Positions 1 through 33,298 of a stretch of 33,298 nt of DNA are shown here, piece after piece. How positions within the stretch are numbered: position 1 is the first letter of the stretch; the number at the start of each line of letters is the position of its first letter. Source of the stretch: a virus; the IMG/VR virus record IMGVR_UViG_3300032299_000811, positions 1 to 33,298 of that record. One strand, written 5' to 3'. The position numbers were made by a program, and so were the translations under genes. The notes under the pieces were generated by a model. It made no database searches, had not been told where the DNA came from, and saw only the letters and a list, made by a program, of their open reading frames with translations.

Positions 1-123
1 GCCACAGCAACGTGTTGAGGGTTCTGGCGCTACATCCGATATTGAGTATCGCGGAATGCAATTATCTTTGCCTTCCACTAATTTGTTACCGCAAACCAAC
101 AAAAAGTTGATAAAGGAAATAAA
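1..123. repeat. Terminal direct repeat, left copy
   Basis: These 123 bases are identical to the last 123 bases of the window (33176-33298). A gene reads in frame across the joint, so the sequence closes into a circle of 33,175 bp. An overlap of this size is what a short-read assembler leaves when it circularises a contig. A true short terminal repeat is possible but less likely, because it would lie inside a coding gene. Confidence 0.95.
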
Positions 124-391
124 AGAAAGGCAACGTGAATCTGCGGCTTACGTGGCTTTTATGGATGCTTATGCGGCAAAAAATGGCACATTAAGTGGCG
201 CTGAAACGGCTTTTGATGCGTTTTGGGCTGATTATACATCAAACCCAAAGAAATATACACAGCCTAAACCGCAAGGCTTGGCGTCTGTAGCGCAATTGCA
301 ACAACCTAGGCCCATGGCTCAACCTAGGCCGCAAGCGCCAACACAAGGCCGTGAATTAGTTTACAATCCAGCGACTGGAAGGGTTGAATAA
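1..391 (+). CDS. Ejection-type virion protein, C-terminal part (gene continues from window end)
   Basis: This is the 3' part of a gene that starts at 32844 and crosses the circular joint; together they encode 240 residues, of which residues 112-240 lie here. Reading is open from base 2 with no start of its own; the methionine at 56 is internal. The region has charged helices, then a Gln/Pro-rich linker (about residues 200-230, with repeated QPRP), and ends YNPATGRVE. It overlaps the start of the next ejection-type gene at base 391 (TAATG). Similar small proteins sit among the DNA-ejection genes of P22-like and related podoviruses. An internal capsid or ejection role is inferred from position and composition; no enzymatic motif is visible. 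Confidence 0.75.
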   Translation, partial: PQQRVEGSGATSDIEYRGMQLSLPSTNLLPQTNKKLIKEIKERQRESAAYVAFMDAYAAKNGTLSGAETAFDAFWADYTSNPKKYTQPKPQGLASVAQLQQPRPMAQPRPQAPTQGRELVYNPATGRVE

Positions 392-2304
392 TGCCTAGAG
401 TTAAGGCTCCTGACGGCAATGTGATAAACTTCCCCGACTCTATGTCGAATGATGAAATATCTATGGCTATGCAGCGGCTTTATCCACCAACTGCCGACCG
501 TCCATCAACTGGCTTTGCGGCTAAGAAGCGCGGCTTCCAAGGCCGTGGATCTGCTGAGCAAGCGGCTAAGAAAGCGGCGGCGCAGTCTATTGAACAATAC
601 AAGAAACAAGACAAAGATTATCTTGCCAAGGCAACATTTGGCGCAGCTGTAAATCCATTTAGTGATGATTTAGAAGCTGGCACAAGTGCTTTATTTGTGC
701 GCGGGTCAAACGCAATTAAAAGGCTACAAGGCCAAAACCCTAAATTTACTGGCGACCAATACCAACGCGCTCGCAAGAAATTGCAAATTGAAGAGCGAAA
801 AAAAGCTTATGAAAAAGACCCTGTAAAATATGGGGCTGTTAATGTCGGCGGCGTTTTAGTTCAAGCCGGAGCCACTGGCGGCGCTAGTTTAGGCGCTAAT
901 GCGCTATCAAAGGCCCCTACGGCTTTAAAGGCTGCTCAAGGTCTGCGTGGTTTAGCGGCTGTCAAGGAGGCTGCTAAGCCCGTGCTTGCTGGTGGTGCTG
1001 TTGGCGCGGCCTATGGCGCTGGGCAGGGCGACACATTAAAGGAACGTGGGCAAAACGCATTAACGGGCGGGGCGACTGCGCTTGCCTTGGGTGCGGGGCT
1101 GTCTGGCTTGGCTGCCGGGGCTGGTAGGGTGCTAAAGAAAAAGCCAAAACCGTTAACTCCTAGGCAACAAGATGTAAAAACGTTGCAAGACGCAGGACTT
1201 GATTTGACTTATGGCCAAATCCTTGGCGGAACTGCTAAACAATTTGAAGAATACGGTGCAAAAATATCAGGCGGAATTAGAAATGCTCGTAATGCTCAAC
1301 TTGACCAATTTAGCACTGGCGTAGTCAACAAAGTTTTGAAAATTATTGATAAAAAGCTACCTAGTGGAATTCAAAGACCAACAGAAGAAATTGCGGCCAT
1401 GCAAGACATGGTTGGCAAATACTATGGTGATGCTTATTCCTCTGGAAAATTTATTCCTGATAATGTTACAAGTAAACGCCTTGAAAATATGCTTGAGGAC
1501 GCTATGGGTGGGGCCTCTGAAAAATCTATAGATGAGGCAAAACGCCTTAGTAATATTTATGCTGGTGATGCCATAAAGCGCAAAGGCGGTTTAGAAGGTA
1601 AAGATTTAACTAGATCGCTAAATCAAATTAACACAAGAATAAGGTCTGAGCGTTCTAGTCAAAATGGGGACGCTTATTTAGCTGATTATCTTGACGGCCT
1701 TAAGCGTGAAATAATCAACACGATGGTTAGAAATAAAACCGTTGATGCTAGGCGGATTGCAAAGGCTAACCGTGCTTATGCTGAAATGGTAAGGGTTGAG
1801 GGCGCGGCTGGGTCAACTGCAAATGTTGGCACTGTGACACCAACTAGTTTATTAGGGTCTGTTAAAAAATACACAGGCGGGCAGCGTAAACGCGCCTTTT
1901 CAAGCGGCCGTGGTTTAGGTCAACAATATGCTATGGCCGCAAAAAATATTCTTGCTGACACAACAAAAAGTTCCGGCACTGCTGAAAATTCCGCTAACAT
2001 TATCACTTATACCAGTGCGCCTATTGGGTTGTTTACTGGCAACGCTTTGGCATTAGCTCCATTAGCGCTCAAAGGTGTTTTACGTGGCGCTTACTCTCCA
2101 CCTGTGATAAGCTTGCTAAATAGAATTGCTAGGGCAAAGACACAACAACAAGCCAATAGCGGTTTGTTGGCGCTACAATCGGCGGCTAAGACTAACCCGC
2201 AAGCGGCTAAGGCATTAAGGCAGTTATTGTCTGTGCAAGGCTCTAGGGTTAATACTATGCCGACAGGGCAAATGACACAAGCGGCGGCACAAGAAGAAGA
2301 ATGA
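391..2304 (+). CDS. Large internal virion / DNA ejection protein
   Basis: The product has 637 residues. The N-terminus (MPRVKAPDGNVINFPDSMS) has the short 'FPDxMSxxEI...RLYP' pattern seen at the start of many phage ejection proteins. The middle (about residues 140-245) is very rich in Ala and Gly, with several hydrophobic stretches that could insert in a membrane, and another hydrophobic Ala/Leu stretch lies near residues 545-570. The rest is mostly charged helix. This architecture fits a protein stored in the capsid and injected with the DNA to build a channel across the cell envelope, like P22 gp16/gp20 in role though not clearly in sequence. It is the last and largest of four consecutive ejection-type genes, overlapping the one before it by TAATG. 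Confidence 0.75.
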   Translation: MPRVKAPDGNVINFPDSMSNDEISMAMQRLYPPTADRPSTGFAAKKRGFQGRGSAEQAAKKAAAQSIEQYKKQDKDYLAKATFGAAVNPFSDDLEAGTSALFVRGSNAIKRLQGQNPKFTGDQYQRARKKLQIEERKKAYEKDPVKYGAVNVGGVLVQAGATGGASLGANALSKAPTALKAAQGLRGLAAVKEAAKPVLAGGAVGAAYGAGQGDTLKERGQNALTGGATALALGAGLSGLAAGAGRVLKKKPKPLTPRQQDVKTLQDAGLDLTYGQILGGTAKQFEEYGAKISGGIRNARNAQLDQFSTGVVNKVLKIIDKKLPSGIQRPTEEIAAMQDMVGKYYGDAYSSGKFIPDNVTSKRLENMLEDAMGGASEKSIDEAKRLSNIYAGDAIKRKGGLEGKDLTRSLNQINTRIRSERSSQNGDAYLADYLDGLKREIINTMVRNKTVDARRIAKANRAYAEMVRVEGAAGSTANVGTVTPTSLLGSVKKYTGGQRKRAFSSGRGLGQQYAMAAKNILADTTKSSGTAENSANIITYTSAPIGLFTGNALALAPLALKGVLRGAYSPPVISLLNRIARAKTQQQANSGLLALQSAAKTNPQAAKALRQLLSVQGSRVNTMPTGQMTQAAAQEEE

Positions 2305-2351
2305 TGGCGGTGGATATTGGGTCTTTGGCGTTTAGGAATATTAGGCAGTAA
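2301..2351 (+). CDS. Possible 16-residue micro-ORF
   Basis: An ATG overlaps the stop of the ejection gene (ATGA) and opens a 16-codon frame, MMAVDIGSLAFRNIRQ, ending just before the ribosome site of the collar-fibre gene. Translational coupling is plausible. It could equally be chance or the remnant of a longer gene. Confidence 0.2.
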   Translation: MMAVDIGSLAFRNIRQ

Positions 2352-2363
2352 AGGACGAACTTA

Positions 2364-3296
2364 ATGCCAATCATGAATCAACCTTTTATTGAGGCGCGTG
2401 ATAGTGCGGGTAATGCCGTGCCTAATGCTGAACTGCGCGCCTATATTACAGGAACAACGACTGCAACGCCAATTTATTCCGATAGCGCATTGACAACGCC
2501 ACATTCGGTCCCTGTGTTATCCGGCGCTGATGGGCGATTCCCTGCGGTGTTTTATTCTACCAGCGTGTCAACTCGGATTATTATTAAATCATCAAACGGC
2601 GACACATTGGCGGATGAAGATCCGGTTAATGAAGGTTCAACAACGGTCCCTGATGGTTCTGTGACTTCTAGCAAGCTTGCGTCTAGTGCGGTGACAGAAT
2701 CTAAGATTGCCGACCAGGCGGTTTCTAATGCCAAAATGGCCGCAATGCCAACTAATACGGTTAAAGGTAATGATTCATCAATTGCGGCGGTTCCTCAAGA
2801 CTTAACAGGCTCTGAGGTTCTGTTGAGTGTTATTGGGCCGCTATTAACTGGCGCTGTTATATCGCTTGGTTATAGCGCGGCGGATTCAACGCATTGGCTT
2901 GTTTGTGATGGCAGGGCGGTATCAAGAACTACTTATGCCAGGCTTTTTGCTAAGATTGGAACAACTTGGGGAGCTGGTGATGGCTCTACCACGTTCACCT
3001 TGCCTAATATGCGTAATTACTTCCAGCGCGGTGGTGATAGGGATGCGGCGGCGGCGTATGGCCATGAAGTGGGTACGTATCAAGATGACGCCATGCAAAC
3101 TTACACCGCTAAGGGTGGAAAGGTGTTTGATGGGACGTTTTCTGGCGGATTTTCAAAAGGAACTGGATCGGGCGTTTTTTCAGCGGCTGGCGCACAAGCT
3201 TTTGAATTGGACTTTGATTTAGCATCTACAAGCGCACGAACTGCGGTTGAAACAAGGCCACGAAACGCGGCTTTTGACTTTGTAATCTTTATTTAA
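2364..3296 (+). CDS. Tail fibre with phage tail collar domain
   Basis: The product has 310 residues. Residues 1-90 form a beta-rich domain starting PIMNQPFIEARDSAGN, a common virion-attachment start in phage fibres. Residues 95-135 carry 'SSKLASSAVTESKIADQAVSNAKM' type repeats typical of fibre shafts. Residues about 160-225 match the phage tail collar domain: CDGRAVSRTTYARLF, then FTLPNMRNYFQRG. The C-terminus, ending ETRPRNAAFDFVIFI, fits the usual close of such fibres. It probably forms a trimeric fibre or adaptor at the tail. A good ribosome site (AAGGA) precedes the ATG. It lies just after the ejection genes and before the larger fibre. Confidence 0.85.
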   Translation: MPIMNQPFIEARDSAGNAVPNAELRAYITGTTTATPIYSDSALTTPHSVPVLSGADGRFPAVFYSTSVSTRIIIKSSNGDTLADEDPVNEGSTTVPDGSVTSSKLASSAVTESKIADQAVSNAKMAAMPTNTVKGNDSSIAAVPQDLTGSEVLLSVIGPLLTGAVISLGYSAADSTHWLVCDGRAVSRTTYARLFAKIGTTWGAGDGSTTFTLPNMRNYFQRGGDRDAAAAYGHEVGTYQDDAMQTYTAKGGKVFDGTFSGGFSKGTGSGVFSAAGAQAFELDFDLASTSARTAVETRPRNAAFDFVIFI

Positions 3297-3307
3297 AGGG
3301 CCTCGCA

Positions 3308-5530
3308 ATGGTAACCTCTGTTAATGTGTCTGGCAAAACAAATGAAACACAGGTTGATAATCGTGTTGATGAAATTGCTGTTCGTCATGACATAGTGCAA
3401 TCATTGACTGAAACTGCTAAAACTCGTGTTAGAACCAATATAGGTCTTGGCACTGCATCGGGACAAAACACGGTCGATGCTGTTACCGATGGTGATTTAA
3501 ATCCAGTCACTTCCAATGCTGTGTTTGACGGTCTTGCGCTTAAACAAAATGCTGACACCACACTTTCAATGTTGGCGGGGGTTACCACTGCTGCTAACAA
3601 ACTTATTTACGCAACCGGCATTGATATTTTTGCAACAACGGACCTAACCTCATTTGCACGAAGCATACTTGATGATGCGGACGGCGCAGCGGTAAGGGCA
3701 ACAATTGGTGCAGGAACCGGCACGGTCACAAGTGTCGGTGGAACTGGGACAGTTTCTGGGCTTACTCTTACTGGTGGCGTTACAGCTAGCGGAAATCTCA
3801 CACTAGGTGGGACACTTTCTGTCGCTGCATCTAACTTTGCGTCACAAACCGCCAACACGTTTCTTGCGGCCCCAAATGGTGCCTCTGGGGTTCCGACATT
3901 TAGAGCTATAGTTGCCGCTGATGTGCCAACACTTAATCAAAACACTACAGGATCTTCTGCGACATTAACCACAACGCGATCAATAACTATGAGCGGTGAC
4001 GTTACATGGACCGTAAACTTTAACGGTTCTGCCAATGTGACTGCGGCGGGAACAATTGCCAATAGCGCGGTGACACTTGCAAAAATGGCTAACATGGCCA
4101 CGGCAAGCCTTATTGGGCGTAATACGGCGGGGACTGGCGCTCCTGAAATATTAAGTTCAACAACTGCAAGAACATTACTTGGTATAGAACAAGCGGCAAG
4201 AAGAACCGCTGTTATGCGTCCTGCTAGTGACGATGCTTTATCGTATGTTGGGCTTGTCACAAGAGTTAAAAAGGCGGCAAACCTAAGTCTTGCGGCGTCA
4301 ACATTGACATCTTACTTGGTTGACACGGTGGTCAAGGATGAAGCCAACTTTACCATGTCGGGCGGGACGCTTATCATACCTGCTCACTTAGACGGGGCGG
4401 AAATCGAGTTAAGGGCAGGTATAACATTCACGGAGCTTACTGGCGGTATTCGACGGGTCCAGATCACCAAGGCTGGGGTAGGCATTGCTGAATCTCCTGC
4501 TGTTTTCTCAACCGGTGATGCTCTTTCACCAACTGGTGTTGTTGCGTGTTCGTCAACAATTCGTGCGGTTGTTGGCGATTCTTATTATGTTGTGCTTTAT
4601 CAAACTGGTGCATCATCCATTGACGTGCCAAAATCTGGAACTGAGTGCTGGTTCGAGGCTCGTGTTATTCGTGACAGTCCAACTGCCGCTAATGCTAACA
4701 ACTATATATTGCAAGGGTTTTATCAAAATCAAGCGGCATCTGGGACGGAATTTGGGGAAAAGGTTGGCGGTCGTGCGGCCATATCTATTCTTTCTCATGG
4801 GTTTGACGTTAATGACACACTGCTTGGATCAAGCACGGGGTCGCCAGGCTGCGTTGATACTAAATACACTGGTTTTGAAGAGGCTATTAGACGGGCAAGG
4901 GTGGTTAATCCAGCGGGTAAATACTTTGGCTACGTGGCTATGTCCGCTGATGCGCCAGCTAACACAACCTGCGGATATACCAATTCGCCAGCGTCTCCTT
5001 GGACATCAACAACTATACCAAGGGTAAAGGCGTGGATTGATGCTTGGGATAATCTTCCCCTTGACATTCGCCCTGATGGCATCTTTTTTGACCTTGTTGC
5101 TGATTTTTCAAACGGCGGCTGGGTTAATTCAACAACGCGGGACGCCTGTTATGTTTACGCAAAAACCAAAGGTTTTAACATTGCGTCAAACACTGTAAAC
5201 CCAAGTTATATAAATGTAGCTTTTGCCGCTCAAAACTTAACTAAGGGTGATTTGCTGGTTGTTGAAGGGTTTGACTGCACGGCTGGAACAAGCTCTACCG
5301 CTGCCACAATAACATCAATGGTAGAGGCGGCTAAGTATCGGGCTAGGGGGGTTCGTGTTTGTGCGTTGGCAACATCCGCTTGGGGTGTTGCGCCAACAAC
5401 GACTCAAATAAACGCTGCCAAAGCTACCTTCATGCAAACAGCAACCCTTGGTGACACGCTTAGTGTTAATGCTGCTGATCTTGGGATTGTTGTTACTGCA
5501 ATTTATGATCCTGCTTTCGCGTATAACTGA
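3308..5530 (+). CDS. Tail fibre/spike with Spherulin-4-like glycosidase barrel
   Basis: The product has 740 residues. Residues 1-300 are fibre-like and rich in Thr, Ser, Val and Gly, with collagen-free beta repeats (TVTSVGGTGTVSGLTLTGG and similar). Residues 300-450 look like a beta-sandwich. Residues about 487-740 resemble the Spherulin-4 / GH114-type TIM barrel: GYVAMS, then VKAWIDAW, then PDGIFFDLVAD (about residues 588-598), then GDLLVVEGFD. The acidic residues at the ends of these strands are where the superfamily keeps its catalytic acids. This suggests a receptor-binding spike that cuts a surface polysaccharide, possibly galactosaminogalactan-like or another capsule. Family resemblance is moderately strong; substrate is unknown. 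Ribosome site AAAGGG, 11 bases after the previous gene. Confidence 0.8.
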   Translation: MVTSVNVSGKTNETQVDNRVDEIAVRHDIVQSLTETAKTRVRTNIGLGTASGQNTVDAVTDGDLNPVTSNAVFDGLALKQNADTTLSMLAGVTTAANKLIYATGIDIFATTDLTSFARSILDDADGAAVRATIGAGTGTVTSVGGTGTVSGLTLTGGVTASGNLTLGGTLSVAASNFASQTANTFLAAPNGASGVPTFRAIVAADVPTLNQNTTGSSATLTTTRSITMSGDVTWTVNFNGSANVTAAGTIANSAVTLAKMANMATASLIGRNTAGTGAPEILSSTTARTLLGIEQAARRTAVMRPASDDALSYVGLVTRVKKAANLSLAASTLTSYLVDTVVKDEANFTMSGGTLIIPAHLDGAEIELRAGITFTELTGGIRRVQITKAGVGIAESPAVFSTGDALSPTGVVACSSTIRAVVGDSYYVVLYQTGASSIDVPKSGTECWFEARVIRDSPTAANANNYILQGFYQNQAASGTEFGEKVGGRAAISILSHGFDVNDTLLGSSTGSPGCVDTKYTGFEEAIRRARVVNPAGKYFGYVAMSADAPANTTCGYTNSPASPWTSTTIPRVKAWIDAWDNLPLDIRPDGIFFDLVADFSNGGWVNSTTRDACYVYAKTKGFNIASNTVNPSYINVAFAAQNLTKGDLLVVEGFDCTAGTSSTAATITSMVEAAKYRARGVRVCALATSAWGVAPTTTQINAAKATFMQTATLGDTLSVNAADLGIVVTAIYDPAFAYN

Positions 5531-5551
5531 TTTTTAAAAGGAGCTAACGTT

Positions 5552-5866
5552 ATGTATGTTATTAAACACCCGCACTTAGAAAGGGTTTACACCACAGGTG
5601 CAACTGCTTTTGAGGCGGTGCAAAACTACGTCAACGCTTGTAATGCCGCTAATCAACCCTTAACTATAACCGGAATTGCTGGCTATGGTGATAGAAGGTC
5701 AGGGCTTCAAACCACTATAGGGGCGTTAAGGGGTGAATTGGCCATGGGAATATCTGCCAACATTGAAGCCATTATTGATGTTGCTGATGGTCAAGATCCT
5801 GCGCTTGCGGTTTATGATGTTGTTATGGTTGAGTTTGACGGCAAGTTTCCAATTGTTGCGACATGA
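5552..5866 (+). CDS. Small protein downstream of tail spike, function unknown
   Basis: The product has 104 residues, with a strong ribosome site (AAGGAG). It is a soluble, mixed alpha/beta sequence (starts MYVIKHPHLERVYTT) with no membrane segment, signal peptide or motif I recognise. Its position straight after the spike gene would suit a fibre-assembly chaperone or a cap protein, but nothing in the sequence proves this. Its stop overlaps the start of the holin candidate (ATGA). Confidence 0.7.
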   Translation: MYVIKHPHLERVYTTGATAFEAVQNYVNACNAANQPLTITGIAGYGDRRSGLQTTIGALRGELAMGISANIEAIIDVADGQDPALAVYDVVMVEFDGKFPIVAT

Positions 5867-6066
5867 TGAAAAAGTTATGCGCCTATGATATATTAGCGGT
5901 TGGTGTGCTGGTAATCGCTGGTTACTCGGTGTATCTGGCCGCCAATTTCAGTGAAGCAATCTTCGGTGTGGCTTTGGCTGGTGTCTTTACTGCGCTTCAT
6001 GCTATTGTGCGTCATAAATATCCGGCTAAAGAGGGGCAGCAGAATAATGACAATCTGGACAAGTAA
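5863..6066 (+). CDS. Putative holin (two-helix membrane protein)
   Basis: The product has 67 residues and two hydrophobic helices, about residues 8-28 (ILAVGVLVIAGYSVYLAANF) and 32-50 (IFGVALAGVFTALHAIV), followed by a short charged tail. Size, topology and position immediately upstream of an endolysin and spanin genes fit a holin that permeabilises the inner membrane at lysis. It overlaps the previous gene by ATGA and the endolysin gene by 20 bases. The single-helix protein at 9074-9307 is an alternative holin or antiholin. Confidence 0.65.
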   Translation: MMKKLCAYDILAVGVLVIAGYSVYLAANFSEAIFGVALAGVFTALHAIVRHKYPAKEGQQNNDNLDK

Positions 6067-6490
6067 ATATTTCACGCTTGAGGAAATGACGGCTTCTAAC
6101 ACGGCTATCAGGAAGGGCATCAACAATGTGCCAACTGGTTCGGCCATGCAAGCCTTAGCCTATACAGCCACACGCATGGACACTGTGAGGACGCTCCTGG
6201 GGCATCCTATACGGGTATCTAGTGGCTATCGCTCTCCTGCGCTCAATAAAGTCATTGGCGGCTCAAATAATAGCGCACACACGCTAGGTTATGCAGTGGA
6301 TTTTACCAGTCCAGATTATGGCAGCCCTAAAGATATTTGCAAAGCTATTATGGCCGCTAAGATCCAGTATGACCAATTGATATATGAGGGGACATGGGTG
6401 CATATCTCGTTTGATCCAAAAAATAGGATGCAGGAATTAACGGCTGTTTTCGGCAAGGGTAAGACAACTTATTTACAAGGCATATCATGA
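6047..6490 (+). CDS. Endolysin, peptidase M15 family (D-Ala-D-Ala type)
   Basis: The product has 147 residues from the ATG at 6047. An upstream ATG at 5951 would add 32 residues out of the holin frame and looks unreal. The M15 zinc peptidase signature is clear: SSGYRSPALNKVIGG, then SAHTLGYAVDF with the His and Asp zinc ligands spaced H-x6-D, and a C-terminal WVHISF with the last zinc His. It should cut peptide cross-links in peptidoglycan. There is no signal peptide, so release would depend on the holin. It overlaps the holin candidate and the spanin gene, forming one lysis cassette. Confidence 0.9.
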   Translation: MTIWTSKYFTLEEMTASNTAIRKGINNVPTGSAMQALAYTATRMDTVRTLLGHPIRVSSGYRSPALNKVIGGSNNSAHTLGYAVDFTSPDYGSPKDICKAIMAAKIQYDQLIYEGTWVHISFDPKNRMQELTAVFGKGKTTYLQGIS

Positions 6491-6828
6491 TTAACAAAAT
6501 CCTGCTTGGTGGTGTTTCTGGTGCGGCGTTAATCGCAATGGGGTTTCTATCATGGCAGGGTTGGCAGCTTGACCAAGCCCGTAAGGCCGTGGCACATCAA
6601 AAAGCGGTTAATGCGGTTCTGGCAAAGGATTTGGTGGCACAAAAGGCGGCGGTTAAAATCGAGACTGTGACAAGGCGCGTATATGTCCAAGCTGAGAGGG
6701 TGAAAAATGAGATCAATGCCACTGATTGCAATAGCGTTGTGCCTGTTTGGCAGCTTGGCATTGAGCGGGTGCGGCAGCATGCACAAGCCGACGCCTCCAC
6801 TGATGATACAGTTACCCCAAAGCCTTAA
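6487..6828 (+). CDS. Inner-membrane spanin subunit (Rz-like)
   Basis: The product has 113 residues. Residues 5-25 form one N-terminal membrane anchor, followed by a long charged, coiled-coil-prone periplasmic helix (residues 30-80), which is the architecture of i-spanins. The gene overlaps the endolysin stop (ATGA), and the Rz1-like lipoprotein gene starts inside it in another frame. The pair should fuse inner and outer membranes in the last step of lysis. Identification rests on architecture and nesting, since spanins vary greatly in sequence. Confidence 0.85.
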   Translation: MINKILLGGVSGAALIAMGFLSWQGWQLDQARKAVAHQKAVNAVLAKDLVAQKAAVKIETVTRRVYVQAERVKNEINATDCNSVVPVWQLGIERVRQHAQADASTDDTVTPKP

Positions 6829-6967
6829 AGAGCCGTGCTTAGGTCCAGACGTGTCAAAAGTGACCACAATTCAAGACCTTGCCAAGGCGTCAATTGACCA
6901 AGAGGCCGTTATCGTGGTATGTGAGGCTAAACGCAAGGCACTAATTGAATTAATCAAGGGTGAATGA
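6707..6967 (+). CDS. Outer-membrane spanin lipoprotein (Rz1-like)
   Basis: The product has 86 residues, starting inside the Rz-like gene in the +1 frame and running past its end. It has a short positive N-terminus, a hydrophobic core and a lipobox LSGC with the lipidated Cys at residue 22, followed by a Pro-containing segment (KPTPPL). The mature part of about 64 residues would sit on the inner face of the outer membrane and meet the Rz-like partner. The partly nested arrangement is classic for Rz/Rz1 pairs and implies a Gram-negative host. Confidence 0.88.
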   Translation: MRSMPLIAIALCLFGSLALSGCGSMHKPTPPLMIQLPQSLKEPCLGPDVSKVTTIQDLAKASIDQEAVIVVCEAKRKALIELIKGE

Positions 6968-6968
6968 A

Positions 6969-7235
6969 ATGACTGATATATTTGGGGATCGTAGTAGGCA
7001 GTTAAGCGCACCCGCTAGAAACGCTCAAGCGGTGACGCCAAGCGATTCAACGGATCTTCCTATCACTGACTGCCGTGCGCTTTATATCGGTGTTGGTGGT
7101 AATATTTCAGTAATCACAAACGGCGGCCAAACGGTCACTTTTGTGGGTTTGCAAGCTGGCTCAATCCTGCCTGTTCGTTGTTCACGGGTTAGGGCAACGG
7201 ATACCACGGCCACTAATATTGTGGCGATTTGGTAA
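6969..7235 (+). CDS. Spike base protein (RCAP_Rcc01079-type)
   Basis: The product has 88 residues from the ATG at 6969; a GTG at 6960 would add three. AAGGGTG lies about 7 bases before the ATG. The whole sequence fits a small beta-sandwich family of phages and gene transfer agents in alphaproteobacteria: N-terminal SAPARNAQAVTPSDSTDLP, then CRALYIGVGGNISV, then AGSILPVRCSRV and the ending ATNIVAIW. These proteins form the base to which head spikes or fibres attach. The next gene, overlapping by TAATG, is a likely fibre, which supports this role. Confidence 0.85.
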   Translation: MTDIFGDRSRQLSAPARNAQAVTPSDSTDLPITDCRALYIGVGGNISVITNGGQTVTFVGLQAGSILPVRCSRVRATDTTATNIVAIW

Positions 7236-8587
7236 TGCTGGGCATCGGTCTAGGCTTGACCTCAATGAGGGGCGGACAATCACCCGCTGGCTATCTGGCT
7301 GCGCGTGGCCTTGACTGGTCTAATGCAGGGTTTGATTTCTCTTCGGGTGAGCGTTGGTGGTTGCCTAGTAATGCAGGTGACCCAACCAGTGCTCCTAGAT
7401 GGGCTACCAGATCAGAGTGGGCAGCACAATTCACAAGAGCGGGATCAAGTTATTATGTCAATGCCTTGGGAAATCTAGCTCTAGCAGGGACAAACGAGCT
7501 TCGCATTGACTATAGCTCTGGTTCTCCGCGTGTGTTGCTTGAGGGGCCATCGACAAACCTGACCACATATAGTGGTGATACGTCCAATGCAGTTTGGACT
7601 AGTGGCAATTTAACAAAAACAAGCGGTCAAGCCGATCCACTAGGCGGGACTGGTGCTGCTATTTTTGCTAGTAACGCTGACGGATTGCGAATCTTCCGAT
7701 CTGCAACAGCATCTATTTCTGTTACTTCAGGCGCTGCTTATACAGGTTCGTTTTTTGTAAAAAATAGCAGTTCAGGGTTTGTACAGCTTACATTTCCCTC
7801 GTTTTATTTTGGGGCTAATCAATACGCAAACTTTAGTCTTAGTGGAAACGGATCAGTAACAGCCACGGGAACAGGGACTACTGCACAGATATTTAAACTG
7901 TCAAACGGTTGGTATCGTGTATCAATAACAGCTTTGGCCACGGGAACAGGACTAGCTGACGGGATTCAAGCGGTCGGCATTACCAGCGGAACTTCAGGCC
8001 GCGCCGAAACTGTTAATACATCATTTTCAATAACCGCTTGGGGCTGTAACGTTACGGCTCAAGACTTCCTTAGCTCTTACATCAACTCAGTGGCCTCAGC
8101 ATCTTCGCGGGTTGGTGATATATTCCGTGCACCTGTTGGTGCTGAGAACGTCGGAACACAATCAGCAGGAACAATGCTAGTGCGTGGGCGACTGTTAAAA
8201 GTAGGCACAAGTGCGGCTTTACCAGACATGCCTACAATTATTGGGAATCAACTTGGGGATAGAATGATTGCAAATAGAAATACTACACTAATGCGTTCAC
8301 CTGATATTTTAGGAACGCCTCTTAATAGTATTACTCTTGGGTCAGGTAACTCACTAACTGGATACAGTGTTGCACTTGGTTATGACGGTAGCGGGGTTTC
8401 AGGTTCTGCAAACGGCGGAGCAATTGATACTACAGCGTCAACATTGCCTGCAAGAACGCAGCTTTATCTTGGCACAGTCGGCACTCCTTCGACACATGCT
8501 TTTGGTTTTGGTCCGTATAAAACACTTGCCTTGAGCGCATCACGACTAACAAACTCACAGTTAATTACACAATCAGGAACAATTTAA
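7235..8587 (+). CDS. Head spike/fibre protein with lectin-like beta domains
   Basis: The product has 450 residues from the ATG at 7235; a TTG at 7229 is also open. The protein is almost wholly beta-type and rich in Ser, Thr, Gly and Asn. Residues about 85-115 (ELRIDYSSGSPRVLLEGPSTNL) show the 'LLExxxTNL' signature that precedes carbohydrate-binding-like sandwich domains in many phage structural proteins. Residues 115-275 would be such a sandwich; 290-450 a second domain. It follows the spike base gene by TAATG and so is probably the spike mounted on it. No catalytic motif is visible. Confidence 0.7.
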   Translation: MLGIGLGLTSMRGGQSPAGYLAARGLDWSNAGFDFSSGERWWLPSNAGDPTSAPRWATRSEWAAQFTRAGSSYYVNALGNLALAGTNELRIDYSSGSPRVLLEGPSTNLTTYSGDTSNAVWTSGNLTKTSGQADPLGGTGAAIFASNADGLRIFRSATASISVTSGAAYTGSFFVKNSSSGFVQLTFPSFYFGANQYANFSLSGNGSVTATGTGTTAQIFKLSNGWYRVSITALATGTGLADGIQAVGITSGTSGRAETVNTSFSITAWGCNVTAQDFLSSYINSVASASSRVGDIFRAPVGAENVGTQSAGTMLVRGRLLKVGTSAALPDMPTIIGNQLGDRMIANRNTTLMRSPDILGTPLNSITLGSGNSLTGYSVALGYDGSGVSGSANGGAIDTTASTLPARTQLYLGTVGTPSTHAFGFGPYKTLALSASRLTNSQLITQSGTI

Positions 8588-8868
8588 TGGATTATTTTCT
8601 CAAATTCCCAAATCAAGAAACTGCCGCAACTGTTCTCGGCGCTGATGAGGACGGTAATATTCTCTACGCAACAGATCAACGCATTGCTGAGCCTCTATTC
8701 GGTGACGGTATTGTGCGGCTTGTCACTGTTGAGGGTGAAGGCGAAGAAGCTGTTTACACATCAACACCTCAAGACGGCTATCACGTCAATGTGCGTGCTA
8801 TTGGCGATTTTGAAATTGACGAACAATATATAGCTCACCCCACTAATCCAAGGTGTGTGTTTAGCTAA
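8587..8868 (+). CDS. Small conserved-type phage protein, unknown
   Basis: The product has 93 residues, starting by TAATG overlap with the fibre gene. The sequence is acidic and mixed alpha/beta (MDYFLKFPNQETAATVLGAD), with DGYHVNVRAIGDF in the C-terminal half, a pattern I associate with small proteins placed after fibre genes in other phages. There is no membrane segment. A role with the fibre upstream, such as assembly or capping, is only inferred from the coupling. Confidence 0.65.
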   Translation: MDYFLKFPNQETAATVLGADEDGNILYATDQRIAEPLFGDGIVRLVTVEGEGEEAVYTSTPQDGYHVNVRAIGDFEIDEQYIAHPTNPRCVFS

Positions 8869-8872
8869 GCCA

Positions 8873-8902
8873 TTGACCAAGTTAATGTTTTTGTGATATG
8901 CA
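8873..8902 (+). promoter_or_regulatory. Weak candidate promoter
   Basis: TTGACC (8873-8878), an 18-base spacer and TATGCA (8897-8902) lie in the only non-coding gap (66 bases) in this part of the late region. It could drive the small membrane-protein genes that follow. The match is only fair. Confidence 0.3.
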
Positions 8903-8934
8903 AGTTTTGGTTGAATTAATAGAGGGCACGAAAG

Positions 8935-9081
8935 ATGGACGCTGAATTACTTAAACAATTGAAAGAAGACATCCAAGCCGTTGGTATTTTAGCAGGTATG
9001 TCAGAAACCGCTGAATTTGTCTCGCTTGAAAAGTCATTTGCAAACCTAATGCGCTCGATCATCGAGTCTGGTCATGGCTGA
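8935..9081 (+). CDS. 48-residue helical protein
   Basis: A short gene preceded by GAGGGCACGAAAG (ribosome site). The product (MDAELLKQLKEDIQAVGILAG...) is predicted helical and soluble, with charged N-terminal heptads. It overlaps the next gene by eight bases, which supports it being translated. Function unknown; the pairing with a membrane protein suggests an accessory lysis or envelope role. Confidence 0.6.
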   Translation: MDAELLKQLKEDIQAVGILAGMSETAEFVSLEKSFANLMRSIIESGHG

Positions 9082-9307
9082 AATATTCCATTTTGTGGAC
9101 TGGATTGTGGGCATGTTCGTCGCCGTCATTGCATGGATCGGCAAGAAGGCGCATGACAGAATTGATCAGCTTGAAAAGTCGTTAAATGACCACCGCGTCC
9201 ACATAGCGTCACACTATCCCACGAAAGAGGATTTTCAAGAGGTGAAAGCCTCCCTGTTTAGGATCGAGAATAAGCTTGATAATAAGGCAGATAAACAGGG
9301 GCATTAA
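9074..9307 (+). CDS. Membrane protein with cytoplasmic or periplasmic coiled coil
   Basis: The product has 77 residues. One hydrophobic segment (about residues 6-23, VDWIVGMFVAVIAWIG) is followed by a charged coiled-coil stretch to the end, with HRVHIASHYPTKEDF and a terminal ENKLDNKADK. Similar small anchor-plus-coil proteins occur near lysis genes in many phages and may be holins, antiholins or spanin-like. The stop codon lies within the loop of a terminator. Confidence 0.65.
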   Translation: MAEIFHFVDWIVGMFVAVIAWIGKKAHDRIDQLEKSLNDHRVHIASHYPTKEDFQEVKASLFRIENKLDNKADKQGH

Positions 9308-9318
9308 GCCCCTTTTTT
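9298..9318 (+). terminator. Rho-independent terminator
   Basis: GGGGC (9298-9302), loop ATTAA, GCCCC (9308-9312), then six T. The loop contains the TAA stop of the preceding gene. It would close the long late/lysis transcript, leaving the metallophosphoesterase gene to read-through or its own start. Confidence 0.8.
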
Positions 9319-9332
9319 AATGGGGGCGGGTG

Positions 9333-10367
9333 ATGGTTAAAACTAAAGGCTCTCCAGGTTTTATAGGAGAAAAACACGCGGCTGAGGCTGTGGAAGCGCT
9401 TGAATTGCATGGAAGCATTACTAAGGCCGCAAGTGCTTTAGGTATGGGGCGCACTCCATTCAAAACCAGAATAAATTTAGCTATTAAGCTAGGAATGTAC
9501 AAAGAGCTTAACAATATGGACAATCCAAACAAATTTGCTGACATACCTGAAATTCTTAGCCGCAAGAAAATCTATTTTGACAAGCTTAAGCGTGGCACAA
9601 AGTATGTCCACAAGATCCAGTTAGCCGATGACAAGCCGTTTGTGTTGATGGCGTTAGGTGATCCACACTTAGACAATCAAGGCACGGACTTGGAGCTTTG
9701 GAATCAATGGAATGACACCCTTGAGCTTGATAGGTGGCGTGGGTGTTGCCTTGGTGATTTGCTTGATAACTGGGTCGGCAAGCTTGAGCGGCTATGGTCT
9801 GATAACCCCATGACCAAGGATGAGGCGGTGTTGCTGCTTGAGTATTATTTGGACAAATACGGGTCGTCTTGGGACTGGTGCATAGGTGGCAATCACGACA
9901 AATGGCCTGATGCTGCACGGGCTATTAAGATGCTGTTTAGTGACCTAAGCGTCGAGTATGAGACCGATGAAATGCGGATCGAATATCACACGCCGTCTGG
10001 GCATGTGGTTAAAGTCAAGGCGCGGCATAACTTTAAGGGGCGCTCCATGTATAGCACTGACCACGGTGTGAAGCGTGACGCTATGTTCAATGGTAGCGCG
10101 TATGATGTGCTTTTGGGTGGTGATCTGCATGTCTCTGGATACACGCCTGTAAAATCACCTGAAGGCTATTATAGCCACGCGGTTCAGCTTGGGGCGTTTA
10201 AGATAATTGATGATTACGCCAAGACCTGCGGCTTTGATGACAAGCACATAAGTCCAGCCGTTGCATTAGTAATAGACCCGCGCAAAGACAGGACGGACTT
10301 CACGCGGGTTCGGGTGTTTCATGATATTGAGGGGGCGGCAATAATGCTAAAGGGGTTGATGGGTTAG
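9333..10367 (+). CDS. Metallophosphoesterase with N-terminal helix-turn-helix
   Basis: The product has 344 residues from the ATG at 9333 (GTG at 9330 also possible; a GGGGGCGGG run lies directly upstream). Residues about 15-55 look like a helix-turn-helix (GSITKAASALGMGRTPFKTRI). The rest carries the calcineurin-like phosphoesterase motifs in order: GDPHLD (about 109-114), GDLLDNW (about 141-147), GGNHD (about 185-189), a His-containing segment RHNFKGRS, and GGDLHVSG (about 261-268). Such enzymes use two metals to cut phosphodiesters or phosphomonoesters. The substrate cannot be read from sequence; the HTH suggests DNA contact, so a nuclease is a reasonable guess. Its last bases overlap a gene on the other strand. 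Confidence 0.88.
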   Translation: MVKTKGSPGFIGEKHAAEAVEALELHGSITKAASALGMGRTPFKTRINLAIKLGMYKELNNMDNPNKFADIPEILSRKKIYFDKLKRGTKYVHKIQLADDKPFVLMALGDPHLDNQGTDLELWNQWNDTLELDRWRGCCLGDLLDNWVGKLERLWSDNPMTKDEAVLLLEYYLDKYGSSWDWCIGGNHDKWPDAARAIKMLFSDLSVEYETDEMRIEYHTPSGHVVKVKARHNFKGRSMYSTDHGVKRDAMFNGSAYDVLLGGDLHVSGYTPVKSPEGYYSHAVQLGAFKIIDDYAKTCGFDDKHISPAVALVIDPRKDRTDFTRVRVFHDIEGAAIMLKGLMG

Positions 10368-10477
10368 TGCCACTTCCTCCTAATCCACTGCACCAAGGTG
10401 TAAAGCCCGACGCCTGAGACCATGACGGCGGTTAAGAATATGAGGGTGATTCCCTCACCTAGTTGTTCATTGGTCAT
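10364..10477 (-). CDS. 37-residue single-span membrane protein
   Basis: A very short gene with a clear ribosome site (GAGGG), starting inside the end of the upstream gene. The product is MTNEQLGEGI, then a hydrophobic helix (TLIFLTAVMVSGVGLYTLV), then a positive tail QWIRRKWH, so the N-terminus would be outside. It is last in a four-gene minus-strand cluster and overlaps the metallophosphoesterase stop by four bases. Function unknown; size and charge fit a small envelope-acting phage protein. Confidence 0.6.
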   Translation of the reverse strand: MTNEQLGEGITLIFLTAVMVSGVGLYTLVQWIRRKWH

Positions 10478-10688
10478 TGTCTTCCCTCTTACATGATATG
10501 GTAAATTTACCGTCTGGTCCTGTTATTTCGTAAGACGTTTTACCACGCTCAAGCCAATCTAGGACACATTGAATAAAATCATCATGCATATCTATAGGCT
10601 CACCAATTGCTAACCGCGGGTCTTTTTTTGAACGGGCTGTTAATACACAACGGCGCCCTAAAGCCGTTATTCCTAATCGTTTACTCAT
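10467..10688 (-). CDS. Small hypothetical early protein
   Basis: The product has 73 residues (MSKRLGITALGRRCVLTARS...), basic at the N-terminus, acidic at the end, with no membrane helix. Its ATG overlaps the stop of the gene before it (ATGA), and its 3' end overlaps the next start, so all four genes here are probably translated from one message. No family recognised. Confidence 0.65.
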   Translation of the reverse strand: MSKRLGITALGRRCVLTARSKKDPRLAIGEPIDMHDDFIQCVLDWLERGKTSYEITGPDGKFTISCKREDNDQ

Positions 10689-10828
10689 CGCTCATCCCCC
10701 TGTGCCTCCCTGCGCGTGGTAACATAAGCCACGAACCCACGTAGAGCGCTGATGGCCTCCTCCGTGTTTGTGGCGGTGGTTGTAATGCCGTACTTGACGG
10801 CGGCTGCTAGTAGATCGTCTGCGGTCAT
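10685..10828 (-). CDS. 47-residue hypothetical protein
   Basis: The start overlaps the preceding stop (ATGA) and the stop overlaps the following start (ATGA). The product begins MTADDLLAAAVKYGITTTAT and is predicted helical and soluble. No recognised family. The tight couplings on both sides are the main reason to accept it. Confidence 0.6.
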   Translation of the reverse strand: MTADDLLAAAVKYGITTTATNTEEAISALRGFVAYVTTRREAQGDER

Positions 10829-11019
10829 AAATAAGCCTCTCTAGCCATGGCATATTCAATGGCCGCTGCCTGAAAATACTCTGGATAAGCCTTCATGACG
10901 GCCAATTCTGCGGCCATGAATATATCCTGCCGCTTAACTTGATTTTTATGACCCTTGGCGGCTTCTGCTGCGCGCTTTAATATAGCAATGCCCTCTGGTG
11001 GTAGCTGTGCATAGATCAT
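10825..11019 (-). CDS. 64-residue hypothetical protein, first of minus-strand cluster
   Basis: The product has 64 residues from the ATG at 11019 with AAGGAG seven bases upstream; a GTG in front is also open. The sequence MIYAQLPPEGIAILKRAAEAAKG is helical and Ala-rich with conserved-looking aromatic residues near the end (AYPEYFQAAAIEYAM). Function unknown. Expression is probably from the strong promoter in the divergent gap at 11047-11075. Confidence 0.7.
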   Translation of the reverse strand: MIYAQLPPEGIAILKRAAEAAKGHKNQVKRQDIFMAAELAVMKAYPEYFQAAAIEYAMAREAYL

Positions 11020-11046
11020 CACGTTCTCCTTTGTTGTGATAGCCCA

Positions 11047-11075
11047 AACTAATCTCTTGACTAGGCCCTTGTCAA
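11047..11075 (-). promoter_or_regulatory. Early promoter for the minus-strand cluster
   Basis: Read on the minus strand: TTGACA (11075-11070), a 17-base spacer, then TTAGTT (11052-11047). This is followed by TGGGCTATCACAACAAAGGAG-type sequence leading to the first gene. The -35 is perfect. The post -10 sequence belongs to a shared set seen at five other predicted promoters in this genome. Confidence 0.7.
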
Positions 11076-11076
11076 G
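11056..11076. promoter_or_regulatory. Dyad CTTGAC-N9-GTCAAG over facing -35 boxes
   Basis: A perfect 6-bp inverted repeat whose arms contain the -35 boxes of the two divergent promoters. A dimeric protein bound here would block or couple both directions. It may also just be the by-product of two facing -35 elements. Confidence 0.5.
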
Positions 11077-11084
11077 TGTAATTT
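11057..11084 (+). promoter_or_regulatory. Early promoter for the regulatory/methylase operon
   Basis: TTGACT (11057-11062), a 16-base spacer and TAATTT (11079-11084), followed by AGGGCAATCAACACAAAGGA leading to the ATG at 11115. It matches the early-promoter set of this phage. Confidence 0.7.
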
Positions 11085-11114
11085 AGGGCAATCAACACAA
11101 AGGAGCATGGGAAC

Positions 11115-11300
11115 ATGAATGAGGTTCTATTATTTTTAACGTGCTATAGCCTCATGGGCGCGGCGGCTATAATCGCCCTAAAACCACACGCTGGGGACGG
11201 CTATATGTTCAACATACCCAACTGGGGCATGATTGGCATAGTGATGATGGCGTGGCCCGTCTTGCTATTTGTGCTGATATGGGGGCAGGGCAATGAGTGA
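11115..11300 (+). CDS. Two-helix small membrane protein
   Basis: The product has 61 residues with two hydrophobic segments, about residues 3-22 (LLFLTCYSLMGAAAIIALK) and 38-56 (MIGIVMMAWPVLLFVLIW), joined by a short polar loop. It is the first gene of the operon with the helicase and methylase and has a ribosome site (AAGGAG) about 10 bases upstream. It could be an envelope-acting early protein, for example superinfection exclusion, but there is no direct evidence. Confidence 0.65.
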   Translation: MNEVLLFLTCYSLMGAAAIIALKPHAGDGYMFNIPNWGMIGIVMMAWPVLLFVLIWGQGNE

Positions 11301-11598
11301 TTTTATCATCAAAAACATGCCTCATCTCATGCCGATACATGTGCGCTATATTGAAGCGCTTTATCAACGCGCTAAGGATGGTAACAAATGGGTGTCAATG
11401 GATGAATTTTCTGCCATTGGTGAGTCCTCATCCGTGCCTACGGTACAAGCGCACATTTATCATTGTCGGCGTGCCCTGCGTGGTAAAACGCTGGCGGGGA
11501 GTGAGGTCATTATATCGGATAAAATAGACGGCAAAACCGCTTATGCACTAGGCGCGGCGGGGTTTGAGCTGCTCAAATTATTGGAGGTGAGAGGATGA
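11293..11598 (+). CDS. Winged-helix-like DNA-binding protein
   Basis: The product has 101 residues. The C-terminal two thirds have the layout of an OmpR-type winged helix: an opening helix (HVRYIEALYQRAKDG), a second helix after VSMDEF, a probable recognition helix VQAHIYHCRRALRG, and a beta hairpin (VIISDKIDGKTAYAL). No receiver domain is present. It overlaps both neighbours (8 bases and ATGA) and may regulate its own operon. A second, clearer protein of this kind lies at 13961-14377. Confidence 0.6.
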   Translation: MSDFIIKNMPHLMPIHVRYIEALYQRAKDGNKWVSMDEFSAIGESSSVPTVQAHIYHCRRALRGKTLAGSEVIISDKIDGKTAYALGAAGFELLKLLEVRG

Positions 11599-12980
11599 TT
11601 GAGGATTATCGCAATCTCATTGCATCCAAAGCCGTCATAGCCAAACCACAAGGCTTGAAAAATATACCTGCGCTTAATAAGATGCTCAAGCCTCACCAAG
11701 AACACAGCGTGGCATTTGCGCTTGAGATGGGTTCGGCTGGGTTATTTCTTGATACTGGCCTTGGCAAGTCGTTTTGTGCGCTTGAATATGGCCGCGTGAT
11801 TGTTGAGCATACAAATAAGCCAGTCTTAATGCTGGCCCCATTAGCGGTATCAAAACAACACGAACGTGAGGCACAAAGATGGGGTATTGATGCCATAGCT
11901 ATTCGTGGTCCAGAGGCTATCAAAGAGCCGCGCATATATATCACAAACTATGAGCGATTGCATTTGTTTGATGCCTCTATTTTTGGCGCTGTTATATTGG
12001 ATGAGAGCTCTGTCTTAAAAAATTACACTGGCAAAACGTCAAATAGCTTGATCAAAACATTCGCTAATTATCCTTATAAACTAGCTTGCACTGCTACCCC
12101 CGCTCCTAATGATTACATGGAGCTTGGGCAACACTCGGCTTTTCTTGGCGCTATGGCGTCCAATGAAATGCTTGCGCGGTGGTTTATTGCTGATCAATCC
12201 CAGATGGGCAAATATAAGATCAAGCGTGCTGGCCTTGTTCCTTTTTGGGATTGGGTGGCCTCGTGGGCTAGGTGTTTGTCAAGCCCTGCCGATCTGGGCT
12301 TTGATGCAACTGGCTATGTATTGCCTGAGATGGTTACTCATAAACACGTCATTAAGTCAGACCTAACAGAAGATGCAGGCGAAGAAAAAGACGGGCAATC
12401 GCTATTATTTAGGATTCCTGATGTTTCCGCGACGGGCTTTCACAAAGAGAAGCGGCGGTCATGCAAAGAGCGTGCTGATAAGGTGGCTGAGATAGTTAAT
12501 CTTGATAGCCAAGATCCGTTCGTGGTTTGGTGTGATACTGACTACGAAGCAAATGAATTAATGCGCGTCATTCCAGATGCTATCGAGGTTCGTGGCTCGA
12601 TGAATCCTATAGAAAAAGAAGACAAGTTAGTCGCGTTTTCAGAAGGTAATGCGCGCGTTATTATAACCAAGCCTTCGGTGGCTGGTTTTGGGCTTAATTG
12701 GCAACACTGCCACAAAATGGCGTTTATTGGGCTATCATTTAAATATGAGGAGTATTATCAAGCTACGCGGCGTTGTTATCGTTTTGGCCAAACTAAGCCA
12801 GTCGAGGTTCATGTTGTTGGCTCTGAGGCTGAAATGAGGATTGACCAAGTCATCAAACGCAAGTCAAATGACCATGAAAAGATGAAAAAAGCCATGAGCG
12901 AATCAATGGCAAGGGCCTACATTAAGAGAGGCACAAGAGAGACGTATCAACCAAAAACAGTGGCGAAACTGCCATTTTAA
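11595..12980 (+). CDS. SNF2-family DEAD/DEAH helicase
   Basis: The product has 461 residues with the superfamily 2 motifs in order: DTGLGKS (Walker A, about 52-58), LAPLAV (motif Ia), DESS in place of DEAH (about 135-138), TATPAPND (motif III, about 165-172), VRGSM and TKPSVAGFGLNW (motifs IV-V), and QATRRCYRFGQ (motif VI, about 388-398). This is a compact SNF2-like ATPase that probably moves along duplex DNA. In phages it is often found, as here, directly before a DNA methyltransferase; that pairing suggests a joint role in DNA modification or replication. Ribosome site GGAGG; starts by ATGA coupling. Confidence 0.9.
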   Translation: MIEDYRNLIASKAVIAKPQGLKNIPALNKMLKPHQEHSVAFALEMGSAGLFLDTGLGKSFCALEYGRVIVEHTNKPVLMLAPLAVSKQHEREAQRWGIDAIAIRGPEAIKEPRIYITNYERLHLFDASIFGAVILDESSVLKNYTGKTSNSLIKTFANYPYKLACTATPAPNDYMELGQHSAFLGAMASNEMLARWFIADQSQMGKYKIKRAGLVPFWDWVASWARCLSSPADLGFDATGYVLPEMVTHKHVIKSDLTEDAGEEKDGQSLLFRIPDVSATGFHKEKRRSCKERADKVAEIVNLDSQDPFVVWCDTDYEANELMRVIPDAIEVRGSMNPIEKEDKLVAFSEGNARVIITKPSVAGFGLNWQHCHKMAFIGLSFKYEEYYQATRRCYRFGQTKPVEVHVVGSEAEMRIDQVIKRKSNDHEKMKKAMSESMARAYIKRGTRETYQPKTVAKLPF

Positions 12981-12989
12981 GGAGATGTT

Positions 12990-13958
12990 ATGCAAGTTTT
13001 AGATCAATATAATTCTAGTTTATTTAATGTTTATAATGCCGATTGCGTTGAGTTTACGGCGGGTTTGCCTGAAAATTCAATAGACTTTAGCGTCTATTCA
13101 CCACCTTACAGCTCGCTCTATATTTATTCAGAAAGTGAGCGCGATATGGGCAATTGTGGCACTCATTCAGAGTTTCAAGAGCTATACAGGCACTTAGTAA
13201 AAGAAAAGCTCCGCGTGACTAAGCCTGGGCGGTTGACGGCTATTCACGTCAAGGATTTGGTTTATTACTCCAATTCATCTGATAAGGGTGATAGGGGTGT
13301 TTATCCATTTAGTGATGATTGCGTAAAAACGCACATAGACGCGGGGTGGTCGTATCATTGCAGGATAACAATTCAACGTTGCCCAGTCAGGGAGATGACC
13401 AAGAGCAAGCCGGACGGGCTGCTATATAAAAACTTTAGGGGTGATTGTGCGCGTAATCGCGTTGGTATGCCTGAGTACTTGTTGGTCTTTCGAAAATGGG
13501 CTGATGGCATGGATAAGACTCCTCCTGTCATGCATGATTATATGCAATGGCGCGAGTGGGCGGGTGAGGGTGCTGATTTTGTTCAAGATGGTCATCAACT
13601 TTACGGCAAAGAGCGGGAGTATTTTGAAGCGCTTGATATTTGGCAAAATTGGGCCAATCCGATCTGGTTTGAAAAAGATTTACCAGTGACTGACGTTTTA
13701 CACACTGGCCAAAAAGATGAGGATGCAGAGCGGCACTTATGCCCTATGCCGTTAAATATAACAGACCGCGCGGTGCGTATGTGGTCAAATGCGGGTGATT
13801 TGGTTTACTCACCATTTACAGGCATAGGATCTGAAGGTGTTGCGTCAATGCGCTCTGGTAGGCGTTTTATAGGCACTGAGCTTAAGCCTGAGTATTATCG
13901 TCAAGCGGTTAAAAACCTCAAACAAGCTGAGGAATCTTCTAATAGGTTGGACATTTAA
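12990..13958 (+). CDS. DNA adenine/cytosine-N4 methyltransferase
   Basis: The product has 322 residues. The catalytic motif IV is SPPY (about 36-39, YSPPYSSLY) near the N-terminus, and the AdoMet-binding motif I is FTGIGSEG (about 275-282), near the C-terminus, followed by SGRRFIGTEL. This order is the beta class of amino-methyltransferases, the class that includes CcrM, but the target-recognition region (residues 60-240) is not CcrM-like, so the recognised site is unknown. SPPY rather than DPPY is typical of many N4-cytosine and some N6-adenine enzymes. Strong ribosome site (AAGGAG). No restriction endonuclease partner is visible, so it is probably for self-protection or gene control. Confidence 0.88.
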   Translation: MQVLDQYNSSLFNVYNADCVEFTAGLPENSIDFSVYSPPYSSLYIYSESERDMGNCGTHSEFQELYRHLVKEKLRVTKPGRLTAIHVKDLVYYSNSSDKGDRGVYPFSDDCVKTHIDAGWSYHCRITIQRCPVREMTKSKPDGLLYKNFRGDCARNRVGMPEYLLVFRKWADGMDKTPPVMHDYMQWREWAGEGADFVQDGHQLYGKEREYFEALDIWQNWANPIWFEKDLPVTDVLHTGQKDEDAERHLCPMPLNITDRAVRMWSNAGDLVYSPFTGIGSEGVASMRSGRRFIGTELKPEYYRQAVKNLKQAEESSNRLDI

Positions 13959-13960
13959 CC

Positions 13961-14377
13961 ATGAACCCATTTGATGAAATCAAAGCCCTGCAAACCAAGC
14001 TAAACGCAGCAAATGAGACAATAGAGGACTTAAGGGCTATTATAAAAGACTTAAACTGCGGCAATCATGATGAGCTTAATCTGCTAATCGTACACTATGG
14101 AGTGAAACCTGCTCAGGCTAAATTGCTATTGTTACTAGCCAAGGCTAAAGGCCAAACCAAAAGCAAGCAATGGCTGGTCACTAATAGCCGTGGTACGCCA
14201 TGTGAAAAGTCTGACATTTATGAGCCGCACACTAAAGTGATTGATGTGCATGTGTGCAGACTACGCAGCAAAGGACTGCCCATTAAAACCAACTGGGGCA
14301 TGGGGTATTATATCGAGCCGCAAGATTGTGAACCAATATTGAAAATAGCGAAAGGACATACAGATGAGCCGATTTGA
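13961..14377 (+). CDS. OmpR-type winged-helix protein resembling the CtrA DNA-binding domain
   Basis: The product has 138 residues. Residues 1-35 are a charged coiled coil (DEIKALQTKLNAANETI). Residues about 45-125 form an OmpR/PhoB winged helix, with the recognition helix KVIDVHVCRLRSKG followed by the wing IKTNWGMGYYI. In CtrA the same region reads close to KIIDVFICKLRKK and ETVWGRGYVL, so the fit is good across helix and wing. There is no receiver domain and so no phosphorylation control; the coil may dimerise it. It could compete with, or imitate, host CtrA at promoters or the origin. Coupled to the GcrA-like gene by a 14-base overlap. Confidence 0.75.
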   Translation: MNPFDEIKALQTKLNAANETIEDLRAIIKDLNCGNHDELNLLIVHYGVKPAQAKLLLLLAKAKGQTKSKQWLVTNSRGTPCEKSDIYEPHTKVIDVHVCRLRSKGLPIKTNWGMGYYIEPQDCEPILKIAKGHTDEPI

Positions 14378-14873
14378 TTTTGTTTGGACTGATGAGGTTG
14401 TCGAAAAGCTTAAAAAGCTAAGGGCTGAAGGTATAAGCAATTTACAGATTGCGCGTGATTTGTCGTCAATTTATAATTACAAAATATCAAAAAACGCAGT
14501 AATTGGCAAATCTAGGCGGCTGGGGTTATTGTCAAAAAATCCACCTAAAGATCCTGCAAAAAGACAGCCAGTTAATCTCAAGCCGTTGAATGACATTAAG
14601 CCAAAAAATGTGCCTATCTTAACACATGCACCACGCGATTTAAGGACTGATCCAGTGGCGGTCTCTGCTATGCCTGTATTGTCACCCGTGGGCAATGTTC
14701 GGTTTCTTGAGAGCCTAGGCGGGTGCAAGGATATCATTGGCACGACTCCCCGTGGTGACGCCCTTGTCTGCGCTAAGCCATTATGGAGGCGCGGATCATC
14801 ATGGTGTGTTGAGTGCAGGGCGGTTTATACTGTGCCAGTGAAGAAACCCCTCCCAAGCGCCAGAATAGCCTAA
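14364..14873 (+). CDS. gcrA-like: GcrA-family cell-cycle regulator
   Basis: The product has 169 residues. The N-terminus (FVWTDEVVEKLKKLRAEGIS, then KNAVIGKSRRLGL, about residues 43-55) is the GcrA helix-turn-helix with its conserved NAVIGK. A Pro-rich linker follows, and the C-terminus has GCKDIIGTTPRGD and CAKP...SSWCVECRAVY, equivalent to the Cys-rich end of GcrA. GcrA binds sigma-70 RNA polymerase and activates promoters carrying methylated GANTC in alphaproteobacteria. The phage copy could redirect this. Strong ribosome site (AAAGGA). Its last 75 bases overlap the convergent nuclease gene. Confidence 0.88.
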   Translation: MSRFDFVWTDEVVEKLKKLRAEGISNLQIARDLSSIYNYKISKNAVIGKSRRLGLLSKNPPKDPAKRQPVNLKPLNDIKPKNVPILTHAPRDLRTDPVAVSAMPVLSPVGNVRFLESLGGCKDIIGTTPRGDALVCAKPLWRRGSSWCVECRAVYTVPVKKPLPSARIA

Positions 14874-15239
14874 GCCCACACACACAAACGCGCCCAGTTC
14901 ATGACAGGCGGTTAGGTACTCAATCTGGCCGTCTTGCCATTTGCTCTTTGTGTGGTCACGGCGCTTAAGTTCACACACAAAGGGCCTAGGTCCGCACGGA
15001 ATGATAATGTCTGCTGCGCCCTTGCTCTGGCCCTTGGCTTTGTCCTTGGCCACGCGCCTGAACTGGCCTCCATACACTAAGCCCTCGTTCTTGGGGTGGA
15101 TTGCTATCAGGCCGTATGTCTTGGGGTATTGTGCGCGAAGGTGATTGAAAAACGTGATTTGCTCTATATCCTCCACGGGGCATGGGCCACGGAAGGCGGT
15201 GTCACCATAGACGGGGAATGGGAAAGATTTTAGGTTCAT
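14799..15239 (-). CDS. VRR-NUC-type nuclease (PD-(D/E)XK fold)
   Basis: The product has 146 residues. The order HPKNEG (with the motif-I acid), KGAADIIIP (the central Asp) and FVCELKRRD (the ExK pair), then a Gln-containing helix (WQDGQIEYL), matches the VRR-NUC domain, found in structure-specific nucleases such as FAN1 and in phage Holliday-junction-type resolvases. It probably resolves branched DNA before packaging. The gene lies downstream of the terminator that ends the recombination operon, so it may depend on read-through. Its 3' end overlaps the gcrA-like gene tail to tail by 75 bases. Confidence 0.82.
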   Translation of the reverse strand: MNLKSFPFPVYGDTAFRGPCPVEDIEQITFFNHLRAQYPKTYGLIAIHPKNEGLVYGGQFRRVAKDKAKGQSKGAADIIIPCGPRPFVCELKRRDHTKSKWQDGQIEYLTACHELGAFVCVGLGYSGAWEGFLHWHSINRPALNTP

Positions 15240-15249
15240 GCCTCATTAT

Positions 15250-15287
15250 GCAACAAAAAACCCCACCTGAAAAGATGGGGCTGTTGC
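15250..15287 (-). terminator. Terminator of the recombination operon
   Basis: On the minus strand CCCCA (15280-15276), a 10-base loop and TGGGG (15265-15261) are followed by six T. An outer pairing GCAACA/TGTTGC (15250-15255 with 15282-15287) overlaps the T run and could form an alternative, longer hairpin. On the plus strand the hairpin is followed by TTTTA, so it may act in both directions. Confidence 0.75.
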
Positions 15288-15316
15288 TTTTACGGCCTTA
15301 GGGTCATTTGTTTAAC

Positions 15317-16309
15317 CTATCTGACTTGCCAATATGATGTTGGTTTGCCTGTGTATTTTGTAAGGTCAAGATTTGGCAGGTGATCCGCCACAACCTTGGC
15401 ATAAGACACAGATCCGGCGCGGGTTGTTTTAGACAGCTTCTTGCCCAATATGATGCAATCACGCTCACCCGTCATTTTAACAAGCTCATCAAGGTATTGC
15501 TTTTTTAACTCCTCAAGGTCTTTTAACTCGCTTACTACAGATAGGTATTGTGTAAGCTTGGCCTCTGTTTCTTTATCGTCAATCGTGACAATTTTGTCTT
15601 GCAAATAAGGCTCTGGGCTTGCAAGTGCCTCTTGATATTCTGCCCAAAACCTAGGCTCTGGGCTTGCAAGTGCCTCTTGATATTCTGCCCAAAACCTAGG
15701 CTCTGGGCTTGCAAGTGCCTCTTGATATTCTGCCCAAAACCTAGGCAGTTCATCAATAATTTTTGCTGTTAATTCATTGTCTTGATAAATATAGTTAAGC
15801 TTTTGCTTGTAAGAATTCCATTGATAAAACAGGCATTGTTTTTCATCTGTCACCAACATTTGAAACATGATCTGCGCCTTATAGTGTGGCTGCTCATCTA
15901 GTTCCTTAAATGTTGGATCAGTGTCATTCCTAAGCCCAAATGGACATTTAATTTCTATTAAGTGTACCTCCGCTTGGTATAATGCAAACCCATCTGGGCT
16001 GGCGCCACAAGGAACACCTGCAATCTCTTTAGTGTGGTATTGTCCGTCCTTAAAGCTCCAAACTGGCAAATTTATCTTAAGGCTCTCAAGCGCGTCTTTT
16101 TCATGGCGCTTGCCATATTCGGTGGCAATGTTGCCTTTAAACTCGTTTTCAAGCCCATTGGCTTCACGCACCATCATTCGCAACACATCGGCGCGGCTTC
16201 TGTTCGGATCAAGGCCAAGAATCGCGCCAATGTTTGAGGCGGTTACACGGCCCTTTCGAGCCGCGAACCATTCTGGGGTGTTTTGTTCAATATTGTGCTG
16301 GGTTGTCAT
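15317..16309 (-). CDS. YqaJ/lambda-exonuclease-family recombination nuclease
   Basis: The product has 330 residues. The N-terminal motif WFAARKGRVTASNIGAILG, then GASPDG (Asp106), IEIKCP (Glu119, Lys121) and the helix HYKAQIMFQM (Gln146) are the family's catalytic set. It should degrade one strand of duplex ends to give single-stranded tails for annealing by the neighbouring SSB and Sak4-like proteins. Residues 189-233 are three exact copies of a 15-residue unit (PRFWAEYQEALASPE) at the end of the catalytic core, where relatives have one. The C-terminal 90 residues are a helical extension common in phage members. Third gene of the minus-strand operon, 12 bases after the SSB-like gene. Confidence 0.9.
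   Translation of the reverse strand: MTTQHNIEQNTPEWFAARKGRVTASNIGAILGLDPNRSRADVLRMMVREANGLENEFKGNIATEYGKRHEKDALESLKINLPVWSFKDGQYHTKEIAGVPCGASPDGFALYQAEVHLIEIKCPFGLRNDTDPTFKELDEQPHYKAQIMFQMLVTDEKQCLFYQWNSYKQKLNYIYQDNELTAKIIDELPRFWAEYQEALASPEPRFWAEYQEALASPEPRFWAEYQEALASPEPYLQDKIVTIDDKETEAKLTQYLSVVSELKDLEELKKQYLDELVKMTGERDCIILGKKLSKTTRAGSVSYAKVVADHLPNLDLTKYTGKPTSYWQVR
15611..15745. repeat. Three perfect 45-bp tandem repeats inside the exonuclease gene
   Basis: Units 15611-15655, 15656-15700 and 15701-15745 are identical, each beginning CTCTGGGCTTGCAAGTGCCT on the plus strand and ending CCTAGG. The length is a multiple of three, so the frame is kept and a 15-residue helix is triplicated. Complete identity implies recent expansion or active copy-number change. 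Confidence 0.97.
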
Positions 16310-16321
16310 TTTCTGCGCTCT

Positions 16322-16924
16322 CTAAAAAGGTATTTCGTCGTCAATATCAAATGACGCGGCTGCGGCTGTCGGTGCTTGCGCTTTAGCTTGCGGCGCAGCC
16401 GGTGGCTTAGCTGTTGGCGCTTGTGGCAAGTCGCCTTTAGCTGGGGCAACGTTAGCGATCCAGTTTCCTCCTGGTGTTTTGTTGCCCCAATCGTCTGTCT
16501 TATCCCAGACTTTAAGCTTTAAAAACATTTTGCCCTTTTGCTTAAGTTCAAAAAGCGTTTGCTCTGTTACGGCCCAACTTGCCTTTGCTAAAACACCGCC
16601 TGAGTTGGCGTCTATGGCTGCTAAAATTGTCCTAGCGTTCTTGGTTTTGGTCTCTGCCTTTTTCGTGTCTGTTGCGTTAGGGTCTAAGTCTTTAATAAAA
16701 AGCTTTTGAAAAATAAGCCGCTTGACATAGGCCTGAGGCTCAAGAACGCGCCAAGTCACTTCCACATATTCGGCAATGCCGTCTTTGATAGTTTTCCAAG
16801 TGGCTTTTTCAACAAAGGCCATGACGGTTGTGCCATCTGGGATAATGTCATCCATCCCTGGGGTTTCGTATGTGTCGCTTACTGGGTTTTCTGCGACGTG
16901 ACTGCTCATATTAAATGATGACAT
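16322..16924 (-). CDS. Single-stranded DNA-binding protein (phage SSB-like)
   Basis: The product has 200 residues from the ATG at 16924, which has AGGAG upstream; a longer frame lacks a ribosome site. The body (IPDGTTVMAFVEKATWKT, then EYVEVTWRVLEP) is a beta-rich fold typical of phage SSB-like proteins. It is followed by a Pro/Ala/Lys linker and an acidic tip DIDDEIPF. That tip is the hallmark through which SSBs recruit partners. It lies between the Sak4-like ATPase and the exonuclease, making a three-part single-strand annealing system. Confidence 0.8.
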   Translation of the reverse strand: MSSFNMSSHVAENPVSDTYETPGMDDIIPDGTTVMAFVEKATWKTIKDGIAEYVEVTWRVLEPQAYVKRLIFQKLFIKDLDPNATDTKKAETKTKNARTILAAIDANSGGVLAKASWAVTEQTLFELKQKGKMFLKLKVWDKTDDWGNKTPGGNWIANVAPAKGDLPQAPTAKPPAAPQAKAQAPTAAAASFDIDDEIPF

Positions 16925-16928
16925 GCTC

Positions 16929-17753
16929 TTATTCTCCTGCTTCGGTTGGTTGTGGCTCTGCCTTGCGTTTTGCGCGTCCTGCGATGGGCACATGGCGCAA
17001 TTCGTCACTGTTTAAAAATGGGTTTTCACCATGCGGGATTAACACAGGCCCATTGATGCCATAACGATTCTTTGAGACGTTGGCGGCGGTCGCATAGCAA
17101 ATAAGTTCACGTTCGCCAAAAGACACTGCCTTGGCCCTTGAGCCTTCTGCCTCACCTGCCATGACATTGGTTTTAAGTCTTAAAAAACCAACCAAGTCCA
17201 CATTGTCAACATAATGCGCCATTGATTTTTCATGCAGCCTAAGCGCATAACGGCTGTAGTCATCCGCGTCTGGCAAGCGCATTGTCTCGGTCGTGACGTG
17301 TGCTAGAAACAAAACATTCATAAGGCGGTCGCGGTTAATGACCTCCACCCATTCGCGGACGCGGCCATGAAGCGCGGCAAGTGTGCCATATCCTGCACCA
17401 TAACCACCATTGGCTTGGTTCATGCTCTTGGCTTTTGGGTCGTTAGCCAAGATTTTTTTTTGAAATAACTGGTCGAGCGCTGTTACGCTGTCAATGACCA
17501 ATGTTCGATAAGTGTGCTCCTCTTGAGCCACGGCCTTTAATTGCTCAAAGACCTCATCCGCGTCTTTAAGCGCTGGCAATGCGTCCGGCCTGTGGGCGGT
17601 CGGTACTGCTTGCAAGCCGTCTTCGGCCAAGATAAACAATGCTTTTGGGAATGAAGCTGCTAAACTAGTCTTGCCCAAACCTGCGTCTCCGCAAATCGTG
17701 GCGATAATTGGCCGTTCTTTTGGTTTGGCCGCTTGTGATATTAATGTGCTCAA
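16929..17753 (-). CDS. RecA-fold ATPase, Sak4-like annealing protein
   Basis: The product has 274 residues. Walker A is GDAGLGKTS (residues 22-30) and Walker B is TLVIDS (84-89), followed by RecA-core features (VLFLAHVTTETMR, sensor region). Short phage ATPases of this AAA_24/Sak4 type assist strand annealing together with SSB and exonuclease. The start is taken as TTG (17753) since GAGGAGG sits five bases upstream and no ATG is nearby. The C-terminal tail is charged (GRAKRKAEPQPTEAGE). It is the first gene of the operon, with a clear promoter in the divergent gap. Confidence 0.85.
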   Translation of the reverse strand: MSTLISQAAKPKERPIIATICGDAGLGKTSLAASFPKALFILAEDGLQAVPTAHRPDALPALKDADEVFEQLKAVAQEEHTYRTLVIDSVTALDQLFQKKILANDPKAKSMNQANGGYGAGYGTLAALHGRVREWVEVINRDRLMNVLFLAHVTTETMRLPDADDYSRYALRLHEKSMAHYVDNVDLVGFLRLKTNVMAGEAEGSRAKAVSFGERELICYATAANVSKNRYGINGPVLIPHGENPFLNSDELRHVPIAGRAKRKAEPQPTEAGE

Positions 17754-17782
17754 TTGAGCCTCCTCTTGTTAATGACACCTTG

Positions 17783-17810
17783 ACAATACCAATAAAAAGG
17801 CATTAGTCAA
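17783..17810 (-). promoter_or_regulatory. Early promoter of the recombination operon
   Basis: On the minus strand: TTGACT (17810-17805), a 16-base spacer and TATTGT (17788-17783), then CAAGGTGTCATTAACAAGAG leading to GAGGAGG. The post -10 part resembles the shared early leader, with small differences. A perfect TTGACA also points the other way at 17780-17785, but its -10 is poor. Confidence 0.6.
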
Positions 17811-17845
17811 TATATAAATGTCGATATTTTTAGAGGTTTAATAAA

Positions 17846-18127
17846 ATGGGCACAAAAACCAAACCAATTGAATGGATAAGCGGCCTCAAGCTTTATGATG
17901 TGCGGCTTAACAAAACAGAGGTTGCTTTCATGGTACAAGATGCACTTTACGGGCGCAACCTAACTGAGATTGCCTCACTTGTTGGGCTATCGTTTGGCAC
18001 AATCCATGACATTAAATGGGGCCGTCATCAAGCCATGAAGCCTCGCACCATATATGCTGTTTATGAGTATCTTGACAAGCTCCCGCCATCGCCCAGTGTG
18101 CGTCTTGCTGCGGGTGGTGATGAATGA
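17846..18127 (+). CDS. Small helix-turn-helix protein
   Basis: The product has 93 residues. Residues about 32-75 contain a helix-turn-helix: GRNLTEIASLVGLSFGTIHD followed by a basic segment KWGRHQAMKPRTIYAVYEYL. It stands directly before the primase-helicase gene, coupled by ATGA, and about 2.4 kb from the iteron cluster. It could be the iteron-binding initiator or a repressor of the divergent promoters; both are guesses. Ribosome site GAGGT. Confidence 0.7.
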   Translation: MGTKTKPIEWISGLKLYDVRLNKTEVAFMVQDALYGRNLTEIASLVGLSFGTIHDIKWGRHQAMKPRTIYAVYEYLDKLPPSPSVRLAAGGDE

Positions 18128-20433
18128 GCGGCCTAGAATGGGCTTGGCAGCATCATAGCGCTGGTCATAGGGTTTTTTCACTGCACCCCATAATCACACT
18201 GGGCGGCAATCGTGTTTGTTCATGTGGCAATCCTAAATGTCAGGCTGCGGGTAAACATCCGCGCGATTATGGCTGGGAAAACACCCCTCACATATCTGAG
18301 GACACAATGAGCGATTGGGCGTCGTTTGGCATGTTTGACGATGGCTACGGCGTTTTATTGCGTGGGCTATTGGTTATTGATGTCGATGCTAGGAACGGCG
18401 GGCTTGGCGCTTACGCGCGGCTTTGTGAGCGTGTGCCTGAGGTGATGAGCGCGGCTTATATTGTCGAGACAGGATCTGGCGGTGGTTCAAAGCATCTTTA
18501 TTTTAGTGTGCCTGAGGGTTTGTCTTTATTAGTAAAACATCCTGATTTTGTGGGCATAGATTTTAAGAGCGGGTCTCATTATGTGGTTGGCGCTGGCTCT
18601 GAACATATATCAGGCAAGCGCTATGAGGCGGTTTATGGTACGCCTGAGGATGTCGAGCCCGCCCCTAGTGCTCTGTTAGAATTACTTGCGCGGCCTACAT
18701 ACCATAGAGCGTCTTATGATGGCCGCGAAGTTGACGTATCACATGAAGATATTGTCGAAATGCTTAGCCATGTCGGGTCTTTAGAGTGTGATTCTTATGA
18801 ACCGTGGGTCAAAGTAGGCATGTCGATCCACCATGCAACAGGCGGCACGGGTTTTGAGCTGTGGAACGAATGGAGCTCTCAATCATCAAAGCATGATCCA
18901 GAGATATGCCGTCAAAAATGGCAGTCTTTTGGCAAAAGCTCTAATCCGGTCACGCTTGGAACGTTGGTGCATTATGCCAAAGAAGGCGGGTGGATCGCAT
19001 CTGTGGCGTTTGGGGTTGATCCTGAAAACTTGCCATTGATGACATTTGACACGCGCCCTATGAATTTCGGTGGCTCTGGGCTTACTGACACCACAGGAAT
19101 TGACCTTTTGCGTCCTCCTGGCTTTGTCGGCCGGTTGGCAGCATGGATGGAATCTAATTCACGGCGCAAGCGTGAGCGCCTAGCGGTGGCGACGGCTTTG
19201 GCGGCTGTTGGTAACACCATTGGGCTTAAATACACTGACAGCGCATCTGACGGCGTTACGGCTAATCTATTTGTGTTTTGCGTCGCACCATCTGCCACTG
19301 GCAAAGAGAGCTTTCAACAAGCTTTGATGCAATGCCATGAAGCGGCTGGGGTTGTATCGGCGCAGCATGGGGCCATAAAATCGGAACAAGAGATTGTCAG
19401 GAATCTAATCCGCAATCAAGCGGCCTTTTATGTGGTCGATGAAATAGGGATATTCCTGCAAAAGGTATCAAACGCTCAAAAAAAGGGCGGGGCGTCTTAT
19501 CTTGACGGCGTCATTGGCATGTTGATGAGCGCCTACTCAAAGAGCATGGGCCGGATGCCTGTAAGCGGCGATGTTCGAGAGGATGTCGAGAAGGCCATTA
19601 AGGCTGAGGTGGCCGCGATTTACAAACAAATGGACCGCGAAGGAGAGACTGACCGTCTTGTCATTAAAGTGCAGCGATTGGTTAGCCAGCTTGAGGGATT
19701 AGGGCAGGGGCTAGATAGGCCGTTTTTGTCGCTTGTGGGCTATACAACGCCTGAGACGTTTAACGATGTGGTAAACCATGAAACCGCTCAAAACGGGTTT
19801 ATTCGGCGGTCAATCCTGTTTCGTGAATATGAGAGCGCGCCGCCCTATAAGCGCGGGTTTTCAAAAACGCCAATGCCCTTTGAGATGCAAATGACCATGA
19901 AGCAGCTATACGGCGCAGGATCGAGCGCTGAAGGCCGTATAGAGCATTATGGGGAGCGCATTGTTATCCCAAGCGCTGACGGCGTGGAAGATCTTCTTGA
20001 CGCCATTGTGAGCGAGCTTGACGACCTGGCTGACCATCACAAGAACACCACGGGGCTAGAGGCTTTAGCCCTAGGGGCGTTTGAGATTGTCAAGAAGGTG
20101 GCTCTTATCTTAGCCGCTCCTGAGGGCCTTAGGACCATTGAGCATGTGCGCTGGGCTTATGCTTTGGTTAAAAAAGACATTGAGGAAAAATCACGCCTTG
20201 CGGTTGCCAATGATTTAGCCACGCCAAAAAACAAAGCGCTCCAAGACAAGATTATAGACATTTGCACAGGCGACGGCGAAAAGATTGGCACTATCAAAAA
20301 CCGCCTTCGCAAATACCAGGCTAAAGATGTGGATCAAGCCCTTGACGATTTGGTCAAATCTGGGCTATTGTCTAAAGTTGAGCGCATTAAGCCATCCAAC
20401 AAGACAGCTTATAGCGTTTATTGTGCCGTGTGA
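18124..20433 (+). CDS. Primase-polymerase / helicase fusion
   Basis: The product has 769 residues. Residues 1-190 are a prim-pol domain: a Cys-rich site CSCGNPKCQAAGKH (32-45), the metal-binding VIDVDARNGG (Asp86, Asp88), TGSGGGSKHLYFS and GIDFKSGSHYVVGAGS. Residues about 205-290 fit the PriCT-2 domain (WVKVGMSIHHATGG, then KWQSF). Residues 335-700 are a DUF3987/D5-like ATPase with P-loop APSATGKES (about 388-396) and VVDEIG as Walker B. It should make primers and unwind DNA at the adjacent origin. With no DNA polymerase gene in the genome, it probably hands primers to the host replicase. Confidence 0.88.
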   Translation: MSGLEWAWQHHSAGHRVFSLHPIITLGGNRVCSCGNPKCQAAGKHPRDYGWENTPHISEDTMSDWASFGMFDDGYGVLLRGLLVIDVDARNGGLGAYARLCERVPEVMSAAYIVETGSGGGSKHLYFSVPEGLSLLVKHPDFVGIDFKSGSHYVVGAGSEHISGKRYEAVYGTPEDVEPAPSALLELLARPTYHRASYDGREVDVSHEDIVEMLSHVGSLECDSYEPWVKVGMSIHHATGGTGFELWNEWSSQSSKHDPEICRQKWQSFGKSSNPVTLGTLVHYAKEGGWIASVAFGVDPENLPLMTFDTRPMNFGGSGLTDTTGIDLLRPPGFVGRLAAWMESNSRRKRERLAVATALAAVGNTIGLKYTDSASDGVTANLFVFCVAPSATGKESFQQALMQCHEAAGVVSAQHGAIKSEQEIVRNLIRNQAAFYVVDEIGIFLQKVSNAQKKGGASYLDGVIGMLMSAYSKSMGRMPVSGDVREDVEKAIKAEVAAIYKQMDREGETDRLVIKVQRLVSQLEGLGQGLDRPFLSLVGYTTPETFNDVVNHETAQNGFIRRSILFREYESAPPYKRGFSKTPMPFEMQMTMKQLYGAGSSAEGRIEHYGERIVIPSADGVEDLLDAIVSELDDLADHHKNTTGLEALALGAFEIVKKVALILAAPEGLRTIEHVRWAYALVKKDIEEKSRLAVANDLATPKNKALQDKIIDICTGDGEKIGTIKNRLRKYQAKDVDQALDDLVKSGLLSKVERIKPSNKTAYSVYCAV

Positions 20434-20474
20434 TTCAAAACGACCTTTGGAAAGACTGTTTTGGGGATTGCGGG

Positions 20475-20565
20475 GCATAATAGTGCATAATAGTAAGAGC
20501 TTACTATTTTGCTATCCCTTACGGAATAAAGCTTTGAGGGGCATAATAGCATAATAGCAAAATAG
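20475..20565 (+). repeat. Iteron cluster A (six copies of GCATAATAG or close variant)
   Basis: Copies start at 20475, 20485, 20504 (inverted, CTATTTTGC), 20541, 20549 and 20557 (GCAAAATAG). The last three overlap by one base, giving an 8-bp period. The copies at 20485 and 20504 form a 13-bp arm dyad around AG. Cluster B is its mirror image. Confidence 0.9.
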
Positions 20566-20585
20566 TTTAGAATCAAAATGAAACC

Positions 20586-20594
20586 TGTGGATAA
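20586..20594 (+). promoter_or_regulatory. DnaA box
   Basis: TGTGGATAA is the exact reverse complement of the consensus TTATCCACA. It lies between iteron cluster A and the AT-rich core, a common origin layout, and suggests that host DnaA takes part. Confidence 0.75.
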
Positions 20595-20640
20595 CCTTAA
20601 TAGGTATCTGATAGGGCTCTACAGATACGCCTATATGGCC

Positions 20641-20710
20641 TTAATCTATATATAGAGATATAGAGAGGGAGATCTATTATATAATATATAATACATTATA
20701 TCAGTGGATT
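20641..20710. other. AT-rich core, likely unwinding element
   Basis: Long runs of alternating A and T (CTATATATAGAGATATAGAG, then ATTATATAATATATAATACA). The geometric centre of the two iteron clusters (20673.5) falls inside it. Confidence 0.65.
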
Positions 20711-20713
20711 TTT

Positions 20714-20736
20714 AAGGCCTACGGGTCTTTTTTTGT
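20714..20736 (+). terminator. Terminator with UACG tetraloop
   Basis: AAGGCC (20714-20719), loop TACG, GGTCTT (20724-20729), then a T run. C(UACG)G is an extra-stable tetraloop. It would stop transcripts from the primase-helicase gene inside the origin. Confidence 0.7.
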
Positions 20737-20781
20737 GCCTATAAGTTGACGTAGGGGAAAGCGTCTAAAACAAGTATATAA

Positions 20782-20872
20782 CTATTATGTTATTATGCTA
20801 TTATGCTCATCTAGCCCTTATGGTATAAGGCTTTGCATAATAGTAAGAGTTTACTATTATGCACTATTATGC
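20782..20872 (-). repeat. Iteron cluster B (mirror of cluster A)
   Basis: Copies lie at 20782 (CTATTATGT), 20790 (TTATTATGC), 20798 (CTATTATGC), 20835 (GCATAATAG, opposite orientation), 20854 and 20864. For every copy, its position and that of its partner in cluster A add to the same sum (41,347), so spacing and orientation are exactly mirrored over 91 bases without a gap. Confidence 0.9.
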
Positions 20873-20915
20873 GTTTTTGGGTATAAAATGGCTTTATGTT
20901 GTTTATGGCACAAAA

Positions 20916-20945
20916 AAAGACCCCGCGTTATGCAGGGTCTTTCTT
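20916..20945. terminator. Bidirectional terminator
   Basis: AAAGACCC (20916-20923) pairs with GGGTCTTT (20935-20942), with an inner GC/GC pair around loop GTTAT. There is an A run on the left and T-rich sequence on the right, so it can end transcripts from either side: plus-strand from the origin and minus-strand from the accessory genes. Confidence 0.75.
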
Positions 20946-21043
20946 GTTTTAATCCAAACCGCCACAGAATGGGTTAAAGATGTCTTGTGGTTATCATGTT
21001 AGTGTGGTATGTGTCAAGCCTCCTCTGTTGTGTTGACGCTTAG

Positions 21044-21079
21044 CCCCCTTGGTCCTGTGTGCCTTGGGGGTTATTTTTT
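21044..21079 (+). terminator. Terminator, plus strand
   Basis: CCCCC (21044-21048) and GGGGG (21066-21070) with inner GG/CC pairing, followed by TTATTTTTT. It sits just past the 3' end of the minus-strand accessory block. Confidence 0.6.
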
Positions 21080-21082
21080 GAG

Positions 21083-21166
21083 TTATGCCCCTATAATTAT
21101 TATCAACAAGCTGGCAAAAACAAGCGCGGCAAGACATGCTAGGCCGTCAAGGATTATGCGGGTCAT
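21083..21166 (-). CDS. 27-residue membrane micro-protein
   Basis: Its ATG overlaps the stop of the preceding gene (ATGA). The product, MTRIILDGLA then CLAALVFASLLIIIIGA, is a single hydrophobic helix with a short N-terminal charged part, like many tiny phage membrane proteins. It is the last gene of the block. No known family; the coupling and clean hydrophobic composition support it. Confidence 0.5.
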   Translation of the reverse strand: MTRIILDGLACLAALVFASLLIIIIGA

Positions 21167-21378
21167 TGGTGGCCACCGTCTATTGTGGGCATGGGGTCAT
21201 CTTTCCAGATGCGGGTCATGGTGTCGCCTTCTTTACGGACAACAATGCGAACGCCAAGCTTTTTTGCGGCAAAACGAAAGCCGCTGACTTTGGTGTTTTC
21301 AACCAAGACTGAGTCGCCATGCTTCATGCGCTCAAGCTGGGTTGATGGCCCTGCTGGGATTGGTGGGAGGCTAGTCAT
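21163..21378 (-). CDS. Small conserved-type phage protein, unknown
   Basis: The product has 71 residues from the ATG at 21378, which overlaps the end of the upstream gene; a longer frame is open but would cover that gene. The pattern MKHGDSVLVENTKVSGFR, then AAKKLGVRIVVRKEG and MTRIWKDD, is a short motif I associate with small early proteins in many tailed phages; it may be a nucleic-acid-binding fold. No assigned function. Confidence 0.65.
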   Translation of the reverse strand: MTSLPPIPAGPSTQLERMKHGDSVLVENTKVSGFRFAAKKLGVRIVVRKEGDTMTRIWKDDPMPTIDGGHQ

Positions 21379-21559
21379 TGACAAGCATGGCCTCCAAAGC
21401 TGCACGGCCTTTGGGGGTAAGTTGGCCATCTTCGTATTGAATCTCCCAAAAGTCAAAACCTTGGGGTGATGATGCCCAATCAAAGGCATCCTCTAAGGCG
21501 TTCATGTCGCCGTTTAAGGCTGAGCGGATATATTGTTTGTCTATGTCTGATAGGTACAT
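21371..21559 (-). CDS. Small acidic protein, paralogue 1
   Basis: The product has 62 residues, ribosome site AAGGA. Its centre, ALNGDMNALEDAFDWASSPQ then GFDFWEIQYEDGQLT, aligns with the protein encoded at 22526-22735 (ALEGNKEALTLAFDWEDSIE, GFDYWQNIYDG), so the two are paralogues from a duplication in this block. Function unknown; small, acidic and early, as many host-takeover proteins are. Confidence 0.7.
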   Translation of the reverse strand: MYLSDIDKQYIRSALNGDMNALEDAFDWASSPQGFDFWEIQYEDGQLTPKGRAALEAMLVND

Positions 21560-21571
21560 TGTGGTGGTTCC

Positions 21572-21853
21572 TTAAACTTTATTAACTGAATAAGTTGACA
21601 CGCCGGTCATATACTGACGGCATTGATCAACGTCTAATTCAACCCCGCGCATATCGGCGGGAATATTAAGAGTCACTTCGGTGACTGTGTTGGCTTGGGC
21701 AGCCAACCATAATGGCAAGACGCCAATGACGTCTTTCCCAATAACGTCCTGAGCCGTTGCGTGGCTTAGGATTGGTGTGGCGCTGGTGGCCAATCCCATC
21801 TCGATTAAGAGAGGGATTAAACCAGTGTGGCGCGTGATAATTATTTTTGTCAT
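21572..21853 (-). CDS. csx16-like: Csx16-family protein, predicted ring nuclease / anti-type III CRISPR
   Basis: The product has 93 residues from the ATG at 21853 (GAAGG upstream; TAATG coupling to the gene before). It follows the Csx16 (VVA1548) family along its length: MTKIIITRHTGLI at the N-terminus (family: SRHxGAI), DVIGVLPLWLAAQAN in the middle (family: VIGTLPVHLAAE), and VTLNIPADMRGVEL (family: LSLDLPAExRGxEL). Csx16 is found with type III CRISPR systems and is regarded as a cyclic-oligoadenylate ring nuclease. A phage copy without any cas genes would remove that alarm signal and disarm type III defence. Family membership is strong; activity is inferred. Confidence 0.82.
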   Translation of the reverse strand: MTKIIITRHTGLIPLLIEMGLATSATPILSHATAQDVIGKDVIGVLPLWLAAQANTVTEVTLNIPADMRGVELDVDQCRQYMTGVSTYSVNKV

Positions 21854-22044
21854 TAGTAAGCCTTCCATGAAATAGGCATAGCGTCTTGATCAACGCATGC
21901 TCCCGTTGTTGTATCAATGACAGAACCAAACATTTGGTTCCCGTCATTATCGTAACCATCGGCAACGGCATAGACGCCGTTGCGGGTTACTTTTTGGCCC
22001 CATGCTGATGGGTTTGAGGCCTGGATAATTTGTGCGTCCGTCAT
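21853..22044 (-). CDS. 63-residue hypothetical protein
   Basis: Strong ribosome site (AGGAG). The product (MTDAQIIQASNPSAWGQKVT, then RNGVYAVADGYDNDGNQ) is small, acidic and beta-rich. It is coupled to the Csx16-like gene by TAATG, so the two are made together. No family recognised; a joint role is only suggested by the coupling. Confidence 0.65.
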   Translation of the reverse strand: MTDAQIIQASNPSAWGQKVTRNGVYAVADGYDNDGNQMFGSVIDTTTGACVDQDAMPISWKAY

Positions 22045-22269
22045 TTAAATTTCTCCTGTTGTTAAAAATTGGCCTTGCGGTCACGTCGTCATCACGCTCC
22101 GCAATCTCGCTTTGCCATGCGCTCGCGTTCCTTCCTCGGTGCGAGTAACCTTGTTTTTTAATTTCTGACGCTACCCACATCGCTTGCGCTAGTGGACGCC
22201 CGACCGCAGGGTTTGACTACCTCCCTACAGCTATACATTTAACGCCTGTATAGAAGGCGATAATGAGGA
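22045..22269 (-). other. Non-coding GC-rich stretch, possible structured RNA
   Basis: About 225 bases with no credible gene inside an otherwise packed block. The part at 22071-22200 is visibly richer in G and C than its surroundings and, read on the minus strand, offers closing pairs GGUUAC/GUGACC (22150-22145 with 22084-22079) around several CG-rich hairpins. At 22231-22253 a perfect 7-bp dyad CTATACA-N9-TGTATAG could be an operator. An open frame crosses the region without a ribosome site and runs into the next gene, so I do not accept it. Confidence 0.4.
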
Positions 22270-22446
22270 CTAGTATTCGTCCTCAAAATTCTCATGGTGG
22301 CGTTTAGCCACGGCTGCGCGTTCGGCAGCCCATTGAGCGCGCTTTTTCTTGCGCTCGGCGGCCTCTTGTGAGGCCTTGGTTGATGGGGCGCAAACTGTTA
22401 CGCCCTTTTTCGCCATGAAGGCGGCTACCATTTCTTGTTCGGTCAT
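22270..22446 (-). CDS. 58-residue basic helical protein
   Basis: Start at the ATG 22446 with GGAG upstream; a longer frame would run through the promoter. The product (MTEQEMVAAFMAKKGVTVCA, then an Ala/Lys/Arg-rich helix AAERKKKRAQWAAERAAVAK) is a highly charged single helix with an acidic end. It may bind nucleic acid or a host protein; no family recognised. It has its own promoter at 22473-22501. Confidence 0.65.
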   Translation of the reverse strand: MTEQEMVAAFMAKKGVTVCAPSTKASQEAAERKKKRAQWAAERAAVAKRHHENFEDEY

Positions 22447-22457
22447 AGTCCTGTCTC

Positions 22458-22527
22458 CGTTGTTGATAATCCCTTGTATCACTCCGCCAATTGATAGTCA
22501 ATCACTTATTTGATGTTATTTCACTTT
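22458..22527. repeat. Duplicated promoter segment, copy 1
   Basis: About 70 bases that recur at 22755-22835, including the exact block CCAATTGATAGTCAATCACT. Copy 2 has about 11 extra bases (a TTTTTTGAT-type insertion). Both copies carry the same -35, spacer and leader for a minus-strand gene. Confidence 0.85.
22473..22501 (-). promoter_or_regulatory. Early promoter (copy 1)
   Basis: On the minus strand TTGACT (22501-22496), a 17-base spacer and TACAAG (22478-22473), then GGATTATCAACAACGGAG. It belongs to the shared early set and serves the gene at 22446. Confidence 0.7.
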
Positions 22528-22735
22528 ATTGTCTTGGTGATGTTAGCTTTATATATCCTTCTAGTTTTAGTTTTGCCTCATTGGACAAGATTCCGTCGTA
22601 TATGTTTTGCCAATAATCAAAACCTTCGATTGAGTCTTCCCAATCGAAAGCAAGGGTTAGGGCTTCTTTGTTACCCTCTAATGCTGCCAAGCCCATAACT
22701 TGGTCTATTTCAAAATGCCAAGGCAATTGTTTCAT
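22526..22735 (-). CDS. Small acidic protein, paralogue 2
   Basis: The product has 69 residues from the ATG at 22735 with GGAG upstream. The centre (LAALEGNKEALTLAFDWEDS, IEGFDYWQNIYDG) is related to the protein at 21371-21559. It is the first gene of the accessory block and is read from a strong promoter duplicated at the next gene. Function unknown. Confidence 0.7.
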   Translation of the reverse strand: MKQLPWHFEIDQVMGLAALEGNKEALTLAFDWEDSIEGFDYWQNIYDGILSNEAKLKLEGYIKLTSPRQ

Positions 22736-22754
22736 AAAGCGACTCCATGTTCTT

Positions 22755-22835
22755 CGTTGTTGATGACCCTTTGTACCACTACGCCAATTGATAGTCAATC
22801 ACTTTTTTGATGTTTTTTGATATTATTTCACTTGA
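22755..22835. repeat. Duplicated promoter segment, copy 2
   Basis: Partner of 22458-22527. It carries the minus-strand promoter for paralogue 2, and its right edge overlaps the -35 of the plus-strand promoter at 22832. Confidence 0.85.
22770..22798 (-). promoter_or_regulatory. Early promoter (copy 2)
   Basis: On the minus strand TTGACT (22798-22793), a 17-base spacer and TACAAA (22775-22770), then GGGTCATCAACAACGAAG. One of the best matches in the early set. Confidence 0.72.
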
Positions 22836-22859
22836 TTTGTTTTTTTAGTGTGATAATGT
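22832..22859 (+). promoter_or_regulatory. Early promoter toward the terminase side
   Basis: TTGATT (22832-22837), a 16-base spacer and TAATGT (22854-22859), then GGGGTCATCAACAAAGGAG before the ATG at 22887. It is divergent from the promoter at 22770-22798. Confidence 0.68.
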
Positions 22860-22886
22860 GGGGTCATCAACAAAGGAGAGATTGAG

Positions 22887-23255
22887 ATGGCTGGTTATAA
22901 CGGATATTCAAAATCAAATAACGCTATTCAAGCTGAGGAAAACGGGCGGTTTCCAATCACTACGGCCATTAAGGTTGTCAAAGAGGCAACAGGCTTAAGC
23001 TCAAAAATTATTCGTGAGCGCCTTGAGGCATCATGGGGCGGTGAGTGGCATCATTCTTCGAAAATGTATAACCGCGTAAAATACTACGATGCTTCTAAGC
23101 TAATTGCTGTTGTGGCTTGTGAGCGCGCGGCTGGGTTGGATTGGGAGAATCAAATTAACGGATCGTCATTTGTTGAATGGCAAGTGGAATATGAACGTCT
23201 CTCTCTTGTTTGGGGTGTTAGCGCTGAAATGATTCACTATGCTTATTTTGGCTAA
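22887..23255 (+). CDS. Conserved-type phage protein upstream of terminase, unknown
   Basis: The product has 122 residues with a strong ribosome site (AAAGGAG). It starts MAGYNGYSKSNNAIQAEENG, a 'GYSKSNNA' opening that I have seen in phage proteins of this position, followed by a helical region (AIKVVKEATGLSSKIIRERLE) and an aromatic-rich end (WHHSSKMYNRVKYYD). It may bind DNA or regulate late genes. It has an early-type promoter and a terminator behind it, so it is a single-gene unit between early and late regions. Confidence 0.65.
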   Translation: MAGYNGYSKSNNAIQAEENGRFPITTAIKVVKEATGLSSKIIRERLEASWGGEWHHSSKMYNRVKYYDASKLIAVVACERAAGLDWENQINGSSFVEWQVEYERLSLVWGVSAEMIHYAYFG

Positions 23256-23261
23256 CTTAGC

Positions 23262-23296
23262 GCCCCCTTGCATAATCGGCGGGGGGCTGTTATTTT
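23262..23296 (+). terminator. Terminator before the packaging genes
   Basis: GCCCCC (23262-23267) pairs with GGGGGC (23282-23287) around a 14-base loop and is followed by TGTTATTTTA. The T run is interrupted, so termination may be partial, letting some transcription into the terminase genes. Confidence 0.6.
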
Positions 23297-23302
23297 ATGT
23301 GC

Positions 23303-23812
23303 ATGGCAAAACGGGGCGCAAAAAGTCATCCACATTGGTATGAGCCTGAGGAAAAGAAAAACCTCATGGAGAAAGCGCTTGAGCTGATTTCGCAAGGAAC
23401 GACAATCAACAAATCCGCTGAGACTGTTGGCGTTCCGCCTCCTACGTTGAGGGCGTGGATGCTGCAAGACGAGTGGGCTGAGGTTTCCGCGCGCGCAAGA
23501 ATGATTGGAACCCACGCCCTAGCTGATCAGTGCATTGAAATTGCTGACCAAATTGATGGCGATTATGTTAAGACTGAGGACGGCCTTAAGGCTAATCATG
23601 ACCACATAAACCGCGCTAAGCTTCGTATTGATACGCGCATGAGGCTGATTGGTAAATGGAACCGCAAGGAATATGGCGAGCGCGTCACGAATGAGCTAAC
23701 AGGCGAGGGCGGCGGTCCTATTAAGCAAGATTATTTTGTTGATCTTAGCGGCCTTGATCAATCTGTCATTGCTAACTTATTGCAAATTGGCGCTATAGCG
23801 GATGAAGATTAG
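23303..23812 (+). CDS. terS: Terminase small subunit
   Basis: The product has 169 residues from the ATG at 23303 (an ATG at 23297 would add two). The N-terminal helix-turn-helix (INKSAETVGVPPPTLRAWML) is followed by a helical oligomerisation region ending RAKLRIDTRMRLIGKWNRKE and YGERV, the pattern of Sf6/P22-group small subunits. It recognises the packaging site on phage DNA. There is no good ribosome site. It overlaps the large subunit by 11 bases. Confidence 0.85.
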   Translation: MAKRGAKSHPHWYEPEEKKNLMEKALELISQGTTINKSAETVGVPPPTLRAWMLQDEWAEVSARARMIGTHALADQCIEIADQIDGDYVKTEDGLKANHDHINRAKLRIDTRMRLIGKWNRKEYGERVTNELTGEGGGPIKQDYFVDLSGLDQSVIANLLQIGAIADED

Positions 23813-25130
23813 CCAAGAGCTATTAAGCGCCATACAGGCTGAGGCTATCAAGCGGCGCTATGATTGGACTGGGCGTCATGCAAGGCACAATCAACAAATC
23901 CCTGATGGTGATTGGGCGGCGTGGTTGATATTAGCTGGCCGTGGCTTTGGTAAGACAAGAACAGGCGCTGAGACTGTCAGGCAATGGATCAAGGATGGTT
24001 TTAACTACGTCAATTTGATTGGTGCGACCGCTGACGATGCCAGGGACATTATGATCGAGGGTGAAAGCGGTATCCTTAAATGCTGCCCTAAAGCTGAGAG
24101 GCCAATTTATCAAGCGCACAAGTCAAGGCTTGTGTGGCCTAATGGCGCGGTGTCTTTGGTGTTTACGGCTGACGCTCCTGAGCGTTTACGCGGTAAGCAA
24201 CATCAAAAAGGCTGGGCTGATGAGCTTTGCGCGTGGCGGTATCATGACGCATGGGATCAATACACGTTCGGGTTAAGGCTTGGCAAAAAACCGCAAACTG
24301 TTATTACAACAACGCCAAAGCCTTCGGGCTTGCTCAAGGTTATTTTATCAGATCCTAAGACGCACGTGACGCGCGGGTCAACCTATGACAACCGCGCCAA
24401 TCTTGCGCCGTCGTTTATGGATGATTTGATCAAGAAATATGAGGGCACGCGCCTTGGCCGCCAAGAGCTTGACGCTGAGGTGTTAGACGACATTGAAGGC
24501 GCTTTGTGGTCTGATAGCCAAATCATGGCCGCGCATGGTGTTGTGGATTTGGGCAAATGCCGCCGCATTGTCATAGGCGTTGATCCGTCTGGTTCAATGT
24601 CTGGCAAGGGCGACCTTGTGGGCATTGTTGTGGCTGGGCAGTATCCTGACGACCGCTATTGCGTCATTGCCGATCTGTCTATGCCGTCGAACTCTCCTGA
24701 TGCGTGGGCTAGGACTGTTTGCGGGGCTTATGAGCGGTTTAAGGCTGACTCGGTTATCTGTGAAACAAATTTCGGTGGCAATTTGGTGGTCGATCTGCTA
24801 AGGCGTACAAATCCGCGTGTAAAAGTTAAGACGATCCACGCAAGCCGTGGTAAACATGTTCGGGCTGCACCGATAGCGGCCCTTTACGAGCAAGGCAGGG
24901 TGTGTCATAATGGACGCATGACTGAGCTTGAGGGCGAAATGGCTATGATGGCTGAAAGCGGTTATTGTGGCTCTGGATCGCCTGATAGGCTTGATGCAAT
25001 GGTGTGGGCTCTTACAGAATTATCAGAAGGCACGGCGCGGCCTGATCAGAGCGCCAAGGTGGTTGAGCGTAGGGCTGGCGATTATCGGCCTAAGCAGGTT
25101 GCGGAGGTTGGCGATTGGAAAACGCTATGA
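23802..25130 (+). CDS. terL: Terminase large subunit
   Basis: The product has 442 residues. ATPase: Walker A AGRGFGKTRTG (about 44-54), Walker B region GWADELCAW (about 137-145), coupling motif TTTPKPSG. Nuclease (RNase H-like): GVDPSG (about 259-264), ETNFGGN (about 322-328) and DRLDAMVWAL (near 395-404) supply the acidic residues. It pumps and cuts DNA during packaging; together with the P22-type head genes this fits headful packaging. Overlaps both neighbours. Confidence 0.95.
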   Translation: MKISQELLSAIQAEAIKRRYDWTGRHARHNQQIPDGDWAAWLILAGRGFGKTRTGAETVRQWIKDGFNYVNLIGATADDARDIMIEGESGILKCCPKAERPIYQAHKSRLVWPNGAVSLVFTADAPERLRGKQHQKGWADELCAWRYHDAWDQYTFGLRLGKKPQTVITTTPKPSGLLKVILSDPKTHVTRGSTYDNRANLAPSFMDDLIKKYEGTRLGRQELDAEVLDDIEGALWSDSQIMAAHGVVDLGKCRRIVIGVDPSGSMSGKGDLVGIVVAGQYPDDRYCVIADLSMPSNSPDAWARTVCGAYERFKADSVICETNFGGNLVVDLLRRTNPRVKVKTIHASRGKHVRAAPIAALYEQGRVCHNGRMTELEGEMAMMAESGYCGSGSPDRLDAMVWALTELSEGTARPDQSAKVVERRAGDYRPKQVAEVGDWKTL

Positions 25131-27076
25131 AATACAGCGAACAATCTGGCCTTGGTGGTGATGTTGACATTACCGCTTACGATGACTTGCAAGAATATGG
25201 CATGGATCTTGTGCGTGAGTTTGAATCCGCTGAGGATGCCACTAGGGACGCCAGATTGCTTGCTGAGCGTGACCGCGATTATTACGACGAGAAGCAATGG
25301 ACTTCTGAGGAAATAACGGCTTTAAAGCAACGTGGGCAGCCTGTGGTCGTGTTTAACCGCATTAAGCGCAAGGTCAATGCAATGCAGGGCCTTGAGAAGC
25401 AGTCACGTAAAGACCCTAGGGCGTTTCCGCGCAATCCGTCTGATGAGGACAGCGCAAGAGCTGCTACGGACGCGCTTAGGTTTGTCTGTGACCAATCTGA
25501 CTGGGATAGCCACCGATCTGAGGCTGCCTTTCATATCGCTGTTGAGGGCACTGGGGCGGTTTTTGTAGGTTTTGGCGGTGGTAAGGATGGTCAAGACCCA
25601 TCTGTGAGAAATATCCCATGGGACAGGCTTTATTGGGACCCGCACTCAAATAAAACTGATTTTAGTGATGCCAAATATCTAGGCGTTGTCACGTGGATGG
25701 ATCTCGAGGACGCCAAGGCCGCTTTTCCTGATGCACAAGACAAGCTAACAGCCACATGGCAATCAGGCTCAAGGGCTGACACTTATGATGACCGCCCTAA
25801 GTATGCAATGTGGACTGATTATAAGCGCCGCCGTGTTCGTATCTGTGAGCACTATCATCTTAAGGGTGGTGAATGGCGTTTATGCTTTTTTACTGCTGGC
25901 GGTATATTAGACACTCCTGCGCCGTCGCCGTATTTGGATGAGTTTGGCAAGCCTGAGTGTCCAATCAAGGCTGTCTCTCTATATGTGGACCGCGACAATA
26001 ACCGCTATGGTGAGGTGCGGTCTATGATCTCGCCTCAAGATGAGGTCAACAAGCGCAGGTCAAAGGCCTTGTCCCACATATCACAAAGGCAATTCCGCAT
26101 TGATCCCGATGCGCGTATTGACGCCGCTGAGGCAAGACGCATTATGGCCAGGCCTGATGCTGTCATCATTGCCAAGGCTGGTGAGATCGAGATGATTGGG
26201 ACCGGTTCGGTTGAGAGCGTGAACCTATCATTGCTATCGGAGGCCAAGGCTGAGGTCGATCTTATGGGGCCTAACGCTGCACTTGGTGGCAAGAATGAGC
26301 AAGGTTTATCAGGTCGTGCGCTTATGGCACAACAACAAGGCGGGATGACTGAGTTAGCCACATACTTTGACCGGATTAGGCAATTAAGCTTGATGGTTTA
26401 CCGCTCTTTATGGGGCCGCATTAAGCAGTCATGGACAAGTGAGAAATGGATTCGCGTTACTGAAAATGAGGGTGATGTGCGCTTTGTGGGGCTTAATAGG
26501 CCAATCACTGCCATTGAAGACATTGCTATGAGGTACGGCCTTACCAAGGTCACAATCAAGGACGCGGACCCGCAATTGGTGGCTGAAATTGAGTATTATA
26601 GCCAGTTTCCAGAGGCTAACGAGGTTGTAAGAGTGCAAAACCCCGTTGCTGAATTGGATGTTGACATCATTCTTGATGAAGGCGTTGATGCGCCAACTGT
26701 GAGGGCTGAGCAATTTGAAACGATTGTCAAGATGCTGCCGACATTGGGGCCGATAGCTCAAAGCCCTGAGGTCATGAAAATGATTATTGAGGCGTCAAGC
26801 CTTCGTGACAAGGACAAGCTCTTAAAGCTGTTTGAGGGACAAGGCCAAGGGCAAGGCCCAGATCCACAAGCTCAAATGCAAGCGCAAATGGAACAAATGC
26901 GAATGAAATTAGAGTTTGAGGGGATGGTTGAGGTTGAAAAGGCGAAGATCAAGGCAAGGGCTGAGATTGCCGCCGCTAGAATTAAAGCAGGGTTTGATGA
27001 CCAAGCCGTTGCTGAGATGCCGCCGTCGGGCTTCGGACGTGAACAGGCCGCCGCTGTTTCGGGCGTAATAGGATGA
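25127..27076 (+). CDS. Portal protein (P22-like)
   Basis: The product has 649 residues from the ATG at 25127, coupled to the terminase stop by ATGA; a TTG at 25115 is also open. The N-terminal region RDRDYYDEKQW, then VVVFNRIKRKVNAMQGLEKQ, is the hallmark of P22-like portals, and the length fits that group. It forms the dodecameric ring through which DNA enters and leaves. The C-terminal end is a Gln/Met-rich and then charged helix (MQAQMEQMRMKLEFEG), possibly the barrel region. Confidence 0.92.
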   Translation: MKYSEQSGLGGDVDITAYDDLQEYGMDLVREFESAEDATRDARLLAERDRDYYDEKQWTSEEITALKQRGQPVVVFNRIKRKVNAMQGLEKQSRKDPRAFPRNPSDEDSARAATDALRFVCDQSDWDSHRSEAAFHIAVEGTGAVFVGFGGGKDGQDPSVRNIPWDRLYWDPHSNKTDFSDAKYLGVVTWMDLEDAKAAFPDAQDKLTATWQSGSRADTYDDRPKYAMWTDYKRRRVRICEHYHLKGGEWRLCFFTAGGILDTPAPSPYLDEFGKPECPIKAVSLYVDRDNNRYGEVRSMISPQDEVNKRRSKALSHISQRQFRIDPDARIDAAEARRIMARPDAVIIAKAGEIEMIGTGSVESVNLSLLSEAKAEVDLMGPNAALGGKNEQGLSGRALMAQQQGGMTELATYFDRIRQLSLMVYRSLWGRIKQSWTSEKWIRVTENEGDVRFVGLNRPITAIEDIAMRYGLTKVTIKDADPQLVAEIEYYSQFPEANEVVRVQNPVAELDVDIILDEGVDAPTVRAEQFETIVKMLPTLGPIAQSPEVMKMIIEASSLRDKDKLLKLFEGQGQGQGPDPQAQMQAQMEQMRMKLEFEGMVEVEKAKIKARAEIAAARIKAGFDDQAVAEMPPSGFGREQAAAVSGVIG

Positions 27077-27080
27077 TGAC

Positions 27081-27758
27081 ATGACTGATTCAATTGATCA
27101 AATTTTAGGCACCAATGAAGCTGAGCCAAATGAGGCTTTGCAAGAAGGGCGTGAAAATGAAGTGGCTGCACAAGAGGCGCCACAAGAGCCAGTGACGCCG
27201 ACTGGTGATGGATTGCCTAGTGATGTGTTCAAGGGTCTCAAGGCTGAGCGTGAAAAGCGTCAAGCGGCTGAGGCACGGCTTAAGGAATATGAGGAGCGGC
27301 TTTCAGTTTATGAGGGTGGTTACGATGAGCCTGAACCGGAATATGAACAACAATCATATGCGCCTGATTTATCTCAGGTGGCATTTGTCGCAAGGGCTCA
27401 AACCTCTGAGCTGTTGGCAAGACAAAAGTATGAAGATTTTGATCAAGTCAAAGACGTTTATCTAAAGCTTGAACGGACAAATCCGCTATTGGCTGCACAA
27501 GCTGAAAAGCAAACCGATCCTTGGGACTGGGCTTATAAAACGGCTAAGAACCAACAAGCGCTAGATGGGCTTGGGACATCATCCATTGACGAAATGAGGG
27601 CGGCTATTCGCGCGGAATTGATGGCAGAATTACAGGGACAGCAACAAGCCGCCCCTGTGACGGCGCCTAAGACATTGCTGAATAACCGTAGTGTAGGCCA
27701 AAGGACTGGTCCAGCATGGACGGGGCCTAGGTCAATTGAGGATATTCTTAAAACCTAA
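27081..27758 (+). CDS. Capsid scaffolding protein
   Basis: The product has 225 residues, Glu/Gln/Ala-rich and mainly helical, with a disordered acidic N-terminus and a coiled-coil region (GLKAEREKRQAAEARLKEYE). Composition, size and position between portal and capsid genes fit an internal scaffold that directs procapsid assembly. There is no protease domain. Assigned by context rather than sequence family. Confidence 0.8.
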   Translation: MTDSIDQILGTNEAEPNEALQEGRENEVAAQEAPQEPVTPTGDGLPSDVFKGLKAEREKRQAAEARLKEYEERLSVYEGGYDEPEPEYEQQSYAPDLSQVAFVARAQTSELLARQKYEDFDQVKDVYLKLERTNPLLAAQAEKQTDPWDWAYKTAKNQQALDGLGTSSIDEMRAAIRAELMAELQGQQQAAPVTAPKTLLNNRSVGQRTGPAWTGPRSIEDILKT

Positions 27759-27775
27759 CATGAAAGGGCCATATC

Positions 27776-28888
27776 ATGGCTACGACTACCGCAGCAACGG
27801 GCCTAACGGTCCAACAATGGGATGATATGTTCTTCAGTGAATATATGCAGCTCGGCACATTCAAGCCTCTTATGGGTACGACTGAGCAATCAGTTATTCA
27901 AATCAAAGAGGACCTAACCAAAAAGCAAGGCGATTCTATCACTATTGCCTTGGTTAATAAGCTTAAGAACAATGCCACGACCGGCAGCACATCATTAGAA
28001 GGCAATGAAGAAGACCTAGCGTCTCGCTCAATGCGTATCTATGTTGACAAGCGCCGTCATGCCGTGGTCGTTTCTGAAATTGAAGAGCAGAAGTCTTCTT
28101 TCTCGTTAAGAAATGCCGCTCGTCCTCGTCTATTGGACTGGGCACAAGAAGACACGCGTGACCTTCTGATTGATGCTTTGGGTTCGCTCAATGGCACCAA
28201 TTTTTACGCTTCAACCATGACTGACACTATTGCCAATGCGTGGCTTGTTGACAATGCTGACCGCGTTGTTTTCGGCGCTGCTTCGGCTGGTTTCACTGAT
28301 ATGTCAACCGATCTTGCGTTGCTTGACACCACTGCCGACCTTTTCAATGTCACGGCACTTGATGCTATGATTTTGAAAGCTAAAACGGCTTCACCAAAAA
28401 TCCGTCCTATGAAAGATCCTGGCAATGGCAAGCGCTACTATGTGGCTTTTGCACATCCTGCGGCTTTCAAGAATCTTCGTGACAGCATGGACACTGAGGT
28501 TTTGGCTATTACTAATATCCAAGACCAAGGCGCTAAGTTGTTTGAAGGTGGCGATTTGATGTGGAATGGCGTTATCATCAAAGAAGTCGATGACATGCCA
28601 GTTTATGCGAATCTCGGCGCTTCTAGCACCACTGAGGTGACTCCAGTATACCTCTGCGGCGCTCAAGCTCTTGCTATTGCATATGCTCGCCGTTGGAAAA
28701 CCATTGAAGATGTGCGTGACTATGGCGACAAGGTCGGCGTTGCGGTTGATGGTATTTACGGCGTCCGCAAGGTTATTTTTGGTTCTGATGCCGCCTCTGA
28801 TACAGGCGACCTGAAAGACCATGGCGTGGTGACTGGCTACTTTGCCACAACCAACGCTGCGACTGTAACAATTGCTGGCACTGTCTAA
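27776..28888 (+). CDS. Major capsid protein (DUF4043 / N4 gp56-like)
   Basis: The product has 370 residues with ribosome site AAAGGG. The region VIQIKEDLTKKQGDSITIAL (about 41-60) and then LEGNEEDLASRSMRIYVDKR (about 75-94) match the phage capsid group related to N4 gp56, which has the HK97 fold. RHAVVVSEIEEQKSSF follows as in relatives. It should build the icosahedral shell. It has a strong ribosome site and is followed by a hairpin, both usual for the most abundant virion protein. Confidence 0.88.
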   Translation: MATTTAATGLTVQQWDDMFFSEYMQLGTFKPLMGTTEQSVIQIKEDLTKKQGDSITIALVNKLKNNATTGSTSLEGNEEDLASRSMRIYVDKRRHAVVVSEIEEQKSSFSLRNAARPRLLDWAQEDTRDLLIDALGSLNGTNFYASTMTDTIANAWLVDNADRVVFGAASAGFTDMSTDLALLDTTADLFNVTALDAMILKAKTASPKIRPMKDPGNGKRYYVAFAHPAAFKNLRDSMDTEVLAITNIQDQGAKLFEGGDLMWNGVIIKEVDDMPVYANLGASSTTEVTPVYLCGAQALAIAYARRWKTIEDVRDYGDKVGVAVDGIYGVRKVIFGSDAASDTGDLKDHGVVTGYFATTNAATVTIAGTV

Positions 28889-28897
28889 GGCTTTAGC

Positions 28898-28922
28898 GGG
28901 GGGGGTTTAAGGCCTCCCCTTA
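28898..28922 (+). terminator. Hairpin after the capsid gene
   Basis: GGGGGGG (28898-28904) pairs with CCTCCCC (28913-28919), one G-U pair, 8-base loop, then TTATT. Probably a leaky terminator or mRNA-stabilising hairpin that sets capsid message above downstream genes. Confidence 0.5.
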
Positions 28923-28943
28923 TTCACATGAAAGGACTATCTT

Positions 28944-29366
28944 ATGGCAAACTATGCCAATGTTAATTTAAACACAGGGCCGATTTCTGGAAACGGTGAA
29001 GCTGGTAGCATCAAAGCTGCCTTCTTCGAAGTTATCTGCTCGGCTGCTCTCACAACATCTGACACGCTACAGTTTGGCTATCTTCCTGCCAATGCTCGTA
29101 TCGTACACGCCACTATTGAAGCTGATGACCTTGATAGTAATGCCTCTCCTACGTTGACACTTAATGTTGGTGATGCTGTTGACGCTGACCGCTTGTTCGC
29201 CGCTTCTACGGTTGGCCAAGCTGGTACGCAGTCATCTGCTGTGGCTGTTGCTGGTCTATTTTTCAAGACCACCGCCAAGACGCTAATCACTGGCGCTCCT
29301 GCTGCTAACGCGGCAACTGGCGCGGCTGGTTCTATCCGTCTGTGCATTTCGTACATTGTTGACTAA
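28944..29366 (+). CDS. Small head protein, probable capsid decoration/stabilisation
   Basis: The product has 140 residues, Ala/Thr/Ser-rich and beta-type (GEAGSIKAAFFEVICSAALT, then LTLNVGDAVDADRLF). There is no membrane segment. It lies directly after the capsid gene with its own strong ribosome site (AAAGGA) and a stable hairpin behind it, suggesting high expression. A decoration or cementing role is likely from context; a head fibre base is the alternative. Confidence 0.65.
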   Translation: MANYANVNLNTGPISGNGEAGSIKAAFFEVICSAALTTSDTLQFGYLPANARIVHATIEADDLDSNASPTLTLNVGDAVDADRLFAASTVGQAGTQSSAVAVAGLFFKTTAKTLITGAPAANAATGAAGSIRLCISYIVD

Positions 29367-29372
29367 GGCTTA

Positions 29373-29396
29373 AGGGGCTGGCTTCGGCTGGCCCCT
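29373..29396 (+). other. Very stable C(UUCG)G hairpin
   Basis: A 10-bp stem (AGGGGCTGGC with GCTGGCCCCT, two G-U pairs) closed by the UUCG tetraloop. No T run follows, so it is more likely an RNA stabiliser or processing stop than a terminator. Confidence 0.75.
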
Positions 29397-29414
29397 CCAC
29401 TTTAAGGAGTTATT

Positions 29415-30059
29415 ATGGCTGACACGAATCTAGACATAATCAAAGACGCGCTTCGCATGACAGGCGCTGTTGATTTGCGTGCAGCTAATTTAAGCGGTGA
29501 TATGTCGTCACTGGGCTTGCGGATGCTTGTTAGCGTCATTCGCAATTTACCAGGTTGGACCGCATGGAATGAGGTCGAGATTAGAAATAGCTATACTGCC
29601 TATGATGATGAGAGAATCACGGTGGTTGGTGATGTTGAAATAACTGTGACGTTACCGACAATAAATTATTACAAGCCTATCGTGTCATTTGATCAAAACG
29701 GCTTAACCGTTAAAAGCGGTGACTATTATAAAGCGCCTAGGGATGGCGCTAGGGTTGCCATAAACGCACAAGAAGGAACTGTGGCGCTATATTACGCCTA
29801 TAGATCAGATTCTGGAAAATGGATAACTGTGCATGGTTTGGAATTGACTGGCACTGTGCCGCTAAATGAGGCCGCGCATATTGATTTAAGCGCATTAGTG
29901 GCTGAGGCTATCTCGCCAATCATTGGGACGCCAATCACGGGCGAACTTGCCAACACAATTGAAAATGCCAAGCGCAATATGGCTAACAGATACGCCATGA
30001 CCCGTGAACATTATGAAACGGCGGCCACGGCTATGGAAAGAGGGGCTAGGTTTTATTAA
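29415..30059 (+). CDS. Head completion / tail accessory factor (P22 gp4-like)
   Basis: The product has 214 residues with ribosome site AAGGAG. The start (DIIKDALRMTGAVDLRAANL, then LRMLVSVIRNLPGWTAW) resembles P22 gp4-type adaptors that bind below the portal and keep DNA in the head. The C-terminal end is a charged helix, ENAKRNMANRYAMTREHYE. Context is right: between capsid and gp10-like genes. It overlaps the next gene by TAATG. Confidence 0.78.
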   Translation: MADTNLDIIKDALRMTGAVDLRAANLSGDMSSLGLRMLVSVIRNLPGWTAWNEVEIRNSYTAYDDERITVVGDVEITVTLPTINYYKPIVSFDQNGLTVKSGDYYKAPRDGARVAINAQEGTVALYYAYRSDSGKWITVHGLELTGTVPLNEAAHIDLSALVAEAISPIIGTPITGELANTIENAKRNMANRYAMTREHYETAATAMERGARFY

Positions 30060-31405
30060 TGCCCATTGCTGAGCTATCCAAATCACACGTTGAAACAAAG
30101 CTTGGCTTTCCATCCTTGCCTTGCGTTAATATGTATTATGATGATGGCCTTGGTGCATTGGTGCCTAGGGCTGGGCTTGTCGTGTACGGCACATTTGGAT
30201 CGGGGCCTATACGTGGGCAGTATTACAAATCAGGCCTATTTAGCGGTGATCATTTTTGGGTATCAGGGACACAATTATGGCGCGGCGCCTCTATTGTGGG
30301 AACAATTGTAGGTGAGGGGCCTGTTAGGATTGCGGGCGGTCTGAATGTGTTGGCAAGCGCCCTTGTTATTGTAAGCTTTGGAACGGTTTATTTTTATAAC
30401 GGGACCACGGTTGTTGAAGTATCAATACCAGATTCCACGCCTATTATTGACGCGGTTTTTTATGGATCGCGGTTTATTTATCTTGCTGCGTCGGGGCGGT
30501 TTTATTTTAGTGATTTGAATGATCCGGCGACGGTTGACGCGCTATCGTTTTACACCGCGGAGTATCAACCTGATAATGCGCTTAGGCTTGCGGTGTCTGG
30601 TGGTGACTTGTATATCATAGGCTCTGCCACGGTTGAAGTGTGGGGCCAAACTGGTGACAGCGATGACCCGTTCGCGCCCTCTATCAATCTTCGTATGGAA
30701 GTTGGTGCCTTTAGTGGGGATCTTGTGCTTGAAACCCAAGGCGCAATCTTTTTTGTAAGCCATGATCGCAAAGTCTATGCGCTGCCAGGCCTTCAAATGA
30801 TTGCGGATGACAGCATCTTGAGGGCGTTTAAATCTGCTACGTTTACCACTGCGTCAATCTGTGCGCTTGAGAGTGAGGAGCGCCGCTTTATCATCATTAC
30901 AGACAAGGCTGGTGATTCGTATGTTTATGATGGTGCAAACTGGGTTAGGTGGCGTAAGCGTAATTACAGAAGTTTAAATATTGCAAACGCGGTGACATTG
31001 AATGGCATAACATATGCTGGCGATATGGAAACGGGTGTCATCTATAAGTTTGATTCCACTGTTTTGACTGATGCTGGTGTGGGCACTGATTATCTATGCT
31101 CGTCATTCATACCGCTTGCCGCTGGTGTTGTAAGAATGGCTAATCTTGCCCTAAAATCTGCCCGTGGAGCTGGTTATCTGACTTTGCAAAACCCATTGGT
31201 TGAAATGCGTTATAGTGATGATATGGGTCAAACGTGGGGCGATTGGTGGGCCACATATTTAGGCGGCTATGGTAACTATGCCAACTATGCCAAATGGCAC
31301 GGACTGGGCTCTATGAGGCCACATGGCAGGACGCAACAGTTTCGATGCACGGATGGTGTGTATTTTGCGCCTAGTGCTATTATTTATAACGAAAGTCGTT
31401 TATAA
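30059..31405 (+). CDS. Packaged-DNA stabilisation protein (P22 gp10-like)
   Basis: The product has 448 residues, almost all beta-type with repeated short strands, as expected for the P22 gp10 beta-propeller. Typical pieces are LPCVNMYYDDG, GLVVYGTFGSGPIRG, FWVSGTQLWR and DLYIIGSATVEVWGQTGD. It plugs the portal-adaptor channel and joins the tail. Coupled by TAATG to both neighbours. Confidence 0.82.
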   Translation: MPIAELSKSHVETKLGFPSLPCVNMYYDDGLGALVPRAGLVVYGTFGSGPIRGQYYKSGLFSGDHFWVSGTQLWRGASIVGTIVGEGPVRIAGGLNVLASALVIVSFGTVYFYNGTTVVEVSIPDSTPIIDAVFYGSRFIYLAASGRFYFSDLNDPATVDALSFYTAEYQPDNALRLAVSGGDLYIIGSATVEVWGQTGDSDDPFAPSINLRMEVGAFSGDLVLETQGAIFFVSHDRKVYALPGLQMIADDSILRAFKSATFTTASICALESEERRFIIITDKAGDSYVYDGANWVRWRKRNYRSLNIANAVTLNGITYAGDMETGVIYKFDSTVLTDAGVGTDYLCSSFIPLAAGVVRMANLALKSARGAGYLTLQNPLVEMRYSDDMGQTWGDWWATYLGGYGNYANYAKWHGLGSMRPHGRTQQFRCTDGVYFAPSAIIYNESRL

Positions 31406-31551
31406 TGGCCTTAGGTGACACAAAAAAGAAGGTTCGGCCCGTACCGCCTCAAAGGCCGTTAGACGGCAATTTGAAGGATTGGGAGGCGTACTTTAGGCGC
31501 TTAGATGAATATGCGGCTTCATTAGAGGCTAGAATTAAGGAGCTTGAGTGA
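31405..31551 (+). CDS. 48-residue charged protein
   Basis: Coupled on both sides (TAATG upstream, TGATG downstream). The product is basic and Pro-rich at the start (MALGDTKKKVRPVPPQRPLD), then a charged helix (YFRRLDEYAASLEARIKELE) suggestive of a coiled coil. It may be a small trimeric or coiled virion part, in the place where P22 has its tail needle gene, but it is far too short to be the needle. Confidence 0.6.
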   Translation: MALGDTKKKVRPVPPQRPLDGNLKDWEAYFRRLDEYAASLEARIKELE

Positions 31552-32261
31552 TGATATTAAACGCAGTATTGGCTGGGGCTCAATTGCTAAGCGGGATTCT
31601 TGGATCTAATAAGCAAGCAAAGGCCGCGAAGCAAGCTGCTGAGGCTGAGCGTAGGGCACAAGAACAAGCCTTGGCTCTGCAACGTGAACAGTTTGCCTAT
31701 GCCAAGGAGCAAAATGCACCATATCAAGCTATAGGCTTAGCTGGGCTTAATGCTTTACGTGATCCAAACGCTAATTTTACCGCTTCGCCTGATTATCAAT
31801 ACCGCGTTAATCAAGGCTTGGGTGCAATCAATGAAAACCGCTTGGCTCGCGGAATGTTTCAATCAGGCGCCACTGGTAAAGCTATCAACGATTATGGACA
31901 GCGTGAAGGCTCAAATGAGTTTGGCAACTGGTACGCTCGCCAAATGGGGCTTGTGGGTGTTGGTCAGGGCGGCGTTGGTAATGCACAAGGGGCAGGGGCT
32001 CAATATGCGTCCAATGCTGGGAATATTTACGGCAACATTGGACAAATCCAAGCTAATCGCTATAACACGTTAGGCAATATCCAGGCTAATCAATTTGGGA
32101 TGGTGTCTGGTGCCGCTCAAGGCGCTATTGGCTCACCATTTGCTAATCAGGCGCAATCGGGTCTAAATAGGTATTTTAGCAAGCCACAAACAGGCATGAA
32201 TCCAATGACTGGGATCGGTGATCCATACGGCGGAACATGGACAGGGGTTAGGTATGGTTGA
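31551..32261 (+). CDS. DNA ejection/transfer protein (p32-like)
   Basis: The product has 236 residues from the ATG at 31551 (a GTG at 31548 is also open). A hydrophobic, Ala-rich start (ILNAVLAGAQLLSGILGS) and a charged helix (AKQAAEAERRAQEQALALQR) are followed by DYQYRVNQGLGAINENRLAR and GMFQSGATGKAINDYGQ, a conserved block in phage ejection proteins often labelled 'DNA transfer protein p32'. The end is Gly/Asn/Gln-rich. It is injected with the genome. Confidence 0.8.
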   Translation: MILNAVLAGAQLLSGILGSNKQAKAAKQAAEAERRAQEQALALQREQFAYAKEQNAPYQAIGLAGLNALRDPNANFTASPDYQYRVNQGLGAINENRLARGMFQSGATGKAINDYGQREGSNEFGNWYARQMGLVGVGQGGVGNAQGAGAQYASNAGNIYGNIGQIQANRYNTLGNIQANQFGMVSGAAQGAIGSPFANQAQSGLNRYFSKPQTGMNPMTGIGDPYGGTWTGVRYG

Positions 32262-32838
32262 TCTAAACGCTTTCGGGCAGGGGTATAATCAAGGCCTAGG
32301 CATGGTGACAGGCTTAAGGCGTCAATCTGCGCTTGCTGGGTATAAGAACAATCCACAAGCCTCTATTGATGAGCTACGCATGGTTGATCCTGATATGGCT
32401 AAGAGCCTTATGGATGAACAAAGCAATATACAGTCCGAGAGACAAAAACAAATTGATGCCTTGAATGAAGCGCAAAAAGCTCAAGCCATGCAAGAGGCTA
32501 ATCAGGCTAAACAAAAACTGGCGGCGCTTCGTGGATTGCCAATGGATCAACGTCAACAATATGCAACACAAATGGGCCTTGGTCCTGAGTCGGTGTCTGA
32601 TATTGAGTTAGACCAAGCATTGGTTGATATTTTAGGCTTAGAAAAAGCGCTAGAACAACGCAATGAAGAGGCTCGTTTAGCTGTTCAGCGGGGTCAACTA
32701 GGTGTCCAGCAGCAAAGAGTTGGCGCAAGTGTTGCTAACACGCAATCAATGATCAATAAGCGTCAATCAAGTGGCGGCAGTCGTGGGCGTTCTGTTGGTG
32801 GTGTTGCTAAATTGCCAACTGGATTTATTTTGGAGTAA
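32254..32838 (+). CDS. Ejection-type internal virion protein
   Basis: The product has 194 residues from the ATG at 32254, preceded by AGGGG. It is Gln/Ala/Met-rich and helical (QSERQKQIDALNEAQKAQAM), with LRGLPMDQRQQYATQMGLGP in the middle, a pattern common in ejection proteins, and a Gly/Ser/Arg-rich end (SSGGSRGRSVGG). It overlaps the gene before by eight bases. Role inferred from the block it belongs to. Confidence 0.7.
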   Translation: MVDLNAFGQGYNQGLGMVTGLRRQSALAGYKNNPQASIDELRMVDPDMAKSLMDEQSNIQSERQKQIDALNEAQKAQAMQEANQAKQKLAALRGLPMDQRQQYATQMGLGPESVSDIELDQALVDILGLEKALEQRNEEARLAVQRGQLGVQQQRVGASVANTQSMINKRQSSGGSRGRSVGGVAKLPTGFILE

Positions 32839-32843
32839 GTGCC

Positions 32844-33298
32844 GTGTATCAAGAAGGTCAGACAGCAATAAACCCAAAGACAGGCCAAAGAGTCGTGTTT
32901 CGTAATGGCCAATGGGTTATTGGTACATCAAGCGCAACGGTTGCTAAGCCGTTAAATTCCGATGAGCAAAAAGCACTGATTAAAAAAAGAGAAGAAGGGG
33001 AAAGACTTCAAAAAACGGCACAAAGGTTAAGTGTTGTTGAAAAGTATGTAAACGAAGGGGTTAATACAGGGCCTTTATGGGGCGACCCTACGCAAAAAGC
33101 AAGTTTTACGCATTTAGCGCCTTATTTCAAAGGTCCAAAACTACAAGAAATTGATGCTATCAATAATGCTCTTGCGCCACAGCAACGTGTTGAGGGTTCT
33201 GGCGCTACATCCGATATTGAGTATCGCGGAATGCAATTATCTTTGCCTTCCACTAATTTGTTACCGCAAACCAACAAAAAGTTGATAAAGGAAATAAA
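32844..33298 (+). CDS. Ejection-type virion protein, N-terminal part (continues at base 1)
   Basis: GTG start at 32844 with GGAG eight bases upstream. The frame is open to the window end and continues without shift at base 2 of the window, giving 240 residues in all. The beginning (MYQEGQTAINPKTGQRVVFR, NGQWV) is a short beta motif common at the start of phage ejection-associated proteins. Then follow charged helices and ALAPQQRVEGSGATSDIEYR, a conserved block in relatives. The last 123 bases here are the repeat copy of the window start. Confidence 0.78.
   Translation, partial: MYQEGQTAINPKTGQRVVFRNGQWVIGTSSATVAKPLNSDEQKALIKKREEGERLQKTAQRLSVVEKYVNEGVNTGPLWGDPTQKASFTHLAPYFKGPKLQEIDAINNALAPQQRVEGSGATSDIEYRGMQLSLPSTNLLPQTNKKLIKEI
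33176..33298. repeat. Terminal direct repeat, right copy
   Basis: Identical to bases 1-123; the overlap that closes the circle. Confidence 0.95.

Follow-up and report, generated by a model that had tools for sequence, protein, structure and literature searches.

The 33,298-bp virus record analysed here, the whole of which is referred to as the window, carries directly behind its primase gene two mirror-image arrays of a 9-bp iteron which very probably form a bidirectional theta origin. Judging from the sequence, the modelled folds and the analogy with known systems, the winged helix of the primase would bind the GCATAATAG iterons and two opposed MCM-like rings would be loaded there. This reading of the arrays as an origin with mirrored initiator sites is supported because the same layout recurs next to the same initiator gene with other words, and because it matches the origins of PICI/SaPI elements.

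The record has a 123-bp terminal direct repeat (1-123 and 33176-33298), and because of this the genome is probably a circular or terminally redundant molecule of 33,175 bp. A Pfam/PHROG scan of its proteins identified a P22-like portal, a capsid protein and terminase, as well as a recombination module with Sak4-like, SSB-like and YqaJ exonuclease proteins. The YqaJ exonuclease gene contains an in-frame tandem repeat of 45 nt in three copies (FWAEYQEALASPEPR x3, 15535-15772). The array occupies a non-coding convergent gap with the 769-aa primase gene on one side, the last base of its stop codon being 42 nt from the first iteron, and minus-strand ORFs on the other. The features of this region are as follows.

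17846..18127, plus strand: small HTH protein of 93 aa, its stop overlapping the primase start
18124..20433, plus strand: initiator candidate of 769 aa, predicted PrimPol, PriCT-2, DUF3987 (MCM-like AAA+) and C-terminal winged helix
20475..20565, plus strand: left iteron arm, strand order ++-+++ (sites 20475+, 20485+, 20504-, 20541+, 20549+, 20557+)
20475..20493, plus strand: left outer iteron pair, two exact copies of GCATAATAG spaced 10 bp
20504..20512, minus strand: left inverted iteron GCAAAATAG, a hairpin-capable palindrome with site 20485
20541..20565, plus strand: left inner iteron triplet, tandem at 8 bp
20566..20781, no strand: centre, 33% GC overall (window 47%)
20586-20594, minus strand: perfect DnaA box TTATCCACA
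20640-20715: candidate melting element, 21% GC
20714..20734, plus strand: intrinsic terminator within the centre, ending the primase transcript (AAGGCC-UACG-GGTCTT-TTTTT)
20782..20872, minus strand: right iteron arm, the left arm mirrored, reading ---+-- on the plus strand (sites 20782-, 20790-, 20798-, 20835+, 20854-, 20864-)
20782..20806, minus strand: right inner iteron triplet, tandem at 8 bp
20826..20835, minus strand: copy of the element CAAWGRCTTA with one mismatch
20835..20843, plus strand: right inverted iteron, a 13-bp perfect palindrome with 20854-
20854..20872, minus strand: right outer iteron pair, spaced 10 bp
20913..20945, no strand: intergenic inverted repeat with A and T runs

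The original prediction described twelve copies with one- or two-base variants in two 91-bp clusters, each copy having an equidistant partner of opposite orientation. There are indeed twelve sites, six per 91-bp arm, but eight of these are exact, four have one mismatch and none has two. The mirror arrangement was borne out in full, with coordinate sums of 41,347 for all six pairs. As a whole, the structure is an inverted repeat of 93 nt with arms 80% complementary and separated by 212 nt. Thirty seven-mer pairs lie on the mirror axis (at most 7 in 100 shuffles), and when 6+6 sites were placed at random in 20,000 trials, six pairs never shared one axis, the maximum of five being reached twice. 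Between the arms, identity is 49/52 in the repeat columns and 23/39 (59%) in the spacer columns; the spacers are thus less alike than the repeats, as had been noted, although they remain above the chance level of 29% (P = 8e-5). Such exact symmetry would also result if one arm had recently been duplicated in inverted orientation or the two had been homogenised. Six sites per arm would fit a ring of six; this is only suggestive, and site counts differ among relatives.

The AT-rich centre that had been described was confirmed, its GC content falling to 21% in the candidate melting element. Terminator-like hairpins with T runs are also present between the arms in relatives, and the inverted repeat at 20913..20945 likely acts as a terminator in both directions at the end of the intergenic gap between the convergent genes. 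A perfect inverted repeat of 17 nt (GGGTCTTTTTTTGTGCC, 20723-20739 and 20907-20923) flanks the right arm and connects the two terminator tails. The perfect DnaA box reported in the centre is present; however, a role for it is unsupported, as exact boxes occur only four times in 85 downstream regions, at least one (CASP1) within an annotated gene, and it was rejected as a conserved part. The GC-skew peak anticipated near 20.6 kb did not appear as an origin mark, since skew tracks gene direction here.

A profile built from eight primases gave 80 viral loci and 80 loci on bacterial or archaeal contigs, the latter mostly partial matches; in a plasmid search the matches were likewise partial and none reached 80% primase coverage. 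None of these relatives is close, with primase identity reaching about 53% in the best complete ones and lying at 46-53% in those that share the layout. The exception is L001, a 5-kb contig with an identical gene, which stops within the origin centre at the terminator stem (L001 4700-5058; window 20717) and may represent an assembly break at that stem. Searching IMG/VR for the window's arrangement by exact word gave no match. Arrays were called from any over-represented 8-mer, a procedure blind to strand order and symmetry, and the words found after the primase differ between loci.

L029: CAGAAATA
L022: ACAAATAG, strand order ++++++ / ---+--
L055: GGACATAG
L019: AGATAGTC
L085: TGCTTTGT
L020 and L027: CAGAATAG
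L010 (Pseudomonas phage Torfinnsbu): TAGCTTTG
L056: GGATATNC (caller 8-mer GGATATAC), ++-+++ / ---+--, identical to the window
L087: ATACACA (caller 8-mer ATACACAG), +++-++ / --+---
L070: strand order ++-++ / --+--
Vibrio phage vB_VnaS-L3: ++-++ / --+-, upstream of the primase
pYD21-A: ++++ / --+-, upstream of the primase

Among these relatives a common grammar recurs with different words, in which mirrored arms, with steps of 10-12 bp between the outer repeats and 8-9 bp between the inner tandem ones, surround a centre that is AT-rich or bears a terminator; besides L056 and L087, it is seen in L029, L022, L020, L027, L070, L010 and L082. Spacings between same-strand neighbours peak at 8 bp (28 cases), with 9 (11), 10 (15) and 11 bp (12) also represented. 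A strict criterion required at least six sites and a tandem pair on each strand. Of 69 dereplicated loci, 13 have such an array downstream of their primase, compared with 2 among 821 control windows and none in 207 shuffles (P = 1e-13). The two control matches look genuine, the structure lying 1.7 kb further downstream in L082 and upstream in L012. The remaining 56 of the 69 relatives failed this test; some of them have weaker versions of the array (L009, L048, L061, L096, L099), while others have a GC-rich gene directly after the primase. Same-strand caller lists in L049, L048 and L059 were set aside, as they look like in-frame coding repeats; L049 also has a long, probably coding, tandem array of 12-bp TGGCTATG units (9228-9408).

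With refined sites, 61 of 81 strand pairs are mirrored (P = 3e-6); an earlier test on raw calls was weaker (47/74, P = 0.013, under a null that assumes independent pairs). A polarity test with ATAG[TC] over all loci pointed in the right direction (223 vs 94 pairs), but was dropped because control words, GATA[TC] among them, also showed a skew. The suggestion that the spacing itself is under selection was not supported: over 14 loci, the gap between outer and inner clusters on the left shows no correlation with that on the right (rho 0.12, P = 0.68), and the two are equal only in the window and L029. Exact equal spacing was accordingly rejected as a family rule; what recurs is the strand order with steps of 8-9 and 10-12 bp. 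Since the arm gaps are uncorrelated between sides, the window, with its exact symmetry, is an extreme example rather than the rule.

Some of the relatives also share a second element, CAAWGRCTTA: the 69 downstream regions contain 14 exact copies where 0.33 would be expected, a figure inflated because the pattern was defined after several of those loci had been seen; in the rest of the loci there are 10 copies against 3.4 expected. It occurs downstream of the primases of L019, L021, L032, L034, L040, L046, L002, L061, L062, L084 and L087. In L021 its copies on either side face opposite ways, as they do in L019 and L040 if one mismatch is allowed. Because its sequence is kept, unlike that of the iterons, a host-factor or priming site would suit it.

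The candidate initiator has Pfam matches to Prim-Pol (PF09250), PriCT-2 and, marginally, DUF3987, and matches phrog_3022. In its AlphaFold (AF2) model (pLDDT 89), residues 332 to 691 align with MCM ATPase domains (Z 17.9, rmsd 3.5, 265 residues), the N-terminus matches the primpol of pRN1 ORF904, and the last 85 residues, modelled alone, are predicted to form a winged helix (Z 10.9). The DUF3987 part is thus predicted to be an MCM-like AAA+ ring helicase; a PDB sequence search with a 73-sequence profile found no match and only the fold comparison worked. Over 23 loci, iterons tend modestly to be more similar where the C-terminal regions are more identical (rho 0.38, Mantel P = 0.007); the correlation is equal for the preceding residues 600-690 (rho 0.38), lower for the helicase and PriCT-2 (rho 0.27) and absent for the PrimPol (rho 0.13, P = 0.18).

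The 93-aa HTH protein, which has no match in Pfam, PHROG or NCBIfam, is probably an operon regulator, and comparable small HTH ORFs lie upstream of the primase in most relatives. It is the less likely iteron binder, the primase's own winged helix being the likelier one, because a search ahead of the primase revealed no comparable ORF in the array-bearing L070, L010 and L082; as a general iteron binder the upstream HTH protein is therefore disfavoured.

In the proposed mechanism, the 769-aa initiator would bind the GCATAATAG iterons via its C-terminal winged helix and, because the arms are mirror images, two initiator assemblies would face each other over the AT-rich centre. Their MCM-like AAA+ parts would close into a pair of opposed rings, which would melt the centre and then travel in opposite directions, with the PrimPol domain making the first primers for the host polymerase. 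The original prediction of an origin firing in both directions from two identical complexes stands as regards the mirrored arrays, which recur beside the initiator gene and match PICI/SaPI; binding and direction we infer.

Rep_3-type iteron plasmids usually carry direct repeats on one side. Like them, the window has repeats beside an AT-rich element; unlike them, its repeats are on both sides, inverted and 8-12 bp apart, there is no Rep_3 match in the primase or the HTH protein (Pfam, PHROG, NCBIfam), and the initiator candidate is itself a predicted helicase. The layout had been called unusual, and it does differ from one-sided direct-repeat iterons, but this needs qualification because an AT-rich region between two sets of iterons is already known from PICI/SaPI origins. 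Those of PICI are located 3′ of pri-rep, have this two-sided arrangement and were tested for plasmid maintenance (Fillol-Salom, 2018; PMC6092414), and in 2018 they were considered to share it with "no other known bacterial replicon" (PMC6092414). In SaPI work as cited in PMC7581432, binding by Rep is reportedly in the form of two hexamers. The C-terminal domain of Cch2, taken by itself, binds its putative origin. The window array is similarly placed directly 3′ of the initiator gene, and where the PICI/SaPI initiator reads iterons by its C-terminal domain, that of the window has a predicted C-terminal winged helix. The differences are that PICI satellites lack virion genes of their own, whereas the window is a complete tailed phage with terminase, P22-like portal and capsid genes; that its primase is an archaeo-eukaryotic PrimPol fused to a DUF3987 MCM-like domain; and that its arms read ++-+++ with 8-9 and 10-12 bp steps, the PICI layout being known here from the papers' descriptions. 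The sequence evidence supports an origin with this organisation, which is thus broader in occurrence than known before, in a family of phages with a PrimPol-MCM-winged-helix initiator. Phage P4 alpha, as cited in PMC4234260, is a helicase-primase-winged-helix initiator reading origin repeats, but its primase is Toprim and that of the window PrimPol PF09250.

In the Sulfolobus plasmid pRN1, a stem-loop downstream of the PrimPol-helicase gene is required, as is the symmetry of its stem; a similar stem-loop was noted in Bordetella phage BPP-1/BIP-1, and for pRN1 a pair of hexamers and forks running both ways were proposed, with binding motifs "not yet identified" (Berkner, 2014; PMC4234260). As in pRN1, the window has a small, probably DNA-binding regulator, a gene for a PrimPol (PF09250) with helicase and predicted C-terminal winged helix, and then an inverted structure at most ~170 bp downstream. 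It is nevertheless unlikely that the window has an origin of this type, in which the arms would extrude as a cruciform or fold single-stranded and the initiator would read the structure, leaving the repeats unread. Folding of the single strand is much stronger than in shuffles for the window (z -9.3) and for most relatives, but it does not discriminate between the models, since mirrored iterons would fold in either case; Torfinnsbu has arrays while folding no better than shuffles (z -1.0). The pRN1 type has a stem-loop of ~100 nt and an SF3 helicase; the window's helicase part aligns best to MCM AAA+, although an SF3 fold may nonetheless apply. The window's arms are longer, with six iterons each, and would form a stem with 20% mismatches and a loop of 212 nt. 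In several relatives the gap on one side is tens of bases longer than on the other, which puts long stems out of register while the strand order is kept. The stem arms described in pRN1 and BPP-1 themselves hold about two 9-bp repeats each, TGTCCA occurring twice, 9 bp apart, in pRN1 (L178 5060-5210; tandem repeat P 0.005) and GTTTGCCTC twice, 9 bp apart, in BPP-1 (L177; P 0.0008).

It is very unlikely that the array serves as an operator or other regulatory site bound by a transcription factor of the phage, for instance the 93-aa HTH protein, whose gene adjoins in most relatives: the promoter-like matches in the centre show no excess (5 vs a shuffle mean of 3.1), the site lies between convergent genes, its exact word is absent elsewhere in the window, and the three array-bearing loci named above speak against it. 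Iteron arrays also act as plasmid centromeres, yet a centromere, pac site or attachment site is the most improbable reading here, as no ParA, ParB or integrase was found among the window proteins covered by a partial scan, the terS start is ~2.4 kb away and the conserved neighbour is the primase.

If the array is the iteron-read origin proposed, a two-sided design once held peculiar to PICI satellites (PMC6092414) extends to complete tailed phages of a wide family in which the initiator is predicted to combine primase, MCM-like ring and winged helix in one chain. A general origin code can be put forward only tentatively, and is rather doubtful, in which a PrimPol-MCM-winged-helix protein would use six iterons per arm, one per subunit, to form two head-to-head rings without a loader, the winged helix and the word changing together and the "stem-loops" of pRN1 and BPP-1 being compact versions. 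The tandem repeats within those stem arms are suggested to be the origin binding motifs of pRN1 and BPP-1, and the one grammar with its many words would offer natural matched pairs of initiator and origin for studying loader-free, two-way loading of ring helicases.
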